The position numbers and the translations under genes are program-made. Below the pieces are notes generated by a model that saw only the letters and a program-made list of their open reading frames with translations, was not told where the DNA came from and ran no database searches. A stretch of 64,000 bases of DNA from Sneathiella limimaris. Its GTDB lineage: Bacteria > Pseudomonadota > Alphaproteobacteria > Sneathiellales > Sneathiellaceae. This document shows positions 1-64,000 of the stretch, piece after piece; position 1 is the first letter of the stretch; each line of letters begins with the position of its first letter. The DNA is taken from assembly GCF_012932565.1 (NCBI RefSeq), contig NZ_JABBYJ010000001.1, positions 2,170,001 through 2,234,000 of the forward strand. The letters run 5' to 3'.

Positions 1-67
1 CCAGCAAGGTGGCGGCTTCGGCGGTGCTCCAGCCGGTGGTGATTTCGATGATGACATCCCATTTTAA
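1..67 (+). CDS. ssb: Single-stranded DNA-binding protein SSB, C-terminal end only
   Basis: Only the last 21 codons are inside the window; the gene starts to the left. The frame begins at base 2 and reads a Gly/Gln-rich linker followed by DFDDDIPF and TAA. The acidic DDDIPF tail is the hallmark of bacterial SSB; it docks DNA-repair and replication partners such as RecQ, PriA and the chi subunit of DNA polymerase III. SSB coats single-stranded DNA during replication, repair and recombination. A strong terminator follows within 25 bases, so transcription of ssb should end here. In many alphaproteobacteria ssb is followed closely by gyrA; here they are about 16 kb apart. Confidence 0.93.
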   Translation, partial: QQGGGFGGAPAGGDFDDDIPF

Positions 68-89
68 GGTTGTCGGTCGATGAAACACG

Positions 90-120
90 AAAAAGCCACC
101 CATTGGGTGGCTTTTTATTT
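90..120 (+). terminator. Rho-independent terminator of ssb
   Basis: A perfect 12-bp stem (AAAAAGCCACCC / GGGTGGCTTTTT) with loop ATT ends in a T-rich run. It lies 22 bases past the ssb stop codon. It is nearly symmetric, so it may also stop the leftward transporter gene that ends at 125. Confidence 0.9.
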
Positions 121-124
121 GGCC

Positions 125-733
125 TCAGCTCAGGTTAAATAGGACCGGTAGCATGGAGCCAATCAGAAGAACTGCCATAGTTCTGTTAAACAGTGTAATC
201 CGTCGCGCCGTTGACAGCCACCGCCGCAACAAGGCTCCAGAAATAGCCCAAATGCTGATGGATGGAATGTTGATGAGTGCAAAAATACCTATTAAAAGCA
301 ATAAGTTAAACTGATAATTTTCAGGAACGGTGTATGAAACAGTGACGATTAGGGCAACCGCCCAGGCTTTCGGATTGACCCATTGAAATAATGCAGCCTG
401 AAAGAAGCCAATCTTGGGTACTGTGTCATTTTCTTTCGGGTTTCCAATGGATTGACTTCTGGAAATTTGAAACGCGAGCCAAATAACATAAGCACCGCAG
501 AGATACCGAAGGACTGATATGATAACAGGGTAAGTGTCCAAAATCTCTCCAAGCCCAATGCCAACTAAAAAAACCATTGTCAGAAATCCAGCGCTGATGC
601 CAGTCACAAGGGGAAGGGAGCGCACATATCCAAAGCTTGCGCCTTGCGACATTAGAAGGAAATTACTGGGGCCGGGTGAGATGGACATCACAAAAGCAAA
701 TCCAATCAAAGCAATAATCATATCCAAAGTCAT
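125..733 (-). CDS. LysE/RhtB-family amino-acid or metabolite exporter
   Basis: A 202-residue inner-membrane protein with about six hydrophobic segments. The family signature PGP is at residues 20-22, inside SISPGPSN at the end of the first membrane helix. LysE/RhtB proteins export amino acids or related small molecules; the substrate here cannot be told. The reading frame is open for 20 more codons upstream, but the family normally starts with a short run before helix 1, so the ATG at 733 is preferred. It is divergent from the AraC-type gene at 840, with a gap of about 105 bases, which suggests that this regulator controls it. Confidence 0.85.
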   Translation of the reverse strand: MTLDMIIALIGFAFVMSISPGPSNFLLMSQGASFGYVRSLPLVTGISAGFLTMVFLVGIGLGEILDTYPVIISVLRYLCGAYVIWLAFQISRSQSIGNPKENDTVPKIGFFQAALFQWVNPKAWAVALIVTVSYTVPENYQFNLLLLIGIFALINIPSISIWAISGALLRRWLSTARRITLFNRTMAVLLIGSMLPVLFNLS

Positions 734-839
734 ATTTTCTACCTGAAGCAGTCGAGGGGGCTTTAGGTTGACATAGAGAGACTCTCCGCACATCCTTTAT
801 GCATCTCATTTTTTTGACAGATCGTCTCAAGAGGCGCGC

Positions 840-1766
840 ATGCAGTCTGAAGATATAGTCTCCGAAGTATTTTCAACGCTTCGCTTGAAGGCACATCTGT
901 ATTTCGAAGCAAAACTGGCGACTGACTTTTCCATCGAAATTCCGAAGGAGCGGCGGTTAATCCGGTTTCACATGGTTTTGGAAGGTGCCTGCTGGGTCGT
1001 TGTTCCAGATTTTGACCCCGTCTGTTTGACGGCAGGTGATGTGGTTCTTATCCCAGATGGTTCAGCCCAAATCCTTGCGTCTGATCCAACACTTAAGCCT
1101 TCGCCATTGCCAAAGTTGCTGACACCGAGAAATCTGGAGAAGGGTGTGTTTCGGTATGATGTCGAAGATGAGGCCCCCGCTAACAGGCTGCTATGTGGTT
1201 ATTGTCAGTTTGATGAGGCTCTGGATCACCCTGTTTTAAAAACTTTGCCTCCTCTGGTTTTGTTGAAATTGAGCCAGACTGAGCAGGACCCTGTATTGGA
1301 TGCTTTCCTCAAACCGATACGGAAATTGGCTGACCAACCAGTGCAGGGAAGGGACGCTCTACTGACCCGCCTGATCGAAGGGTTATTTATTCAAACGGTG
1401 ATGGGGCAATATGACAACACGGGCAGTGGCAGCTTTGTCGCTTCACTACAGGATTGGCGAATAGCAAAAGCCCTAACCTGTATTCATCAAAACCCTGAGA
1501 CTGCGTGGACAATTGATAGTCTTGCTAAAGAGGCGGGGATGTCTCGGGCACGGTTTGCAGATTTGTTTAATCGTTTGGTCGGAATCCCGCCCATTCAATA
1601 TTTAAGTTTACATCGCCTCAGTCAGGGGCGTGTTTTGTTGAAAGATACAAACTTGGGTCTTGATGAAATTGCCAGCCGCTGCGGTTATGCCTCTGCCTCC
1701 TCTTTTTCACGCCGTTTTAAGGAAGAGTTTGGTTTGGGGCCTGGAGCTTACCGCAGGGCTGGCTGA
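840..1766 (+). CDS. AraC-family transcriptional regulator with cupin sensor domain
   Basis: A 308-residue protein. The N-terminal half looks like the cupin_6 type sensor domain of AraC regulators (the stretch around residues 40-90 includes AGDVVLIPDGSAQ). Residues about 210-305 form the double helix-turn-helix: IDSLAKEAGMSRARFADLF and then LDEIASRCGYASASSFSRRF, ending in the usual FGLGPGAYRR. The ATG at 840 has a good ribosome site (AAGAGG, six bases before). It is divergent from the LysE-type exporter and probably regulates it. The ligand is unknown. Confidence 0.9.
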   Translation: MQSEDIVSEVFSTLRLKAHLYFEAKLATDFSIEIPKERRLIRFHMVLEGACWVVVPDFDPVCLTAGDVVLIPDGSAQILASDPTLKPSPLPKLLTPRNLEKGVFRYDVEDEAPANRLLCGYCQFDEALDHPVLKTLPPLVLLKLSQTEQDPVLDAFLKPIRKLADQPVQGRDALLTRLIEGLFIQTVMGQYDNTGSGSFVASLQDWRIAKALTCIHQNPETAWTIDSLAKEAGMSRARFADLFNRLVGIPPIQYLSLHRLSQGRVLLKDTNLGLDEIASRCGYASASSFSRRFKEEFGLGPGAYRRAG

Positions 1767-1772
1767 TATTGT

Positions 1773-2966
1773 TTACTTCAGTGCGTTATACACCCAGCTT
1801 CTGATCCGGGGACGATAACCTGCCCGAAGTTTTGGGGCTTGCATCATAAACACAGTGATCAGGTTTTCAGACGGATCGATCCAGAAATAGGTGCCGGCAT
1901 AGCCGCCCCAATAAAGATCACCTTTGCTGCCTGGGAATGGCCCTTCATCAGAGCGACGAACAGCAAAACCATACCCAAATCCATAGACTGGTCCAAGAAG
2001 GTTGTAGTTACCTGGCTTGATATCTCCCAACTGATCCGAGGTCATCAACTGAACAGTTTCAGGTTTTAGGATCTGCGTCCCATTAAGCGATCCATTGTTC
2101 AAAATCATTCTCAGGAATGTCACGTAATCAGGTGCCGTAGACATCATTCCACCGCCACCGGATTGGTATGTCGGTTTTTGCAACGGATTTAATAATCCGG
2201 GATATTGAGGTTCAACCACACGGTCTTTTTTAGCGGCCTCAACATAAAAACTGGTATCCTTCATTCCAAGGGGATCAAGGATATTGGTTTTGACAAAATC
2301 ACCAATTGATTGCCCTGAAGCAACCTCGACAACACGTGCCAGAACGTCCGTGCTATGGCTATATTCCCACGCGGAACCTGGTTGATGCTCTAAGGGAAGC
2401 ATTGCTAATTTGTCTGCAAGTTCTGCATTGGTTTGATTGGGATCATAGAGGTTGGCGTTTCGATATTCTGCACGGGCGGGTGTGTCTCCGAAGAAGCCGT
2501 AAACGATACCCGATGTATGGCGCATCAGATCAGCAATTGTAATAGGTCGTTCTTGTGGTACCCGTTTGCCATCGGCGAGAACTTGTGAGTTGGCAAAAGA
2601 CGGGACGTATTTGGAAAGTGGGTCCTCTAGTTTTAATTTTCCCCGCTCCATCAGGATCATAGCTGCGGTGGTGGTGATCGGCTTACTCATGGAATAAATC
2701 CGAAAAATGTCATCGGTTTTGAGGGGGCCTTCGCTTGCACCATTCCCACGGGTTCCGAAGGCTTCGTCATAACCAATCACTCCATTTCGGAAAACCGTAA
2801 GCGTTGCGCCTGCGAGCTTTCCATCCGAAATGTCCTTTATTATTTCGGTCTTTGCCGTTTCGAGTTTGTTGGTGTCTATGCCTGCCTTGGCTGGATCGAC
2901 CATCTCCATGGCCGATGCAGGTAGACAAAGCAGGGCAAAAGCGGCCCCAATCAGGACTGACTTCAT
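1773..2966 (-). CDS. Secreted serine hydrolase, beta-lactamase class C / esterase fold
   Basis: A 397-residue protein with a Sec signal peptide (hydrophobic run at residues 4-19, cut near PASA). The nucleophile motif SxxK is S92-M-S-K95. The second motif, YxN in true class C enzymes, reads Y202-S-H, as is common in EstB-like esterases and other non-beta-lactamase members. Near the C-terminus WGGYAGTYFWIDP takes the place of the KTG box. The enzyme should act in the periplasm on an ester or peptide bond; the substrate is unknown and antibiotic resistance should not be assumed. It is convergent with the AraC-type gene, six bases apart. Confidence 0.87.
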   Translation of the reverse strand: MKSVLIGAAFALLCLPASAMEMVDPAKAGIDTNKLETAKTEIIKDISDGKLAGATLTVFRNGVIGYDEAFGTRGNGASEGPLKTDDIFRIYSMSKPITTTAAMILMERGKLKLEDPLSKYVPSFANSQVLADGKRVPQERPITIADLMRHTSGIVYGFFGDTPARAEYRNANLYDPNQTNAELADKLAMLPLEHQPGSAWEYSHSTDVLARVVEVASGQSIGDFVKTNILDPLGMKDTSFYVEAAKKDRVVEPQYPGLLNPLQKPTYQSGGGGMMSTAPDYVTFLRMILNNGSLNGTQILKPETVQLMTSDQLGDIKPGNYNLLGPVYGFGYGFAVRRSDEGPFPGSKGDLYWGGYAGTYFWIDPSENLITVFMMQAPKLRAGYRPRIRSWVYNALK

Positions 2967-3115
2967 TTGGTTTCCTCCCGGTATGTTTTCTTCTTTAGGT
3001 CGAACAGAATAGAGTAAAATACGCTTCTATTGAATAATAATATTAATTCACCTGCCTTGAGCTGCCACCTTGTGTTGGCTATAAGGGCGGATCGAATTTC
3101 AATAGAGCGTCTGGA

Positions 3116-3808
3116 TTGAGTTTGAGTAATAAAAATTCAGAAATAATAGACCTTATGGCTCGGCGAAAATCTGTGCGAGCCTTCTTGCAAAAAAATGTTG
3201 AGCAGGATTTGGTAACGAAAATCCTGACAGCTGCTTTTCGGGCCCCAAGTGGTGGAAATATGCAGCCTTGGAAGGTCCATATCCTCACGGGATCTCGAAA
3301 GGACGGTTTAGCCCAGGCCTTGATGCAAGCTTATGATCAGCGCCCGTCGGTTAGAAAAGATGATTATCTTTACTATCCTGACACACCTCTGAGTCCCTAT
3401 ACAGATCGGATATCTGAAATTGGGGAGCTGTTATATGGCTCGTTGGAGATCGGCAAACGAGATGTTTCAAAAAGGCGGGAGCAACAAAAGAGAAACTATC
3501 AGTTTCACGGCGCACCCGTAGGAATTGTTCTGACAATGGACAAGCGCTTGGAGACAGGCTCATATGTCGATATGGGGATTTTTATTTCACATTTGATCCT
3601 GGCTGCGGAAGCAAACGGTTTGGCAACATGTGTTGAAGCGGCCCTGATTTCATATGCCGATGTTATTCGTTCCCACCTATCACTGCCGGAGACAGACCTT
3701 GTTATTTGTGGCATAGCGCTCGGATTTGAAGATAGAGATCATCCTTTAAATCAATTTGCGCGGCCACGAAAGCAGCTTGAGGATGCGGTTATATACTATG
3801 GCGACTAG
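3116..3808 (+). CDS. Nitroreductase-family FMN oxidoreductase
   Basis: A 230-residue protein with the family's N-terminal signature RRKSVRAF (residues 16-23) and APSGGNMQPWKV (about 43-54), which bind FMN. Near the C-terminus ALGFEDRDHPLN matches the usual GYPD/GFED end motif. Members reduce nitro groups or quinones, or act in specialised biosynthesis. The likely start is a TTG at 3116 (another TTG lies at 3122); the first ATG, at residue 14, would cut into the FMN-binding start of the domain. It is the first gene of a three-gene unit: its end overlaps the acyl-CoA ligase by 11 bases, and that gene overlaps the thiolase-like gene by 4. Confidence 0.85.
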   Translation: MSLSNKNSEIIDLMARRKSVRAFLQKNVEQDLVTKILTAAFRAPSGGNMQPWKVHILTGSRKDGLAQALMQAYDQRPSVRKDDYLYYPDTPLSPYTDRISEIGELLYGSLEIGKRDVSKRREQQKRNYQFHGAPVGIVLTMDKRLETGSYVDMGIFISHLILAAEANGLATCVEAALISYADVIRSHLSLPETDLVICGIALGFEDRDHPLNQFARPRKQLEDAVIYYGD

Positions 3809-5222
3809 GACGCGGCTCTATGAAACGGTGTTGCGCCACGCAGAGCAAACGCCGAGCAAGCCGGCAATCTGTCTGGGCAGTGAAACGATTACCTATCTGG
3901 ATTTGAAGAAACAGATAGCAGCTTGGTTTCAAACACTTTCTCGGAAATCCCTGAAATCCATTGCCGTCTCGCATCCTAACTCAGTTGATCATGTGGCGAT
4001 CCTTATTGCTGGGAGCCAGCTTGGCATAAACACCCAGGTTTTCAATACGGATTGGCCAACAGCTTTGAGAGATAAGCTAATAGATCATCTAAAGCCGGAT
4101 GCTGTTTATGCTGCAGGGAGTTTAAGAGTGTGCAAATCACTCCAAACAACAGAAGAGGTTGGTGATTTTCCCTTTTATACGGGCTTTACGTCGGGTTCTA
4201 CAGGCCTGCCAAAAGGTTATGCGAGAAGTGAGCGCAGTTGGTTGGAGAGTTTTGCTGCAGATCAAAAGGCATTTGGGCTCAGCGGAGATGATATTTTCTT
4301 CGTCCCAGGCAGCCTTTCTCACTCGCTACCGTTATATGGCGTGATTAGGGGGCTCTATGCTGGTGCTACCGTTCGGATGCAAGCCTCGTTTCGTCCTGAT
4401 CGATTTATTAAAGACCTGAAAGAGGATGGCCGTTCTATCCTGATTGGCACACCTACTCAGATCCGTGCATTGATTGATTACAGCCTACGGCAAACTGATG
4501 TATTGGAGAACCTTCGACTGGTTTTATCAGCAGGATCGAAGTTTCCAACATTTTGGTTAGATGATTTCCAATCTGTTTTTCCGACTGCAAATCTTTGTGA
4601 ATTTTACGGCTCGTCAGAATTTTCGTATGTCTCCTATCAACAGCTGACGCCTCAAACCAACCCACATTGTGTCGGTAAGCCTTTTGATGGGGTTGATGTT
4701 TCCATTCGTGATCAGGATGGAACAGAAGCCGCTGTGGGACAAATCGGAACAATATATGTGCGAAGTCCATTTGTTTTTGCGGGCTATGCAGGCGCTAACG
4801 GGAAGCTTTTTCCGCCTCGCTCCCAAGGTGGCTTCATAACAGTCGGTGATCGAGGTTTCTTGAATGATACTGGGGACTTAAGCCTGGTCGGCCGGGAAGA
4901 TCGTATGTTTCAGTCAGCCGGACGCAATATTCAGCCTGAGGAAATTGAAACAGCGTTGCAGACCATTCCTTGCATTCGGTCCGTTGCTGTGATGGGAGAG
5001 GCTGATCCTGTTCGGGAAAACCGGGTTGTCGGCATTGTTAAATTAGAGGAAGATGTGTCTTCCTCAAGCTTGACTTTGAAGTTGAAAAAGCTTCTTCCGC
5101 CTTACGCAATTCCTTCAAAGTTCTATCTTTGCCGTGATTGGCCCTACACAGTTTCGGAGAAAACCGATTTAGCGGCTATTAGAGCTATGCTACTTGGCGG
5201 GAAACTGATGAGGTTGTCGTGA
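3798..5222 (+). CDS. AMP-forming acyl-CoA ligase (ANL superfamily)
   Basis: A 474-residue enzyme that should activate a carboxylic acid with ATP and CoA. The P-loop TSGSTGLPKGYARS is near residue 145; the later motifs YGSSEFS, TGDLSLVGREDRM and the hinge GRNIQPEEIE are present in order. The frame is open 14 codons upstream, but the ATG at 3798, giving MATRTRLYETV, fits the family start. It is short for an acyl-CoA synthetase (most are 500-600 residues). Translational coupling with a nitroreductase before it and a thiolase-like protein after it suggests a small pathway that activates an acid and then condenses or cleaves its thioester. The substrate is unknown. Confidence 0.87.
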   Translation: MATRTRLYETVLRHAEQTPSKPAICLGSETITYLDLKKQIAAWFQTLSRKSLKSIAVSHPNSVDHVAILIAGSQLGINTQVFNTDWPTALRDKLIDHLKPDAVYAAGSLRVCKSLQTTEEVGDFPFYTGFTSGSTGLPKGYARSERSWLESFAADQKAFGLSGDDIFFVPGSLSHSLPLYGVIRGLYAGATVRMQASFRPDRFIKDLKEDGRSILIGTPTQIRALIDYSLRQTDVLENLRLVLSAGSKFPTFWLDDFQSVFPTANLCEFYGSSEFSYVSYQQLTPQTNPHCVGKPFDGVDVSIRDQDGTEAAVGQIGTIYVRSPFVFAGYAGANGKLFPPRSQGGFITVGDRGFLNDTGDLSLVGREDRMFQSAGRNIQPEEIETALQTIPCIRSVAVMGEADPVRENRVVGIVKLEEDVSSSSLTLKLKKLLPPYAIPSKFYLCRDWPYTVSEKTDLAAIRAMLLGGKLMRLS

Positions 5223-6355
5223 GGAAGGTTTTTATCGCCTCTGCAAAACGAACGGCAGTATCACCAATAAATGGTGCCTTTCGTAATCTTGAAATTTCAG
5301 ATTTGGCGGCCCCTGTCTTTTCAGCTTTGACGGATAACCTTGGTTTGGCGGGTGATCAGATTGATCAAGTAATCATGGGAAATGCTCTTTATGGGGGAGG
5401 GAACCCTGCACGTGTTGCTGCCCTCGCTGCAGATTTTCCGGAGAGCTTGCCAGCGATGACAATTGATACGCAATGTTGCAGCGGCCTAGATGCAATTTTA
5501 TTGGGTGCTTCGATGATCAGATCTGGAGTGGCCGACGTCGTCATCGCTGGAGGCGTGGAATCCTACAGTCGTGCCCCTCGTCGATTTCAACGTGCCAAAA
5601 CGCCCAATGGAGTGGATCAGGAATATGAAAGGCCTCCATTTACGCCATGGCCTGATCGGGATCCGGATATGTTGGAAGCCGCCGCGGCTTTAGCTAAGAC
5701 AGGTTCGATGAGCCGGGTCCAACAAGAAGAATTTGCAATAGAAAGTCATCGTAAGGCATTAATTAATAAAGAAAATAATGCAGCTGAGATCGTTTCTGTT
5801 GCCGGTGTTCAGTCGGATTCCGCCAGTCGGAACTTGTCTCACAAGCTGTGTAGCCGTTTACCAGTGATTGCTGGTGATAATGAGTTTGGCCTCACATCGG
5901 CAACGGTTGCTTTAAAGGCGGACGCTGCTGCCGCTGTTTTACTAGTTAGTGAAACAGCGCTTCTAAAACTGGACAAAACACCGGCAAAGCCTGTTGAGTT
6001 AGTTGCGGGTCTTTCCCTCGGAAGTGATCCGGAGCAGCCTGCCCTGGCTCCTATCTTTGGAGTGCGTCAACTCCTTAAAGACCGCGCCATAGAAGTCCCT
6101 CAAATAAAGGTACTTGAAGTGATGGAAGCCTTTGCCGTACAGGCGATGGAGTGTCTTTCTCAAACCGGTCTTGACCTTGCAGCTTTTAATGTTGGGGGCG
6201 GCGCTCTTGCAAGAGGTCATCCGATTGGTGCGTCTGGCGCCATAAATGCAGTTCGACTTTTTCATCAGTTACAATCCTGTTCAGCGGGAAGTTATGGGCT
6301 AGCGACAATCGCTGCAGCAGGCGGATTAAGTAGTACGCTCTTGCTGCAGCGTTAA
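5219..6355 (+). CDS. Thiolase-like protein lacking two catalytic residues
   Basis: A 378-residue protein of the thiolase fold, GTG start, overlapping the ligase stop by 4 bases (GTGA). Conserved: the nucleophile Cys86 in DTQCCSGLDA and His334 in ARGHPIGASGA. Altered: the NEAF motif reads MEAF (Met302 in place of the Asn that holds the catalytic water), and the C-terminal GLATxCxGGG motif reads GLATIAAAGG (Ala365 in place of the second catalytic Cys). By family knowledge, the second Cys is the acid/base for Claisen condensation and thiolysis. This protein can still form an acyl-enzyme but is unlikely to be an ordinary acetyl-CoA acetyltransferase. It could be a specialised condensing enzyme, an acyl carrier, or a hydrolase. 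Confidence 0.85.
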   Translation: MRKVFIASAKRTAVSPINGAFRNLEISDLAAPVFSALTDNLGLAGDQIDQVIMGNALYGGGNPARVAALAADFPESLPAMTIDTQCCSGLDAILLGASMIRSGVADVVIAGGVESYSRAPRRFQRAKTPNGVDQEYERPPFTPWPDRDPDMLEAAAALAKTGSMSRVQQEEFAIESHRKALINKENNAAEIVSVAGVQSDSASRNLSHKLCSRLPVIAGDNEFGLTSATVALKADAAAAVLLVSETALLKLDKTPAKPVELVAGLSLGSDPEQPALAPIFGVRQLLKDRAIEVPQIKVLEVMEAFAVQAMECLSQTGLDLAAFNVGGGALARGHPIGASGAINAVRLFHQLQSCSAGSYGLATIAAAGGLSSTLLLQR

Positions 6356-6363
6356 ATTCTAAG

Positions 6364-6957
6364 TTACCTAGCCGCAGCGCCAAGCTGTCCTGCTACGTTC
6401 AGCCATTTATTGACGAGAGCTGGTTTAGCCTCAGTTGCCGGAGCAAAGCTTTTAAAGGATACCGGTTTTAATCCGACGAACTTGTATATTTGTCGTTCCA
6501 GTTGTTTGCGAATTGCTGAGCCATACATGAGAGACAGAGCATAAGAGGGTGTATCTGAGGTCAAGAGGGTGCTGGCGGTTCTGCCTTTCAGGAGGGGAGC
6601 AGGCATTCCAATAAAATTGGTATTTCGGGTGTCAAAAGTTGTGCCAGGTAAAAGGGCGCGATCAAACAATCCCTTCAATAATGCAGGAAGTCCACCCCAC
6701 CACATGGGTGTAGCAAGAACAAGGTGATCGCACCATAAAAGATCATCAACAAAAGTTTGAAGGTCCGGCTCCAGCGGTTTAGGGTTATGATAACCACCAT
6801 CACCAAAGTCTGGATCAAATGTTTTGGAAAACAGATCATGTCGGCGCACTAAATGCCCCGCTTTTGTCGCATTTTCTTGATACCGATCTAGTAGGCTGGC
6901 TGAGAGGGAACTCTCTGCTGGGTGTCCGTTTAATGTTAAGATATTTTTTGAAGCCAT
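6364..6957 (-). CDS. NAD(P)H:quinone oxidoreductase, flavodoxin-like fold
   Basis: A 197-residue flavoprotein of the NQO/MdaB/KefF family. The N-terminal strand and phosphate loop read ILTLNGHPAESSLS (residues 4-17 or so); ATPMWWGGLPALLKGLFDR is the flavin-contact motif; LLPGTTF follows. Members reduce quinones or similar electrophiles by two electrons, which avoids redox cycling. The frame is open 43 codons further upstream, but those would run across the operators, and the ATG at 6957 (MASKNIL) fits the family. It is divergent from a TetR regulator, with two matching palindromes between them, so it is very likely repressed by that regulator and induced by a quinone or electrophile. Confidence 0.9.
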   Translation of the reverse strand: MASKNILTLNGHPAESSLSASLLDRYQENATKAGHLVRRHDLFSKTFDPDFGDGGYHNPKPLEPDLQTFVDDLLWCDHLVLATPMWWGGLPALLKGLFDRALLPGTTFDTRNTNFIGMPAPLLKGRTASTLLTSDTPSYALSLMYGSAIRKQLERQIYKFVGLKPVSFKSFAPATEAKPALVNKWLNVAGQLGAAAR

Positions 6958-6977
6958 GAAAATAATTCCTATATAAA

Positions 6978-7015
6978 TGACCGTGGTCATTTTTGACATA
7001 AATTGACCGTAGTCA
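6978..7015. promoter_or_regulatory. Two palindromic operators for the divergent TetR regulator
   Basis: Two almost identical 12-bp palindromes, TGACCGTGGTCA (6978-6989) and TGACCGTAGTCA (7004-7015), lie 26 bases apart centre to centre in the 83-base gap between the quinone reductase and the tetR-type gene. The position and the symmetry fit TetR dimers binding on one face of the helix (26 bases is about 2.5 turns, so slightly off one face). Only the sequence is seen; binding is inferred. Confidence 0.82.
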
Positions 7016-7040
7016 TTTTTCAAGGCCCAAATAGTAGAAA

Positions 7041-7640
7041 GTGTGCATAATTGTGAAAGAACCGCAGAAAAGAAGGCTTGATACACGAAAAAAAATTCTT
7101 GATGTGGCCCGAGAAATTGTTCTTCAGGATGGTTATGAAGCCCTGCGGACAGAAGAAGTCGTCAAAAAGGCTGGGGTCGCCAAGGGGACATTATTTGCTC
7201 ATTTTGGGGATAAGGACCAGCTTCTCTATACGTTGATGTGTGAAGAGTTTGATGGGGCTGTCGGAACTGTTGTGAGGGAGATGTCGAAGCAGGATTTTAT
7301 GCCTGAGGATTTTGTAACTTCACTGGTTCCTTTCTTAAAGCTGCTTAGCCGGGAGCGGATCCTATTTGACTTGTTTCAGCATTTTGCCGGCGTGACAGTT
7401 GATCAGTTTAGTCTGGAAGTCGGTGATGATTGCCATGAGTTTCAGGATCTTTTGGCAAATGCGATAAAGCGGCTGCAAACTGACAGTAAGATTAGAACCG
7501 ATTTACCGGAAACTGCACTAGGTGAAGGATGTCTTGCATTTTTGGTTCAAGCTGTTTCTTTTAAACTAAGTGGTCAATACAGTAGTCTGGATGAAGCCGA
7601 AAAAGAGTTTCGTTTCAAACTAAAATCATGGCTTTCTTAA
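7041..7640 (+). CDS. TetR-family transcriptional repressor
   Basis: A 199-residue protein. The N-terminal helix-turn-helix is clear: RKKILDVAREIVLQDGYEAL, then EVVKKAGVAKGTLFAHFGDK. The C-terminal ligand-binding domain is diverged, as usual. No ATG is available; the start is a GTG, either at 7041 or at 7053 (VKEPQKRR). It is divergent from the quinone reductase and flanks two TGACCGTNGTCA palindromes, so it should repress both itself and the reductase. It may also influence the acyl-CoA synthetase 60 bases downstream on the same strand. Confidence 0.9.
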   Translation: MCIIVKEPQKRRLDTRKKILDVAREIVLQDGYEALRTEEVVKKAGVAKGTLFAHFGDKDQLLYTLMCEEFDGAVGTVVREMSKQDFMPEDFVTSLVPFLKLLSRERILFDLFQHFAGVTVDQFSLEVGDDCHEFQDLLANAIKRLQTDSKIRTDLPETALGEGCLAFLVQAVSFKLSGQYSSLDEAEKEFRFKLKSWLS

Positions 7641-7700
7641 TTTGATTTCCTGAATAAAGGCGTCATATTCTTCCCATAAAAATAAAAAAGGGGAGGACAT

Positions 7701-9572
7701 ATGTCTGTGGATATGATTTCCGGAAGGCTTTCCGGATTAAAGGACGTTGAAGAATTCGAAAAAACACCAGAGGAAGTCTGGCTGCGTCCCGAGACCGTTT
7801 ACAACGCTTTTCTGACCTCTGTTGCAAAGCATAAAGATAAAAATGCCCTGATCGTACAGCCCCCTGGCGACCCCTTGGGAGACGGTCGGCATATTTCCTA
7901 CGGTGAGCTACTTGGTTACGTCAATCAGACAGGCAATATGTTTCTGGATGCAGGGCTTCGCGAGGGAGAGACCATAACCCATTTATTGCCACAATGTCCG
8001 CAAGGGTATTTCACGCTGATGGCAGGGGAAGCTGTTGGTATTGTGAATGCGGTTAATCCGATGCTCGAGGAGAGCCATATCCTCGGTATTATGAAGGCGG
8101 CAAATACAACGATTTTAGTGGTTCCCGGCCCTGATCTGAATGAAGAAGTTTGGAAAAAGGTTACTTGGTTGATAGAGCAACTTCCAACTCTCAAGAAAGT
8201 TTTTGTGGTTGGCGGAGGTGCCGGGTGCGATGGAGACAAAATTGTTTCCTTCGATAGTGAAATGAAGCGCCATTCAAAAGCGGAGATAATTGATCTGCCA
8301 ACCAGGGGTTTGGATGACGTTGTTGGCTATTATCATACGGGCGGCACGACAGGCTTACCAAAGTTGGTACCTCATACCAATCGGATGCAGCTGATCCAGC
8401 TGGCGGCCACAGGCTATTTAATTGGCTATTCGGATAAAGATTGTACTGTTACGGGTCTGCCGCTGTTTCATATTAGTGGGTCGGTGATTGCCGGGATCAT
8501 CCCCTTGTGCCTTGGTACCAAGCTGGTCATAGCTTCCCCCCTTGGCTGGCGAGATCCACTGCTGGTTGGCAACTACTGGAAAATTGTTGAAAAATTTGGC
8601 GTTACGGTGTTCGGGACTGTTCCGACTGTATTATCTGCCTTGCTGAATATTCCTTCAGAAGGGTGCGATATCAGTAGCCTGCGGATAGGAATTACCGGGG
8701 GTTCCGGATCTCCGCTTGAAGTTTTAGACGCCATTTCCAAACTGTCCGGGATAACCATGCTGGAAGGTTATGGCATGACGGAGGTTACCTCCTACACGAC
8801 CTTGGTCCCGCGCGATGGTGACGCGAAATTTGGCTCCGTTGGAGTGAGGGAGCCTTATGTCCAGATCAAAGCTATCATTATGGATGAAGACGGAAACTAT
8901 GTTCGGGACGCCAAGACAGATGAGGTTGGCGTGATCGTCATGAAAGGGACATGTGTCATGCCCGGCTATGTTCAAACGGCTCACAATAGTGCTGCTTTCC
9001 CGATGGAAGGTTGGCTGAATTCTGGTGATTTGGGGCGTATTGATGCTGATGGGTGTTTGTGGCTGACCGGCAGGTCGAAAGATCTGATCATTCGAAGCGG
9101 ACACAATATTGATCCAAGTTTGATTGAAGAGCCACTTCATGAGCACCCCGCTGTAGAGTTAGCTGCGGCTGTTGGGCGTCCTGATGATTACGCAGGAGAA
9201 ATGCCAATAGCCTATGTGCAGCTAAAACCTGGTCAGACAGCTACTCCTGAAGAGCTTCAGGAATTCGCCAGAGAGAGAATTCTGGAGCGGGCAGCAAATC
9301 CAGCTGAAATCATAATCATTGACGAGATGCCTCTGACTGGCGTTGGAAAAATTTTCAAGCCGGCTTTACGGGAAATGGCCTCTCTTCGGGTTGCCGAGGC
9401 GGTCCTTGAAGATATTAAATCATCTGTTGATGAGCTTTCCATTCGAATGGGTAACGATCCCAAGTTTGGCCTGACGGCATTTGTTTCCATTTCTGGAGGT
9501 GATGCCTCTCACAAGGAGCAAATTAAGAAACGACTTGGTGTTTATACATTCCATTGTGAAATCGCAGATTAG
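7701..9572 (+). CDS. Acyl-CoA synthetase (AMP-forming), long form
   Basis: A 623-residue ANL-superfamily enzyme. P-loop HTGGTTGLPKLVPHT is at about residue 213; YGMTEVTSY, SGDLGRIDADGCLWLTGRSKD and the hinge RSGHNIDPSLIEE follow in order; the catalytic lysine lies in TGVGKIFKPALR. About 60 residues after that lysine extend past the usual end and carry no motif I recognise. Such enzymes activate fatty or aromatic acids as CoA thioesters. ATG at 7701 has a strong ribosome site (GGGGAGG). It follows the TetR gene on the same strand. Confidence 0.9.
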   Translation: MSVDMISGRLSGLKDVEEFEKTPEEVWLRPETVYNAFLTSVAKHKDKNALIVQPPGDPLGDGRHISYGELLGYVNQTGNMFLDAGLREGETITHLLPQCPQGYFTLMAGEAVGIVNAVNPMLEESHILGIMKAANTTILVVPGPDLNEEVWKKVTWLIEQLPTLKKVFVVGGGAGCDGDKIVSFDSEMKRHSKAEIIDLPTRGLDDVVGYYHTGGTTGLPKLVPHTNRMQLIQLAATGYLIGYSDKDCTVTGLPLFHISGSVIAGIIPLCLGTKLVIASPLGWRDPLLVGNYWKIVEKFGVTVFGTVPTVLSALLNIPSEGCDISSLRIGITGGSGSPLEVLDAISKLSGITMLEGYGMTEVTSYTTLVPRDGDAKFGSVGVREPYVQIKAIIMDEDGNYVRDAKTDEVGVIVMKGTCVMPGYVQTAHNSAAFPMEGWLNSGDLGRIDADGCLWLTGRSKDLIIRSGHNIDPSLIEEPLHEHPAVELAAAVGRPDDYAGEMPIAYVQLKPGQTATPEELQEFARERILERAANPAEIIIIDEMPLTGVGKIFKPALREMASLRVAEAVLEDIKSSVDELSIRMGNDPKFGLTAFVSISGGDASHKEQIKKRLGVYTFHCEIAD

Positions 9573-9774
9573 AGGGTCAGCTTAGTCGCAGTTGAATGAA
9601 CTTGTCTGCCTCATTCTGATTTGATGTTTATGAATATTTGAATTTACTAATAATTCTGATTTCGCCATAGTTAATCCAAAAGTTGCTTTGGTTCGTAACC
9701 TGACAGTGCGCAAAAATACTAACGGCTACAAGTTGGCAAAAACTATGTGCCGGTTCATAACAGAGGAGTGGAGA

Positions 9775-10746
9775 ATGCGGTTCAAGAAAACATCCGTTGT
9801 AGGCTTGGCAATATTTGCTGGTGTAATTGCCAGTTCGCAAGCTATGGCAAGCGAAGTCAAAATTACACCCCTTGGCAGTCATGATGGCGAATTTTGCCGG
9901 TTGGATCGGGCCATGGTTTTTGAGGATCCAGATGGGACCCGCCTTCTTTATGATGCGGGCCGGACGGTGGCCGGTGCAGACGATCCTCGGTTAGGGAAAA
10001 TTGACGCTGTGTTGGTCAGTCATATGCATGGAGATCATGTTGGTGATCGCCATATTGCTAAAGTGAATGAGGGCAGTTGCTCTAAACCTGAATTTCCAAC
10101 TGTTTCCCTGCCAAACACAAATAGTGTCAATATCGCCGCCGCAAAAAACGCCAAAATCATTACGGGCAGTGAAATGCCTAAATTTTTTGGAGCTAAGTTA
10201 AAATCCGTGGGGGCGGACCCTAAAAATTCTCAACTAGTTCGTTTTGGTGCCAGTCGAAAAATTGGTGGTGTCACAATAACAACGGTTCCGGCGGTTCATT
10301 CAAACGGCATTGCTGGTGCTATGATCGGTGGAGATCTTGGTGACCATCTGGATGCTGCTGGATTGACCGCTTATGCAGGACCACCAACAGGATATGTTCT
10401 CACGTTTAGTAATGGTCTCGTGGCATATCTATCCGGTGATACGGGTGTAACAGCTGAACAAAAAATCGTTGTTGGGGATCAGTATAAGGCAAAACTGGTT
10501 GTGATGAATATAGGTGATACGTTCACAACAGGGCCCAAGGAAGCAGCCTATGTTGTCAATGATCTGATTAAACCGGCATCTGTCATCATTTCCCATGCTA
10601 ATGAGCCAGCAACTGAAGGCGGCAAGGTAATTGCGGGCACACGTTCTGAGATGTTCATGAAACTGAGTGCCGCCCCGACTTATCTTCCGCTGAGTGGAAT
10701 GACTATGTCGTTTGACGGCATGGGAAAATGTACTTCAGGATGTTAA
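9775..10746 (+). CDS. Periplasmic metallo-beta-lactamase-fold hydrolase
   Basis: A 323-residue protein with a signal peptide (cut near AMA|SEV at residue 25). The zinc motif HxHxDH is H83-M-H85-G-D87-H88; further metal ligands are likely in VPAVHSNG, LSGDTG and the late ISHANE. The order fits UlaG/MBL-type hydrolases rather than class B beta-lactamases. The substrate is unknown. The frame is open upstream, but ATG 9775 follows a good ribosome site (GAGGAGTGGAG) and begins the signal peptide. It stands alone, with a strong terminator after it and about 200 bases without a gene before it. Confidence 0.86.
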   Translation: MRFKKTSVVGLAIFAGVIASSQAMASEVKITPLGSHDGEFCRLDRAMVFEDPDGTRLLYDAGRTVAGADDPRLGKIDAVLVSHMHGDHVGDRHIAKVNEGSCSKPEFPTVSLPNTNSVNIAAAKNAKIITGSEMPKFFGAKLKSVGADPKNSQLVRFGASRKIGGVTITTVPAVHSNGIAGAMIGGDLGDHLDAAGLTAYAGPPTGYVLTFSNGLVAYLSGDTGVTAEQKIVVGDQYKAKLVVMNIGDTFTTGPKEAAYVVNDLIKPASVIISHANEPATEGGKVIAGTRSEMFMKLSAAPTYLPLSGMTMSFDGMGKCTSGC

Positions 10747-10765
10747 AAACATAAGATAAATTATT

Positions 10766-10799
10766 GAAAGCGCTGGATAAACCGGCGCTTTCTTTTTTT
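10766..10799 (+). terminator. Rho-independent terminator after the MBL-fold gene
   Basis: Stem GAAAGCGC / GCGCTTTC with an 11-base loop, followed by a run of seven or eight T. It lies 20 bases past the stop codon of the upstream gene and just beyond the end of the leftward permease gene, so it may serve both. Confidence 0.87.
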
Positions 10800-11598
10800 A
10801 AGTTCGCCATTTAAGGAGAGCTTTCTCCGCTCGCCCGATGAGCCAACTGACCAGAAGTCCCATAATTGATAGAATTGTCACGCCGGCGACCAACTGATCC
10901 ATAGCCATGAGGTTCCCGGCCAACAGGATATAGGCACCAATGCCGTATTCGGCACCAATCATTTCGGCCGCGACCAGCAGAATGATGGCTATAGAAGCTG
11001 AAATCCGAAAACCGGATAAGATTGCCGGCATTGCACCGGGCAAGATAATTTTCCAGACAATCGACGTCCACTTCAGGTTAAAGGATTGTCCCATGCGGAT
11101 GAGGTTCCGATCCACATTATCGATCCCCCCATAAACAGCTATAACTGTAGGAAAGAAGGTCCCGAATAAGATCGTCGCAATTTTGGACTCTTCACCAATC
11201 CCGAACCAGATAATGAAGAGTGGAAGAAGCGCAATTTTCGGAATGGGGAATATTGCCGCCACCAGTGGGACGATCCCGCCGCGCGCAAGTGTGAAAAGCC
11301 CTGCTGCCACACCAAAAAGAATGCCAAGCAGCGAGCCGAAAATCCAGCCGGCCACAAGCCGCTGAAGCGATGCGGCCAAATGCTTGGTAAGGTCACCAGA
11401 ATTCAACAGATCCATAAATGCTGTAAGGGCTTCTGAGGGGGCGGGAAGCACAAGTGGACTAATCCAGCCGCTTCGCGAACCCAATTCCCAAATACCAATG
11501 ATCGCTGCAAAAAGTATCGGCGCAACAATCTTGACCGGTTTGGGACGAAATCCACCGCCACGATACGGAACCGCTTGTTTCTCTTGCCCATTAGCCAT
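10798..11598 (-). CDS. ABC transporter permease, SsuC/TauC family
   Basis: A 266-residue inner-membrane protein with about six hydrophobic segments. The binding-protein-dependent permease (EAA) loop is at about residues 155-190, including GQSFNLKWTSIVWKIILPGAMP, here split by the family pattern G-x(9)-I-x-LP as seen in ILPGAMPAILSGFRI. TauC/SsuC/NrtB-type permeases import small molecules such as sulfonates, nitrate or pyrimidine precursors. Its start overlaps the end of the ATPase gene by 8 bases, so the two are translated together. Confidence 0.9.
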   Translation of the reverse strand: MANGQEKQAVPYRGGGFRPKPVKIVAPILFAAIIGIWELGSRSGWISPLVLPAPSEALTAFMDLLNSGDLTKHLAASLQRLVAGWIFGSLLGILFGVAAGLFTLARGGIVPLVAAIFPIPKIALLPLFIIWFGIGEESKIATILFGTFFPTVIAVYGGIDNVDRNLIRMGQSFNLKWTSIVWKIILPGAMPAILSGFRISASIAIILLVAAEMIGAEYGIGAYILLAGNLMAMDQLVAGVTILSIMGLLVSWLIGRAEKALLKWRT

Positions 11599-12358
11599 GA
11601 ACCAACTCCATATCCGCAGCCATGGCTTCTTCGCGCATTAACTCCCACAAATGGTTTTGTTTTTCTGCCAGCAGGTCTGGATTGTTCTTTCGCTCATCCA
11701 ATGGAATATTAATTTCTACAATCTCACGGATGGTCCCAGGCCGGCGGGAGAGAACAATGATTTTATGTCCAAGGCGGACAGCTTCATTCAGGTTATGGGT
11801 CACATAGCAGGCCGTATATCTCTCTTTCAGCCAAAGCTCCATCAAGTCGTCCATTAAAAGTTCCCGGGTTTGGCTATCAAGGGCTGAAAGTGGCTCATCC
11901 ATAAGCAGGCATGCCGGACGAACAGCCAGCGCGCGGGCTATGGCAACCCTTTGCTTCATGCCACCAGATAATTGTTTGGGCAGGGCGTTTTTAAAATCGA
12001 TGAGCTTGGTACGCTCTAAGACATCATCAATGATCTGATTTGCCTTGTTGCCTTTAATGCCATGATCCTCGAGCACCAGACTGACGTTTCCCTTCACGCT
12101 TCGCCAAGGCAGAAGAGCAAAGTCCTGAAATATGTAGGTGAGGGGATTTAGGCAATCAGCAGGCGGCTGACCGACTTGAAGGACATCACCATGATCTGGT
12201 CGTTCAAGCCCTCCCATGAAGCGTAGGAGAGTTGATTTTCCACAGCCCGAAGGGCCAATCAGACAAACGATCTCACCTGTCTTTAAATGAAAGCTGATGT
12301 CTTTCAGGACTTCTGTTCCGTCATAGGCATGGCTGACGGCGTTAAGTTCAAGATCCAT
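11591..12358 (-). CDS. ABC transporter ATPase, TauB/SsuB family
   Basis: A 255-residue nucleotide-binding subunit. Walker A is GPSGCGKST (residues 35-43), the signature is LSGGMKQR, Walker B is CLLMDEPLSALD, and the switch histidine is in VTHNLNEA. The ATG at 12358 (MDLELNAVSHAYDG) is the natural start; 16 more open codons upstream belong to the spacer. It energises the import system formed with the permease downstream and the binding protein upstream; all three are on the same strand in the order binding protein, ATPase, permease. Confidence 0.92.
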   Translation of the reverse strand: MDLELNAVSHAYDGTEVLKDISFHLKTGEIVCLIGPSGCGKSTLLRFMGGLERPDHGDVLQVGQPPADCLNPLTYIFQDFALLPWRSVKGNVSLVLEDHGIKGNKANQIIDDVLERTKLIDFKNALPKQLSGGMKQRVAIARALAVRPACLLMDEPLSALDSQTRELLMDDLMELWLKERYTACYVTHNLNEAVRLGHKIIVLSRRPGTIREIVEINIPLDERKNNPDLLAEKQNHLWELMREEAMAADMELVHG

Positions 12359-12414
12359 AATGCGCCTATATAAAAGCCGGGCGGATAACACCGCCCGGCA
12401 GTACAAATCACGAC

Positions 12415-13452
12415 TTAGTTTAGGGTGGATACGAAGCTGGAATCCACCATTTTATCGAGGGTCAGGCTCGCAGGGGCCAGTTTATGTTTTTGGAACCATT
12501 TGAGCTGTTTCTCCACATCTTTAACGTCTAGAGCTGCGCCCGCGTTCAGGTAGACAGCGCCTGCTTTGATTGGCGGTGCTGCTTTTTCAATTGGGCGATC
12601 TGCATACACATATTTGTGGATGAGGTTGACCATGGCATCTGTAGCAGCCGGATCTTTATCCTGGTTCTGCATAACAGCGTCATAGTCTGCAATTCCTCTC
12701 GCATAGGCTTTGAGGAATCTTTTCACCAGATCCTTACGCTCCATTGTGTTTTTAGTGGAGGTGAAGATTGTTGTGACCTGATAATCAGTCATATCCTGGA
12801 TCTGGCCAATGATTTTTGCGGCACCACCTTTGGCCAAGGCTTTTGCGATATGGGGGACAATCGCCATTGCGTCAACCTGACCGGATTTCAACGCACCAAT
12901 CATTGAGCCCACTTTTTGAAGAGGCTTTAGCTTCATGTCACTAACATCAAACCCATTATTTTCTGCAATCAGGCCTGCCATGTAATGGAAGGAGGAACCC
13001 TGCTGTGTCATCGCCCAGCTTTTGCCTTTTAGATCAGCAGGTGTTTTAAGGCCTGCGTCGTAAGCTTTGTTGGAGGCAAGGATTATGTTCCCAGGGGCGC
13101 CTTTTTTCTCAGACATCAGGCCGCCAATGACTTTCAGTGCGCCTTTATCAGCAAGGCTGTAAAAACCGCCGCTGAGAGCTGTAACCCCAAAGTCGATGTC
13201 ACCGGATGCAATCGCAACTGCAATCGGCTGAGCCGCCTGGAAGAATTTGAGCTCAACATCCAGTCCTTCTTCTTTGAAGTAGCCTTTTTCATAAGCAATG
13301 AAGGTTGGAGAATGAGAGGTAAAGCGTAGTGCACCAATGGTGATTTTGTCGTCTGCAATGGCTTGACCAGCAAAGGCGGACAAGGCCACTGTACCTGCAA
13401 TCGCACCCAGCATCGCCCGGCGCGTCAGTAAACTGATTTGTTTGAGTTTCAT
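12415..13452 (-). CDS. ABC transporter substrate-binding protein, TauA/SsuA/NMT1-like
   Basis: A 345-residue periplasmic binding protein. The N-terminus has a twin arginine in LTRRAMLGAIAG followed by a hydrophobic run and AIA|DD, so export may use Sec or Tat. The mature part begins KITIGALRFTSHSPTFIAYEKG, here typical of NMT1/THI5-like and TauA proteins: a first strand, then YEKGYFKEEGLDVEL. GDIDFGV and the later LASNKAY fit the family. The ligand is not clear; sulfonate, nitrate-like or a pyrimidine precursor are options. ATG 13452 follows a GGGAG ribosome site. Confidence 0.9.
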   Translation of the reverse strand: MKLKQISLLTRRAMLGAIAGTVALSAFAGQAIADDKITIGALRFTSHSPTFIAYEKGYFKEEGLDVELKFFQAAQPIAVAIASGDIDFGVTALSGGFYSLADKGALKVIGGLMSEKKGAPGNIILASNKAYDAGLKTPADLKGKSWAMTQQGSSFHYMAGLIAENNGFDVSDMKLKPLQKVGSMIGALKSGQVDAMAIVPHIAKALAKGGAAKIIGQIQDMTDYQVTTIFTSTKNTMERKDLVKRFLKAYARGIADYDAVMQNQDKDPAATDAMVNLIHKYVYADRPIEKAAPPIKAGAVYLNAGAALDVKDVEKQLKWFQKHKLAPASLTLDKMVDSSFVSTLN

Positions 13453-13560
13453 AACTAAGATCTCCCTTACACTGAATTTGTTTTTCTGGACGTTACGCGA
13501 TTGCTGGAAGTCAATCAATCTCGAAGAGGTTTCTAAATCCAAAAAACGCCAAATCAACCG

Positions 13561-13588
13561 AAAAGGAGCTTGCCGCTATATCGGCAAG
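13561..13588 (-). terminator. Terminator hairpin overlapping the stop codon of the Lrp gene
   Basis: On the minus strand the stem is CTTGCCG / CGGCAAG with loop ATATAG, followed by CTCCTTTTC. The TAG stop codon of the Lrp-type gene sits in the loop. The T-run is short, so termination may be partial and allow some read-through into the transporter genes. Confidence 0.55.
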
Positions 13589-14025
13589 GCCGTTGTGAAT
13601 TTGATTTCTTCCATAGCAAAGTTGCTACTGACGTCACTAAGCTCAATGGATTGGATCAGGCGTTTATAAAAACTGTCATAGGTGGCGATGTCAGGGACAA
13701 CGACCTTGAGAAGGTAGTCCACATCGCCGCTCATTCGGTAAAATTCTGTAATTTCCGGGAAGCGTTCCACAACACGGGCAAACCTCTCCAGCCAATCTGG
13801 TTCGTGAGAGGCCGTTTTAACATTGACGAAAACGGTGACAGGTAACCCAATTTTATCTCGATTGAGCAGGGTCACGCTTGATTTGATGATCCCCACTTCT
13901 TCCATGGATTTTATCCGTCGCCAGCATGCCGTGCGGGAGCAACCCACTTTTTCAGCGAGTTCATTGACGGGTATGTCATTGTCTACCTGTAGCTGAGCAA
14001 CAATTTTGCGATCGATGTCATCCAT
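13576..14025 (-). CDS. Lrp/AsnC-family transcriptional regulator
   Basis: A 149-residue protein. Residues 1-50 hold the winged helix-turn-helix: DDIDRKIVAQLQVDND, VNELAEKVGCSRTACWRRI. The rest is the RAM (AsnC effector) domain, with PEITEFYRMSGDVDYLLKV as its core. A TTG six codons upstream is possible, but ATG 14025 (MDDIDRKI) matches the family start. It lies directly upstream of the TauABC-like transporter on the same strand, so it may regulate amino-acid-like uptake. A 16-bp perfect palindrome lies in its own promoter region. Confidence 0.92.
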   Translation of the reverse strand: MDDIDRKIVAQLQVDNDIPVNELAEKVGCSRTACWRRIKSMEEVGIIKSSVTLLNRDKIGLPVTVFVNVKTASHEPDWLERFARVVERFPEITEFYRMSGDVDYLLKVVVPDIATYDSFYKRLIQSIELSDVSSNFAMEEIKFTTALPI

Positions 14026-14080
14026 GGAAAAATTTTCAACCAAAATGTAAATATGTGAAACCTAAGTTTCTAATAATACC

Positions 14081-14096
14081 AAAATATCGATATTTT
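14081..14096. promoter_or_regulatory. Palindrome, candidate operator of the Lrp-type regulator
   Basis: AAAATATCGATATTTT is a perfect 16-bp palindrome in the gap between the divergent Lrp-type gene and the DUF6356 gene. Lrp-family proteins often bind AT-rich palindromes near their own promoters. There is no direct proof of binding. Confidence 0.5.
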
Positions 14097-14171
14097 AGGA
14101 AACAAATTTCGTGACGGGTGCACGATAATTCTTTTCAGAAAGCCGAACAAAAAAACAGAAAGGTATATCTG

Positions 14172-14450
14172 ATGAAAGCCGTCCGCACATTATTTACAGA
14201 TCATCCAGCATCCGTGAATGAGAGCTATTTAGAACATATGGCCATGTCTGCTAGCTTTGGGCGCGCCCTTTTAGCGGCTGCATTTTGTGCGTTCATCCAT
14301 GCTCTTTTTCCATTTCTTTTCGAAAAAACAGCGAGTGGAATTATCAACCGGTTATATTCCCGCATGGTTAGCCACCGGGTAGTAAAAGCACCAAAGGCCT
14401 CTCCGAAAAGTGCCAACGAAACGCCAGCGATGGGTACCTATTACATCTAA
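14172..14450 (+). CDS. DUF6356 family small membrane-associated protein
   Basis: A 92-residue protein. The pattern LFTDHPASVNESYLEHM, then FGRALLAAAFCAFIHALFPFLF, then TASGIINRLYSRM is the DUF6356 pattern as I recall it; the family is widespread in alphaproteobacteria and has no assigned function. One hydrophobic segment spans about residues 30-52. The frame is open 18 codons upstream, but ATG 14172 (MKAVRTLFTDHP) is the family start. The C-terminal tail is Lys/Pro-rich. It is divergent from the Lrp-type gene. Confidence 0.75.
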   Translation: MKAVRTLFTDHPASVNESYLEHMAMSASFGRALLAAAFCAFIHALFPFLFEKTASGIINRLYSRMVSHRVVKAPKASPKSANETPAMGTYYI

Positions 14451-14587
14451 AAGGCTAGTCATTTCTCCAGCGCGGTTCATTGAAAGCCATTGACCAGCAA
14501 GCAGGTTATGCGCATAACTTGCGGTTAAGAAACTCGAAGACTATTGAGGAACGGGTGGATTGCCGGAAGGGCAGTGCATGAGGGTGA

Positions 14588-16000
14588 ATGCGACCAATCC
14601 TATTTGTTAACGGTGCCGTTCTGGCCATTATATCATTACCTCTTCTGGTAATTGAAATGCTGAACCCCGGCGCAGATCTACCCTTCCTGAAAGCCTTTGG
14701 GGTGATTATATTCTTGGGCCTCGGGCTTATGCTGGCCTCTCGCGGTGGCAAGATTGATTTCACCCATAAACAGATCTTTATTCTGACAGCCTCTATTTGG
14801 ATTGTGCTGACTTTTGCGGCAACGCTTCCCTTTTATCTCTATGGAATGCGGTTACCTGATGCCGTTTTTGAGGCTTCCTCAGGAATTACGACGACAGGGG
14901 CAACAGTGCTCGCTGGGCTCGATGATTTGCCACACAGTATTTTGATGTGGCGTGCCTTCTTGCAATGGTTGGGAGGGATCGGGATTGTTGTGACTGCTAT
15001 TGCGCTTCTGCCATTCTTGGGGATTGGCGGAATGCAGTTATTTCGGACGGAGAGTTCGGAACTTTCTGAGAAAGAACTTCCGTCTGCGGCGAAGCTGGCG
15101 ACGACGACACTCTGGGTATATTCGGCGATGACGGTTGCCTGTGCCATTGCCTATATCATTGGGGGAATGACAGTCTTTGACGGGATTGCGCACGCGTTCA
15201 CGACGGTTTCAACAGGTGGCTATTCCACTCATGACAAGTCCTTCGGTTATTTTGACAGTGCCTGGATCCACTGGACGTGTATATTTTTTATGTACCTTGG
15301 GAGTTTACCTTTTCTTTGGTACATCCGGGTAATCCGCACAGGTCAAATCTGGAGTGAGCAGGTAACAGTCTACACGATCGGTTTGACAGTGGTTATCGTC
15401 ATTCTGATACTTTGGCTGATCCATGGGCATGATATTGAAACTGAAGTGGCTATTCGTCAGTCAACTTTCAGCGTTATCTCAGTTGTAACGACAAGTGGGT
15501 TTGCGGTAACGGACTATACCCAATGGGGCCATTTCTCTGTTGCCCTGTTTTTCTTCCTTATTTTTATTGGTGGCTGCACCGGGTCTACGTCTGGTGGCAT
15601 CAAGATCATGCGCTTTATCATTAGCGCGAAAATGATCAGGCAAATTGTCCGAAAGCAGATATACCCAAATGGTATTTTTTCTGAAAAGTATGATGGTAAG
15701 AAAATCTCCGACAATATCTTTAAAGGGGTTGCCAGTTTTGTTCTTGTCACATTCCTGACCTTTATCTTTTTTGCAATGTTGCTGATGATCTCTGGGCTTG
15801 ATTTCGTAACAAGTCTCAGTGCTTCAGCCGCGGCTGTGACGAATGTGGGCCCAGGTGTTGGGCATATGGTCGGGCCTGTTGGAAACTATGCAAATGTGCA
15901 TGACCTCGCGAAATGGTCTTTATCCTTTGAAATGATCCTCGGAAGGCTCGAAATTTTCACCTTGTTGATCTTTCTGTCTCCCCGCTTTTGGCGGAGTTAA
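14588..16000 (+). CDS. trkH: TrkH-family potassium uptake channel subunit
   Basis: A 470-residue inner-membrane protein with many hydrophobic segments. The four pore-loop signatures of the Trk/Ktr/HKT superfamily are visible in order: ITTTGATVL, VSTGGYSTHDKS, VVTTSGFAVTDY and AVTNVGPGVGHM, each with the selectivity glycine. TrkH imports potassium together with the cytoplasmic regulator TrkA, which is not in this window. The length is close to normal. ATG 14588 starts at MRPILFVNGAV; no stronger ribosome site was found. Confidence 0.93.
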   Translation: MRPILFVNGAVLAIISLPLLVIEMLNPGADLPFLKAFGVIIFLGLGLMLASRGGKIDFTHKQIFILTASIWIVLTFAATLPFYLYGMRLPDAVFEASSGITTTGATVLAGLDDLPHSILMWRAFLQWLGGIGIVVTAIALLPFLGIGGMQLFRTESSELSEKELPSAAKLATTTLWVYSAMTVACAIAYIIGGMTVFDGIAHAFTTVSTGGYSTHDKSFGYFDSAWIHWTCIFFMYLGSLPFLWYIRVIRTGQIWSEQVTVYTIGLTVVIVILILWLIHGHDIETEVAIRQSTFSVISVVTTSGFAVTDYTQWGHFSVALFFFLIFIGGCTGSTSGGIKIMRFIISAKMIRQIVRKQIYPNGIFSEKYDGKKISDNIFKGVASFVLVTFLTFIFFAMLLMISGLDFVTSLSASAAAVTNVGPGVGHMVGPVGNYANVHDLAKWSLSFEMILGRLEIFTLLIFLSPRFWRS

Positions 16001-16180
16001 TTGGCCCTGTTGGATTGATGCTGGAAAAGCTGTTTTTCGCAAGCGCAATAGGTTGCTAAGCACCGCAATATCTTGTAGAACTTGTTCAGCTAACTGCGAT
16101 ATGGTGGGAAGCGAAGAAGTAAAAAAGATTTCGGGTCTCAGTCTCTTGGATTGGGATCAGTCAACATTTGGAAGTGTGCC

Positions 16181-18919
16181 TTGAACGACATTACTCTGCC
16201 TCCGAGCGATAAAGACATCGTCCCCGTTACAATTGAAGAGGAAATGCGCAAGTCCTATCTGGACTATGCCATGAGTGTTATCGTATCCCGTGCGTTGCCT
16301 GATGCCCGTGACGGGTTGAAGCCAGTGCATCGTCGGATCATCTATGCCATGTATGAAAATGGCTACACTTCCGACAAACAGTTCAGAAAATCTGCCCGTG
16401 TAGTCGGTGACGTGATGGGTCGTTACCATCCTCACGGCGACAGCGCGATTTATGACGCCATGGTTCGCCTCGCGCAGAATTTCTCGATGCGTTTGCCGCT
16501 TGTTGAAGGGCAGGGTAACTTCGGTTCCATGGACGGCGATAAGGCCGCTGCCATGCGGTATACGGAAGCCCGTCTTGAAAAAGCTGCAGAAAGTCTGATT
16601 GACGATATCGATAAGGAAACTGTTGATTTCGTTAATAACTACGACGATTCCGAGACAGAACCTTCTGTATTGCCGGCTCGGTATCCTAACCTGTTAGTCA
16701 ATGGCGCAGGTGGTATTGCCGTTGGCATGGCCACTAACATTCCGCCGCACAATCTGGGCGAAGTTATTGATGCTTCTCTTGCCCTGCTTGAGAAGCCGGA
16801 ACTGGCACCTGAGGATCTGATTGAATATGTTCCAGGACCTGATTTTCCAACAGGTGGCGTGATCCTTGGACGTTCAGGATCTTTAAGCGCGCTGACAACA
16901 GGACGTGGTTCTGTGATTATGCGGGCGAAGGTCGATATTGAGGAAATCCGCAAGGACCGTCAGGCGCTGGTGGTCACGGAAATACCGTATCAGGTAAATA
17001 AATCTCGTCTTGTTGAGCAGATCGCTGAAATGGTTCGCTCCAAGAAAATTGAGGGGATTGGCGATCTGCGTGACGAATCTGATCGCCATGGTGTTCGGGT
17101 CGTTATTGAGATCAAGCGGGATGCAATGCCCGAGGTGATTTTGAACCAGCTGTTCCGCTACACATCTTTGCAAACTTCGTTCGGCGCCAACATGCTGGCA
17201 CTGAACCGCGGAAAACCAGAGATGATGAACCTCAAGCAGTTACTTGAGGCATTCCTGGATTTCCGGGAAGAGGTTGTAACGCGCAGAACCAAGTTCCTGC
17301 TGCGTAAAGCGCGGGAGCGGGCACATGTTTTGATCGGTCTTGCGATTGCAGTTGCCAATATTGATGATGTGATTCACTTGATCCGAAACGCACCTGATCC
17401 GGCGACAGCGCGCGCGGAACTGATGGGACGTGACTGGCCAGCACAGGCTGTGGAGTCTTTGATCCGGTTGGTGGATGATCCTGAATACCCAATTAACGAG
17501 GATGGCACTTATCGCCTTTCTGAATTCCAGGCACGGGCTATTCTGGATTTGCGCCTGCAGCGCCTGACAGCTCTTGGTCAGAATGAGATCGGTGATGAGC
17601 TTAAAGGTCTGGGTGAGCAGATTCTGGATTACCTTGAAATCCTCTCCAGCCGGGTTCGTCTGATTAGCATTATCCGCGATGAACTGCTGGATATGCGGGA
17701 AAAATATGCAACTCCGCGCCGCACTGTCATTGAAGAAAATGAATTTGAGCACGACATTGAAGATCTGATCCAACGGGAAGATATGGTCCTGACGGTCAGT
17801 CACAAGGGATATATCAAGCGCGTTCCGCTATCCACCTACCGACCACAGCGTCGGGGCGGTAAAGGCCGTGCAGGTATGCAGACCCGTGATGAGGATTTTG
17901 TCACGCAGGTCTTTGTGGTGAATACCCATACTCCAGTACTGTTCTTCTCTTCATTTGGTCGTGTGTACAAAATGAAGGTCTACCGCTTGCCAGTTGGATC
18001 ACCAACTAGCCTTGGTAAAGCGATTATCAACCTTCTGCCATTGGAAGAGGGTGAGGTTATCTCCACTCTGATGCCATTGCCGGAGGAAGAAGAAACCTGG
18101 GATGATTTCGAGGTCATGTTTGCCACCGGCAAAGGGAATGTCCGGCGGAACCGTTTGAGCGATTTCTCTAACGTTAAGGCCAATGGCAAGATTGCAATGA
18201 AGCTGGACGAGGATGACAGTCTGGTTGGCGTGCAACTTTGTACAGAAGCCTCTGATGTCTTGCTGGCTGCTAACGGAGGTAAATGTATCCGCTTCCAGGC
18301 GACCGATGTCAGGCTTTTCAAAGGACGGGACTCTTCCGGTGTTCGGGGTATGAAACTTGCCAAGGGGGATAAGGTCATTGGAATGTCCATCCTTGGTCAC
18401 GTGGATGTGGATACAGAAGAGCGTGATGCCTACTTAAAAGCCCGCCGCTCAGAAGATGATGACGGAAACGTAACTGATTATGCGGGTCTCTCTGAGGAGC
18501 GTTATAAAGAACTTTATGATCAGGAAGAAGTCCTCCTGTCGATCACAGAAAATGGCTATGGTAAGCGGACTAATGCTTATGAGTATCGTGTAACCAACAG
18601 GGGTGGACAGGGCATTATCAATATCGAGACCTCTGCCCGGAACGGAGACGTGGTCGCGACAATGCCTATTACGCCTGAGCACCAGATCATGTTGGTGACA
18701 AATGGTGGAAAGCTGATCCGGACACCGGTGCAGGATATTAGGATTGCAGGTCGAAATACACAGGGTGTGACTTTGTTTAAAACGGCTGCAGAAGAAAAGG
18801 TTGTTTCCGTGACTGCGTTGATGGATGCGCAATCAGATGAAAGTGACCTTGAGGAAGGCGAAGGGCCTGAAGTAGGTGCTGCGAATTCCGATCAACAGGA
18901 CGGGGATACCCAAGACTAG
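16181..18919 (+). CDS. gyrA: DNA gyrase subunit A
   Basis: Cuts and rejoins DNA to introduce negative supercoils, with GyrB. From the TTG at 16181 it is 912 residues; a GGAAG ribosome site lies upstream and the sequence then reads [15 protein letters not shown]. An earlier TTG at 16151 is less likely. The catalytic tyrosine is Y127 in AAAMRYTEA. The quinolone-resistance region reads [10 protein letters not shown], with Ser88 and Asp92 at the positions of E. coli Ser83 and Asp87, the sensitive form. The GyrA box QRRGGKG is intact. The C-terminal domain carries an acidic insertion ([20 protein letters not shown] region, residues about 745-775) common in alphaproteobacteria, and an acidic tail. 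Confidence 0.97.
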
Positions 18920-18973
18920 GTACCCCAGATGAAAAGCTAACGGAGAAATAGCAAGTCTGAAAGGAAACACTCT

Positions 18974-19495
18974 ATGTCTAAAGAGCGTATTGGCCTGTAT
19001 CCAGGGACCTTCGATCCGATTACCCTTGGGCACTATGATATTATCAAGCGGGCGTCAAAACTGGTCGATACATTGGTAATCGGGGTGGCAATGAACCCCG
19101 GTAAAAATCCATTATTCTCAGTTGAAGAACGGTGCCAGATGGTGGCAACCCTGATCCAGGAGTTTCCAAATACAAACTTCGAGGTCAAACCGTTCGATAA
19201 CCTGTTGATGCATTTTGCGGAACATTGTAATGCCAGTGTCATTATCCGTGGCTTGAGAGCTGTATCGGATTTTGAGTATGAGTTTCAGATGGTTGGAATG
19301 AACCGTCGTTTGAATTCTGAGATTGAAACCGTTTTTCTAATGGCGTCTGACCAGCACCAGTTTATTGCGTCTTCCTTGGTGAAGGAAATTGCATTTCTGG
19401 GTGGAGATATTTCGAAATTTGTCTCCAAGTCGACAGCTACCGCCATTGTTGAACGTGTAGAATTGCTTGCTAAGCAGGCGAATGATAACCCCTGA
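18974..19495 (+). CDS. coaD: Phosphopantetheine adenylyltransferase
   Basis: A 173-residue enzyme for the penultimate step of coenzyme A synthesis, making dephospho-CoA from 4'-phosphopantetheine and ATP. The nucleotide-binding motif is YPGTFDPITLGHYDII with the TxGH pattern; IRGLRAVSDFEYEFQM and the ISSxxVKE-type motif IASSLVKEIAFLGGD are both present. Length is normal. The gene follows gyrA by 54 bases on the same strand, and ppiB follows it by 21. Confidence 0.97.
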   Translation: MSKERIGLYPGTFDPITLGHYDIIKRASKLVDTLVIGVAMNPGKNPLFSVEERCQMVATLIQEFPNTNFEVKPFDNLLMHFAEHCNASVIIRGLRAVSDFEYEFQMVGMNRRLNSEIETVFLMASDQHQFIASSLVKEIAFLGGDISKFVSKSTATAIVERVELLAKQANDNP

Positions 19496-19516
19496 AAAGG
19501 GAATAGGAGCATAATT

Positions 19517-20002
19517 ATGTCTAGAGACCTGGAAAATACGCTTTATCTTGAATTGAAAGATGGGCGTGTTGTGATTGAAATGCGTCCCGACTTGGCGCCA
19601 AACCATGTAGCACGGATCAAAGAGCTGGCCCGTGAAGGCTTTTATGACGGGATTGTTTTCCACCGGGTGATTGATGGTTTTATGGCTCAGACAGGTGATC
19701 CCAAAGGGAATGGCACTGGTGGTTCTGGTCAAAACTTGACTGCAGAATTTTCAGGTGAGGCTCACGTAGAAGGGACATGTTCCATGGCCCGTGCTGCTCA
19801 TCCGGATAGTGCGGATAGCCAGTTCTTCATTATGTTTGCACCAGCTCCTCATTTGGATAGCCAATACAGTATCTGGGGACAGGTGGTTGAAGGCATGGAG
19901 CATGTCCACAATATTAAAAAAGGCGATGGCATGATGAATGGTTCCGTTAAGGACCCAGACAAAATTGTAAGCCTGAAAGTAGCGGCAGACGTCGCTGAGT
20001 AA
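19517..20002 (+). CDS. ppiB: Cyclophilin-type peptidyl-prolyl isomerase
   Basis: A 161-residue cyclophilin that catalyses cis/trans isomerisation of proline bonds. The active-site strand FHRVIDGFMAQTGDPKGNG and the later SQFFIMFAPAPHLD and YSIWGQVVEGM are intact. No signal peptide, so it is cytoplasmic. ATG 19517 has a ribosome site (AGGAG). In this class of bacteria it usually sits between coaD and queA, as here. A strong terminator follows. Confidence 0.95.
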   Translation: MSRDLENTLYLELKDGRVVIEMRPDLAPNHVARIKELAREGFYDGIVFHRVIDGFMAQTGDPKGNGTGGSGQNLTAEFSGEAHVEGTCSMARAAHPDSADSQFFIMFAPAPHLDSQYSIWGQVVEGMEHVHNIKKGDGMMNGSVKDPDKIVSLKVAADVAE

Positions 20003-20024
20003 CAAATTTTGCAGGAAGCTATTG

Positions 20025-20058
20025 CGAACGGTTCTTCCATGGAAGGACCGTTCGTTTT
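20025..20058 (+). terminator. Rho-independent terminator after ppiB
   Basis: The arms CGAACGGTTCTTCC and GGAAGGACCGTTCG pair over 14 bases with one T-G wobble and a two-base loop, followed by TTTTG. It ends 12 bases before the queA start codon, so queA should have its own promoter or rely on read-through. Confidence 0.82.
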
Positions 20059-20070
20059 GCTGTTTAAGAG

Positions 20071-21102
20071 ATGCGTGTAGACGAATTTGACTTCCAGTTA
20101 CCTAACGAACTGATTGCGGATCGCCCAGTTTATCCAAGAGAAGCGGCAAAGCTACTTGTCGTAGCAAATGATATTGAAGATCACCACGTCGGTGATCTGC
20201 CGGAATTTTTGAAGGCTGGGGATGTTTTGGTCTTTAATGACACCAAGGTCATACCTGCGCGCCTCCGAGGCTTGCGACGTTCTGCCAAGGTCGAGGTGAC
20301 CCTTCATAAAAATGTAGGCCTTGATTGTTGGCATGCTTTTGCCAAGCCAGCAAAAAAATTGAAACCAGGCGATAGTATCGAGTTTTCATCAGATTTTCGG
20401 GCAATGGTTAGCCAAAAGCTGGATGGTGGTGAGGTCGTGTTGACCTTTAATAAATCTGGTGTAGAGCTGATGCAGGCTCTCATGGAATGTGGTGAAATTC
20501 CACTTCCACCATATATCAGTTCACTACGGCCTGTTGATGAACAGGATAAGGATGACTATCAGACCATCTTCGCCCGTGAAGAAGGGGCTGTTGCCGCTCC
20601 GACGGCAGGATTACATTTTACACCAGAATTGATGGCCAAAATCGAGGCAAAGGGTGTCAGGACCATCGCGACGACTTTGCATGTGGGGGCAGGGACATTC
20701 CTGCCCGTCAAGGTCGATGATACGGACGACCATAAGATGCATGCGGAATATGGTTTGATCACGAAGGAAGCCGCAGATCAAATCAACGCTTGCCGCAAAG
20801 CTGGTGGACGGATCGTGTCGGTTGGAACAACAAGCTTACGGCTTCTTGAAAGTGCGGCTGACGAGGCAGGGATTGTTCATCCGTTTAATGGTGAAACAGA
20901 TATCTTTATTACGCCTGGATATAAATTTAAGGCGGTTGATGTTCTGATGACCAATTTTCATTTACCCAAATCGACGCTTTTCATGCTGGTGTCAGCTTTT
21001 TGTGGAATAGACAAAATGAAGCAGGCATACGAGCATGCAATTGAAGCTAAGTATAGATTTTACTCTTATGGGGACAGTTCGCTGTTATTTCCAGGATCAT
21101 GA
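20071..21102 (+). CDS. queA: S-adenosylmethionine:tRNA ribosyltransferase-isomerase
   Basis: A 343-residue enzyme that adds the epoxycyclopentanediol ring to preQ1 in tRNA, forming epoxyqueuosine. It starts [16 protein letters not shown] and has the family motifs [28 protein letters not shown] and [11 protein letters not shown]. Length is normal. The stop codon overlaps the tgt start by 4 bases (ATGA), so both queuosine genes are coupled. Confidence 0.96.
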
Positions 21103-22232
21103 CCATTTCAAACTTTGAATTCCATATACAATCGACAGATGGTGCAGCCCGCCGGGGGACCTTGAAAACGGCCCACGGGGAAATCAGGACACCTGCATTT
21201 ATGCCTGTTGGAACCGTGGGAACAGTTAAAGGAATGACGCCTGAAGCCGTTCGGGAGACCGGAGCGGATATCCTGCTTGGGAATACTTATCATTTGATGT
21301 TGCGGCCGGGTTCTGAGCGGGTGAAACGTTTGGGGGGCCTACATAAATTTATGAACTGGGAACGGCCTATCCTGACAGATTCTGGTGGTTTTCAGGTTAT
21401 GTCACTGAACGAGCTTCGGAAAATTGATGAGAATGGTGTCGTCTTCAAATCCCATATCGATGGCAAGAAGTTTGAGTTGACACCAGAACGCTCCATGCAG
21501 ATCCAAAATGATCTCGATGCGACGATCACGATGGCGTTTGATGAATGTACACCCTTTCCCGCTGACCATAAAACAGCTGCTGAAAGTATGCGCCGTTCCA
21601 TGAGGTGGGCCAAGCGCTCTCGAAACGCATTTGAAAAACGTACAGGGTATGGACTATTTGGCATTGTGCAGGGGTCCATATACGAAGATTTGCGTCATGA
21701 GAGTATTGAAGCGCTTACCGATATTGGGTTTGAAGGTTACGCAATTGGCGGGCTGGCCGTGGGAGAGGGGCAAGAGAATATGTTCAGCACCCTCGAATTT
21801 ACCACACCGAATATGCCCACTGAGAAACCGAGATATCTTATGGGGGTTGGAAAGCCTGACGATTTGGTTGGTGGTGTAATGCGCGGCGTTGATATGTTTG
21901 ACTGCGTATTGCCGACCCGCTCAGGCCGGAATGCTCAGGCATTTACGCGATATGGAACGGTCAATATGCGAAATGCTCGCCATCAGGATGATCCAAGACC
22001 GTTAGACGAAAACTGCAGTTGCCCTGCCTGCCGGAATTATTCCCGGGCTTATCTGCACCATCTATTCAGAGCGAAAGAGATTCTGGGCTCTGTCCTGTTG
22101 ACCTGGCATAACCTGCAATATTATCAGGATCTTATGGCCGGGATGCGAAAAGCGATTGGAAATGGGGAGTTAGCGGATTTTGCTCTTGCCTTCCATGAGG
22201 CACAGGATCAAGGGGATATCGACCCTATTTAG
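21099..22232 (+). CDS. tgt: tRNA-guanine transglycosylase
   Basis: A 377-residue enzyme that exchanges guanine 34 for preQ1 in tRNAs with GUN anticodons. The base-binding motif [10 protein letters not shown] (with catalytic Asp), the GGLAVGEG loop, [11 protein letters not shown] and the zinc site [16 protein letters not shown] (three Cys and one His) are all present. Its last 8 bases overlap the end of the convergent EAL-protein gene. Confidence 0.96.
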
Positions 22233-23442
22233 CCTCGCCGAAGCTCATGCGGGTACCAAGGATTTGATAGACCTGATCGATCGGCAGTGGTTTTGAGATC
22301 AGGTATCCTTGACCAAAATGACAATCCAAATCGCGATAAAGAGATAACTGTTCCATGGTTTCTATACCCTCTGCCACGATTTCCAAGTTCATATTGTGCG
22401 ACAGACCCGCTATAGCCCTCACAATTTCTTGGCTATCTTGATCATCGAGCATTGCGTGGGTGAAAGAACGGTCGATTTTTAGTTTATCAATCGGGAATTT
22501 ATGCAGATAGCTTAGGCTGGAATAACCGGTACCAAAATCGTCCAGAACGATCTTAAATCCAAATTTCTTGAGCTCCTGAAGCATTTCTTTAGCGCCATTC
22601 GTATCCGCCATCAGAATGCTCTCGGTAATCTCAAGCTCCACATGATCTGGCTTAACGTCCGTTTCACGCGCGATTGTTTTAAATCTTTCAACCAAATCAG
22701 GCTCAGAAAATTGCTTGGCTGAAATATTAACGCTCACGAAGACTTCTGGACTTCGAAGCTTGGAGGCCTGATCATTGAATTCTTTAGCTTTCAGGCAGGC
22801 ATCTTTAAACACCCAGTTGCCAATTTCACCGATCATATCGGTTTGTTCTGCCATATCGATGAAGTGATATGGGGTCAGCAACCCTTTTTCTGGATGGTTC
22901 CATCGGATAAGGGCTTCAAAACCTGATGTGAACCCACCCCGTAAGGAGATGATTGGCTGGAAGAAGAGTTCAAACTCGGAATTCTCCAGAGCAGCTTGTA
23001 ACTCATCCTTGATTTTGAATCGTTGAACGAGTTCTTCGCTGGAAGTTTGCAGTCGCTTTTCCCGATGATGACGACGAGATGAAAAAGTTTGGATCTGCTC
23101 ATCAGTGCCATAATGCTTAAGCGTCAGATTATGACAACGATCCATAAAGAAATCGAGAAACAGGCTGAGCAGGGGGTCAGCAATTGCACTTTTTTCCTCA
23201 ATGTCTGACTGGCTAATGACAACAAGGAGACTATCTTCTGCTGCGACCGCAGTTGAATAATGTGTTGCTTCTTCTATGAGGCCGTATTCACCAAACATAT
23301 CACCAGGTCCAAGCGTGTAACTGCCGAGGCTTGAGGCCCGGTCAGTTACAGCGACTTTGCCAGATTCGACAATGTACGCGTACTCGCCTATTTCCTTGTC
23401 CGAGAGAATTACGTCTCCCTTTTTGACCTGTATACGATGCAA
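22225..23442 (-). CDS. Cyclic-nucleotide-binding-like domain plus EAL phosphodiesterase
   Basis: A 405-residue cytoplasmic protein. Residues 1-105 resemble a cNMP/Crp sensor domain ([19 protein letters not shown] at 48-64), but the arginine that holds the cyclic phosphate is absent. Residues 150-395 are a complete EAL domain: EALIRW (E176), [22 protein letters not shown] (D301, D302), K322 in KLKIDRSF, and VAEGIET. These residues are those needed to hydrolyse cyclic di-GMP, so it is probably active. There is no GGDEF domain. The only in-frame start is a TTG at 23442. Low c-di-GMP usually favours swimming, in keeping with the flagellar genes nearby. Confidence 0.87.
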
Positions 23443-23885
23443 TCCAGATACTCATTCAAGTTTTCATAAAATTGGACTTATAACATGACCTTTGACTCTT
23501 ACTTTTTCGTTAAGCATAGCAATCAAAGTAAGTCCCTGTAATTAAAAGAGAGTTTTTGATCTGAAATTGCAGTAAAGTTAATAAGAAATTACACGTATAG
23601 GTATTATTAGAACATATTTTGTTTGTTCATCCGAAGAGATGATGCTCAAACGCTTTGGCGTGAGAGAAAATCACGGCTCAAAAGCCGTTAAAATATGCTG
23701 GAAAATTAAGGAATTCTGCGGGAAAGGAAAAGTAATCGAAGCTGCCATTACTCTCAAAGGGGGGGGCTTGGAAAGAAGTAACAACAGCTCCGATCAACCT
23801 TGGACAATCCCATATTGGATAGAGAGTGTTAAAAATGTGTTAACTTGTAATAAAAGACTGGTCTTAATTTATGAATGATTTTCAA
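23443..23885. other. Intergenic gap, no gene recognised
   Basis: This 443-base AT-rich stretch separates the EAL gene from an unknown membrane-protein gene, both leftward. It should hold the EAL-gene promoter and the end of the membrane-protein upstream region lies elsewhere. A short hairpin (ACGGCT/AGCCGT, 23673-23688) is present without a T-run. A 79-codon rightward frame (23639-23878) has no recognisable domain and no ribosome site, and I do not call it. Confidence 0.6.
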
Positions 23886-25040
23886 TTAATCCGAGTTGTT
23901 CTTTTTTTTCAATGATTTCTGATAATTTTGGTTGTGTAAGATTTTTGTGCCATTGGGTTTTTGCTCCTGCTCGTATAGTGCAGTCATAAGAATCTTGTCG
24001 AGAAAACGGAAAATAAAATCGATGCTGTAACCGGCTAGAAATGCCAGGGCCAGTGGACTTAATGAATTACCCCCTGGATCGATAGTCAGTAACTGTTCGA
24101 TATTCTCAATATTTTGAGACGGTGTTGACGTTGCGGGGTGGGTAAAATAGCTGATCATCATTCCAGCTAAAGGACCTTGGGCTAAGCGCAGGTTATAGTT
24201 GATATAGGAATTGCGGGAAAAAATTAGACTTGAAATCTCTTGGGGCAGTTGGCGAAGGATGTAAAAGCAGGCTCCAATTAATCCGTAAAGGATCGGCAGA
24301 AGGTATTCAGAGATGGCTTGAAGAGTGTTTTCAGCAGCAACAAACTGAATTCGTTTCTGTATGGCTTTTGAGTAAGATTGGAAATCATCATTTTGCCAGG
24401 GTTGGTAGGTGAAAATATCCAGGCTGGACCATACCTCATTCCAGTTCTGCAAATGATTGGTTGCCGCTTCCCGCCAGTTTAGGTGCTCAGTCAGTTGTTC
24501 CCGAATTAGTCGCTCCTCCAATACTTTTGGAGGTTCCGAGACTGGCGAAGTTTCCTCTTTGTGTTTTTGTGCGGCAAGCGCGACAAGCTTTTCATTTAAA
24601 GTGGATATGTTGTGGTTTTGTTTGTTTATATCTGAAATCAGTGCGTAACCGACGTACCAATACACTTGAATGGCAATCAGCAGCAAAAGTGTCACCATGG
24701 ACAGAATTCGGTAACGCGTTACACAACGTTCTGATAACGACGGTTTACGTTTCTTGAATGGCCAAGACTGCTTTGGCAGCGGTTGTGGTAGGGTGGGGTA
24801 GTTGGACTGAATGCTGTCAATTGTAATCGGGTCCAAAATTTCAGATAAGGTGCCATAGGCTTTCCAAAAGGCTATTCTGCTGTCCGTGTCTAGGCTCGTA
24901 AGATTATCGCAGTCAACGACAGTCAAAATATCATGGATGATGGCGTCTGGTATCTGGATTGCACATTCACTGGCAACCTGCACCATCAATAGAGCGTTTT
25001 CTGCCGAAATTTGCAGACGGCTATTATGGACGTCTGACAA
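23886..25040 (-). CDS. Unknown membrane protein with central coiled coil
   Basis: A 384-residue protein of no known function. One membrane segment is at about residues 113-133 (ILSMVTLLLLIAIQVYW), followed by a charged, probably coiled-coil stretch (about 140-230). Two more hydrophobic segments follow (YLLPILYGLIGACFYIL and LSPLALAFLAGYSIDFIF). The C-terminal pair with LRLAQGPLAGMMISYF resembles a domain I recall from unnamed bacterial membrane proteins; I cannot name it. The end is Lys/Asn-rich. It stands alone and is divergent from the ArsC-like gene. Confidence 0.75.
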   Translation of the reverse strand: MSDVHNSRLQISAENALLMVQVASECAIQIPDAIIHDILTVVDCDNLTSLDTDSRIAFWKAYGTLSEILDPITIDSIQSNYPTLPQPLPKQSWPFKKRKPSLSERCVTRYRILSMVTLLLLIAIQVYWYVGYALISDINKQNHNISTLNEKLVALAAQKHKEETSPVSEPPKVLEERLIREQLTEHLNWREAATNHLQNWNEVWSSLDIFTYQPWQNDDFQSYSKAIQKRIQFVAAENTLQAISEYLLPILYGLIGACFYILRQLPQEISSLIFSRNSYINYNLRLAQGPLAGMMISYFTHPATSTPSQNIENIEQLLTIDPGGNSLSPLALAFLAGYSIDFIFRFLDKILMTALYEQEQKPNGTKILHNQNYQKSLKKKNNSD

Positions 25041-25182
25041 ATGACCCCCTTCGATCTACCTTGTGTTTATTTCTATTCCAGAAGACGATCAAATATGGTT
25101 TTTGTGAACCCATCCTCTTGAGAAGTCACAGAGGCAGCTTTATAAAGTTGAGCAACTTAAGTTGCAGAAAGGTTCCTCTTCA

Positions 25183-25533
25183 GTGATCACAATTTATGGT
25201 ATCAAGACATGTGACACCGTTCGCAAGGCTCTGAAATGGGCTGAAGCGGAAGGATTGGATTTTCAATTTCACGATTTCCGAAAAGACCCTGTTTCAGAAG
25301 ATCAAATTAAAAAATGGGATCAGGCAGTTGGCAGGGATGTGTTGATCAACAAAAAGGGCGCAACCTATCGCAAACTAAGTGAAGAGGATAAAGCTGCTCT
25401 GGAAGGAGATGCGCCTTACAAGCTTCTACGCGATCAACCGACGATCATGAAACGTCCCGTTTTTGAACAAGGCGAAGACGTCGTCGTTGGTTTTAAAGCG
25501 CCTGAACAAGAAGCTGTTCTAGCCTTTAAATAA
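25183..25533 (+). CDS. ArsC/Spx-family thioredoxin-fold protein (YffB-like)
   Basis: A 116-residue protein. The N-terminus ITIYGIKTCDTVRKALKWAE matches YffB-type members, with one active-site cysteine (CDTVRK). DFRKDPVSEDQIKKW and the RxxxKRPVxE-like MKRPVFEQGEDVVVGF are family features. Such proteins resemble arsenate reductases but are mostly of unknown function; true arsenate reduction is unproven. GTG at 25183 has AGG nine bases before it; a TTG at 25162 is an alternative. Confidence 0.85.
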   Translation: MITIYGIKTCDTVRKALKWAEAEGLDFQFHDFRKDPVSEDQIKKWDQAVGRDVLINKKGATYRKLSEEDKAALEGDAPYKLLRDQPTIMKRPVFEQGEDVVVGFKAPEQEAVLAFK

Positions 25534-25578
25534 ACGAAGGCAGATTTGATCCAAGAGATACAAAGAGCCGTCAGCGAC

Positions 25579-26271
25579 CTAGTTTTTCAGCTGTTGAATA
25601 TAACAGAGTACGTGGTCAATGGTTTTGAGGTCTTCACTTAAGGGAAGCGCGATAAGCCTTATCGGCATCTCACCTGTTAGGGAAGGGAAGCGATCGGTTC
25701 CATGAGTTGGTTTACCGGTTGTTGCTACCTCACGACCTAGACCCAATATCCAGTCGATGACCATAGGGGTGAATTCAATACGGTCAATCCTCTGCTCTTC
25801 AGGTGTATATTTTTCAGCAACTTTGCGGATAGCAGTTGTGAATTCATACTTTACCTGCATCCGGCCAATCTCGCGATTGCAGTGAATAAGCAGACAGTTC
25901 GGCCAGTGTTGCCCAATTTTCTCGGGCTCCAGCGAGCGCCATGACGGGTAGCGTCGACCCTGCCGAATATCCAGCCAATAATTGAGGATATCAGGAGCAG
26001 CCGGCTTTTTAGGACCCCAACCCGTATTTCTCACAGGCTTTGCCATCGGCATTGGTGTCGGGGCTGCCGTTGGTTTTGATGTAGTAGAGGCTGGCGCCTC
26101 TTGTGTTTGATCGAGTTCCTGACTCAGCAACGCCAGCCGCTCCGTGATGTCTCCGGCTTTTGGGGTGGCTGGCATAACTGGCTGATCAGTGCTTGGCTTT
26201 CGCACTTGAATACGAGCTAAAGATGCAGCATTACCGCAATCTACATCTTCATGATCAAACAGATTTGGCAT
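25579..26271 (-). CDS. PAS_5-domain protein in the ParA/RHH operon
   Basis: A 230-residue cytoplasmic protein. Residues 1-90 are low-complexity and Pro/Thr-rich. From about residue 93 (LNYWLDIRQGRRYPSWRSLEPEKIGQHWPNC, in part) the sequence fits the PAS_5 family, which occurs in alphaproteobacteria, often alone or with regulatory genes. The sensed ligand is unknown. Ten bases separate it from the RHH-type gene, and 17 bases separate that from the parA-like gene, all leftward; it is the last gene of this probable operon. A role as a sensor that modulates ParA-driven placement is only an inference. Confidence 0.68.
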   Translation of the reverse strand: MPNLFDHEDVDCGNAASLARIQVRKPSTDQPVMPATPKAGDITERLALLSQELDQTQEAPASTTSKPTAAPTPMPMAKPVRNTGWGPKKPAAPDILNYWLDIRQGRRYPSWRSLEPEKIGQHWPNCLLIHCNREIGRMQVKYEFTTAIRKVAEKYTPEEQRIDRIEFTPMVIDWILGLGREVATTGKPTHGTDRFPSLTGEMPIRLIALPLSEDLKTIDHVLCYIQQLKN

Positions 26272-26282
26272 GGCTTATCCCT

Positions 26283-26786
26283 TTATTTGTTGGAAATTTG
26301 CTTCAACAAACAATTACAGGTCTGGGGTAAAATCTCATCCCCATGATTTTCGACATACTCTCGAAGTGCTTCTTCCAATATAAATTGGGAAGATTTACGC
26401 GCGTGGGTGGACAAAAGTTTTAGTGTCAGATGATCATCCGGTGAGAGCCTTACGCTCATCCGAACCCGTCCTAACTTGTCCTTCTTCAACTTTTTCTGCT
26501 CTGCTTTATACTTGTCAGCAGAATCAACGGTTGGTTTCTGCCGAATGGGCTGACGAACAGAAATTTCTGGTTCCGAGGCTTGTGCAACTGGCCTTGATGA
26601 CACTTTAGGCGGTGTTAATTGAACTTCACGCTCAACCCGCGCCTGTACAGGGCGTTCAGCTGTTTCCTTTGGCAGGTGTTGCCGTTTGTGGGCGGCAAGC
26701 AATTCACTGGCAGCCTTGGAACGAGTGGCTGGTGTAGCTGATCCTTTTGAACTGATCAACGAGCTGGAAAGAAATGCGGCTTTCAT
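26283..26786 (-). CDS. Ribbon-helix-helix DNA-binding protein, likely ParA partner
   Basis: A 167-residue basic protein. The first 100 residues are Lys/Arg/Pro-rich and probably disordered. At about 105-147 the sequence GRVRMSVRLSPDDHLTLKLL, with HARKSSQFILEEALREYVE after it, fits a ribbon-helix-helix fold (one strand, two helices) that pairs to bind DNA. The short C-terminus has CNC. RHH proteins partner with ParA ATPases in many partition systems, and a short basic N-terminal stretch often stimulates the ATPase; that role is inferred here. ParA-like gene is directly upstream. Confidence 0.75.
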   Translation of the reverse strand: MKAAFLSSSLISSKGSATPATRSKAASELLAAHKRQHLPKETAERPVQARVEREVQLTPPKVSSRPVAQASEPEISVRQPIRQKPTVDSADKYKAEQKKLKKDKLGRVRMSVRLSPDDHLTLKLLSTHARKSSQFILEEALREYVENHGDEILPQTCNCLLKQISNK

Positions 26787-26804
26787 CTTCGGTCTCCTTC
26801 CAGG

Positions 26805-27503
26805 TTAAACGGATGCCATCTGTGCGCCAAAACCGTTTGCAGGTTTTGGGCTGCGACTGATGTGGCTGGACATCGATACAGGCATTTTATTGATCCGTTC
26901 ATGGATATAAGACCAGAGTTTGGTAATTTCCTCGCTGGACTTGGATGCCGAGTTTAGTTCCATCACTGTTCGGCCATCGATCATGCTTGAAGCGAAATCC
27001 ACACGCTGATGCAGGATGGATGGGGCAAGCGTTCCATGTTGAGAAAGTGCAATGGCGGCTTCACCTGTGATACGGGCTCTCGGTGTAGCGCCGTTGACCA
27101 CAAAAATTAGTGGCGTATCCAAGCCTTCCGCCAATTCCACGGTTGCGCCAACTGCGCGAAGGTCATGTGGGCTGGGGCGTGTTGGGATGATCAGCAGGTC
27201 AGCAACTGTTAAAACATTTGCAATCGTTTCTGTAATGGCAGGCGGTGTATCAATGATCAGCAGATTGATTCCCATCCGGTCCATTCTTTCCACATCAGCT
27301 TTAAGCTTTTCAATCGAAGTGCGAGCGAAAAGGGGCGTTTCCGCTTCCCGTTCATTCCACCATTCAGACAAGCTGCCTTGCGGATCGGTGTCAACCAGGG
27401 CGACAGGACCAGCGCCGGCCATTTCAGCCTGAACAGCCAGGTGACCAGCAAGGGTCGTTTTTCCTGAACCGCCTTTTTGAGAAGCAACCGCAATCACCTT
27501 CAT
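26805..27503 (-). CDS. ParA-family ATPase
   Basis: A 232-residue protein with the deviant Walker A KGGSGKTT (residues 10-17), VDTDPQGSLSEWW, and Walker B-like LLIIDTPPAIT. It lacks the N-terminal DNA-binding domain of plasmid ParA, so it is of the small orphan type, as in chromosomal systems that place chemotaxis clusters or other cargo (for example PpfA). The last 25 or so residues are a poorly conserved tail. It leads the three-gene set ParA, RHH, PAS_5. The true chromosome-partition parAB pair is expected elsewhere. Two CGTTTACG copies lie just upstream. Confidence 0.88.
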   Translation of the reverse strand: MKVIAVASQKGGSGKTTLAGHLAVQAEMAGAGPVALVDTDPQGSLSEWWNEREAETPLFARTSIEKLKADVERMDRMGINLLIIDTPPAITETIANVLTVADLLIIPTRPSPHDLRAVGATVELAEGLDTPLIFVVNGATPRARITGEAAIALSQHGTLAPSILHQRVDFASSMIDGRTVMELNSASKSSEEITKLWSYIHERINKMPVSMSSHISRSPKPANGFGAQMASV

Positions 27504-27526
27504 TGGTATTCTCCATTACATCTGAT

Positions 27527-27593
27527 CGTTTACGCGACTAAATAACTAACTATGAAGGAGAGTATGCGGAAAAGAGATTAAGATACGTTTACG
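27527..27593. repeat. Two direct copies of CGTTTACG upstream of parA-like gene
   Basis: Copies are at 27527-27534 and 27586-27593, each preceded by GAT or GATA, 59 bases apart, in the promoter region of the ParA-like gene. They could be binding sites for the RHH protein (operator or parS-like). Two 8-bp copies can also occur by chance. Confidence 0.4.
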
Positions 27594-27669
27594 AAGTAAA
27601 AACTAATAAAGCAAAAATCGGGTCTTTATTTTTTATTTTTTGGCGCAAAATTTTTTAAAATTTTTAGGT

Positions 27670-27696
27670 ATCGAGGATCCAAAAAAGATCCTCGAT
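27670..27696. repeat. Perfect inverted repeat between crotonase and ParA-like genes
   Basis: ATCGAGGATC (27670-27679) pairs perfectly with GATCCTCGAT (27687-27696), with a seven-base loop. On the minus strand it follows the crotonase stop codon by 26 bases only on the far side, that is downstream of that gene's end, and lacks a good T-run. It may be a weak terminator or a protein-binding site linked to the ParA-like operon. Confidence 0.55.
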
Positions 27697-27721
27697 CAAG
27701 ATATTGAAATAATTAGACTTT

Positions 27722-28489
27722 TTAGGAGAATTTACTGAAATCAGGTGCACGTTTTTCCATGAAAGCTGTCATAGCTTCCCGAGCTTCTGGAGAGGTAAGA
27801 CGGCTTTGGAAAACTTCTCCTTCTGCATTCATGCGGTTCAGAATTGCTTCGTGATCCCCTTTGATTAAGGCTTTTGTCAAGCGAAGGGCCTCTGGTGCTT
27901 TTGCTGCCAATTTAGCAGCAGCAGCCATTGCTGTTTCCTCTAATTTGTCGGGGCTGACGACCTCATTGACGATGCCAAACTGAGCCGCTTTGGAACTGCT
28001 GAATTTTTCGCCCAGCATCAAGAGTTCTGCTGCTCTCTGATGTCCGAGCATTTTTGGCAGAAGATAGCTGGATGAGGCTTCTGGAACCAGTGCCAAATTG
28101 ACAAAGGGAAGTGTAAAAGTTGCATTATCTGATGCGTAAACTAGGTCGCAGTGAAGCAACATTGTGGTTCCAACGCCAACAGCCAAGCCGTTGACCGCAG
28201 CAATTAACGGCTTACGAATGTTTGCCAGTGAATGGAGGAAACGAATGACTGGTGTGGTTTCATCCTGAGCAGGGTTTTGTAGAAAATCCATAAGATCGTT
28301 GCCGCTGGTAAAGCTGTCTGCGACGCCTGTAATAACAGTTACCCGAATTTTTGGGTCTGTTTCGGCAGCGTTCAAACTGTCAGACAAAACAGCATACATA
28401 TCCTGGGTGAGGGCATTCTTTTTATCGGCCCGGTTTATCACAAGCTTCTGGATGCCGTTTTCAGCGGAAACAGTCACGTGATCAGTCAT
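27722..28489 (-). CDS. Enoyl-CoA hydratase/isomerase-family (crotonase) protein
   Basis: A 255-residue crotonase-fold protein. NRADKKNALTQDMY, the oxyanion-hole parts SGNDLMDF and AVNGLAVGVGTTMLLHCDLV, and LVPEASSSYLLPKMLG are visible. The first catalytic glutamate of classic hydratases is missing (VGTTMLLHCD in place of GGGCELAMxCD), while the second (VPEASS) is kept, a pattern seen in isomerase-like members. It should act on a CoA thioester. ATG 28489 has a good ribosome site (AGGGAAG). nadK lies upstream on the same strand, 14 bases away. Confidence 0.88.
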   Translation of the reverse strand: MTDHVTVSAENGIQKLVINRADKKNALTQDMYAVLSDSLNAAETDPKIRVTVITGVADSFTSGNDLMDFLQNPAQDETTPVIRFLHSLANIRKPLIAAVNGLAVGVGTTMLLHCDLVYASDNATFTLPFVNLALVPEASSSYLLPKMLGHQRAAELLMLGEKFSSSKAAQFGIVNEVVSPDKLEETAMAAAAKLAAKAPEALRLTKALIKGDHEAILNRMNAEGEVFQSRLTSPEAREAMTAFMEKRAPDFSKFS

Positions 28490-28503
28490 TTTTCTTCCCT
28501 TGC

Positions 28504-29271
28504 TCAAAGTATAAATTGTTCATCCAGAATCCGCTGTTCAAGATTATGTTCTGGATCAAATAAAAGGTTAATAGTTATATCCGGCGCTTCTTCTACGGTA
28601 ACAACGCTGACATCGCGAACCTCTACCGCATCTGCCACAGCGCTGACAGGTCTCTTGCGATTTTCATAAATAGTAAATTCGATTTTTGCCTCACGGGGTA
28701 AAAGTGCCCCGCGCCACCGACGTGGCCTAAAAGCGCTGATCGGGGTGAGTGCAAGTACTCCTGCATTCACCGGCAGAATAGGGCCGTGGGCTGAAAAGTT
28801 ATAAGCTGTACTGCCAGCGGGTGTCGCCACCAGGACCCCATCACAAGTCAGCTCTTCAACTTTAACATGACCATCAATTGAAATTCTGATTTTTGCGGTT
28901 TGACGGCTTTCCCGAAGCAGAGATACTTCATTGATTGCAAGGGCTTCTGTAACTTTTCCAGAAAGGTCCTTAGCTGTCATTTTCAAGGGATGCAAACGTG
29001 TGATTTTTCCGGCAGTGACGCGCTCGATTAGGTTTTCTTCACCATAGTTGTTCATCAGGAAGCCGACGGTTCCTTTATTCATCCCGTAAATGGGAAGCCC
29101 CGTGGCCATAAAACGATGCATCGTTTCCAGCATGAAACCATCCCCTCCAAGAGCGACGATGACTTCAGCATCCGAACTGCTGTGTTGCCCATACTGATGA
29201 ATAAGCCGCTTACAAGCGGCCTGGGCATCTTCGGTCTCACTTGCCGTGAAATGAATTCTTGCAGACGGCAT
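28504..29271 (-). CDS. nadK: NAD kinase
   Basis: A 255-residue enzyme making NADP from NAD and ATP. The GGDG motif is in [11 protein letters not shown], followed by the family motif GTVGFLMN and the NE motif [24 protein letters not shown] is the second signature. Length is normal for alphaproteobacterial forms. It ends just before the crotonase gene. Confidence 0.95.
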
Positions 29272-29353
29272 GGTTCAGAGGTCCCCGTTCTAAACATTAT
29301 TGCTTTTAGTAGGCGATGGTATTCTGGATTGGGAGAATTTACCAGCGGACTTT

Positions 29354-30346
29354 CTATCCGCCGGTTACACTCATATGTCGGCCAACGGCGGGGGTACTAT
29401 CATGCTCGCGGTCAATGACAAAATCGTGCCCTTTGGGTTTGCGGCTAATCGCTTCTTCGATCGCTTGATCTAACTTCTCCAGACCATTTTCAGATCGGAT
29501 TATTTTCTTCATGTCAGCATTATCATTTTGACCAAGGCACATATACAGCATTCCGGTGCAAGTCAGTCGCACCCGATTACAGCTTTCACAGAAGTTATGG
29601 GAGAGGGGAGTAATAAACCCTATTTTTGTGCCGCTTTCAGCAACATCCACATAGTCTGCAGGGCCGCCCGTCTTGTAGTCTGTGCTAGTTAATGTCCAGG
29701 ATTGAGAGAGTTTTTCTTTGACTTCTTCCAGCGACAGAAAGCGATCAGAGCGCAGTTCGTCAATTTCCCCCATTGGCATGGTTTCGATGAAGGTGATGTC
29801 CATGTCACGTTGCCCAGCCCACCGAACCATTTCGTCAAGTTCCATATCATTTACGCCTCTAACGGCTACGGTATTGATCTTGACTTTGAGCCCTGCTTTT
29901 TGAGCCGCATCGAGGCCTTCTAAAACTTTATCCAAGTTTCCCCATCGGGTGATTTCTTTAAATTTGTGGGGATCAAGTGTGTCGAGGGAAACATTTATTC
30001 TCTTCACGCCTGCAGCTTTTAAACCGTTGGCATATTTACTCAATTGACTGCCATTGGTGGTCAAAGTCAGCTCGTCCAGTTCACCGCTTTGAAGATAAAG
30101 TCCAAGATTATTTATCAGGGACATAATTCCTTTGCGGACCAAAGGCTCCCCACCAGTTAAGCGAACTTTACGAACCCCTTTGCGGATGAATGCGGCAGTA
30201 ACAGCTTCCAACTCTTCCAGGCTCAGGACATCTTTCTTTGGCAAAAAAGTCATATTTTCTGCCATGCAATAGGTGCAACGGAAGTCGCAACGATCAGTTA
30301 CAGACACACGTAGGTAGGAAATTTCCCTGCCAAAAGGATCAATCAT
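29354..30346 (-). CDS. moaA: GTP 3',8-cyclase, molybdenum cofactor synthesis
   Basis: A 330-residue radical SAM enzyme for the first step of molybdopterin synthesis. The first iron-sulfur cluster site is CDFRCTYC (C20, C24, C27 from the ATG at 30346); the second is [19 protein letters not shown], of which two cysteines and the RVR triplet are typical. The last residues are GG, as MoaA needs. [20 protein letters not shown] is the family's start; 11 open codons upstream are spacer. No other moa gene is in the window. Confidence 0.95.
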
Positions 30347-30431
30347 GACACACTCGCTCAGCCTTAAACACACACACATTATATGTAGATAAGATTATAG
30401 ACTGTAACGGGTTTTACAAGGATGTTTATTT

Positions 30432-31541
30432 TCAGGTTTCTGAATAGGAGATTTTGCCGTTCAAAAAATCCTCGTTATGCAGGGCGCGGATGACGGCATC
30501 TTTCTTCAGCAGGCCATAAAACGCTATTAGATCCTTTTTTTCTTCGGACGTCAGAGAAAAACAAGGGTCGTGGCTTTCCATGATCAGAGATATGATTGTG
30601 TCGAAAACCTGTTTATCGAGATCCAAGCCTCTGCAGGCAATGGCTAAGCGTTTAGGATCCTGTCCATAGAGTAGTCCCTGCAACTGCAATCGGGTGACAT
30701 CGATTAATCGGCAAAAGCCAAGCTCGAAAAGGTCTACTTCACCTTGACGAAGAGATTTGACCAAGAACCCAATCGTCAGTTCATTTGCATCCTGAAGCTT
30801 TTGAATAAGTTTTTCGGAAGGATCATCATCACTGGAGATCGAGCGGATGGTTTTTTCTCTATCTTCAGGATCAATTGATAAAACGTTGGGATTAATATCG
30901 AACTTTTCACTGATCATTTGTCTCAATGCCATTGAGACCCAACGATACATCTTTTCCGCAATTTCCACCGGTAAGAAGGGGCGTTGAAGCAGTGGTTTTT
31001 GATATGCTTCCACAGTTTTTGAGCGATTGCTCAGTATTTCTAAAGTCTCGAGCGGGATGGCGGCAGAGTGATTATTCAATAGTTCCAGACAGACTTCCTC
31101 ATCGCCAAGATCGCAAAGAACCCTGCATACCGCTTCTCCAATATCACCTCGTGCAGCAACGGCAAGTTGGTGTTGACGGGAACGTGTCTTGACGACTTTT
31201 ATAAGGTCGGCTTCTTTAAGAATGCCGCTGTCCTTCAGAATAGGATAGGCAATTTCAATGTCGTCATTTGCCAAAAACGTTGCGAGATCGTGTGGGATGG
31301 CATCAAGTTTTGCAACATTCTTGGAAAAATGAGCGCGAATTGATTTTTCAACGTCAGAGGTGATGCGGCAGATGATGTCAACCATCAGTTCTTTTTCGGC
31401 ATCCGAAAAATTCTGATCTTCATCAATCAGCAAGTTCCCTATTTTTTCATAGAGAAATTTTCGTTGGTCTGGAGACTTGTCCTCCGCCAACTCCACCAGA
31501 CTCAGAATCTGGTTAATGTTTTGTTGCTGCTGTGCTCGCAC
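30432..31541 (-). CDS. DUF2336 family protein (first copy)
   Basis: A 369-residue, mostly helical cytoplasmic protein. It fits the DUF2336 pattern: an N-terminal ISLVELAEDKS-type helix (residues 10-25), then LANDDIEIAYPILKDSGIL, then EIAEKMYRWVSMALRQMI. Function is unknown; the family is found almost only in alphaproteobacteria, often near signalling or motility genes. It lies downstream of a histidine kinase gene, which in turn follows a second DUF2336 gene, all leftward. Confidence 0.82.
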   Translation of the reverse strand: MRAQQQQNINQILSLVELAEDKSPDQRKFLYEKIGNLLIDEDQNFSDAEKELMVDIICRITSDVEKSIRAHFSKNVAKLDAIPHDLATFLANDDIEIAYPILKDSGILKEADLIKVVKTRSRQHQLAVAARGDIGEAVCRVLCDLGDEEVCLELLNNHSAAIPLETLEILSNRSKTVEAYQKPLLQRPFLPVEIAEKMYRWVSMALRQMISEKFDINPNVLSIDPEDREKTIRSISSDDDPSEKLIQKLQDANELTIGFLVKSLRQGEVDLFELGFCRLIDVTRLQLQGLLYGQDPKRLAIACRGLDLDKQVFDTIISLIMESHDPCFSLTSEEKKDLIAFYGLLKKDAVIRALHNEDFLNGKISYSET

Positions 31542-31642
31542 TTATCCCACCGCTACTCTATTTGAAATTGAATAGTGAGCGAGTGGAGTTAAAAAACTCT
31601 AAACAGATAATTTATTCTTAAAAACTATATTGAGCGATTGCA

Positions 31643-33256
31643 TCAAATCATGAGGGGCAGGTGAACTGTAAACCGGCTTCCTTTACCAACTTCGCTTTGA
31701 ACGGTTATGTTTCCATCCATCAGGCGAGCAAGTTTTAAGGAAAGAGTTAGACCAAGGCCGACACCATCCTCGCCACGGCTGTAGATTCCATTATGTGCCT
31801 GTTTGAATGCTTCAAAAATTTGCTCTTGTTCAGACTCAGCAATTCCAGGACCTGTATCCCAAATCGTCAAAAGTAGTTTGTCGTCTTCAATGTGAGTGTC
31901 GAAGCCTATTTGACCGCCTTCAGGGGTGAATTTAACTGCGTTCCCGAGAATGTTGACAATAATTTGGAGGCAACGAGTTGGATCAACTTTTAAGTCAAAA
32001 TCCTGGTCAATAGTTGCTTCCGACAAATCAATATTCTTGTCTGCAGCTCGTTGCTGCACAAGAATCAGTGCATCCTTGACCATCTCTGAAAGTGAAATTT
32101 TAGCAATCTCAATTGGGATGCGATCACTTTCAATTCGCGCAATGTCGAGTATATCCTCAATCAAGCTAAGGAGATGTTTGCCAGAATTATGGATGTCACC
32201 AATATATTCTTTATATTTTGCGCTAATGGGACCAAAAGTCTCGAGGCTCATTACTTCCGCAAAACCAATGATAGCATTTAGCGGAGTCCTGAGTTCATGG
32301 CTCATGGTCGCCAAAAATTCATCTTTGGCTCGGGCAGCAGCAACAGCTTTTTTGGCTGTCATTTCAAGCTGCATGTTTTTGCGGGTAATTTCTCGGATAG
32401 CGTTTTCAAGATCTGCCCGTGACTCGCTAGCTTCATTTTCAGCAGAGAGACGTGCTGTGATATCGTCACTGGTTCCCCGATAGCCGACAAAGCGACCCTT
32501 TTCGTTGAAAACCGGCACACCACTGATGTTAAACGTTTTGGGAGAGCCATCTGCATTTATGATTTGCATTGGTTGGGCACGGAATGGGATGTGACGGGCC
32601 ATGGCATGTTCTGCCTTGCTAAGTCCACCTTCCATGTTTTGAAAATCACCGAGTTCAGTTAGCGCTTTTCCTTTCAGGAGGAGAGGCGGGAGGCCAACAG
32701 CCTGAACAGCGCGATCTGAAATAAAGGTAATTTCCCCATCTTCATTGGTTTCCCAAATCCAGTCCGAGGCAGCGCGGGTTATGTCTAAGAAACGGCGTTT
32801 CTCCAGTCGTAACTTTGTTTCGGCACTCACCTGGCGCGTTGAATTAATGAAAGACCCACAAACCGCAATAAATTTGTCGTCTTTGTCAAAAATCGGGAAA
32901 TGGCGAGACAAATAGTATTCAACACCCTGAGCTGACTCTACCGAAACTTGTTTAGTTTCAGGGTCCTTGGTAACAGCGATCCGTTTTATGATTTCGACAT
33001 GGTCCTGCTTTAGGGCAGGGAAGAGACTATCTTTTACACGGAAACTTTGTGAACTGTTGAAAATTTCCGCATAACCAGAATTGACATAGAGCGGAGCCCC
33101 ATCTGGTCTGGCGATATACATTGGAAGGGTTTGATCAAACACGGCATCAAAGAAGTCTCTGCTAATGACGCTTTGGACACCCGTCGAAAACGCGCCGTCC
33201 TGTTTGCCAGTATTCTGGCGCAAGGAGATTACTCTCCCGGATACGTTATCTGACAT
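31643..33256 (-). CDS. PAS-domain sensor histidine kinase
   Basis: A 537-residue cytoplasmic kinase with no membrane segment. Two PAS domains are likely at about 33-135 and 155-268; a coiled linker follows; the phosphate-accepting His320 is in SHELRTPLNAIIGF; the ATPase domain has the N box NILGNAVKFTPEGG, G1 DTGPGIAESEQ and G2 GVGLGLTLS, ending GKGSRFTVHLP. No receiver domain, so it needs a separate response regulator, not seen near. It sits between two DUF2336 genes. Confidence 0.92.
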   Translation of the reverse strand: MSDNVSGRVISLRQNTGKQDGAFSTGVQSVISRDFFDAVFDQTLPMYIARPDGAPLYVNSGYAEIFNSSQSFRVKDSLFPALKQDHVEIIKRIAVTKDPETKQVSVESAQGVEYYLSRHFPIFDKDDKFIAVCGSFINSTRQVSAETKLRLEKRRFLDITRAASDWIWETNEDGEITFISDRAVQAVGLPPLLLKGKALTELGDFQNMEGGLSKAEHAMARHIPFRAQPMQIINADGSPKTFNISGVPVFNEKGRFVGYRGTSDDITARLSAENEASESRADLENAIREITRKNMQLEMTAKKAVAAARAKDEFLATMSHELRTPLNAIIGFAEVMSLETFGPISAKYKEYIGDIHNSGKHLLSLIEDILDIARIESDRIPIEIAKISLSEMVKDALILVQQRAADKNIDLSEATIDQDFDLKVDPTRCLQIIVNILGNAVKFTPEGGQIGFDTHIEDDKLLLTIWDTGPGIAESEQEQIFEAFKQAHNGIYSRGEDGVGLGLTLSLKLARLMDGNITVQSEVGKGSRFTVHLPLMI

Positions 33257-33302
33257 CTATACATCAACAAGTCTTTGACCCGCTGTCCCCTTTACTATCC
33301 CC

Positions 33303-33327
33303 CAAAAAAGCGTCCTAAATAGACGCT
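33303..33327 (-). terminator. Terminator overlapping the stop codon of the second DUF2336 gene
   Basis: On the minus strand the stem is AGCGTC / GACGCT with a seven-base loop TATTTAG that contains the TAG stop codon, followed by TTTTTTGG. It should separate the upstream DUF2336 gene from the kinase gene. Confidence 0.75.
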
Positions 33328-34472
33328 CTTTGACTTCCTAACTGTTCATCTAGTTCTTCAACGGCACTGGTATAGGCAGTATCAAGCTTCCAATGAGCAA
33401 GGATTGCTTTTGCATCATACTGACTGAGGCTGTCATAGAACTCCATGATGACTTCCAACTCTGCTGGTTTCATCATTTTTGTTTGATCCGTTGAGGCACC
33501 CCCCCGTCGGGTCAATAAATACACGGCTGAGAAACTGTTTCTTTCAAAGCCAAGAGCTTTACAGACAACAGCCATAGCCTCCGCATTCTTGTCGTAAACA
33601 AAACGGCTGAGTGTTCGCGTATCCAATCCGGAAACAATGGCAAAACCCGACAGAAACAGACGGATTTGACGGCTTCTCAGAATCTGGATCAAGGATCTTT
33701 CATTCAGCTCATTCTTTGAGGCCATGTGAGCCGCAAGCCGATCTGCATGGGTTTCCCCAAAATCGGGTACTTGCTCATCCTCGATCAGCTCTTTCGCGGA
33801 GTGGGCGAGGGTCTGGTCCAGTTCAACCGGATCAATTTTAAAGTTTGCAAGGATATGACGACGTAAAGCTGCGGAAACCCACCAGAACATCTTATAGGCC
33901 AGTTCAGCCGGCATATCGTAACGGGCAAGCAGAGGTTCTTGGAAGCTGTCGACGCGTTTTGACTCTTCGACCAGAAGTGCCATCGCCTCCCTTGAAATTT
34001 GAGCGTCTTTGTTCTTAATCAGCTCTTCCATGATGTCATCGTCACCGTATTCGATGAGCATATCGCTGATGAGTGGACTGATATCGTCCCGTTCCGTAAT
34101 CGCCAAAAGATGTTCTTTGGTTCTAAATTCGATAACTTCCAGAAGGTCTTTTTCTAAAAGTACTCGGCTCTTTACAAGGATGGGGCGCGCGACATCGATC
34201 TCATCATTTGCAAGTAAAGAGACAAGTTCAACGGGAGCTGTGTTGGATGTGCTTAGTTTCTCGGAAAGGGCAATACGGATTGTGAGTTCAACGTCTTTTA
34301 TCAGCTTTGACATGATGTCAGAGATGTGAGCGCGTTCCTGCTGGCTGAGGCGCTCTTCCTCTTCCAGGAAAATACCACTGATGTCTTCAAATAACTGACT
34401 GCGTGCAGCTTTCGACTTGTCCCTGGACAGGGACATCAGTGTATTAATATCAATACTGGTTTCACTCACCAT
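33315..34472 (-). CDS. DUF2336 family protein (second copy)
   Basis: A 385-residue helical protein, a paralogue of the one at 30432. The matching landmarks are LMSLSRDKSKAARSQLFEDI near the start, LANDEIDVARPILVKSRVL in the first third, and ELAYKMFWWVSAALRRHIL in the middle. The paralogues are clearly diverged along the rest. The stop codon lies inside a terminator hairpin. Function is unknown. The upstream region (34473-35053) is shared with the LdtR gene. Confidence 0.85.
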   Translation of the reverse strand: MVSETSIDINTLMSLSRDKSKAARSQLFEDISGIFLEEEERLSQQERAHISDIMSKLIKDVELTIRIALSEKLSTSNTAPVELVSLLANDEIDVARPILVKSRVLLEKDLLEVIEFRTKEHLLAITERDDISPLISDMLIEYGDDDIMEELIKNKDAQISREAMALLVEESKRVDSFQEPLLARYDMPAELAYKMFWWVSAALRRHILANFKIDPVELDQTLAHSAKELIEDEQVPDFGETHADRLAAHMASKNELNERSLIQILRSRQIRLFLSGFAIVSGLDTRTLSRFVYDKNAEAMAVVCKALGFERNSFSAVYLLTRRGGASTDQTKMMKPAELEVIMEFYDSLSQYDAKAILAHWKLDTAYTSAVEELDEQLGSQRASI

Positions 34473-35053
34473 ATTAAACCTATACTAGGGTCAAAATTCT
34501 TAAAAATAACTTTATACCTCGAATCGACCTCAGGCTTATTCACGTCTACTAATCTGCAAAGCCCTGTTAACTGCAGTTTTTCTATAAAAACATTTACGCT
34601 AGGTTAATTAAAGTTAATCAACTGAAAAGAATAATTGTCTAAAATTAAACTTAAATGCTTGCGTAAATGTCACAGTTTTTTAAAGGGTTTTCTCTTAGTA
34701 AAGGGTTGTTTTGAAGGAAAAGTTGTACTCTTTTTTCGTCAAAATGAGCATCCATAGATATGGATGGGGAGATATTAACTATATGTGGTGTTGATAACCT
34801 TAGGCTTTACTACGCTTGAGTAATGAGGTGCCGGAATTGCTCTTTTCTTGATTGTTCAGTGAGAATTGAAGAGATTTTACGGTGAAATGAAGCATGCTTT
34901 CAGATGATTGACGAGTGATTTGCGAAAATTCGTCTCATTTTTGAAAAGAATTAGAGTGGTTTTACACTTCCTTAAGGTTGTTTTGTCAGATTAAGTCTCT
35001 GAACAGAATTCAAACAAAGGATTAGGTGGGGAGCCACCCAAAAAGGGGTAACT
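34473..35053. other. Divergent regulatory gap without a gene
   Basis: 581 AT-rich bases between a DUF2336 gene (leftward) and ldtR (rightward). It holds both promoters. A TTAATTAAAGTTAA stretch (34604-34617) looks like a CtrA site but has a six-base spacer instead of seven. A small hairpin (GGTGG/CCACC, 35025-35038) lies just before the ldtR ribosome site. I see no tRNA and no credible small gene. Confidence 0.6.
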
Positions 35054-35503
35054 GTGGTAGAAGATTATCATGAAATGACTCGGTTGATCGAACGTTTGCA
35101 TCGTCGGTTTTTGGACGTGTTGCGTGCCGAATTAACCCTTCTGGAAATTTCAGACATCAATGCGGTTCAGGCTTTACTGCTTGCGAATATTGGCGATGAA
35201 GAGGTCAATGTTCGGGAACTCATGTCGCGAGGATATTACCAGGGGTCCAATGCATCCTATAATCTAAAGAAGCTGGTTGAAATGGGGTATCTCATTCAGG
35301 AAAAATCTGAGAGAGATCGCCGGGCCACAATGATTAGATTGTCAGATAAAGGTCTTAGCCTAATCAAAAATCTGTTTGAGGCAGAAGAAAAGCAGGCGAA
35401 TATGCTCGCTAAATCTAATCCGGCTCCAGATTTGGAAGTGACGCGGAAATCCTTGCGCCAGATTGAGCGGGTATGGACGGATTACATTCAATACGGCGTT
35501 TAA
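35054..35503 (+). CDS. ldtR: LdtR-like MarR-family transcriptional regulator
   Basis: A 149-residue winged-helix protein. YHEMTRLIERLHRRFLDVLR at the start, then ISDINAVQALLLANIGDEE and GYYQGSNASYNLKKLVEMGY, closely match the alphaproteobacterial LdtR described in Liberibacter, where it controls an L,D-transpeptidase and envelope stress. No ldt gene is in this window. Start is GTG 35054 with GGGGT before it. A strong terminator follows. The gene sits at the edge of the flagellar cluster. Confidence 0.85.
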   Translation: MVEDYHEMTRLIERLHRRFLDVLRAELTLLEISDINAVQALLLANIGDEEVNVRELMSRGYYQGSNASYNLKKLVEMGYLIQEKSERDRRATMIRLSDKGLSLIKNLFEAEEKQANMLAKSNPAPDLEVTRKSLRQIERVWTDYIQYGV

Positions 35504-35524
35504 TTGTTACGCAACGATCATAAG

Positions 35525-35549
35525 AGCCGGCTAGATAGCCGGCTTTTTT
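35525..35549 (+). terminator. Rho-independent terminator of ldtR
   Basis: Perfect nine-bp stem AGCCGGCTA / TAGCCGGCT with a two-base loop and six T after it, 21 bases past the stop codon. Confidence 0.92.
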
Positions 35550-35581
35550 GTGCCTGGATGTTTACGAGAAATCAATTGTTA

Positions 35582-35646
35582 GGCAAAAAATTCCTAGTGT
35601 CCGGATGTTCAGGCGGCAAAAAATGCCTCGATAGGTAAAAAGTGCC
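35582..35646. promoter_or_regulatory. Three FlbD/ftr-like enhancer elements
   Basis: Three related 13-base elements: GGCAAAAAATTCC (35582-35594), GGCAAAAAATGCC (35615-35627) and GGTAAAAAGTGCC (35634-35646; the flanking bases extend it to a 19-base near-palindrome). They lie 67 to 145 bases upstream of a sigma-54 promoter, the usual position for an activator. The form resembles ftr elements bound by FlbD in Caulobacter as I recall them. The same element recurs in front of flgI/fliX and flgF/fliL. Confidence 0.65.
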
Positions 35647-35712
35647 TATCTTTCATATGGTAAATAAAAGGTTAAATCCTTTGAAAACAATGACTTATAA
35701 TTTTCACAGTTC

Positions 35713-35727
35713 TGGCACGTGATTTGC
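35713..35727 (+). promoter_or_regulatory. Sigma-54 promoter upstream of the flaG-like gene
   Basis: TGGCACGTGATTTGC matches the -24/-12 consensus TGGCACG-N4-TTGC completely. Transcription should begin near 35738, leaving a leader of about 345 bases before the flaG-like start codon. Confidence 0.82.
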
Positions 35728-35737
35728 AAAAAGAATA

Positions 35738-36084
35738 GTGGGTTAATATACCTCGAACTCAGGTTCGTCCTTAAAATAGGAAAGTAGCATACTTGATATA
35801 GTACGAATGCAGCCCGATTATGGTTGATTTTTCGGATCACACCCTTATCGCTCCTTTTCTCTAGGGACATCCATGATGTCGAGCGATTTTCCCACATAAG
35901 TATTTGTAAGTTTGAACGACGTTTTTAAATTTCGTCCAGCTTTTCGGCTTATCTAGAGCTGAAATAAACATTCGAAGTCGGTTCGGACGCCTTGACTTGG
36001 GGTCTGGAAGATTGGATGTTTACGAGTTGGTAAGATTTGGCGTTATAAGATTACTTGCTTAGGAAAGGAAGAGGAGTTGCGAAA
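35738..36084 (+). other. Long leader region of the flaG-like transcript, no gene
   Basis: About 345 bases between the predicted sigma-54 start point and the flaG-like ATG. I see only tiny frames (for example 13 codons from the ATG near 35820). A short GACATC/GATGTC inverted repeat is near 35866-35880. Together with the promoter region (35504-35737), this is a 581-base stretch without a gene. It could hold a regulatory RNA, but nothing in it proves this. Confidence 0.5.
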
Positions 36085-36456
36085 ATGGACGTAGCCCCAA
36101 TTTCAAAACCAGGTATCGGGATTTCAGATCCAAGATCTGCGAACGATACTCCGAGTGCTGGAGGTCCGAGTGAGGATGGATCAGTTGCTCTTAAGCCGGC
36201 CGAGTTTGAGCGGGAAAGTCAGATAGATGATCCAGTTCGCCGTGCGGAGCAAGCAATAGGTCCGTTTTTCGAGGATGAAGAGCAACCTTTAGGTCGCTTT
36301 TCTATTGATCAAGATTCAGATAGTGGACGTTTTGTTTACCGTCTGATCAATTCTGATACTGGTGAGATATTGAAACAATTTCCCGGAGACTATGTGCTTC
36401 GCCGGGTTGCTTATTATCGCGAGTTAGAAGGCCTTGCGGTTGACAATAAAGTCTAG
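36085..36456 (+). CDS. FlaG-like flagellar protein
   Basis: A 123-residue cytoplasmic protein. The N-terminal 75 residues are variable and acidic; the C-terminal 45 match the FlaG pattern: FVYRLINSDTGEILKQFPGD, then a helix VLRRVAYYRELEGLAVDNKV. FlaG proteins influence flagellar filament length in other bacteria. ATG 36085 has a strong ribosome site (GAGGAG, eight bases before). A sigma-54 promoter with three ftr-like elements lies upstream. Sequence GTCTAGGTTTCA at its end pairs with TGAAACCTAGAC downstream, so the stop codon sits inside a 12-bp stem (36451-36485). Confidence 0.75.
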   Translation: MDVAPISKPGIGISDPRSANDTPSAGGPSEDGSVALKPAEFERESQIDDPVRRAEQAIGPFFEDEEQPLGRFSIDQDSDSGRFVYRLINSDTGEILKQFPGDYVLRRVAYYRELEGLAVDNKV

Positions 36457-36485
36457 GTTTCACTCCTGGTGATTGAAACCTAGAC
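36451..36485. repeat. Perfect 12-bp inverted repeat containing the flaG-like stop codon
   Basis: GTCTAGGTTTCA (36451-36462) and TGAAACCTAGAC (36474-36485), 11-base loop. There is no T-run after it on the + strand, so it is not a standard terminator; it may protect the 3' end of the mRNA. Confidence 0.65.
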
Positions 36486-36565
36486 TGAAAAAATTATAGG
36501 CCTCACTTCGCGACATTCTTTGCGGTCCAATATCTCTAATTTTACTCAAAAATCCGCAAAATTTT

Positions 36566-37039
36566 TCAAATCACTTCGTTAAATGAAATCGAGCCACCGA
36601 GTGTGCGACTGTTTTTTGTTGCTGCTGAGGAATGAATGGACGCTGTTGCATTATACGTCTGCGGTGGCCCTTTCTTCTTAGCGACTTCATCAGCTACGGC
36701 TTTCACAATACCTTCGGTTACTGTTTTGACGGTTGAGAGCCGACGGAAGTGTGCATCAAGGATTTCATAAAATTTCTGGCTTGTTTCACGAAGCTGATCA
36801 ATATCTTCCTTTGGATAGGCTTTGTAATGATCCGGTGCAGATTTGAGCATCGTCATTTGCTGGTTGTAAATCGCAACAAGTCTGGTCTTCTCAGATTGAT
36901 TTTCAGTCATGGATTGAGCGCTATTGAGGGAAAGCAGCTCATTTTCAAACTCCAAAATCTGGCTCAGTCTGGAGATTTTTTCTTCCAACTCTTTTGGCGT
37001 GAGAAGGACAGGTTTACGTTGTTCATTTGAATATGTCAT
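36566..37039 (-). CDS. FlgN-like flagellar export chaperone
   Basis: A 157-residue mostly helical protein. The N-terminal pattern LEEKISRLSQILEFENELL with later LVAIYNQQMTMLK resembles FlgN-type chaperones that hold hook-associated proteins before export. The C-terminal tail, with YNATAS and GGSISFNEVI, is typical of the alphaproteobacterial form. The start follows the flgJ-like stop codon with no gap (TAAATG), and its ribosome site AGGAGGT is within flgJ. It is the last gene of flgI-flgJ-flgN. Confidence 0.72.
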   Translation of the reverse strand: MTYSNEQRKPVLLTPKELEEKISRLSQILEFENELLSLNSAQSMTENQSEKTRLVAIYNQQMTMLKSAPDHYKAYPKEDIDQLRETSQKFYEILDAHFRRLSTVKTVTEGIVKAVADEVAKKKGPPQTYNATASIHSSAATKNSRTLGGSISFNEVI

Positions 37040-37348
37040 TTAGACCTCCTGCAGGGCTAGAATTTCGCGATACACCATCTCGGCGATACCAACGCCACCC
37101 TGGCGGCTCATGGATTTGGCGTACTCATCGTTCAGCATGGAGCGAAAAACTTTTTCTGACTCTCCGCCACCGAATGTCTTGTCAGGCTGTAGTCCAGAAG
37201 ACATGTGGTTGAACATTTGGCTGATAAAGAAGGCTTCAAACTCTTCTGCCGTTTGTTTGGCTTTCAGATCAACCGGCTTGGCGGTTTTTCCTGTAGCCTG
37301 GGTCGCTTGGGTTGCAGCGGCCGTTGCATGTGATAAATAATCAGTCAT
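37040..37348 (-). CDS. flgJ: Short FlgJ-like rod-binding protein
   Basis: A 102-residue protein matching the N-terminal rod-cap domain of FlgJ: AEEFEAFFISQMFNHMSSGL, then EKVFRSMLNDEYAKSMSRQG and IAEMVYREIL. It lacks the muramidase domain of enteric FlgJ, as is normal in alphaproteobacteria; the peptidoglycan-cutting job is then done by a separate enzyme. Start overlaps the flgI stop by one base (TAATG). Confidence 0.9.
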   Translation of the reverse strand: MTDYLSHATAAATQATQATGKTAKPVDLKAKQTAEEFEAFFISQMFNHMSSGLQPDKTFGGGESEKVFRSMLNDEYAKSMSRQGGVGIAEMVYREILALQEV

Positions 37349-38517
37349 TACATTAGCTCTATTTCTGCTTGGAGGGCTCCTGCAGCCTTGATGGCTTGCA
37401 GGATGGAAATCATGTCTCTTGGGCCAATACCCAGTGCATTAAGTCCATCAACGAGATCCTGAAGGCGAACCCCGGAATTGAGGACAGTCAGTTTTCGGTC
37501 ACCATCTTCTTCAACCTCAACAGTAGTTCTCGGAACTGTTACAGTTTCGCCGGTTTCCGCAAAGGGACCTGGTTGAGAAACTTGTGGTGTTTCGGTGATG
37601 CGAACGGTCAGGTTTCCTTGAGCAATCGCAACCGTATCTACTTTCACGTCTTTTCCGATAACGATGATGCCGGATTGTTCGTCAATGACTACCCGGGCCA
37701 TTTGATCAGGCTCGACCATTAATTGCTCGATATCTGTCAATAGGCTGACCATGTCATCGCGTTGACTGCCCTGGAGGTTCAGGACGACTGTTGATGGGTC
37801 TGTTGATTTGGCGACTTTTGTGCCAATAAATTTATTGATTGCCTCTTCGACCCGGCGGGAAGTTGTGAAATCTGGGTTGCGAAGTGAAATGCGCAGTGTC
37901 GTCAAGCTAGACAGATCAAAGCCAAGTTCACGCTCAACAATTGCACCGTTCGCGATCCGACCAGCTGTTGGAACACCTTTGGTCACGGTTTCCGCCTCGC
38001 CGCCCGCAGAGAAACCCGCAACAGTAACGGACCCTTGGGCAACAGCGTAAACCTCACCGTCAGCGGCAAGGAGTGGGGTGACAACCAGTGTACCTCCCAA
38101 AAGGCTTTCAGCATCGCCAATGGAACTGATTGAAACGTCAATTCGAGTACCTTGACGGGCGAATGGGGGCAGGGTAGCCGTGACAACCACAGCGGCAACA
38201 TTATCTGTTTTAGACTCAGCGTCCCTCGTGTTGACGCCCAATCTTTCCAGCATGGCTGTCAGACTTTGCTCAGTAAATGGGGAGTTGTTAAGGGAGTCGC
38301 CCGAACCGTTTAGGCCGACAACAAGCCCATATCCAACGAGAATGTTTTCCCGAATACCTTCAAAGTCGGCGATATCTTTCACGCGAGAAGCTGCAAGCGC
38401 TGTAGGGCTATTCATTGCAAAAATGGCAAGAATGGCAATAATTCTTCCGGCGAGGCCCGATGGCTTCAAGGCCACTTTCAAACAGGTTTGAATGTTATCA
38501 AATATGTTGCGTTTCAT
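37348..38517 (-). CDS. flgI: Flagellar P-ring protein FlgI
   Basis: A 389-residue periplasmic protein, assembling the P-ring around the rod in the peptidoglycan layer. A signal peptide spans about the first 42 residues (ends TALAASRVKD). The conserved start of the mature protein, VKDIADFEGIRENILVGYGL, leads to VGLNGSGDS. The end DGLNALGIGPRDMISILQAIK followed by KAAGALQAEIELM is the family's C-terminus. A sigma-54 promoter lies 64 to 78 bases upstream. Confidence 0.96.
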   Translation of the reverse strand: MKRNIFDNIQTCLKVALKPSGLAGRIIAILAIFAMNSPTALAASRVKDIADFEGIRENILVGYGLVVGLNGSGDSLNNSPFTEQSLTAMLERLGVNTRDAESKTDNVAAVVVTATLPPFARQGTRIDVSISSIGDAESLLGGTLVVTPLLAADGEVYAVAQGSVTVAGFSAGGEAETVTKGVPTAGRIANGAIVERELGFDLSSLTTLRISLRNPDFTTSRRVEEAINKFIGTKVAKSTDPSTVVLNLQGSQRDDMVSLLTDIEQLMVEPDQMARVVIDEQSGIIVIGKDVKVDTVAIAQGNLTVRITETPQVSQPGPFAETGETVTVPRTTVEVEEDGDRKLTVLNSGVRLQDLVDGLNALGIGPRDMISILQAIKAAGALQAEIELM

Positions 38518-38580
38518 CTGTACCCAACTCTTTTTCTAAGAGACGTGATGGTGTCAAAATAAATACTCGCAACAATCAAT

Positions 38581-38595
38581 GCGAATTCCGTGCCA
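38581..38595 (-). promoter_or_regulatory. Sigma-54 promoter of the flgI operon
   Basis: On the minus strand TGGCACGGAATTCGC fits TGGCACG-N4-TTGC with one change (TCGC in place of TTGC). The spacing of the key GG and GC is exact. It drives flgI-flgJ-flgN. Confidence 0.75.
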
Positions 38596-38666
38596 AATCA
38601 GATGCGATTTAAGTGGTTGATAAATATGGATATTTTTTTGGGTCTGTCGTTGTAAAATTGCCGCTC

Positions 38667-38726
38667 GGTAACTATTTCCTGTCTGCTCGGCAATTTTAAC
38701 CTCTTGATATTTTGGTAAAAAAGACC
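38667..38726. promoter_or_regulatory. Cluster of ftr-like elements between flgI and fliX
   Basis: The best copy is GGTAAAAAAGACC (38714-38726), in a 17-base palindrome TTGGTAAAAAAGACCAA. Two weaker ones are GGTAACTATTTCC (38667-38679) and GGCAATTTTAACC (38689-38701). They lie 72 to 145 bases upstream of the flgI sigma-54 promoter and also just before fliX, which could thus be regulated from the same sites. Confidence 0.55.
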
Positions 38727-38774
38727 AACAGTACCAATAGGATACGTTGTAAATTATGACGAGTGGTGACTTGT

Positions 38775-39197
38775 ATGAGCATGAGAGTCTCAGGACCTGG
38801 CAGAGTTGGCTCTACTCAGAAATCTAAAGGGTCTAAATCTGCTTCAAAGGTTGAGGGCAAGTTTGTTGTTCCCTCAGACAGCTCTGATGTGCAAACGACA
38901 AGTAATGTATCCTCTTCTTCTCCTATCGCTTCGGTGGATGCAATTGTCGCTCTTCAGGGTGTGGAAGATTCTGTTTCCAAAAATAAGAAAGCTGTGATGC
39001 GGGGGCAGGACCTTCTTGCGCGTCTGGAAGAAATTCGCCATGGCTTACTAATTGGAGCGATTCCGGTAGAACGTCTCAAGCAACTTCAGAGCACATTGTC
39101 GCAGATGAATGTTGAGGCAGAAGATCCAAATCTTGCCGAAATAATTGGCGATATTGAACTCCGCGCCGCGGTAGAACTGGCGAAACTCGGCTATTGA
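38775..39197 (+). CDS. fliX: FliX, flagellar assembly regulator
   Basis: A 140-residue protein matching Caulobacter FliX: MRVSGPG near the start, SVDAIVALQGVED in the middle, then AVMRGQDLLARLEEIRHGLL and DIELRAAVELAKLGY at the end. FliX works with the sigma-54 activator FlbD to couple early flagellar assembly to late gene expression. ATG 38775 or 38781 are both possible; GAGTGG before 38775 favours the first. It is divergent from flgI. Confidence 0.85.
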   Translation: MSMRVSGPGRVGSTQKSKGSKSASKVEGKFVVPSDSSDVQTTSNVSSSSPIASVDAIVALQGVEDSVSKNKKAVMRGQDLLARLEEIRHGLLIGAIPVERLKQLQSTLSQMNVEAEDPNLAEIIGDIELRAAVELAKLGY

Positions 39198-39335
39198 TCC
39201 CAATTTGAGACCTTTGTCATATTTTTTTACAAAATATGCGTTTATCATTTCCGTATAACATACAATGTATGATATAGACCGACATCTAAAATTTAGATGT
39301 TCTAGAATTTAATTTGCGCTATTTGGAGTTGCGTA

Positions 39336-39752
39336 ATGAACGTTCATTTATCCGATGATTACAGGCCATCCGAGGACGAGCCGTTCATGAACTCTCGTCA
39401 ACAGGAGTACTTCAGAAATAAACTGCTGAAGTGGAGAGCTGAAATCCTCGCAGATGCGAACCAAACGATTACGAACCTGCAAGAGGAAACCGTTAAGGAA
39501 CCTGATATTGCAGATCGTGCCTCAACTGAATCCGAAAGAGCCCTTGAGCTTCGTACTCGGGATCGCCAGCGGAAATTGATCGGTAAGATCGATGCAGCGC
39601 TGCGGCGGATCGACGAGGGCATCTACGGTTATTGTGATGAGACCGGGGAGCCTATCTCTCTGAAACGCCTCGAGGCAAGACCAGTTGCGACACTGAGTCT
39701 AGAAGCGCAAGAGCGACATGAACGCCGCGAAAAAGTCTACCGGGATGACTAG
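39336..39752 (+). CDS. dksA: DksA-type transcription factor, single-cysteine zinc-finger form
   Basis: A 138-residue protein that binds RNA polymerase through its secondary channel, acting with ppGpp. The coiled coil contains PDIADRAST with the tip acidic pair (D-x-x-D form). The zinc-finger region reads YGYCDETGEPISLKRLEARP with one Cys only, in place of four in E. coli; this is usual for alphaproteobacterial DksA, which may not bind zinc. The gene lies inside the flagellar cluster between fliX and flgH and ends with a strong terminator. Confidence 0.92.
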   Translation: MNVHLSDDYRPSEDEPFMNSRQQEYFRNKLLKWRAEILADANQTITNLQEETVKEPDIADRASTESERALELRTRDRQRKLIGKIDAALRRIDEGIYGYCDETGEPISLKRLEARPVATLSLEAQERHERREKVYRDD

Positions 39753-39755
39753 TTA

Positions 39756-39790
39756 AAAAAAAGCCGACGAATTTCTCGTCGGCTTTTTTT
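39756..39790 (+). terminator. Terminator between dksA and flgH (bidirectional)
   Basis: Stem AAGCCGACGA / TCGTCGGCTT with five-base loop, flanked by a run of eight A on the left and seven T on the right. It can stop dksA rightward and the flgF-G-A-H operon leftward. Confidence 0.92.
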
Positions 39791-39810
39791 ATTGGGCTTT
39801 CTGCGTTCTA

Positions 39811-40572
39811 TTAGAACGGGAATATGATGTCGAATAGCTGCTGTCCATAGCGGGCTTGCTGGACGTCTGTTAAATGTCCTCTTCCGCCGTATGCGACGCG
39901 TGCTTCTGCTATTTTTGAGCTCGCAATTGTGTTGCTTGAGGTAATGTCTTCTGGCCGAATGACGCCTGTGATGTACAGATCACGGCTTTCAAAGTTCACG
40001 CGAACTTCCTGGCGGCCAGAAATTACCATATTTCCATTTGGCAAGACCTGAGTGACGATGGCGGCTATCTCCATTTCGATAGTCTCGTTACGTGTTACCG
40101 CACCGCTTCCGTCTACTGAATGGGTGCTGCCGAGATCTGCAGCTGTTTCTGGTGCAACAGCTTCAGGGAAGATTTTGGACAATTGAGATTCTAATCCCAG
40201 CAGGTTAGTGATGCCCGCTTCTTCAGAGCTTGTCCGAGAAGTGGATGTTGAATTATTCAGCGTTGCCTGGTCTGCAATTTCGACAACGACTGTCAGGATG
40301 TCACCAATCCGGTTCGCCCGCTGATCTTTAAAGAAGGCGCGTGATCCTGGTCTCCACAGGGAATTGGCTTGTTGAATTACAGGTTCAGGCCGCGGCATTG
40401 GCAGAGAAACTGGTTTATAATTTTTCTCAGAAACAGGATTGTCGATCTTGGAAAGAGGAGGTGCCTCTCCGATAGCGGCAATGCGGCTGTATGCGTTACA
40501 TCCAGCAAGAGCGGTTCCTAGTCCGAACAACAGGGCGGCTTTTGCGAGTGTTTTCATGTTCAGGTGGGTCAT
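39811..40572 (-). CDS. flgH: Flagellar L-ring protein FlgH (lipoprotein)
   Basis: A 253-residue outer-membrane lipoprotein forming the L-ring. The lipobox LAGC puts the lipidated cysteine at residue 25. SLWRPGSRAFFKDQRANRIGDILTV (in part), then TNSTSTSRTSSEEA-type repeats and the C-terminal GRGHLTDVQQARYGQQLFD fit the family. ATG 40572 has GGAG eight bases before it; ATG 40557 is the alternative. It is the last gene of flgF-G-A-H. Confidence 0.95.
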   Translation of the reverse strand: MTHLNMKTLAKAALLFGLGTALAGCNAYSRIAAIGEAPPLSKIDNPVSEKNYKPVSLPMPRPEPVIQQANSLWRPGSRAFFKDQRANRIGDILTVVVEIADQATLNNSTSTSRTSSEEAGITNLLGLESQLSKIFPEAVAPETAADLGSTHSVDGSGAVTRNETIEMEIAAIVTQVLPNGNMVISGRQEVRVNFESRDLYITGVIRPEDITSSNTIASSKIAEARVAYGGRGHLTDVQQARYGQQLFDIIFPF

Positions 40573-40594
40573 CTTCTAATCTCCACTTATTGGA

Positions 40595-41554
40595 TTACTG
40601 AATGCCAGCCAACAATTGCTGGGCAGTTACAATTCTGACTTCTTGGTCGCTGATAATCTCAGCCTGGATAGGTTTCCGACTTGCGATATTTTCAACCCGG
40701 ATCACATCACCTGTGGATCCGCTTTCGAGCGCACGCCCTGTAATTGACAGAGCAAGTCCACCGCGTTTTAAGGTGACAGAAACAAGTTTCCCCTTAGAGA
40801 TGGTTACGGGTTCACCAAGATTATTAAGGCTGATCGTGCCGCCAGTACGAATAGTCCGCTTAGGGGCTTTACCGATTACATCTTCAATCCGCAGTGCGAT
40901 GTTTCTTTTAACCTTGCTCGCTCGGACTGGCTTGTAGTCAATATTCTCTTCTGTGATTTCATCACCAGCGACAATGAGCTTGGAGGTTATAGGAACCATA
41001 ATCTGTGGGTAGAAGTTGCCCGATACTCTGAAGCGGCGAGGGCTGTCTGAATTCGCTGGAGCAACAAGCACTGCAACAAAGGTTTCTTTATCCCGATTGT
41101 ATGAAATCGTTTCAACCGCAGCCAAAGGATCTTCTGTAAGAGCAACAGTTATCCGCTGTGTGTGACGCCCCATGACAACCTCAAATTCAGAAGTTCCCAT
41201 TTCAAGCTCCAGTGTGTTTCGGATCTCTTGAAGAATTTGTTGCTCAGGAATTTGTTGCCCTTGTCTATGGACAACGATCTGACTGATGGATTGTTGCGGC
41301 AGCCATTTCAGACCGTGCTTATTGGCAACAAATGCAAGAGAGGATGCATTGAAGACAATACTTTTGCCTGGGAGTGGGGCTGTCGCGATTACGTAATCAG
41401 ATTTTCCTTCGGCACCATGAAAAACATCTCCAAAGGTCACGCTTTCACCTTCAACCACAATATTGTGTTTCAAGGTCACTTGTGCGGCAGCAGCTGAGTA
41501 GGCAAAACTTGCCATGCTAATCAACACTGCTATTAATTTTGTGAAATGCTTCAT
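40595..41554 (-). CDS. flgA: FlgA, P-ring assembly chaperone
   Basis: A 319-residue periplasmic protein with a signal peptide (ends AYSAAAAQ). It helps FlgI assemble into the P-ring. The C-terminal half has the SAF domain: VPITSKLIVAGDEITEENI, then IGKAPKRTIRTGGTISLNNL and RGGLALSITGRALESGSTGD, which fit the family. It is longer than enteric FlgA (about 220 residues), as usual in alphaproteobacteria. Confidence 0.9.
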   Translation of the reverse strand: MKHFTKLIAVLISMASFAYSAAAAQVTLKHNIVVEGESVTFGDVFHGAEGKSDYVIATAPLPGKSIVFNASSLAFVANKHGLKWLPQQSISQIVVHRQGQQIPEQQILQEIRNTLELEMGTSEFEVVMGRHTQRITVALTEDPLAAVETISYNRDKETFVAVLVAPANSDSPRRFRVSGNFYPQIMVPITSKLIVAGDEITEENIDYKPVRASKVKRNIALRIEDVIGKAPKRTIRTGGTISLNNLGEPVTISKGKLVSVTLKRGGLALSITGRALESGSTGDVIRVENIASRKPIQAEIISDQEVRIVTAQQLLAGIQ

Positions 41555-41587
41555 GGTTTCAATCCTCTATATTAAGAGATTTTCGGC

Positions 41588-42373
41588 TTATCTAAGCTGA
41601 TTGGTTACAGACATCATTTCGTCTGCTGTCGTAATAACTTTTGAGTTCATTTCGTAGGCTCGCTGGGCGCTGATGAGGGCTGTAATTTCACCCACAGCAT
41701 TCACGTTGGAGCTTTCCAGATATCCTTGGCGAATTGTACCAAAACCAACGGAGCCTGGAGCTCCTGTGCTAGGGGCGCCTGATGCAGTACTTTCTTTGTA
41801 AAGGTTTTCACCTAATGGCTGCAGGCCAGCTTCATTGAAGAAAATTGACAGATCGAGCTGTCCAACTGTCTGCAGGTCTACCTGACCATCGATTTTAACC
41901 TGGACTTCACCGCTAGAGTTGACGGTTACGCTCAAGGCATCCTGTGGTACGGAAATGGATGGCAAAACGCTATATCCATCCTGCGTTACAATCTCGCCAG
42001 TTGGGCTGATCTGAAATGATCCAGCCCGAGTGTAAGCTTCTTCCCCTGATGGAAGCAGAACCCGGAAGAAACCGTCGCCCTGTATGGCCAAGTCGTATGT
42101 GTTGCCGGTGGATTCCATACCACCCTGATCAGTAATCCGATAGACGGATGCCGCTTTAACACCAACACCGATCTGAATACCGGATGGGACAATCGTACCA
42201 GCATCGGAAGATGAGGCGCCAGCCCGACGCAGATCTTGATAGAGAAGATCCTGAAATTCAGCTCTTTGCCGTTTAAAGCCGGTTGTTGTCATGTTGGCAA
42301 TGTTGTTGGAGATCACATCTACATTGAGCTGCTGAGCCAACATGCCAGTTGCTGCTGTTCCAAGTGCACGCAT
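41588..42373 (-). CDS. flgG: Flagellar distal rod protein FlgG
   Basis: A 261-residue rod protein, exported by the flagellar type III system without a cleaved signal. The N-terminal motif is ALGTAATGMLAQQLNVDVIS with NNIANMTTTGFKRQRA; the C-terminal helix ends QRAYEMNSKVITTADEMMS. QGYLESSNVNAV is the standard motif near the end. Length matches FlgG (about 260). Confidence 0.96.
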   Translation of the reverse strand: MRALGTAATGMLAQQLNVDVISNNIANMTTTGFKRQRAEFQDLLYQDLRRAGASSSDAGTIVPSGIQIGVGVKAASVYRITDQGGMESTGNTYDLAIQGDGFFRVLLPSGEEAYTRAGSFQISPTGEIVTQDGYSVLPSISVPQDALSVTVNSSGEVQVKIDGQVDLQTVGQLDLSIFFNEAGLQPLGENLYKESTASGAPSTGAPGSVGFGTIRQGYLESSNVNAVGEITALISAQRAYEMNSKVITTADEMMSVTNQLR

Positions 42374-42387
42374 ACTTATACCCTCTC

Positions 42388-43110
42388 TTAGTTCATTGCA
42401 GGCAGTGTATCGACTGCCTTCATTTGCAGTTCATGCTCAGCGTCCAGAAGTTTCTGGGCGGACTCATAAGCACGAAGAATTTCAATCATTGTGGTCATTT
42501 CCAGAATTGGATTGACATTGGAGCTTTCCAGACTTCCTTGCAGAACTTTTGCATTCGGGGCCGGAAACGGATTTTCCCGTCCAGCATCGTAATAACCGTT
42601 ACCGACTTGTGTCAGGAGCTGGTTGTTGTCGAAAGTGACGAGTTCGAGCTTCAGAACATCTTCTGTACCAAGGTTGATCGTTCCGTCAGCAGCAACTTCG
42701 ATGTCTGGATTTGTCAAGTCGACTTGAATGGTATCGTTGCCTTCATCGACAACAAAGTCGCCATTGCTGGTAACCAGGAACCCTTCAGGGTCTAGTTTGA
42801 AGTTACCATTGCGGGTGTAGCGAATTCCTTCTTCTGTCCGGACTGTAAAGAAACCGTCACCAGCGATCGCAAAATCGAGTGGCCGGTTTGTGCCATAAAT
42901 CCGACCTTCGCTTTGATCGTGATAGACACCATAGTCCTGAACAAAAGAGATCTTGGCATTGGGCTGATCCTTTTGCAGATATTCTTCAAATACCGGGCTG
43001 ACGCTCTTAAATGAGGTCGTTGACATGTTAGCCAGGTTATTTGCGACGATGTCCAGGTGCCTTTTTAGCGCCATTTGTTGGGACAAGCCGACATATACTG
43101 CATTCTCCAT
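42388..43110 (-). CDS. flgF: Flagellar proximal rod protein FlgF
   Basis: A 240-residue rod protein. VGLSQQMALKRHLDIVANNL with ANMSTTSFK is the N-terminal rod/hook motif, and LQGSLESSNVNPILEMTTM the C-terminal one. Length fits FlgF. It is the first gene of flgF-G-A-H; a sigma-54 promoter starts 45 bases upstream. Confidence 0.94.
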   Translation of the reverse strand: MENAVYVGLSQQMALKRHLDIVANNLANMSTTSFKSVSPVFEEYLQKDQPNAKISFVQDYGVYHDQSEGRIYGTNRPLDFAIAGDGFFTVRTEEGIRYTRNGNFKLDPEGFLVTSNGDFVVDEGNDTIQVDLTNPDIEVAADGTINLGTEDVLKLELVTFDNNQLLTQVGNGYYDAGRENPFPAPNAKVLQGSLESSNVNPILEMTTMIEILRAYESAQKLLDAEHELQMKAVDTLPAMN

Positions 43111-43126
43111 TTAACTCCGCCTTTCT

Positions 43127-43267
43127 GGCAAAAATTACACTTGCCACCTTTAATGCATAAGGCGTGCCAAAAATATTATTCATATAAAACAATGACTTAT
43201 GAAATTCGTGTGATCGGAAGAGGGACTGTAAGCTGAACAAAATTCCGATTAGTCGGTAATTTTTGCC
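43127..43267. promoter_or_regulatory. ftr-like elements between flgF and fliL
   Basis: GGTAATTTTTGCC (43255-43267; reads GGCAAAAATTACC on the minus strand) lies about 86 bases upstream of the flgF sigma-54 promoter, a fitting enhancer place. GGCAAAAATTACA (43127-43139) lies just downstream of the same promoter, where a bound protein would block it. This gap (43111-43443, 333 bases) holds no gene and must also contain the fliL promoter, which I could not identify. Confidence 0.55.
43155..43169 (-). promoter_or_regulatory. Sigma-54 promoter of the flgF operon
   Basis: On the minus strand TGGCACGCCTTATGC fits TGGCACG-N4-TTGC with one change (ATGC). The spacing of GG and GC is exact. Transcription should start near 43144. 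Confidence 0.75.
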
Positions 43268-43443
43268 ACCTTTATCTCAAGACAGAGGAGATCAATGTGT
43301 GGGTAATTAGTTACGGTTGCATTTTGCGAGAGCTATAATATCAAAAAAGCTATACAAAGCTTTCATTGGAAACTTATTATTAACCAAGTTTATTTAGAGT
43401 TAGAGCATCTGTAACAGACAAATAGTTGTGGGACCGGTACCTA

Positions 43444-43971
43444 ATGGCAGACGAAGATCAAAATGAGTCTCCTGAAACAGGTGAAGATGGCGGCACCGAG
43501 AAGGTCAAGAAAAAGGGCCTGAGTGGTAAAGTCCTAATCCTGTTTATCCTCCTTCCATTGCTGCTGATTGGCGGCGGTGTTGGCGGCGCCTATTTTGCTG
43601 GCGTGTTTGACAGTGAAGAAGTTGCTGAGGAAGAACAAGAGCCTGTTGAAGAGGAAGTCGAAAAGGTTGTTGTTTTTTATGACATGCCAGACATGCTCGT
43701 TAATTTGAGTTCTTCTACATCTGATGCAAGTTTCCTGAAATTATCAGTCTCATTGGAACTGGATGATGAGACAGTTTTACCTGAATTGGAAAAACTGATG
43801 CCGCGTGTAATGGATAATTTCCAGGTTTATCTCAGAGAATTGCGCCGTGAGGATCTTGCAGGATCAGCCGGAACTTATCGTTTAAAGGAAGAGCTGCTTT
43901 ATCGCATCAACACTTCCGTCAACCCGATCCAGGTCAAGGACGTGTTGTTCAAAGAAATGCTTGTCCAGTAG
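43444..43971 (+). CDS. fliL: FliL, flagellar motor-associated protein
   Basis: A 175-residue protein with one membrane helix (residues about 30-52, VLILFILLPLLLIGGGVGGA) and a periplasmic domain. It rings the stator units and supports torque. An acidic linker (EEVAEEEQEPVEEEVEK) follows the helix; YDMPDMLVNLSS and the C-terminal INTSVNPIQVKDVLFKEMLVQ fit the family. The ATG at 43444 (MADEDQN) is preferred to an upstream GTG. fliM follows by 8 bases. Confidence 0.93.
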   Translation: MADEDQNESPETGEDGGTEKVKKKGLSGKVLILFILLPLLLIGGGVGGAYFAGVFDSEEVAEEEQEPVEEEVEKVVVFYDMPDMLVNLSSSTSDASFLKLSVSLELDDETVLPELEKLMPRVMDNFQVYLRELRREDLAGSAGTYRLKEELLYRINTSVNPIQVKDVLFKEMLVQ

Positions 43972-43979
43972 GAGTTTTC

Positions 43980-45173
43980 ATGGCTGACGACGACGAAATG
44001 GATATGGCTGCTGCAATGGCAGCAGAGGCCGACGAAGAAGAAATGGACATGGCTGCTGCTATGGCAGCGGATGGCGATGACGGCGAAATGGATATGGCTG
44101 CCGCCATGGCAGCAGATGGCGATGACGGTGATATGGACATGGCTGCGGCTATGGGCGGAGCTGAAGAAGAAGCGCCGGCAGGCGCAAGTATCAGTGAAGC
44201 CTCCAGCGGCCACTCAACCCGTGTTCTAAACCAGGACGAGATCGATAGTCTTCTTGGTTTCGATATGGATGGGGATGGCTCTAACGAGAAATCCGGCATC
44301 AAAGCCATTATCAATTCTGCTCTGGTGAACTATGAACGACTTCCAATGTTGGAAGTTGTTTTCGATCGCCTTGTTCGCATGATGACGACTTCTCTTCGGA
44401 ACTTTACCTCTGACAACGTAGAAGTGAGCCTTGATAATATTACTTCCATCCGGTTTGGTGATTATCTGAACTCAATCCCGCTGCCTGCAATACTGAGCGT
44501 TTTCCGGGCGGAAGAATGGGATAACTATGGTTTGATCATGGTAGATAGTTCCTTGATCTATTCCATTGTGGACGTTCTGCTTGGAGGACGCCGTGGTACA
44601 GCGGCTATGCGAATTGAAGGTCGCCCTTATACAACGATTGAAAGAAATCTGGTTGAGCGGATGGTCGGCGTTATCCTGCATGACATGTGCGCTGCTTTCG
44701 AGCCGCTTAGCCCCGTTACTTTCACGCAGGAGAGGGTAGAGACCAACCCACGCTTTGCAACGATTGCGCGGCCTGCCAACGCTGCGATCCTCATTAAATT
44801 GCGGATTGACATGGAAGATCGTGGCGGCCGTCTGGAATTGCTTCTTCCTTATGCGACCCTTGAGCCTGTTCGTGAACTTCTTCTGCAGATGTTTATGGGT
44901 GAAAAGTTTGGTCGTGACAGTATTTGGGAAAATCACTTGGCGACAGAACTTTGGGCAACTGAAGTTGACATCCAAGCTGTTTTGGATGAGCAGCAGCTAT
45001 CGTTGAACGAAATTCTCAGTCTTGAGATTGGGGATACGATCATGCTGAATGCGTCACCCAAAAGTCCTGTAGTTCTTCGATGTGGTGGTGTTGGAATGGT
45101 GTCTGGAAAAATGGGACGCGCAGGCCAAAATATTGCTGTCAAAGTTGATCGTACCTTGCGGCATTTGGGGTAG
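43980..45173 (+). CDS. fliM: FliM, flagellar switch protein with N-terminal repeat extension
   Basis: A 397-residue C-ring protein that binds phosphorylated CheY and reverses or slows the motor. The core is standard: SLRNFTSDNVEVSLDNITS and the middle CheC-like domain, then a C-terminal surface-presentation domain ending VKVDRTLRHLG. The CheY-docking peptide VLNQDEIDSLLGFD, normally at the very N-terminus, is at residues 82-95 here. Before it stand four copies of a 15-residue acidic repeat (EMDMAAAMAADGDDG and variants, residues 6-64), and a Ser/Gly-rich linker (65-80). Confidence 0.95.
   Translation: MADDDEMDMAAAMAAEADEEEMDMAAAMAADGDDGEMDMAAAMAADGDDGDMDMAAAMGGAEEEAPAGASISEASSGHSTRVLNQDEIDSLLGFDMDGDGSNEKSGIKAIINSALVNYERLPMLEVVFDRLVRMMTTSLRNFTSDNVEVSLDNITSIRFGDYLNSIPLPAILSVFRAEEWDNYGLIMVDSSLIYSIVDVLLGGRRGTAAMRIEGRPYTTIERNLVERMVGVILHDMCAAFEPLSPVTFTQERVETNPRFATIARPANAAILIKLRIDMEDRGGRLELLLPYATLEPVRELLLQMFMGEKFGRDSIWENHLATELWATEVDIQAVLDEQQLSLNEILSLEIGDTIMLNASPKSPVVLRCGGVGMVSGKMGRAGQNIAVKVDRTLRHLG
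43995..44174 (+). repeat. Four tandem 45-bp units inside fliM
   Basis: Units begin at 43995, 44040, 44085 and 44130. They encode (E/D)MDMAAAMAA followed by four or five acidic or glycine residues. Units two and three encode identical peptides. The DNA copies differ mostly at third positions. The repeat also creates long, meaningless open frames on the opposite strand. Confidence 0.92.
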
Positions 45174-45179
45174 CGGGTA

Positions 45180-45635
45180 ATGGAATCTTTATCAATTTCG
45201 CTCATTCTGGATCTATTGTTAATTCTCATGCTCGGTGCGTGCATCGGCTATTGCGTGAGTTTGAGCCGCAAATTGTCCGTTATGCGAGATGCGCAGTCTG
45301 AATTGCACAAGGTTGCCGCCGAATTTGATCGGGCAATAGTGAAATCCAAGCTCGGGATTGAAGAGCTGAGAAAGACAAGTGAAGAGCTGGGTGGCAGCCT
45401 GCAGAAAGAAGTGGATGAGGCGAAGGGTCTTCTGGAAGAATTGAAACTGATCAATGTTTCCAGTTCGCGGATTGCGGATCGACTTCAGGAAAGTGTTGAT
45501 GGTGTGGGTAAAAAGATCAGTTCTTCTCAAGCGCCAGAGGCGCCGGATGCAGAGGAAGCTGACATCAGTTCCGATACTGAGCCGCGCACGGACGCCGAAA
45601 GAGAATTGTTGCAGATGTTGACCAAGTCCAAATAG
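45180..45635 (+). CDS. DUF6468 flagellar-cluster protein
   Basis: A 151-residue protein with one N-terminal membrane helix (LILDLLLILMLGACIGYCVS) followed by a long coiled coil (about residues 30-105) and an acidic tail. As I recall DUF6468, it is an alphaproteobacterial family found between fliM and motE-type genes, as here. Function is unknown; the layout suggests a membrane-anchored motor accessory. It starts 7 bases after fliM. Confidence 0.75.
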   Translation: MESLSISLILDLLLILMLGACIGYCVSLSRKLSVMRDAQSELHKVAAEFDRAIVKSKLGIEELRKTSEELGGSLQKEVDEAKGLLEELKLINVSSSRIADRLQESVDGVGKKISSSQAPEAPDAEEADISSDTEPRTDAERELLQMLTKSK

Positions 45636-45654
45636 GGCTTCAGGAAATCAGATT

Positions 45655-46344
45655 ATGAAAAGTCTTCGAATTTTACCCGTAACAATTATTGCCATGGTTT
45701 TGGTCTTTGGCTTGAAGGTCAGTACTGTATGGAACAGTGCGCAAGGTTTGTTTGTCGACGTCAATGTTGCTTCTGTTCAAGCTCAGGCGAAGGAAGACGA
45801 AAAGCCGGAAGCTACTGAAAATAATAGCGAAACATCTGAGACCACAAGCGAGGCCAATCAGGAAACGGCTTTAGAGAGTGAACAGTCTTCAGAAGCTGCA
45901 TCCTTCGATGCGACAGATCTGAGCAGTAGTGAAATTGAGGTGCTGCAGAAATTGACTGAACGGCGTGTGCAGCTAGATGCTCGGTCAAAAGAATTGGACA
46001 TGCGAGATAATCTCCTGCAGGCGACAGAGAAGCGGATTGATGGGAAAATTGCCAAGTTGAAAGAGATCGAGGCAACTATTCAGGACCTTCTGAAGCAATA
46101 TGATGAGCAAGAACTGAAAAAGCTGAAGAGCCTGGTTTCTATTTACGAGAAAATGAAACCCAAAGATGCGGCTAGTATTTTTAACTCATTGGATATGGAT
46201 GTTCTGCTGGATATTACGGGCTTGATGAAAGAGCGGGCGCTAGCAGCAATTCTAGGCAAAATGGACGGGAAACGCGCAAAAGAGCTGACGATTGAATTGG
46301 CGACTCGCAAGCAGCTGCCAGATGTAAAAGGTGAGAACGGCTAA
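45655..46344 (+). CDS. MotE-like motor protein with MgtE_N-type domain
   Basis: A 229-residue exported or membrane-anchored protein with an N-terminal hydrophobic segment (residues 8-20, ILPVTIIAMVLVFGL), a Glu/Ser/Thr-rich linker (45-85), a coiled coil (95-160) and a C-terminal MgtE_N-type domain: IYEKMKPKDAASIFNSLDMD, then LAAILGKMDGKRAKELTIEL. This is the arrangement of MotE of Sinorhizobium, a chaperone of the motor protein MotC; MotE is a likely but unproven label. Confidence 0.78.
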   Translation: MKSLRILPVTIIAMVLVFGLKVSTVWNSAQGLFVDVNVASVQAQAKEDEKPEATENNSETSETTSEANQETALESEQSSEAASFDATDLSSSEIEVLQKLTERRVQLDARSKELDMRDNLLQATEKRIDGKIAKLKEIEATIQDLLKQYDEQELKKLKSLVSIYEKMKPKDAASIFNSLDMDVLLDITGLMKERALAAILGKMDGKRAKELTIELATRKQLPDVKGENG

Positions 46345-46444
46345 TCTTAAAGTAGATTTCAGGCGAGTTAGATTTTACCTGTGATTAAGAAAGCTAGGGT
46401 AATCTTGGTGCCGGATACGAAGTGTATAGGAAGCAGGTGACATT

Positions 46445-47107
46445 ATGGATTCAGCAGTTTTTGCCGAACATCTTTCCAACCGGGTTGAAACTATTCGTGA
46501 AGAGATGGGGCCGACCGTTAATATTGATGAGGTTGCTGATCTCGTTGAAAAGCTGATGAGCAATGTCGAAGGTGATATCAGTGCGCCTCAGGTTCATATA
46601 CAGGGTCAGATCCTGGAACTGGTCGATTTCATCAAGAAAGCCAGAGGCGAGATTGCCAGCCTACAACCTCAGGAAATTAGTGAACAACATATCCCGGCAG
46701 CGACAGATGAACTGAGCGCTATTGTCGAAGCGACTGAAGAAGCTACGAATACATTTCTGGATGCGGCAGAAACTCTCTCCGAAATTGGAGCTGATATCGG
46801 GGGCGAAAAAGAAGAGCGCATCACCGACATTATTACTAAGATATATGAGGCTTCCAACTTTCAGGACATCACAGGTCAAAGGATAAACAAAGTTGTCTCA
46901 ACCCTGCAGCATATTGAAGCAGTGATCAACAAGATGGCTGAGTCCATGGGTAAACCGGTTAACAAAGAAAAAGACCGCGAAGATGTTTCTGGTGTGCATA
47001 AGGAAGCAGATGAACGTCCTGATGCCGATTTGCTAAACGGTCCACAAAAAGAGGGCGAAGGGGTATCCCAGGACGATATTGATGCCTTGCTAGCGAGTTT
47101 TGACTGA
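46445..47107 (+). CDS. cheZ: CheZ-like phosphatase of CheY
   Basis: A 220-residue helical protein. The active motif SNFQDITGQRINKV holds D141 and Q145, matching E. coli CheZ D143 and Q147, which remove the phosphate from CheY. The C-terminal peptide VSQDDIDALLASFD (207-220) matches the CheY-binding tail of CheZ and is almost the same as the docking peptide of FliM in this window. It lies 337... bases inside the motor operon, 100 bases after the MotE-like gene. CheZ is common in beta- and gammaproteobacteria but less so in alphaproteobacteria. Confidence 0.88.
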   Translation: MDSAVFAEHLSNRVETIREEMGPTVNIDEVADLVEKLMSNVEGDISAPQVHIQGQILELVDFIKKARGEIASLQPQEISEQHIPAATDELSAIVEATEEATNTFLDAAETLSEIGADIGGEKEERITDIITKIYEASNFQDITGQRINKVVSTLQHIEAVINKMAESMGKPVNKEKDREDVSGVHKEADERPDADLLNGPQKEGEGVSQDDIDALLASFD

Positions 47108-47127
47108 AAACAGGAAAACCGGTTCCA

Positions 47128-47811
47128 ATGTTAGGGTATTCTCAGCAGATTACGAAAGAAAGAACGGCTAACAAAAACACGACTATTGTGTTTGTTGCGC
47201 TGTATTTCCTGCTGCTCGCTTTTTTCATTTATTTGACATCGATCTCTGAACCTGCGGAAGAGCGAATTCGCTCGGTAATTGGTAGTATTGATGTAACGTT
47301 TAAAGGAAAAGAGAAGGTTCAGTCCGAAGCGCAATCTACAGAGTTTAAGTCCAAAGACCTTGGAACAGCGACATTTCATGCGGAACTGAAGCAGGTTTAT
47401 GAAACCGCAATACCGTTGGTCCAGAGTGAAATCAATAAGCAGGGGGATATTCTCCAGTTCAGGATCCCTGTCAGCCAGATTTTTCCCGATGGGACCTCCA
47501 GTGTGAGGGATACACGTGAACAACTAATCACTCGAACAGCGAGCCTTTTGATTAAGCGCTCAGGGATTGTACCAACCGACATGGAAATCCTCATGGATGT
47601 TGGAAATGATTTACCTGCGGCAGCTGAAATGCGGGGAAACTTGACAGTTAAGCGCATTGATAGCTTGGTCACATTGCTCCTAGATGCAGGCGTTCCTGCC
47701 CGGAACTTTTTTGTTGGGCTTACGAATGCCAATACAGACGAAATTGTCTTTCGTTTCTACATTCGGGAAAACTTCAACAATCAGTTCAGAAATGAAGAGG
47801 GGGCAAATTAA
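47128..47811 (+). CDS. MotB/OmpA-like membrane protein without the proton-carrying Asp
   Basis: A 227-residue protein with one N-terminal membrane helix (residues about 18-38, TTIVFVALYFLLLAFFIYL) and a periplasmic region resembling OmpA/MotB domains (ILQFRIPVSQIFPDGTSSVR then RIDSLVTLLLDAGVPARNFF). The helix has no Asp, unlike true MotB. Its stop overlaps the start of the next MotB-like gene by one base. It probably forms a heteropair with that protein; function is inferred from neighbours. Confidence 0.72.
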   Translation: MLGYSQQITKERTANKNTTIVFVALYFLLLAFFIYLTSISEPAEERIRSVIGSIDVTFKGKEKVQSEAQSTEFKSKDLGTATFHAELKQVYETAIPLVQSEINKQGDILQFRIPVSQIFPDGTSSVRDTREQLITRTASLLIKRSGIVPTDMEILMDVGNDLPAAAEMRGNLTVKRIDSLVTLLLDAGVPARNFFVGLTNANTDEIVFRFYIRENFNNQFRNEEGAN

Positions 47812-48530
47812 TGTTTGAACCGCTTCCTCAGCCGACAAATCGACGACAGAACACAATGTGGCTTACGTCTCTTGCTGACTTGCTGGCGTTATTATTGGCG
47901 TTTTTTGTTCTGGTTTTTGCAATGAACGAGATCAAAAGAGATAACTGGGAAAAGGTGCTAGAGTTCCTGGGAAACCCGCTAAACATCAATAGTGAACAGA
48001 CAGAAACTGGCCCAACTGCAGAGGAAAATGTTGAGCTGTTTACGGAACAGCGTGCGTTTGATCTGGACTATTTGCAGAATATTCTGAAAGCTAAAGTTTC
48101 AAGCAGTGAAGAGCTGACTAATGTGGAGGTTTTTAAGGCTGCTGATCGCCTGATCATTTCCTTTATTGGCGACAGTTTCTTTGGGCAAGGCGGCAACGAC
48201 GTCACTGGAAAACTCTTGGATGCAACTCGGATGCTGGGCGAAACCCTTCGCTACGTGAAAAACCGTATAGAGGTTTATGGTCATTCAGATCCAGTTCCTA
48301 TCCAAAATAGGGCTCCGGACGCTTTGTCAAATTGGACATTGTCGCTTTCGCGCGCGGTGTCTGTTTCTGAGACGCTCGAAAAAGCTGGCTATGGATATCC
48401 GGTACAGGTCTATGGACTGGCGGACTCTCGTTATTTTGAATTGGATCCTTCTAATGGTGAGGAAAAGAATTTCCAACTAGCGAGGAGAATAGATATTGTC
48501 ATTCGGGAAGCAAAAGGTGCCAATCGATGA
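47811..48530 (+). CDS. MotB-like protein with conserved membrane Asp
   Basis: A 239-residue protein. The membrane helix MWLTSLADLLALLLAFFVLV has Asp23 at the place of the proton-carrying Asp32 of E. coli MotB. The periplasmic part is an OmpA-like domain: ISFIGDSFFGQGGNDVTGKL, then IEVYGHSDPVPIQN and LSLSRAVSVSETLEKAGY, ending QLARRIDIVI. It could be a true stator subunit or a peptidoglycan-binding partner of one; no MotA gene is in the window. It overlaps the next gene by 4 bases. Confidence 0.82.
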   Translation: MFEPLPQPTNRRQNTMWLTSLADLLALLLAFFVLVFAMNEIKRDNWEKVLEFLGNPLNINSEQTETGPTAEENVELFTEQRAFDLDYLQNILKAKVSSSEELTNVEVFKAADRLIISFIGDSFFGQGGNDVTGKLLDATRMLGETLRYVKNRIEVYGHSDPVPIQNRAPDALSNWTLSLSRAVSVSETLEKAGYGYPVQVYGLADSRYFELDPSNGEEKNFQLARRIDIVIREAKGANR

Positions 48531-51500
48531 GAATGTTTGCCGAGAATTCATTTCGCTCCTTCATGCTCCTTCTTGTTTTAGGGGCGTTCTTGTTTGCGAT
48601 ACAGACAGGTATTGCTGGTGCAGCAACGTCGATTGAGGTTAGAGCTGGAGAGCATCCCGAATATGGGCGGCTTGTGCTTGATTGGAAGAAACTACAATCA
48701 TATGAAGCTGAAATTGAAAATGGCTATCTTGTTGTTCGTTTTCCCGAAGCTTTTGAAGCAAATTTAACGTCTGCACTTCGCATACTTGATGAGTATGTGG
48801 AGAGTGGTGAAATTATAAATGAAAACAAATCATTAAGACTAAAACTTAAGGGTAGTTTTCAGCTAAAAGATGCCGTCTATGGAACCGCTATAGCGCTCGA
48901 TTTGGTAAAGCCAAAGGGGCAATCTGAAAAAGTCCGTGTGCGTGCGGGGGATCATCCAAAATATAGTCGGTTGGTGGTCGATTGGTCTCAAATCGTTGAC
49001 TATGACGTTCGCGAGAACGGAAACCAGTTTGTTTTGCAATTTGCCAAGCCTGCGGAACTGGATCTTTCAAATGTTACCCGCGATATACCGGATCATATTC
49101 AATCAGTTGAGGTTAGCCAGACAGATGCCGCAACGGTTTTGTTGGTCACAACAAAGGGGCCAACTGCACTTAAATCTTTTCGCAGTGGAAACAGCATAGC
49201 CTTCGATTTCCAGCCGAAAACCTTGGCTGAAACCCAGAAAACTGAGAAAGAAGAGCCCACTCAAGCACTAACAGAAAAATCTGACAACTCTGTTCGCAAA
49301 ATTACAAAACCTGTTGAAATTAGGCCTGTCGAGGTCGAGCCTGCGAAGAAGGAAACAGAAAAACCAAAGGAATTGGTTCAAGTAACTGAACCTGTTGTTG
49401 CTGAAAAAGAACCTGTCCTACAAAGGGAAGTTGAGCCTGTTGCGGACACAACATCTCCAAGATCATTAATACCGCAATCTGACCAGATGGCATCCACTAA
49501 TGCTAATGTGGCACTACCTGAGGAGAGACTTGTCCTTGATGTTGGTAATCTCAAAGATGGTTTTCGTTTAATCTTTCCGTGGGAACAATCAGCAGCAATG
49601 GCGTTGTTTGAACGGGCTGGTCAATATTGGATTGTGTTTGATAAAGCCGTTCGCCTTGATTTCAAAAACCTAGGTGGGCCCTATAAGTTTCTGGTTATCA
49701 GAAAAAATCAGTTTGCTCATCCGACTGCAACAGTCGCGAGACTGTCCGTCCGTGAAGGCTACACCCCGAGTGTCACACGGATTGATAATGAGTGGCGAGT
49801 TGATTTCCGATTAGCTGAAGCGCCTGTCATCAAGAATACGATTGATATTCAACCTCAACCAGCTGCCCAAGGCGGTGCCCGTGTTTTCATTCCAGCCGTG
49901 AATAATGGCGATCGTGTGGAACTGTTGGACCCGCAGGCCGGTGATGCAATTATCGCTGTTCCACTCCATTCTCCAAGTTGGGGTGTCGGCAGATCACGGA
50001 CGTTTACTCAATTTACAGTCTTGCCATCCGTTCAGGGGATCGCAATGACCCCTCGGGATCCTAAAGTACAGATTGCGGTTGAAAGAAACGGTGTCTCGGT
50101 CACTGCGCCTGATGGCTTGCAGCTAGCACGTGCGATTTCTCAGGAGGATCTCTATGCGGATGGAGATTTGACAGATCGTTTTGGCAAGCAAAAGGATAAG
50201 GCCCAGCTTGTGAAGTTAGCGGCTTGGCGACAGGTTCCTATGCGCGAGTTTCAGGAGCAAAAACAGTTATTGCAGCGACGAGTTGCGCGCTCTCCATCTG
50301 CTGGACGGAATGGTGCGCGTATGGAGCTCGCCAGGTTCTTTGTCGGGCATAAATATTATGCGGATGCGCTCGCTGTCCTGGAACGTGTCAGACTGGATGA
50401 TCCGAGGGCAGATGACGATGGGATGTTCCGATTGCTCAGAGGGTTGTCAAATTTAGGCATGAACCATCTTCAGGAAGCCGAGCAAGACCTCATGGATCCT
50501 GTCTTTAATGGTGTTTTAGAGGTCGCCCCTTGGAGAGCTATGCTGGCTGCAAAGCAGGGGGATTGGAAGCAGGCGTCGTCTGAAATCCGGATTGGTCGCG
50601 ATGCATTTCCAGTTTACGATCAGGGATTGCAAAACGAGTTTAATATTCTGGCGGCCGAAACCGCCCTTGAAGATTACGATATCGAGGGAGCTATTAAGGC
50701 GCTTGAGGATATCAAAACTGCCGTTGGTGAGGGCGTTGATAAGAAGATTGCCGCCAGCCGTGAATATCTGGAGGGGGTTGCGGCTCTTAGATCAGGCGAT
50801 CCTGGTCGCGCCGTTGGAAAGTTTCAACAAGCAATGGCACTCGATTACCGTCCGGTGACCGCCAAAGCAAATTTCGCCCGCGTAAATGCAATGTTGGCTC
50901 AGGAAGAAATCTCACCTGAAGAGGCCATTGAAGAGTTTAAGAAAATGACCTTTGCCTGGCGGGGAGACCAGCTGGAGTTGGACATTTTGAAGCGGATTGG
51001 GGATTTGCAAATAGCCAGCGGTGAAATGCGTGAAGGTTTGAAAACCTTTAAAAGTATCGTGATGACCTTCCCTAAAGACCCTCTGTCTCGGGATATTGCC
51101 CGGGAAATGAATGACTTATTTATCCAGTTATTCCTTGAAGGGGGCGCTGACAAATTACCACCTGTAAAAGCTTTGGCACTTTACTATGAGTTTCGAGAGC
51201 TTACTCCTTTAGGAGACAAGGGTGATGCTATGATCCGTAATTTGGCTGACCGGCTGATTAAGGTCGATCTGTTGGAGCAGGCTGCACAGCTTCTTGACCA
51301 TCAGGTTAATTTCCGCCTGAGTGGAGCGCAAAAATCAGTCACAGGTGCCAAGTTGGCTGTCGTACATCTTTGGAATGAGAATCCAAAAGAAAGCCTGGAT
51401 ATTCTCAACAAAACTCGCTGGAGAGCTTTGCCAGATAAGGTAAAGGATGAGCGGCGACATATTCAGGCACGCGCAAGTCTCGACCTGGAGCGGTATGATG

Positions 51501-51925
51501 CTGCATTGGAGCTGCTGGAAGGAGATACCAGTCAGACCGCCGATCTACTTCGGTCGGATATTTATTGGCGGTCCAAAAACTGGTCAAAAGCAATTGATGC
51601 GATTGAAGTTCTTTTGGAGAATTCTGGAGCAAATAAAGCTGCGTCTTTAACTGATGGTGATCGTCAAAGGGTAATGCAATTGGCTGTTGCCAGAAGTCTT
51701 GCCGGAGATCGTCAAGGGATCGCCAATATGCGGGATCGATACCGTAAACATATGGTCAACACTCCCGATCTGGATGCATTTGATCTGATCACAGATACTT
51801 CTGATGGAGCAGACACCTCATTCCGCGAACGTTCGACAGCAATTGCCAAAATAGGCCAGTTAGAGAGTTTTATGGCAGGCTATCGGGAGCAGCTCGAAAA
51901 AGGAGAGTTCTGGTCCACTAACTGA
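48527..51925 (+). CDS. Giant periplasmic TPR protein at the end of the motor operon
   Basis: A 1132-residue protein with a signal peptide (ends IAGAATSIE). Two N-terminal repeated domains resemble AMIN-type domains: RAGEHPEYGRLVLDW (residues about 39-53) and RAGDHPKYSRLVVDW (about 139-153). A Glu/Pro/Lys-rich linker (240-320) follows, then a third domain (about 330-430), then a TPR-like helical array from about 590 to the end. Such proteins occur in flagellar loci of related bacteria as I recall; the exact job is unknown. Coupled by 4 bases to the MotB-like gene, it may join the stator to the cell wall. Confidence 0.8.
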   Translation: MRMFAENSFRSFMLLLVLGAFLFAIQTGIAGAATSIEVRAGEHPEYGRLVLDWKKLQSYEAEIENGYLVVRFPEAFEANLTSALRILDEYVESGEIINENKSLRLKLKGSFQLKDAVYGTAIALDLVKPKGQSEKVRVRAGDHPKYSRLVVDWSQIVDYDVRENGNQFVLQFAKPAELDLSNVTRDIPDHIQSVEVSQTDAATVLLVTTKGPTALKSFRSGNSIAFDFQPKTLAETQKTEKEEPTQALTEKSDNSVRKITKPVEIRPVEVEPAKKETEKPKELVQVTEPVVAEKEPVLQREVEPVADTTSPRSLIPQSDQMASTNANVALPEERLVLDVGNLKDGFRLIFPWEQSAAMALFERAGQYWIVFDKAVRLDFKNLGGPYKFLVIRKNQFAHPTATVARLSVREGYTPSVTRIDNEWRVDFRLAEAPVIKNTIDIQPQPAAQGGARVFIPAVNNGDRVELLDPQAGDAIIAVPLHSPSWGVGRSRTFTQFTVLPSVQGIAMTPRDPKVQIAVERNGVSVTAPDGLQLARAISQEDLYADGDLTDRFGKQKDKAQLVKLAAWRQVPMREFQEQKQLLQRRVARSPSAGRNGARMELARFFVGHKYYADALAVLERVRLDDPRADDDGMFRLLRGLSNLGMNHLQEAEQDLMDPVFNGVLEVAPWRAMLAAKQGDWKQASSEIRIGRDAFPVYDQGLQNEFNILAAETALEDYDIEGAIKALEDIKTAVGEGVDKKIAASREYLEGVAALRSGDPGRAVGKFQQAMALDYRPVTAKANFARVNAMLAQEEISPEEAIEEFKKMTFAWRGDQLELDILKRIGDLQIASGEMREGLKTFKSIVMTFPKDPLSRDIAREMNDLFIQLFLEGGADKLPPVKALALYYEFRELTPLGDKGDAMIRNLADRLIKVDLLEQAAQLLDHQVNFRLSGAQKSVTGAKLAVVHLWNENPKESLDILNKTRWRALPDKVKDERRHIQARASLDLERYDAALELLEGDTSQTADLLRSDIYWRSKNWSKAIDAIEVLLENSGANKAASLTDGDRQRVMQLAVARSLAGDRQGIANMRDRYRKHMVNTPDLDAFDLITDTSDGADTSFRERSTAIAKIGQLESFMAGYREQLEKGEFWSTN

Positions 51926-51941
51926 CCGGGCTGAAGGCTAA

Positions 51942-52598
51942 TTAATTCTTTCGAGCTGTTAGTCCGTGTTGTTTCATGCGCCATAGAGCAAGATCTACAC
52001 GATCCTGACCAAAGAAGGGTTCTCCATTAAAAACAAGAGTGGGGACCCCCCAATGACCTGAGTCGTCCAACGCTTCCTGGTTTCTTGAAATATCTACGTC
52101 TATCTTATCCTCATTTCCTTCAACCTGCTGTGTGAGCTCAGTCAGAGAGAGTCCTGCTCTGGCGACAGTTTTTTCCAATGTTTCAGGTAGATGCCAGTTG
52201 GTGGTACTCCCATCAAAGATGGAGCGGGACACTTCATCAATAAATGAAAGTCCTTTGCCAGCTTCTACCGCTTTCATCCCTAGACGGGTAATCATGCGGA
52301 TGTAGGGTTGTTCTTTGGCAATGGTTCCATTTGTACGATCAATGACAACAGGATCTGGATTTGGCCATTTAAATCCCATGCCTCGATAATCAGCAATTCT
52401 TTTGCAATCGAGCATTAAATAAGGGATCCATTTTGGATTGACGGATTTAAAGAATTCAGGGGTTCGAATTGCAATTGGATAGACTGGCCGGACATTGATC
52501 TTTAGATCGTAGTCCTCCGTCATCCGTCTATATTGTGGGGTTGCGAGATAAGAGTATGGGCTTCTAAAAGACCAAAAGAGATCTGCCTCAAGTGTCAT
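51942..52598 (-). CDS. 2-hydroxychromene-2-carboxylate isomerase / DsbA-like family
   Basis: A 218-residue protein with the kappa-class GST/HCCA isomerase fold. LFWSFRSPYSYLATPQYRRM is the N-terminal motif, with Ser in place of the Cys of DsbA. The C-terminal GHWGVPTLVFNGEPFFGQDR is typical. Members isomerise a chromene intermediate in naphthalene breakdown, or act in glutathione chemistry. It is downstream of the DUF6065 gene by 80 bases on the same strand, so co-transcription is possible but not proved. Confidence 0.87.
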   Translation of the reverse strand: MTLEADLFWSFRSPYSYLATPQYRRMTEDYDLKINVRPVYPIAIRTPEFFKSVNPKWIPYLMLDCKRIADYRGMGFKWPNPDPVVIDRTNGTIAKEQPYIRMITRLGMKAVEAGKGLSFIDEVSRSIFDGSTTNWHLPETLEKTVARAGLSLTELTQQVEGNEDKIDVDISRNQEALDDSGHWGVPTLVFNGEPFFGQDRVDLALWRMKQHGLTARKN

Positions 52599-52678
52599 GG
52601 ATAGGCTCCTTTTTTAGTTATTGAGCCCAGTTTGGCAAATCCTGGCCGAAAGACAATCTATAAACTCTCCATTTTCGG

Positions 52679-53479
52679 TCACTTTTCTGGGGAGGGAGTT
52701 CGATTTTTTCGGGAAGATCTGGCGTAAAGCCCTCTTGGCCGTTCTTGAGGAGTGCCCGGTGCAACAGCCAATTGGTAGTAGTCATTCCAGTCTTCGTTTG
52801 TGAAGTCGTCTATTGAGGCTATAGTCTCAAAATTATTCAGAGTTTTGTCCTGATAGGTGAGCCGTTCAACTGGCTGGACCTGAAAAAGAGGCATTTCTCG
52901 TTGGAAGAAAATAGGTTGATCAGTCTTTGTTAGGCGAAAATTCATGAAAAGTGGTCCGAACCACCTGTCCGTTTCAATGATACCTTCATAATGCTCATAC
53001 GTTTGATGACCCGGCAGATTGGCCGGCTTACGAACAAGGCTGCTCCAGCCAGGACGTGTTCTGGCGAAAAGGCCACTCCAAACTTTTAGGACACCAGGTT
53101 CAGGTGCAGCCGAAATAAATGGCGGTGCATAGCCCATAAGTTCTTTCGGGCAATGATCATCAAAAAAATCCGAAAAATAGGGGTATTGAGCAGCGCCTAG
53201 AGGCAACCAATCTTCGCATTCATCAAATTGCCAGAAAAGCTCTGACCCGGTCCAGAGAACCTGAAAATTCATAGGTGGAAAGATATACCATCCAAATGCA
53301 GATGCCGCTGTCATTGGTTCACAGTAGCGGAAGGCCCGTGTTGGAATTAAACCACCCGCAGATCGATCAGCTCTTTGAGGAAGAGGGGTGTCTTGAATGA
53401 GGCGATAGAACCGAATGAGGGGATCCGGAGCAGCATGCTGCTCCGGATCTGGTTTTTCCAATGTGGATTGGATACCCAT
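52679..53479 (-). CDS. DUF6065 family protein beside the repeat-peptide gene
   Basis: A 266-residue cytoplasmic protein of unknown function. Conserved-looking stretches are FGWYIFPPMNFQVLWTG, PEPGVLKVWSGLFARTRPGW and IIETDRWFGPLFMNFRLTKT, then PLFQVQPVERL. I recognise this as DUF6065. No catalytic motif I know is visible. It is rich in Trp, Phe and Tyr. It starts 18 bases after the stop of the GNMSPAFK-repeat gene on the same strand, so the two form a probable unit. An enzyme acting on the repeat protein is a natural guess but not shown. Confidence 0.72.
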   Translation of the reverse strand: MGIQSTLEKPDPEQHAAPDPLIRFYRLIQDTPLPQRADRSAGGLIPTRAFRYCEPMTAASAFGWYIFPPMNFQVLWTGSELFWQFDECEDWLPLGAAQYPYFSDFFDDHCPKELMGYAPPFISAAPEPGVLKVWSGLFARTRPGWSSLVRKPANLPGHQTYEHYEGIIETDRWFGPLFMNFRLTKTDQPIFFQREMPLFQVQPVERLTYQDKTLNNFETIASIDDFTNEDWNDYYQLAVAPGTPQERPRGLYARSSRKNRTPSPEK

Positions 53480-53497
53480 TTAGCAATCCCAGCTTCG

Positions 53498-53741
53498 TTA
53501 GATTTTAAAAGCAGGGCTCATATTGCCCAAACGTACCTTGTTGGAATTTTGGGTGGCTTTTTTGCTATCTTCAACTTTGAAAGCTGGGCTCATGTTACCA
53601 GTCCGTACTTTACCCTCGTCTCGAGTTGCAGACTGTTCAACTTTAAAAGCAGGGCTCATATTCCCAAGGCGAATATTTTTTTTATCAGATACTGACGCGT
53701 GTTTAGGGTCCACCTTAAATGCAGGGCTCATATTACCAAGT
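53498..53741 (-). repeat. Four dispersed 24-bp coding repeats in the small protein gene
   Basis: Each copy of GNMSPAFK is coded differently: glycine by GGT, GGG, GGT and GGC; asparagine by AAT or AAC; proline by CCT or CCA; alanine by GCA or GCT; phenylalanine by TTT or TTC. Only ATGAGC is unchanged in all four. The repeats are therefore old or kept by selection on the peptide, not fresh DNA duplications. Confidence 0.85.
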
Positions 53742-53806
53742 TGGATCGACTTGCAATCTTTAGTAGCAGTTTTGATTTTTTGAGTGTTTGATTTAAGAGT
53801 AGCCAT
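53498..53806 (-). CDS. Repeat protein with four GNMSPAFK units
   Basis: A 102-residue soluble, basic protein with no signal peptide, no Trp and no Tyr. Residues 24-31, 48-55, 70-77 and 94-101 all read GNMSPAFK; each is preceded by (I/V)(Q/R)(L/T) and followed by V or I. The starts are 24, 22 and 24 residues apart, with variable Lys/Ser/Thr/Asp-rich spacers. The last copy ends the protein. A 20-residue N-terminal stretch with one Cys (C18) precedes the repeats. ATG 53806 has a strong ribosome site (AAGGAAG). The pattern fits a multi-core peptide precursor or a repeated docking motif. I know no family for it. Confidence 0.82.
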   Translation of the reverse strand: MATLKSNTQKIKTATKDCKSIQLGNMSPAFKVDPKHASVSDKKNIRLGNMSPAFKVEQSATRDEGKVRTGNMSPAFKVEDSKKATQNSNKVRLGNMSPAFKI

Positions 53807-54535
53807 GAGTGCTTCCTTTTCAGTTGTAGACTAGTAATTGCCTCTAAGAGGGTTGTTTTACTCGTTAGTTTTGTTCGTCAACATTTATGGCTTCAAGCTT
53901 TTCTGGCTTGAGTTGACATGAAACTAGGCAAGCTTATGAAAGCTCTCTCATTAATGTAAAGCTTAGGTGCGAGGCTGATTTTTGGGGAAGGGGAATTGGT
54001 GTTTATTCTTACTCAATTTCTAGTCTAAAATTATTTAAAACATTGTTTATAAATTATAATTTCCAATTTTGCGAAGATTGAAAACGAGATTTCTAGCTAA
54101 ATTAATATTTATTAAGTTTAGGAGAGCAGGGAGGGATTTAGACCAATTTCTTTTCTAATCACTTAAGATATTAACCATAAATCACTGGTCTCATTTTATG
54201 TTTAATATTTGGTGGAAAAGATTAAGTTACGGGCGATAGCGAATTTAAAAAAATGGACCTGACTTATTTGATATGCGCATGACATACTAATGTAACAACA
54301 CTAATTAATAGTAATTTAATGTAAGTGGTGTCGCCGAATAGGCTTGTTGATAGGGTTAGGTTTTGGATAGAGATTGAAGATCACAAATGCTTTTGATCAG
54401 TTTTTTATTGATCGACGATCTCTCAATCAAAATAAGCGATAAAATTTTTTTATTAATTGATTTTGAAATCTTTCTAATAGGATCGAATCTTCTTATTCAT
54501 CGAATAGAAAATTCGATCCTCGTAAACGGTCTTCA
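53807..54535. other. Long AT-rich gap without a gene
   Basis: 729 bases, the longest gene-free stretch in the window. It lies upstream of the repeat-peptide gene and downstream of the dehydratase gene, both leftward. A TTGACG (minus strand, near 53870-53880) may be a -35 box for the repeat gene, with a poor -10. An inverted repeat near its right end is given separately. No credible frame was seen. Confidence 0.6.
54479..54520 (-). terminator. Candidate terminator of the dehydratase gene
   Basis: AGGATCGAAT (54479-54488) pairs perfectly with ATTCGATCCT (54511-54520); the loop has a further small stem (TTC/GAA). It lies 15 bases beyond the stop codon of the leftward gene. The following bases (ATTAGAAAGATTT on the minus strand) are only partly T-rich. 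Confidence 0.55.
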
Positions 54536-55510
54536 TTATTTAGAACTGAGTATGGAGCAATAGAGATCAGGATCTACATTGCCCCCAGAAGTAACCGCAA
54601 CTGCGACAGTCGGCTTTTCAGCCATTTTGTCTGATAAGAGCGCAGCAAGCGCTACTGCACCTCCAGGTTCTACGACAAGCTTAAAATAGTGAAAGGCGAC
54701 GCGCATTGCCTCTTTGACGTCCTCTTCTGATACTGTCAGGCCGCGCACATCATTCTGTCGCAGGATAGGAAAGGTTACTTCACCGGGCATTGGAGTGACT
54801 ATCGCATCACAGATGCTTTTATGATTGCCGTCATTCGAAAGACGAGACCCACTTTCCAGCGATCTTTTTGTATCGTCAAACCCTTCGGGCTCCGCAGCAT
54901 ATACACATGTTCCAGAGGATAACGCTTTGATAGCAATGCTGATGCCGCTGGTCAGTCCGCCACCGCCACAGGGAACAGTAATAACATCAGCTTTTAAGTT
55001 CTGTTCACTCAATTGATCGACAATTTCAAGGCCGACTGTGCCTTGCCCCGAAATGACATCTGGATTGTCGTAAGGCTTTATCAGTGTCAGCTCTTTTTCT
55101 TTGGAAATTTGAAGCCCGATTTCTTCTCGGGACTGCGTATAGCGATCATAGGTGAGGACCTCAGCACCATAACCTCTAGTATTTTCTTTCTTTATGGTTG
55201 GGCTATCTTCCGGCATCAAGATTGTCGCATGTGTCCCAAGAAGTTTTGCAGCCAGAGCAATACCTTGAGCGTGATTGCCGCTGGAGTAAGCAAAGACGCC
55301 TTTTGATTTTTGCTCGTCATTCAATTGGGAAATTGCATTGAAAGCCCCTCGAAATTTAAACGATCCAGTCTTTTGGAGCATTTCCGCTTTAACAAACAGT
55401 CTAAAGCCGATTTTTTCATTCAGGGCAGGAGATTCAAGTAAAGGGGTAAGGACAGCCTGGCCATCGAGCGTTTGCCGAGCCAGGTTAAGCGACTGAAGGG
55501 AAGGGGTCAT
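54536..55510 (-). CDS. Threonine/serine dehydratase or serine racemase family (PLP)
   Basis: A 324-residue fold-type II PLP enzyme. The PLP lysine is K52 in TGSFKFRGAFNA. SSGNHAQGIALAAK and the phosphate loop CGGGGLTSG follow. The short length, without a regulatory ACT domain, fits catabolic threonine dehydratase or serine racemase. The alpha/beta hydrolase gene lies two bases upstream of its start codon's preceding gene end, so both are probably in one operon. Confidence 0.88.
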   Translation of the reverse strand: MTPSLQSLNLARQTLDGQAVLTPLLESPALNEKIGFRLFVKAEMLQKTGSFKFRGAFNAISQLNDEQKSKGVFAYSSGNHAQGIALAAKLLGTHATILMPEDSPTIKKENTRGYGAEVLTYDRYTQSREEIGLQISKEKELTLIKPYDNPDVISGQGTVGLEIVDQLSEQNLKADVITVPCGGGGLTSGISIAIKALSSGTCVYAAEPEGFDDTKRSLESGSRLSNDGNHKSICDAIVTPMPGEVTFPILRQNDVRGLTVSEEDVKEAMRVAFHYFKLVVEPGGAVALAALLSDKMAEKPTVAVAVTSGGNVDPDLYCSILSSK

Positions 55511-55512
55511 GT

Positions 55513-56370
55513 TTATGTTTTATCCAAAAATCGGGTTAAAGCTTGGAGGGATTGTGGCTCGTTAAGGAGGGGAACATGTCCACGGTTGGGTAAGGTAATA
55601 TGTTGCATCTCGGGAAGGATGTCTTGCATTTTCTGGAAAGTTTCTTCACTCAGAACATCAGATAGCGCACCTCTGATTGCAAGCATGGGTATGTTCTTGA
55701 GATTTTCAAATACTGGCCAAAGGTCGATTGAATTTCCCTCTTCAATCTGTTCGACCAGAGCTTTACCCAAACCAAGATCATAGTTCGGGCGGAAGTTTTT
55801 ATCTTTATCATCATATGTGAAGCTGACTTTCGCAGTCTCTAGCCAATAGCTGTCCTCAACATCAGGATAAGCTGAGGTGTATTGTTCTTTCTGGGCCGCG
55901 GCTATCTCTTCAAGGGACTGAAAGCGAACATCCTTTCCAACATAACCGGCTATTCGGCTCCCACCTGCACTCGCAACTTCAGGACCCACATCGTTTAAGA
56001 TAATTCCCCCAACATATTTTGGGGCTAGGCCACCGATTGCGATTGAGAGAAGGCCGCCTAAGGAAGTTCCAAGAAAAACAGCTTTTTCTATCTTCTGGCT
56101 CTCTAGGAAGCGGAATATATCCTGAAGATAGGTTTGTGGGTTGTAGTTCTGATAATTGGGGTCATAGTCAGATTTTCCCCGACCTCTGTAATCAAGGGTA
56201 AAGATTTGACGGTCTCTAGAGAAAGTCTCAGCAAATTCATCAAAATCCTGCGAGTTGCGGGTCAGACCTGACAAGCAGATAATGGGAAGGCGTTGAGACG
56301 AATGTCCATAACTTCTGAAGCAGAGGTTGAGGCCGTCTTCTGACTGGTAATAATCTTCTACGTAACTCAT
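55513..56370 (-). CDS. Alpha/beta hydrolase
   Basis: A 285-residue enzyme of the alpha/beta fold. The nucleophile is S103 in LGTSLGGLLS; the acid is probably in GALSDVLSEE (near 238); His265 in NRGHVPLLNE completes the triad. DYRGRGKSDYDP is the usual motif before the nucleophile. No signal peptide. The substrate is unknown. The gene runs leftward between an HAD-type gene and the dehydratase gene, with very short gaps. Confidence 0.9.
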   Translation of the reverse strand: MSYVEDYYQSEDGLNLCFRSYGHSSQRLPIICLSGLTRNSQDFDEFAETFSRDRQIFTLDYRGRGKSDYDPNYQNYNPQTYLQDIFRFLESQKIEKAVFLGTSLGGLLSIAIGGLAPKYVGGIILNDVGPEVASAGGSRIAGYVGKDVRFQSLEEIAAAQKEQYTSAYPDVEDSYWLETAKVSFTYDDKDKNFRPNYDLGLGKALVEQIEEGNSIDLWPVFENLKNIPMLAIRGALSDVLSEETFQKMQDILPEMQHITLPNRGHVPLLNEPQSLQALTRFLDKT

Positions 56371-56393
56371 TTCACTTAAAAAGTCCTGTTTTG

Positions 56394-57080
56394 CTAGACC
56401 CCGAGGATCGGCAGCATCTCTCTTAAATTTGTTATTTGAAAATCTGGAGATGAGGGCAAACGTTCCTCTGCTTGACCGAAACGGTTACACCACAGCGTTT
56501 TGAAGCCATAGTCTTTTGCGGAGTAAGCGTCCCATCCATTAGAGGATTGAAAGCTGATCTGGCGGGCATCCAGATCAAGTCCAGTTACGGCGAGATCATA
56601 TACTGAAGGGTGAGGCTTGTAGACCTTAACGCTGGCCACAGAATAGACACCATCCAGAAGGTCATGAATGCCGGCGTTATTGACGGCTGCCTTCAGCATA
56701 TCCGGAGAGCCGTTTGAGAGAATGGCACATTTTATGCCTGCGCCTTTTAGTCTCTCCAAAACCTCTGTTACTTCTTCATAGGCGGTGAGGGTCATGTATA
56801 GGTTCATGAGCCTTTCACGCAGTTTTCCATCAGAGATGTTGGCACTTTGCAAGGCGAAGTCTAAGGCGTCTCCCGTTACGCGCCAGAAATCAATATAGTT
56901 TCCTTGTAAGCTGCGAAGCCAAGTGTATTGAAGTTGTTTAAGCCGCCAAACATCGGAAATTGATTTCCATTGATCTCCTAAAGCCTCCTGTTCCTGACGG
57001 GCGGCGGCATCCACATCAAATAGAGTGCCGTATGCGTCAAAAACGCATGCTTTGATGTCTTCTAGTTTTCCAGAGGTCAT
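56394..57080 (-). CDS. Haloacid dehalogenase, type II (HAD superfamily)
   Basis: A 228-residue enzyme. The nucleophile Asp is in FDAYGTLFDV (near residue 14); WRLKQLQYTWLRSLQGNY matches the L-2-haloacid dehalogenase group closely; LSNGSP, KVYKPHPSVYDLA and SSNGWDAYSAK give the other active-site residues (Ser, Lys, Asn, Asp). It should hydrolyse L-2-haloacids or a similar substrate. The frame is open 37 codons upstream into the transglycosylase gene, but ATG 57080 (MTSGKLEDIK) begins the domain. Confidence 0.9.
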   Translation of the reverse strand: MTSGKLEDIKACVFDAYGTLFDVDAAARQEQEALGDQWKSISDVWRLKQLQYTWLRSLQGNYIDFWRVTGDALDFALQSANISDGKLRERLMNLYMTLTAYEEVTEVLERLKGAGIKCAILSNGSPDMLKAAVNNAGIHDLLDGVYSVASVKVYKPHPSVYDLAVTGLDLDARQISFQSSNGWDAYSAKDYGFKTLWCNRFGQAEERLPSSPDFQITNLREMLPILGV

Positions 57081-57159
57081 ATTGGGTTCCCGTATTTGAG
57101 CGCGCCCCATCTGGATTTTGTCGGTTTTTAAAAGAAATGCAAGCTTAACAAGCAAACGT

Positions 57160-59385
57160 TTAGTTTGCAGGTCCACCCCGAGACAAATCAATGTCTAGCT
57201 GTACAAGTTCATATTCTGGTGTAGCTGTTAGCTGTCTGTAAACTTGAAGGTTTTCCATAACGCGCTGAACATAGTTTCTTGTCTCACTGAACGGAATGAG
57301 CTCAATCCAGTCGACTGTGTTTATGTCACCCCGGCGTGGGTCACCCCAATCTTCTATCCACCGGCGAACGCGAGAGCCCCCTGCGTTATAGGAGGCAATC
57401 GCAAGGATATAGGATCCATCGAAACGATCAATCAAGTTGCCTAGATAATTGCTACCCAAAGTTACATTATAAGCGGGATCCTGTATTAAACGGGATCTGG
57501 AATAGGAAAGTTTGAGCTTTTTGGAGACGTGTTTCGCCGTTCTTGGCATCAATTGCATCAAGCCTCTCGCACCAGCAGGAGAGACGGCATCTGTTGCAAA
57601 CGCGCTTTCCTGTCTTGTAATAGCCAGAATGAGAGGGTGCTCAATGGCGGCATCTTCAGGAAGCTCGATTGCAGTTGGCCAGCTAATATCTGGAAGTTCC
57701 GTTCCAAGTTGAGAGGCGCGTTTTGCAACCGCAACTGAATAATCAGGTCGCTCAATCTCTTCAGATAATTTAGCAAGATACACATAGTCTTCTGCAGACT
57801 GAGACCTTTCAGTTAATTTCATTAAGAAGGGGCGCGTGTATCGTGCCTGGCCCAATTCGGCCAGATTTTTGACAATGAGAACCAATTCGTCCTGGTCAAG
57901 CCGACTTTTGGCTTGAGATCCAAAGGAGGATTTTTTCTTGAGGTCTGGAGCTTCATTTGTATTGAGCTCAGCCATGGAGAGCTGCCCATAGAAAGTTGAG
58001 CTGAACTGGCTACCTTGCTCATACCAGTAACGGGCAGACTTTTTGTCTTTTAAAGCTGCATAGGACCTGGCGATCCAGTAAGCCCCGCGTGACCGGCTTA
58101 TTGGATAACTGACGTTGTTGTAAAGACGGGTAAAATGCGCCAAAGCCTCGTCATATTCATGAAGGAAACGAAGCGCGACCCATCCGGCTAGCCACTCTGC
58201 TTCCGCAAACTTGGCTCCGCTCGTCAAGCCGTGTTGACTTGCAAGTTGATAGGCGTCTGTAATGTGTCCCTTCCGCAAAAGTTTACGTGCCTGTATTTCC
58301 CTCTCACGCCACCAGATTTCTGGATATGGTGCGGTGCTCGGAACTTTTAGCAACAAGGACTGTGCATCTTCGTCGCGGCCTTTTCTGCGACGCCATTTAA
58401 TCCGATCAAATATGAAGCCATAATCGTTTTGCAGCTGATCTGGAACCTGGCGAACGCCAGCGTCGACATTTTTGGACATGCGCATTAGCCGAATACGAGC
58501 GATAGCTACTTTTTTCTGGTCAGATGAAACACGATCAAGCATCCGAATGGCATCTTCTGCGCGGCGCCCCCACAACAGCCTGTCTAGCCTGTTTTCGTGA
58601 TCTTCGAGGCTTAATAATTTTTTATGCTGGCGTAAGAACTTGTTCTCTAGACCCTTGCTAAAGTTACCTTCATGCCAGGCTTTACGGATCCATTTTTTTC
58701 CTTCTTCCGCTTGACCGACTGCAAGCAATGCTTCTCCATACCGTTGCATGCCCATTCCGGTGATCGGCGGGCGCTCATAGAACCAGGAAATCGTTCTTCT
58801 TGCATCAATCGGATTGATCAAGGCTTCCTCAGCCCTGCGAAGAAGGGTTTGACGGTATGGCCAGTCCGGATTGTCGATCACAAAACTGGTGATCTCCTCA
58901 AATGTCGCGCCGCCCTTATACGCTCTTAACCAACTCCAGCGAATAAACTTGGCTGGTAGCGGATAAGTTGCTTTGTCTGCCTCAGCAACAGCTTGCCGCC
59001 ATTTATATTTGCTCAGGTAGGAAAACGCTTTTTCATAAACTGCTTTATCTTTTGAAGTTAAAAGACCCGTGGCATATGGAGGTGGGGCAAACTGCATTCC
59101 GGCAGGCCGCTTGAGCGGTGTCGGAATATCAGAGATATGCTTATTAGCTAAAGGTTTTGTTGGTGGAACAACCAGCGCAACATTTTCTGGCTTTTGGGTT
59201 GGCGTTGGAATGTTCGCGTTATCTAGCGAGGAATTAATGGCCGAACGAATTTCAATTGAATCAGTGTCTAACTGAGATGATTGGTTCGCATGCGCTTCTA
59301 AAGGCAGCAAACCAGCCAAAAATATGGCTCCAGACAGTGCTGAGCTTTTGATACATTTGAGTATGTCGGCGTTTAGTTCCTGCAT
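57160..59385 (-). CDS. Soluble lytic transglycosylase (Slt-like)
   Basis: A 741-residue periplasmic enzyme that cleaves peptidoglycan. A signal peptide ends near LEAHAN. A long helical superhelix, residues about 110-570, precedes the catalytic domain: the catalytic Glu is in ITRQESAFATDAVSPAGARG, followed by LMQLMPRTA and ASYNAGGSRVRRW. The ATG at 59385 (MQELNADILK) has AGGA seven bases before it and is preferred to the GTG at 59427. The gene is divergent from the acetyltransferase gene. Confidence 0.93.
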   Translation of the reverse strand: MQELNADILKCIKSSALSGAIFLAGLLPLEAHANQSSQLDTDSIEIRSAINSSLDNANIPTPTQKPENVALVVPPTKPLANKHISDIPTPLKRPAGMQFAPPPYATGLLTSKDKAVYEKAFSYLSKYKWRQAVAEADKATYPLPAKFIRWSWLRAYKGGATFEEITSFVIDNPDWPYRQTLLRRAEEALINPIDARRTISWFYERPPITGMGMQRYGEALLAVGQAEEGKKWIRKAWHEGNFSKGLENKFLRQHKKLLSLEDHENRLDRLLWGRRAEDAIRMLDRVSSDQKKVAIARIRLMRMSKNVDAGVRQVPDQLQNDYGFIFDRIKWRRRKGRDEDAQSLLLKVPSTAPYPEIWWREREIQARKLLRKGHITDAYQLASQHGLTSGAKFAEAEWLAGWVALRFLHEYDEALAHFTRLYNNVSYPISRSRGAYWIARSYAALKDKKSARYWYEQGSQFSSTFYGQLSMAELNTNEAPDLKKKSSFGSQAKSRLDQDELVLIVKNLAELGQARYTRPFLMKLTERSQSAEDYVYLAKLSEEIERPDYSVAVAKRASQLGTELPDISWPTAIELPEDAAIEHPLILAITRQESAFATDAVSPAGARGLMQLMPRTAKHVSKKLKLSYSRSRLIQDPAYNVTLGSNYLGNLIDRFDGSYILAIASYNAGGSRVRRWIEDWGDPRRGDINTVDWIELIPFSETRNYVQRVMENLQVYRQLTATPEYELVQLDIDLSRGGPAN

Positions 59386-59552
59386 ATCCAATCCTGTTTC
59401 CAAAGCGGATACTCTACTCTTTAACACTATATCATGAAGAGGGAGTTAAGGAAGCAATTCATCGTGATTTGAGTGTATTCAAAAGATCCGGCAAAGTTCA
59501 TGGGTCACTATCAATCGGATGGAAATGATCAGAAAGAAGTTAGATCAAGTTT

Positions 59553-60032
59553 ATGGGAAAGAATGTTGAATTTGTGGACCTTTTTTCTGTTGAGAAGAGC
59601 AAAGTTCTCAGCTTGATGAATAACGCTGAAGTCAGGCGTTATCTGCCTCTACTCTCTGGTGAGTTTACCGAAAAAGCATGTGAGGATTTTCTCTTAAGCA
59701 AGAAAAGGTTGTGGGAAGTCAATGGGTTTGGACCCTTCGCTATATCTGTTGATGGAAAGTTTGCAGGTTGGGGCGGGTTGCAGCAAGAGGGGGAAGATGT
59801 GGATTTTGCCCTTGTGCTGCATCCGGATTTCTGGGGATGTGGGGGGCAAGTGTTTCAATATTTCAAACGGCAAGCGTTTGAGGAAATGGACATTCAATCC
59901 ATTACAATCTTACTCCCCACTTATCGACCAAGCTATAAAGCCCTTGAGAGGTTTGGGTTCCTTCAAGAGGATGATGTTCAAATTAATGGGCAAATATTCC
60001 TGAGATTTCGTCTCCTGAATCCCAAGTCATAA
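59553..60032 (+). CDS. GNAT-family acetyltransferase
   Basis: A 159-residue protein. Residues 20-80 fit the RimJ/RimL-type start (NNAEVRRYLPLLSGEF, then FGPFAISVDGKFAGWGGLQ); VLHPDFWGCGGQVFQYF contains the acetyl-CoA loop in a weakened form, and YKALERFGFLQE is the usual late motif. The substrate is unknown. It converges with pepN, 17 bases apart. Confidence 0.82.
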   Translation: MGKNVEFVDLFSVEKSKVLSLMNNAEVRRYLPLLSGEFTEKACEDFLLSKKRLWEVNGFGPFAISVDGKFAGWGGLQQEGEDVDFALVLHPDFWGCGGQVFQYFKRQAFEEMDIQSITILLPTYRPSYKALERFGFLQEDDVQINGQIFLRFRLLNPKS

Positions 60033-60049
60033 AGCGGTACTAACTCTCT

Positions 60050-62677
60050 CTAGTTTCTAAGACTCTTGTTGGCGATTTCAAACACATCATTTGAGATATT
60101 CGGCGCTTTTAAGATCCGCTCTAACTCCGCTTTCATTAAATTCTGGCGTTTCTCGCTGAAGCGTTTCCATTGACCCAAGGGGCCAATCAATCGGGCCGCA
60201 ATTTGAGGGTTGATAGTGTTCAGCTTAATAACCGCATCGCTAAGGAAGCGGTAACCATCCCCAGACGTCTTGTGGAAATGTCTCGGGTTTCCAGCTGCAA
60301 ATGCAGCGATTAGGGAACGTACCCTGTTTGGATTGAGATAGTTAAATGCAGGGTGGGAGAGGAGCTCCTGCACATCCTCCATTGCCTTATCGCGATAGGA
60401 CGTTGCCTGCAAAGTGAACCATTTGTCGATTACAAGTGCGTCATTTTCCCAACGCGCGTAATAGTCCTGCAGAACTTTTTCCCGATTGGGATGATTGGTG
60501 ACAACCAGCCGGCTAAGGGAGGAAATTTGATCCGTCATGTTGTCAGCATTGAAATACTGATATGTTGCCAGATTTATAAATTCCTCTTCTTTTAGGGATG
60601 TCAAAAACATCAAGGCACTATTTTTCAAAGACCGGTCACCGACGCTATCTTTGCCATGATGCGATTGATAAATGGATTGAAGTTTATCTTTATATGTACT
60701 GGCCAATGTTTTAATGGCGTTCTGCCGTTGTGCGTGAATCGTGTCTACATCAACGATATCCATTTGTTGGCCAATAAACTGCTCGCCCGGTAGTGTCATC
60801 GCAGCAGCCTTAAACTCAGGCTCTAGGGACTCATCATCCAGAAGATCACCAAATGCACTAATGAACGATTGTGGTAGAGCATTCTGGCTCGGGCTCTCAA
60901 TCATGTCGAGCAGGCATTTGATCGCAAGGCGTTGGCCAGCTTCCCAACGGTTAAATGGATCACTGTCATTTTTGAACAGATGCACCATGTTTCCATCGGC
61001 AGGATTTTGCTTGAGTTTCACGGGAGCTGAGAAATTCCGAAAGAGAGACGGGGTTGGTTTTTCAGAGATATTCTCGAAAGTGACAGTTTCCTCTTTTTCT
61101 TTCAGATTGAAAATCTCGCTTCCGGTTCCATGGATTCCGGTTAAAAGGTTATCGCCATTGGCGCCAACAAGACCCAGTTCCAAAGGGATATGAAGTGGTT
61201 TGGCATTAGGACCCGCTTTCGGGTTCTGTTGACGAATAGTCAGGCTGTAGGATTTGTTCTCTGGATCGTACTGATCTTCAACAAAAACCTCAGGAGTTCC
61301 GGGTTGGGTATACCACTCTCTGAATTGTTTGAGATCTATGCCGCTGCCGTCTTCGAGTGCCGCAATGAATTCTTCAGTTGTAACCGCCTGGCCGTCATGT
61401 CGATCAAAGTACAGATCCATGCCTTTCCGGAAGTTATCTTCTCCGAGGATGGTGTGCGCCATACGGATGACCTCTGCGCCTTTTTCATAAACTGTCGCGG
61501 TATAGAAATTGTTGATTTCAACGTAGCTCTGCGGCTGGATTGGATGGGCGAGGGGGCCTGCATCCTCCGGAAATTGAGCTGCTCTCAGTCTTTGGACATC
61601 TTCGATCCGCTTGACTGCGGCTGAGTTCATATCCGCAGAAAATTGCTGATCCCTGAAAACAGTCAATCCTTCTTTCAGCGTGAGTTGAAACCAATCACGG
61701 CAGGTGATGCGGTTGCCTGTCCAATTATGAAAATATTCATGGGCGATAACGCTCTCAATACCATCAAAGTCTGCATCTGTGGCTGTCTCCTTGGAGGCTA
61801 ATACATACTTGGAGTTAAAGATATTGAGACCTTTATTTTCCATAGCGCCCATATTGAAGTCACTGACAGCGACGATCATGAAAATATCTAGGTCATATTC
61901 CCGGCCATATTTCTCCTCGTCCCAGCGCATCGATTTTTTCAACGAGGTCATAGCGTGCGCGCATTTATCCTCATTTCCTTTTTCAACAAAGATCTGGAGT
62001 TTGACCTGGCGTCCTGAACGCGTGACAAAGCTGTCCTCAACAGAACCGAGGTCACCGGCAACCAAAGCAAATAGATAGGCAGGTTTTGGAAAGGGATCTA
62101 CCCATAGATTGTAAAACCGTCCGTCTTCCAAATTTCCACTTTCAATCAAGTTTCCGTTGGAGAGCATGACCGGGTATTTGTTTTGATCGCCGATGATCTT
62201 GGTCGTAAATTTCGCCATCACATCCGGACGATCAAGGAAGTAGGTAATCTTCCGAAAACCCTCAGCCTCACACTGAGTGCAGAAATTACCACTAGATTTA
62301 TAAAGACCCTCTAGGGCTGTGTTTTCCTGTGGTTTGATCCGTGTTACGATTTTGACTGTGAAATCATCAGACGGTGCGAGAAACGCTATGTCCTTGCTCG
62401 ATAGAGTATATTCGGAACTGTCCAACAGCCTGTCTGCAACAGTTATCGAAACAAGATCGAGATCCTCTCCGTGTAGATGGATTTGATTTCCACCATCCTG
62501 CAACCTCTTCATTTGCAGTTCAGAGGTCACACGAGTTTCCTCCTCGCCCAACTCAACAGTAAGAAAAATGTCGGAGATCGTGAATAATGGGGGGGAGTAA
62601 TCTTTTAAGTAGATTGTAGAGGGGGTGGCAGCCGAAGAGGTCACTATCAAATCCTTTGCGCTCAGGTTGAGACTCAA
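60050..62677 (-). CDS. pepN: Aminopeptidase N
   Basis: An 875-residue M1-family metallopeptidase, removing N-terminal residues from peptides in the cytoplasm. The substrate motif GAMEN is at 277-281; zinc is held by H313, H317 (HEYFHNW) and E336 (LKEGLTVF). The length and the late helical domain fit the long gammaproteobacterial-type PepN. No neighbour suggests a special role. Confidence 0.96.
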   Translation of the reverse strand: MSLNLSAKDLIVTSSAATPSTIYLKDYSPPLFTISDIFLTVELGEEETRVTSELQMKRLQDGGNQIHLHGEDLDLVSITVADRLLDSSEYTLSSKDIAFLAPSDDFTVKIVTRIKPQENTALEGLYKSSGNFCTQCEAEGFRKITYFLDRPDVMAKFTTKIIGDQNKYPVMLSNGNLIESGNLEDGRFYNLWVDPFPKPAYLFALVAGDLGSVEDSFVTRSGRQVKLQIFVEKGNEDKCAHAMTSLKKSMRWDEEKYGREYDLDIFMIVAVSDFNMGAMENKGLNIFNSKYVLASKETATDADFDGIESVIAHEYFHNWTGNRITCRDWFQLTLKEGLTVFRDQQFSADMNSAAVKRIEDVQRLRAAQFPEDAGPLAHPIQPQSYVEINNFYTATVYEKGAEVIRMAHTILGEDNFRKGMDLYFDRHDGQAVTTEEFIAALEDGSGIDLKQFREWYTQPGTPEVFVEDQYDPENKSYSLTIRQQNPKAGPNAKPLHIPLELGLVGANGDNLLTGIHGTGSEIFNLKEKEETVTFENISEKPTPSLFRNFSAPVKLKQNPADGNMVHLFKNDSDPFNRWEAGQRLAIKCLLDMIESPSQNALPQSFISAFGDLLDDESLEPEFKAAAMTLPGEQFIGQQMDIVDVDTIHAQRQNAIKTLASTYKDKLQSIYQSHHGKDSVGDRSLKNSALMFLTSLKEEEFINLATYQYFNADNMTDQISSLSRLVVTNHPNREKVLQDYYARWENDALVIDKWFTLQATSYRDKAMEDVQELLSHPAFNYLNPNRVRSLIAAFAAGNPRHFHKTSGDGYRFLSDAVIKLNTINPQIAARLIGPLGQWKRFSEKRQNLMKAELERILKAPNISNDVFEIANKSLRN

Positions 62678-62741
62678 GGATAGTCAGAATAAGTGAGTTT
62701 TCAAGCCACAGAGATTGTTTATCTGACAATATCAGATTTGG

Positions 62742-63254
62742 TCAGTACCAGTTGCCAATTATTGTTGTGGAGCTTGGGTTGATAGGAAGTTGACTGGGAA
62801 CGCCCGGAACCAAACCCAGCATCATAAAATTATAGTTCAAGCCAGTGAGTTCTACTGTGATGAGAGTTTTGTACGCTAGCGAATATCCTACATTTCCAAT
62901 GTCATGGGCGGCATAAGTAACGTGAAGATTAGATGTCTTGAGTTCAGGGAGAACTTTCACCGCGTCTGTAATTACAGCCGTCATGTCGTTACAGGTGATC
63001 TTGGAACAATCAACTTTAGGATTTGCAAGCATAGTTGCTTGTGCAACCATTGGGCTTCTGATTGCAAGTTCACGTGCGATTAAGCGTGTGGCTTCGCCGG
63101 CGCGATGATAATGAAAAAATAGATTCACGAAATCAAGAAGCGCGAAGCAGATTATCACCAGCAGTGGCCCAATAAATGCAAATTCTACTAGAGTTGCACC
63201 CTTCGTATCTTTGATGAATTTGGAGAAATTAAACACCGATATGCGCCTGCTCAT
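62742..63254 (-). CDS. TadE-like pilus assembly protein (first)
   Basis: A 170-residue protein with the TadE motif KGATLVEFAFIGPLLVIICF at residues 18-37, a membrane helix with the conserved Glu. The rest is periplasmic with two Cys (CSKITC) that may pair. It overlaps the next upstream gene by 26 bases, so the two are coupled. Minor pilin-like proteins of this type help build Flp/Tad pili. Confidence 0.85.
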   Translation of the reverse strand: MSRRISVFNFSKFIKDTKGATLVEFAFIGPLLVIICFALLDFVNLFFHYHRAGEATRLIARELAIRSPMVAQATMLANPKVDCSKITCNDMTAVITDAVKVLPELKTSNLHVTYAAHDIGNVGYSLAYKTLITVELTGLNYNFMMLGLVPGVPSQLPINPSSTTIIGNWY

Positions 63255-63714
63255 GAGTTAAATCTATCATAAAATTTGTAAGGCCCAGAAAATCCAGAGA
63301 ACCAATGATGAGCGGCACGTAGGGCACACGAGCCCTTACGGTCACGACAGGTAGCAAGTTGCTGCCAGTAACTGAACTTTCCGAGGTCATGGTGTAATTA
63401 CTGATAGAAACACTAACGGAGGAGTTCGCCTTACCCCATCCTGCGACCAAGTTGCTACCGCTGCCATCATTTGTACCTGTTTTGACGATATTGGAAATTT
63501 CAGTCTCGCGAGCCGTGGTTAGAGGCAGATTGGATCGAGCGGCATAGAGAGCGCCTGCTCGAATACTTTTTTCTACAATCGCGCCTTGTACAACTGCATT
63601 TGCAAGCTCGATCATCCCAAAAACGATGACGACTAAAACAGGAAGATAGAGAGCAAACTCGACTGCGATTGCTCCCTCTCTATTTTTTCGGAAATTTCTA
63701 ATAGAGCTTAACAT
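63229..63714 (-). CDS. TadE-like pilus assembly protein (second)
   Basis: A 161-residue protein with REGAIAVEFALYLPVLVVIV at residues 12-31, again a TadE-type helix with Glu. The C-terminal part has VPYVPLIIGSLDFLGLTN. It overlaps the TadG-like gene upstream by 17 bases and the other TadE-like gene downstream by 26. All are leftward. Confidence 0.85.
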   Translation of the reverse strand: MLSSIRNFRKNREGAIAVEFALYLPVLVVIVFGMIELANAVVQGAIVEKSIRAGALYAARSNLPLTTARETEISNIVKTGTNDGSGSNLVAGWGKANSSVSVSISNYTMTSESSVTGSNLLPVVTVRARVPYVPLIIGSLDFLGLTNFMIDLTHEQAHIGV

Positions 63715-64000
63715 TCGCGTGGTACTCCGCTGAATTCGAAGGTGTCAAGCCCCGGACAATTTCACCGTAAATCGCAGCATTCGGTGGGTCCGGTACAAAT
63801 TCAGTCAGAAAGACTTCAATATAGTTACCTGAATTCGGGTAATGGCCATTGCCATGAATATTGTCTGCAATGCATTGCAATTGTGCTACTTGCACGAAGC
63901 GACGAGCCGCACCATTTGCCGCGACAGTATCGCTTGGCTCACCATCGTAGTTATTGTCATGTTTATTGGAGAGGTCACGGGGGACTTTGCTCGTCGTATT
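63698..64000 (-). CDS. C-terminal part of a TadG-like protein, cut by the window edge
   Basis: The frame is open to the right edge; about 100 residues are seen. The sequence NGAARRFVQVAQLQCIADNI, then GEIVRGLTPSNSAEYHANVKLY, has no known catalytic motif. The call as TadG-like rests mostly on its place before two TadE-like genes and on its weak resemblance to Tad-domain proteins. The real start is outside the window; an apparent internal start at 63895 should not be used. Confidence 0.55.
   Translation of the reverse strand, partial: NTTSKVPRDLSNKHDNNYDGEPSDTVAANGAARRFVQVAQLQCIADNIHGNGHYPNSGNYIEVFLTEFVPDPPNAAIYGEIVRGLTPSNSAEYHANVKLY

Follow-up and report, generated by a model that had tools for sequence, protein, structure and literature searches.

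Two adjacent genes on the minus strand of the window (the whole 64,000-nucleotide stretch of DNA analyzed here, from Sneathiella limimaris, a marine bacterium not known as a pathogen) look like an undescribed pair of substrate and enzyme or of ligand and receptor. The first encodes a short protein with four copies of the octapeptide GNMSPAFK, and the second encodes a member of the DUF6065 family, as the sequence-only reading had described; both frames, their spacing and all four copies were recovered at the coordinates given in Table 1.

Table 1. Features of the repeat peptide-DUF6065 locus (positions in the window)
Feature	Position	Strand	Remark
DUF6065 protein, 266 aa	52679..53479	-	PF19541, 18 bases downstream of the repeat gene
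Codon of Cys53	53321..53323	-	Cys in 106/106 aligned DUF6065 proteins
Gene of the repeat peptide (102 aa, four units)	53498..53806	-	Units under purifying selection
Unit 1 GNMSPAFK, residues 24-31	53714..53737	-	
Unit 2 GNMSPAFK, residues 48-55	53642..53665	-	
Unit 3 GNMSPAFK, residues 70-77	53576..53599	-	
Unit 4 GNMSPAFK, residues 94-101, then C-terminal Ile102 only	53504..53527	-	
Intergenic stretch 5′ of the repeat gene, up to the dehydratase gene	53807..54535		

The four GNMSPAFK copies are not a product of chance. Their spacing is regular, with periods of 24, 22 and 24 residues (mostly 24 across the genus), and the stretches between them, initially read as variable spacers, are not free to vary: the wider unit is approximately KDxGxVRLGNMSPAFKV, with a 16-residue form of the KDSGKVRLGNMSPAFK type. 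Among the four copies in the window, silent sites are saturated (pS 0.77) and all eight residues are identical (pN 0.00); for 31 units pooled across eight of the nine Sneathiella loci, a set that omits locus L071, pS is 0.86, pN 0.08 and pN/pS 0.09. Saturation of the silent sites combined with zero amino acid change implies that each unit is under selection, and the wide silent divergence of copies with a fixed protein sequence implies that they are old and have been kept by selection. The small protein itself is probably unstructured, judging from modeling. Its matches in Pfam, NCBIfam and PHROGs (DUF4397, FeoC, ornithine cyclodeaminase and phrogs of unknown function) were dismissed as chance, being confined to short stretches and below the curated cut-off where one exists, and two matches of the repeat protein of locus L063, to a holin phrog (1.3e-7 across 25 residues) and to PBSX XtrA (31.1 bits, cut-off 29.7, 12 residues), were read as low-complexity matches. 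The start codon of the repeat gene is preceded by AAGGAAG. The promoter is presumed to lie in the intergenic stretch upstream, where no consensus promoter was found and where GC content falls to 28% at 54000-54499 vs. about 41-50% in the adjacent windows. Within the first part of the DUF6065 coding sequence, at 53421-53450, is a nearly perfect palindrome of 13 base pairs with a 4-base loop, which received a terminator-like score for the plus strand.

The DUF6065 protein of the window matches its Pfam profile well above the cut-off (59.3 bits vs. 26.6; 5e-16) and, up to an E-value of 1, matches no other Pfam profile, that of dUTPase included. It has no match in NCBIfam, no known family of modifying enzymes was found for it in either collection, and a sequence search of the PDB yielded no match. 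The structure model, built from 106 sequences, has a pLDDT of 89.4 and a pTM of 0.82, and a Foldseek search with this model retrieved 74 PDB chains at E ≤ 0.001 (best E 2.7e-5). Among the best 50 of these 74, 49 are named dUTPases and one (6h4c_G) bears a repressor title; in a viral structure library, uncharacterized phage proteins rank first and dUTPases next. The TM-scores are high by target length (0.48-0.78) and low by query length (0.32-0.38; rmsd 3.7-8.9), so the likeness covers the core of DUF6065, which is predicted to adopt a dUTPase-like fold, one known from enzymes of the nucleotide pool.

Sequence support for kinship with dUTPases is weak. In a single comparison, the 106-row DUF6065 profile was paired with 15 dUTPases (those of 25 fetched loci that passed a motif filter) at a probability of 21% and E 0.001; in this pairing the GTIDxDYRG segment of the dUTPases is aligned with GIIETDRWFG of DUF6065, which thus has IETD in place of IDxD. 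The smaller profiles A8, A3 and A4 gave no dUTPase match (0.2-0.5%). By eye, the RSG and GGFGSTG segments of the 15 dUTPases, which we take to be catalytic motifs, are absent from DUF6065. Thus, DUF6065 resembles the trimeric dUTPases (PF00692) in its predicted core fold and its GIIETD segment but differs from them in these absent motifs, in the lack of a Pfam dUTPase match, in being about twice as long and in being paired with a peptide. In addition to the invariant Cys53, an acid of the catalytic type at position 169 is conserved as Glu or Asp in 105 of the 106 aligned rows and Pro55 in 100 of the 106; the conservation of Cys53 and Pro55 is partly built in because both belong to one of the two search patterns from which most of the rows were obtained.

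Within the family of S. limimaris, the two genes have the same phyletic pattern. DUF6065 is found in 9 of the 25 genomes, all of which also encode the repeat peptide (E-values up to 6e-8), and the remaining 16 possess neither, an overlap with a chance probability of 1 in 2,042,975 if the genomes are treated as independent (hand arithmetic that ignores kinship). Repeat matches in four other genomes of the family, at E 0.2-0.6 and in three cases interrupted by stops, were taken as chance. At a completeness of at least 90%, 7 of 18 genomes encode DUF6065; four of the 16 genomes without the pair are 56-70% complete. The dehydratase gene that adjoins the pair is present in 21 of the 24 genomes of the genus (Sneathiella, to which the named locus L014 of S. 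glossodoripedis belongs), and the pair follows it in 9 of 9 carriers, that is, at one chromosomal site, with a TPR gene beyond the pair in the window. In all 12 testable genomes of the genus without the pair this site is empty: the dehydratase gene and the TPR-gene homolog stand side by side, the former ending within about 10 bases of the latter or overlapping it (at one such site, L310, the TPR gene alone is among the features listed). The site, either occupied or empty, indicates that the pair is present or missing as a unit.

Beyond the family, PF19541 proteins were detected in 45 of the 385 genomes of a class-wide sample (41 above the cut-off), with the type of the window in 4; in a phylum-wide sample, 16 of 398 genomes match, all below 28 bits save the window's own. 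The window's type was further found in 9 of the 75 genomes of family f66 (10 loci; three more genomes match weakly), on two Rhizobium plasmids and on ten IMG/VR contigs. An upstream peptide is encoded in 29 of 29 testable loci of this clade (9 from the genus, 10 from f66, one from Rhizobium and 9 from contigs), a set from which L294 (without upstream DNA), L359 (a near-copy of L077) and repeated loci from a single genome were left out; the regular expression behind this count was written once most of the peptides had been seen. Of the 16 clade loci collected first, an earlier expression recognized the peptide in 13, and in L063, L070 and L084 it is clear by eye. Loci fetched later with DUF6065 profiles comprise 4 contigs (L290-L293), of which this expression recognized 2 and the other 2 are again clear by eye, and 9 f66 loci, whose peptides were identified with a permissive pattern or by inspection.

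Upstream of 180 DUF6065 genes from outside the clade (101 canonical, 76 phage-type and 3 distant; 174 of them have at least 420 bases of upstream sequence), this earlier expression had no match, and the later core expression found no frame with at least two cores and one single match that resembles chance. DUF6065 proteins split into several groups, and the peptide is found with one: the proteins of the pair loci form a single group (SH-aLRT 98) in a tree of 29 pair rows (without L071 and with L294), 9 canonical and 6 phage-type sequences, obtained with a quick method that issued long-branch warnings, L077 included. Judging from these comparisons, the peptide rule is a property of this clade and not of DUF6065 at large; the canonical and phage-type proteins (phrog_7084) belong to the same Pfam family and share Cys53 in the alignment. 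A partnership between the small protein and the DUF6065 of the window, as suggested from the sequence alone, is supported by the 29 clade loci, none of which has lost the small frame while keeping DUF6065, and by the pattern in the family; as a rule for DUF6065 as a whole, the pairing with repeat proteins does not hold.

The repeat of L063 matched 8 of the 75 f66 genomes, of which 7 carry the pair; the eighth (G779) matches solely inside frames of 1323-2309 aa, the carrier G832 also has a match inside a 2959-aa frame, and the carriers G764 and G765 were missed. In the class-wide sample the repeat profile matched 4 of 385 genomes, namely three of the genus, themselves included in the profile, and G094, and missed the carrier G208. 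In G094, which belongs to another family, contig 17 (L364) encodes in its final 300 bases a two-unit peptide, GKVRLGDMAP[IG]F, 95 bases before the contig ends. By eye, this peptide gene is divergent from part of a frame of an S8-type peptidase, and a start codon behind a ribosome-site-like stretch stands just before the contig end. An annotated S8 peptidase also lies near the distant DUF6065 gene of a Sinorhizobium medicae plasmid (L078), where neither expression found a repeat peptide. The scan of viral contigs with the repeat profile gave 10 pattern matches and no relative, and that with one phage-type protein gave none; the frames returned by a self-repeat screen of the canonical loci were judged by eye to be simple repeats, in the wrong frame or unrelated. 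Six stretches of viral contigs (L181, L193, L195, L198, L219 and L233) contain two or three DUF6065 genes each, several of them in tandem.

The number of units varies widely within the clade, in support of the sequence-only reading. The clade peptides comprise 1-11 units of the form G-[GNM]-[ML]-[SAQ]-P-x-F, replaced by an RLP core in one subclade, and some precursors are just 30-60 aa long. Position 1 of 104 PxF-type units is occupied by G (101) or A (3), position 2 by G, N or M, position 3 by M, L or K, and position 4 by S (68 units), A (26), Q (9) or R (1). After P and a small or hydrophobic residue, the unit ends with F in 103 of the 104. These tallies are conditional on a core expression that fixes P and requires G or A in the first and F or L in the last position, so that odd units would escape. 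The unit period is nearly constant inside each locus and ranges from 10 to 29 residues between loci. A single unit is seen in 8 of the 29 loci, 6 with complete frames and 2 (L082 and L291) truncated where the contig begins, and two units in 4 further loci. In 20 of 21 PxF-type peptides the last 7-residue core ends 0-3 residues from the end of the peptide, the exception being L077 of Rhizobium with 9 more residues. Several f66 peptides, with starts chosen by eye, begin inside the first unit (e.g., MVKIGMMSPAF) and accordingly have no leader. The other core (e.g., GGGWRLP) is found on eight contigs, L084 having two copies and the remaining seven one each. For this type, a block of 14 codons chosen around the motif shows pS 0.70 and pN 0.21 in frame and the reverse relation (0.13-0.19 and 0.38) in the shifted frames, a codon-level signal that the motif block is under selection. 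Visible starts are preceded by a purine-rich, ribosome-site-like stretch.

A change in the partner accompanies the change in the core. Nine alignment columns separate the 4 RLP-type rows from the 20 PxF-type rows of alignment A8, which omits L071, and two of the nine are near Cys53: Pro55 and Tyr65, found in 20 of 20 PxF-type rows, are replaced by Ala and Trp, respectively, in 4 of 4 RLP-type rows and also in 5 of 5 contigs fetched later. This pattern hints at an influence of the peptide close to Cys53, although the co-change may reflect simple descent given that the RLP-type rows group together in the tree. In a fused, read-through model the peptide remained without order or secondary structure (pLDDT about 35-47); this model is a monomer that cannot show a trimer cleft, and contacts are not readable from its output.

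All five f66 loci tested with Pfam (L063, L354, L355, L356 and L358) have a gene for a BTAD-domain regulator adjoining the pair, with two divergent genes of this kind in L354; L353 and L357 encode a similar regulator by sequence. This neighbor (L063 and L353-L358) appears to be a BTAD/TPR regulator of the SARP type, and L085 contains a similar frame by eye. In the subset of the 29 loci examined for this, putative exporter genes are found near two: an MFS gene overlaps the end of the DUF6065 gene in Rhizobium L077, and an EamA gene follows the pair in L354. At the position of the MFS gene, Rhizobium WSM4643 (L359, 6888-7906) has two annotated hypothetical proteins. No third gene, protease or exporter accompanies the pair constantly across the nine Sneathiella loci. 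The pair loci L082-L086 lie beside frames that by eye resemble phage terminase and portal genes. Among 88 neighbor proteins of canonical and phage-type DUF6065 genes (a random draw from 352 candidates, then thinned), 2OG-Fe(II) oxygenases (8), family B DNA polymerases (3), dUTPases (2) and dCTP deaminase-like proteins (2) were seen, and no clear function emerges.

Given the linkage within the clade and the selection on the units, the units are taken to act either on DUF6065 or together with it. Our preferred reading, held at somewhat less than even confidence, is that the units dock in a cleft of DUF6065 as its dedicated substrate. The first gene of this two-gene module would supply a string of short units with no predicted structure, and the second a protein of the dUTPase fold whose cleft, around the motif-1 strand and Cys53, would bind them; we infer this binding from the residues near Cys53 that differ with peptide type. 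In a multi-unit precursor each unit would be both a recognition and a reaction site, with copy number setting the dose only. That DUF6065 then changes the units covalently or cuts them is the weakest step, and we know of no peptide-modifying protein with a dUTPase fold. A broader claim, that the pair represents a new class of peptide modification or a peptide-gated enzyme, with a dUTPase fold, a conserved Cys and a tandem array, lacking a leader in some lineages, in which every unit combines recognition and reaction, we regard as rather unlikely.

Multi-core precursors of ribosomally synthesized and post-translationally modified peptides (RiPPs) with their modifying enzymes are a known class, no single member of which was matched. 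The likeness consists in a small ribosomal repeat peptide, variable in copy number, directly before one dedicated larger protein; such a precursor gene stands beside its partner gene in 29 of 29 loci, the enzymatic role of the partner being putative. In contrast to that class, several members here are leaderless (starting with MVKIGMM), the core is conserved rather than variable, no known modifying-enzyme family was found, and the loci examined encode no constant protease or exporter. Several observations count against a substrate role: the core has no conserved reactive side chain, its Ser position being also occupied by Ala, Gln or Arg; leaders are missing from these peptides; the fused model left the peptide disordered; the genus loci have no constant third gene; the MFS gene is not annotated at the corresponding place in WSM4643; and as many as nine columns, not just 55 and 65, separate the peptide types.

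The closest competitor, possible if somewhat doubtful, is that the units remain unchanged and act as a ligand that occupies the cleft of DUF6065 and switches or inhibits an activity on a nucleotide-like molecule, perhaps by supplying in trans the lid that motif 5 forms in dUTPases. The predicted fold, the alignment of GIIETDRWFG with the dUTPase motif (21%, E 0.001, one comparison), the nearly invariant acid at position 169 and a core that is conserved rather than variable all suit such a role, as does the precedent of Stl, a protein inhibitor for which complexes with dUTPase have been solved, as judged from PDB titles. Stl is not a repeat peptide. It is named as a repressor in one report (PMC5794464). 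However, up to 11 near-identical units would hardly be needed for simple inhibition, profiles A8, A3 and A4 do not match dUTPases, and the genome has a separate dUTPase gene of its own elsewhere. The free copy number and the nearby exporters in two loci thinly favor the substrate over the ligand; the missing leaders and the lack of a constant reactive side chain or extra gene favor, also thinly, the ligand.

The original proposal that the small protein is a multi-core precursor or a scaffold has fared unevenly: precursors as short as 30-60 aa agree with its first part, and the second has been weakened. A multivalent scaffold, in which the repeat chain would link several DUF6065 trimers into an assembly, accords with a chain without predicted structure, with the very regular period inside each locus and with the dUTPases matched by Foldseek, which are trimeric. 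Nevertheless, it appears improbable, given the single-unit loci, the 4 loci with two units and a period that shifts between loci; the 6 complete single-unit members, in particular, argue against a scaffold and better suit a substrate. Still less probable is a toxin-antitoxin-like arrangement with a DUF6065 that is harmful unless blocked by the peptide: the order of a small gene and its partner, their presence or absence as a unit and the phage-like frames beside several contig loci (by eye) would fit, but PADLOC returned 0 matches for 5 proteins, the single chromosomal site in the 9 genus carriers is closer to an inherited than to a roaming gene, and the range of copy numbers is unlike antitoxins, none of which to our knowledge shows such a range.

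The literature searched, a corpus thin in subscription papers and preprints, contained nothing on DUF6065; co-mentions of dUTPase and RiPPs and the papers matching the core strings were unrelated by title, and none of the papers on dUTPase-like folds concerned DUF6065 by title. The pair offers a handle on one branch of the DUF6065 family, to which no function has been assigned, and brings together the dUTPase fold and a dedicated partner peptide. Should DUF6065 change the peptide, the pair would represent a new enzyme fold acting on ribosomal peptides, with a compact substrate of freely varying copy number; if it is left unchanged, the pair would be a new example of peptide control over a dUTPase-like protein.
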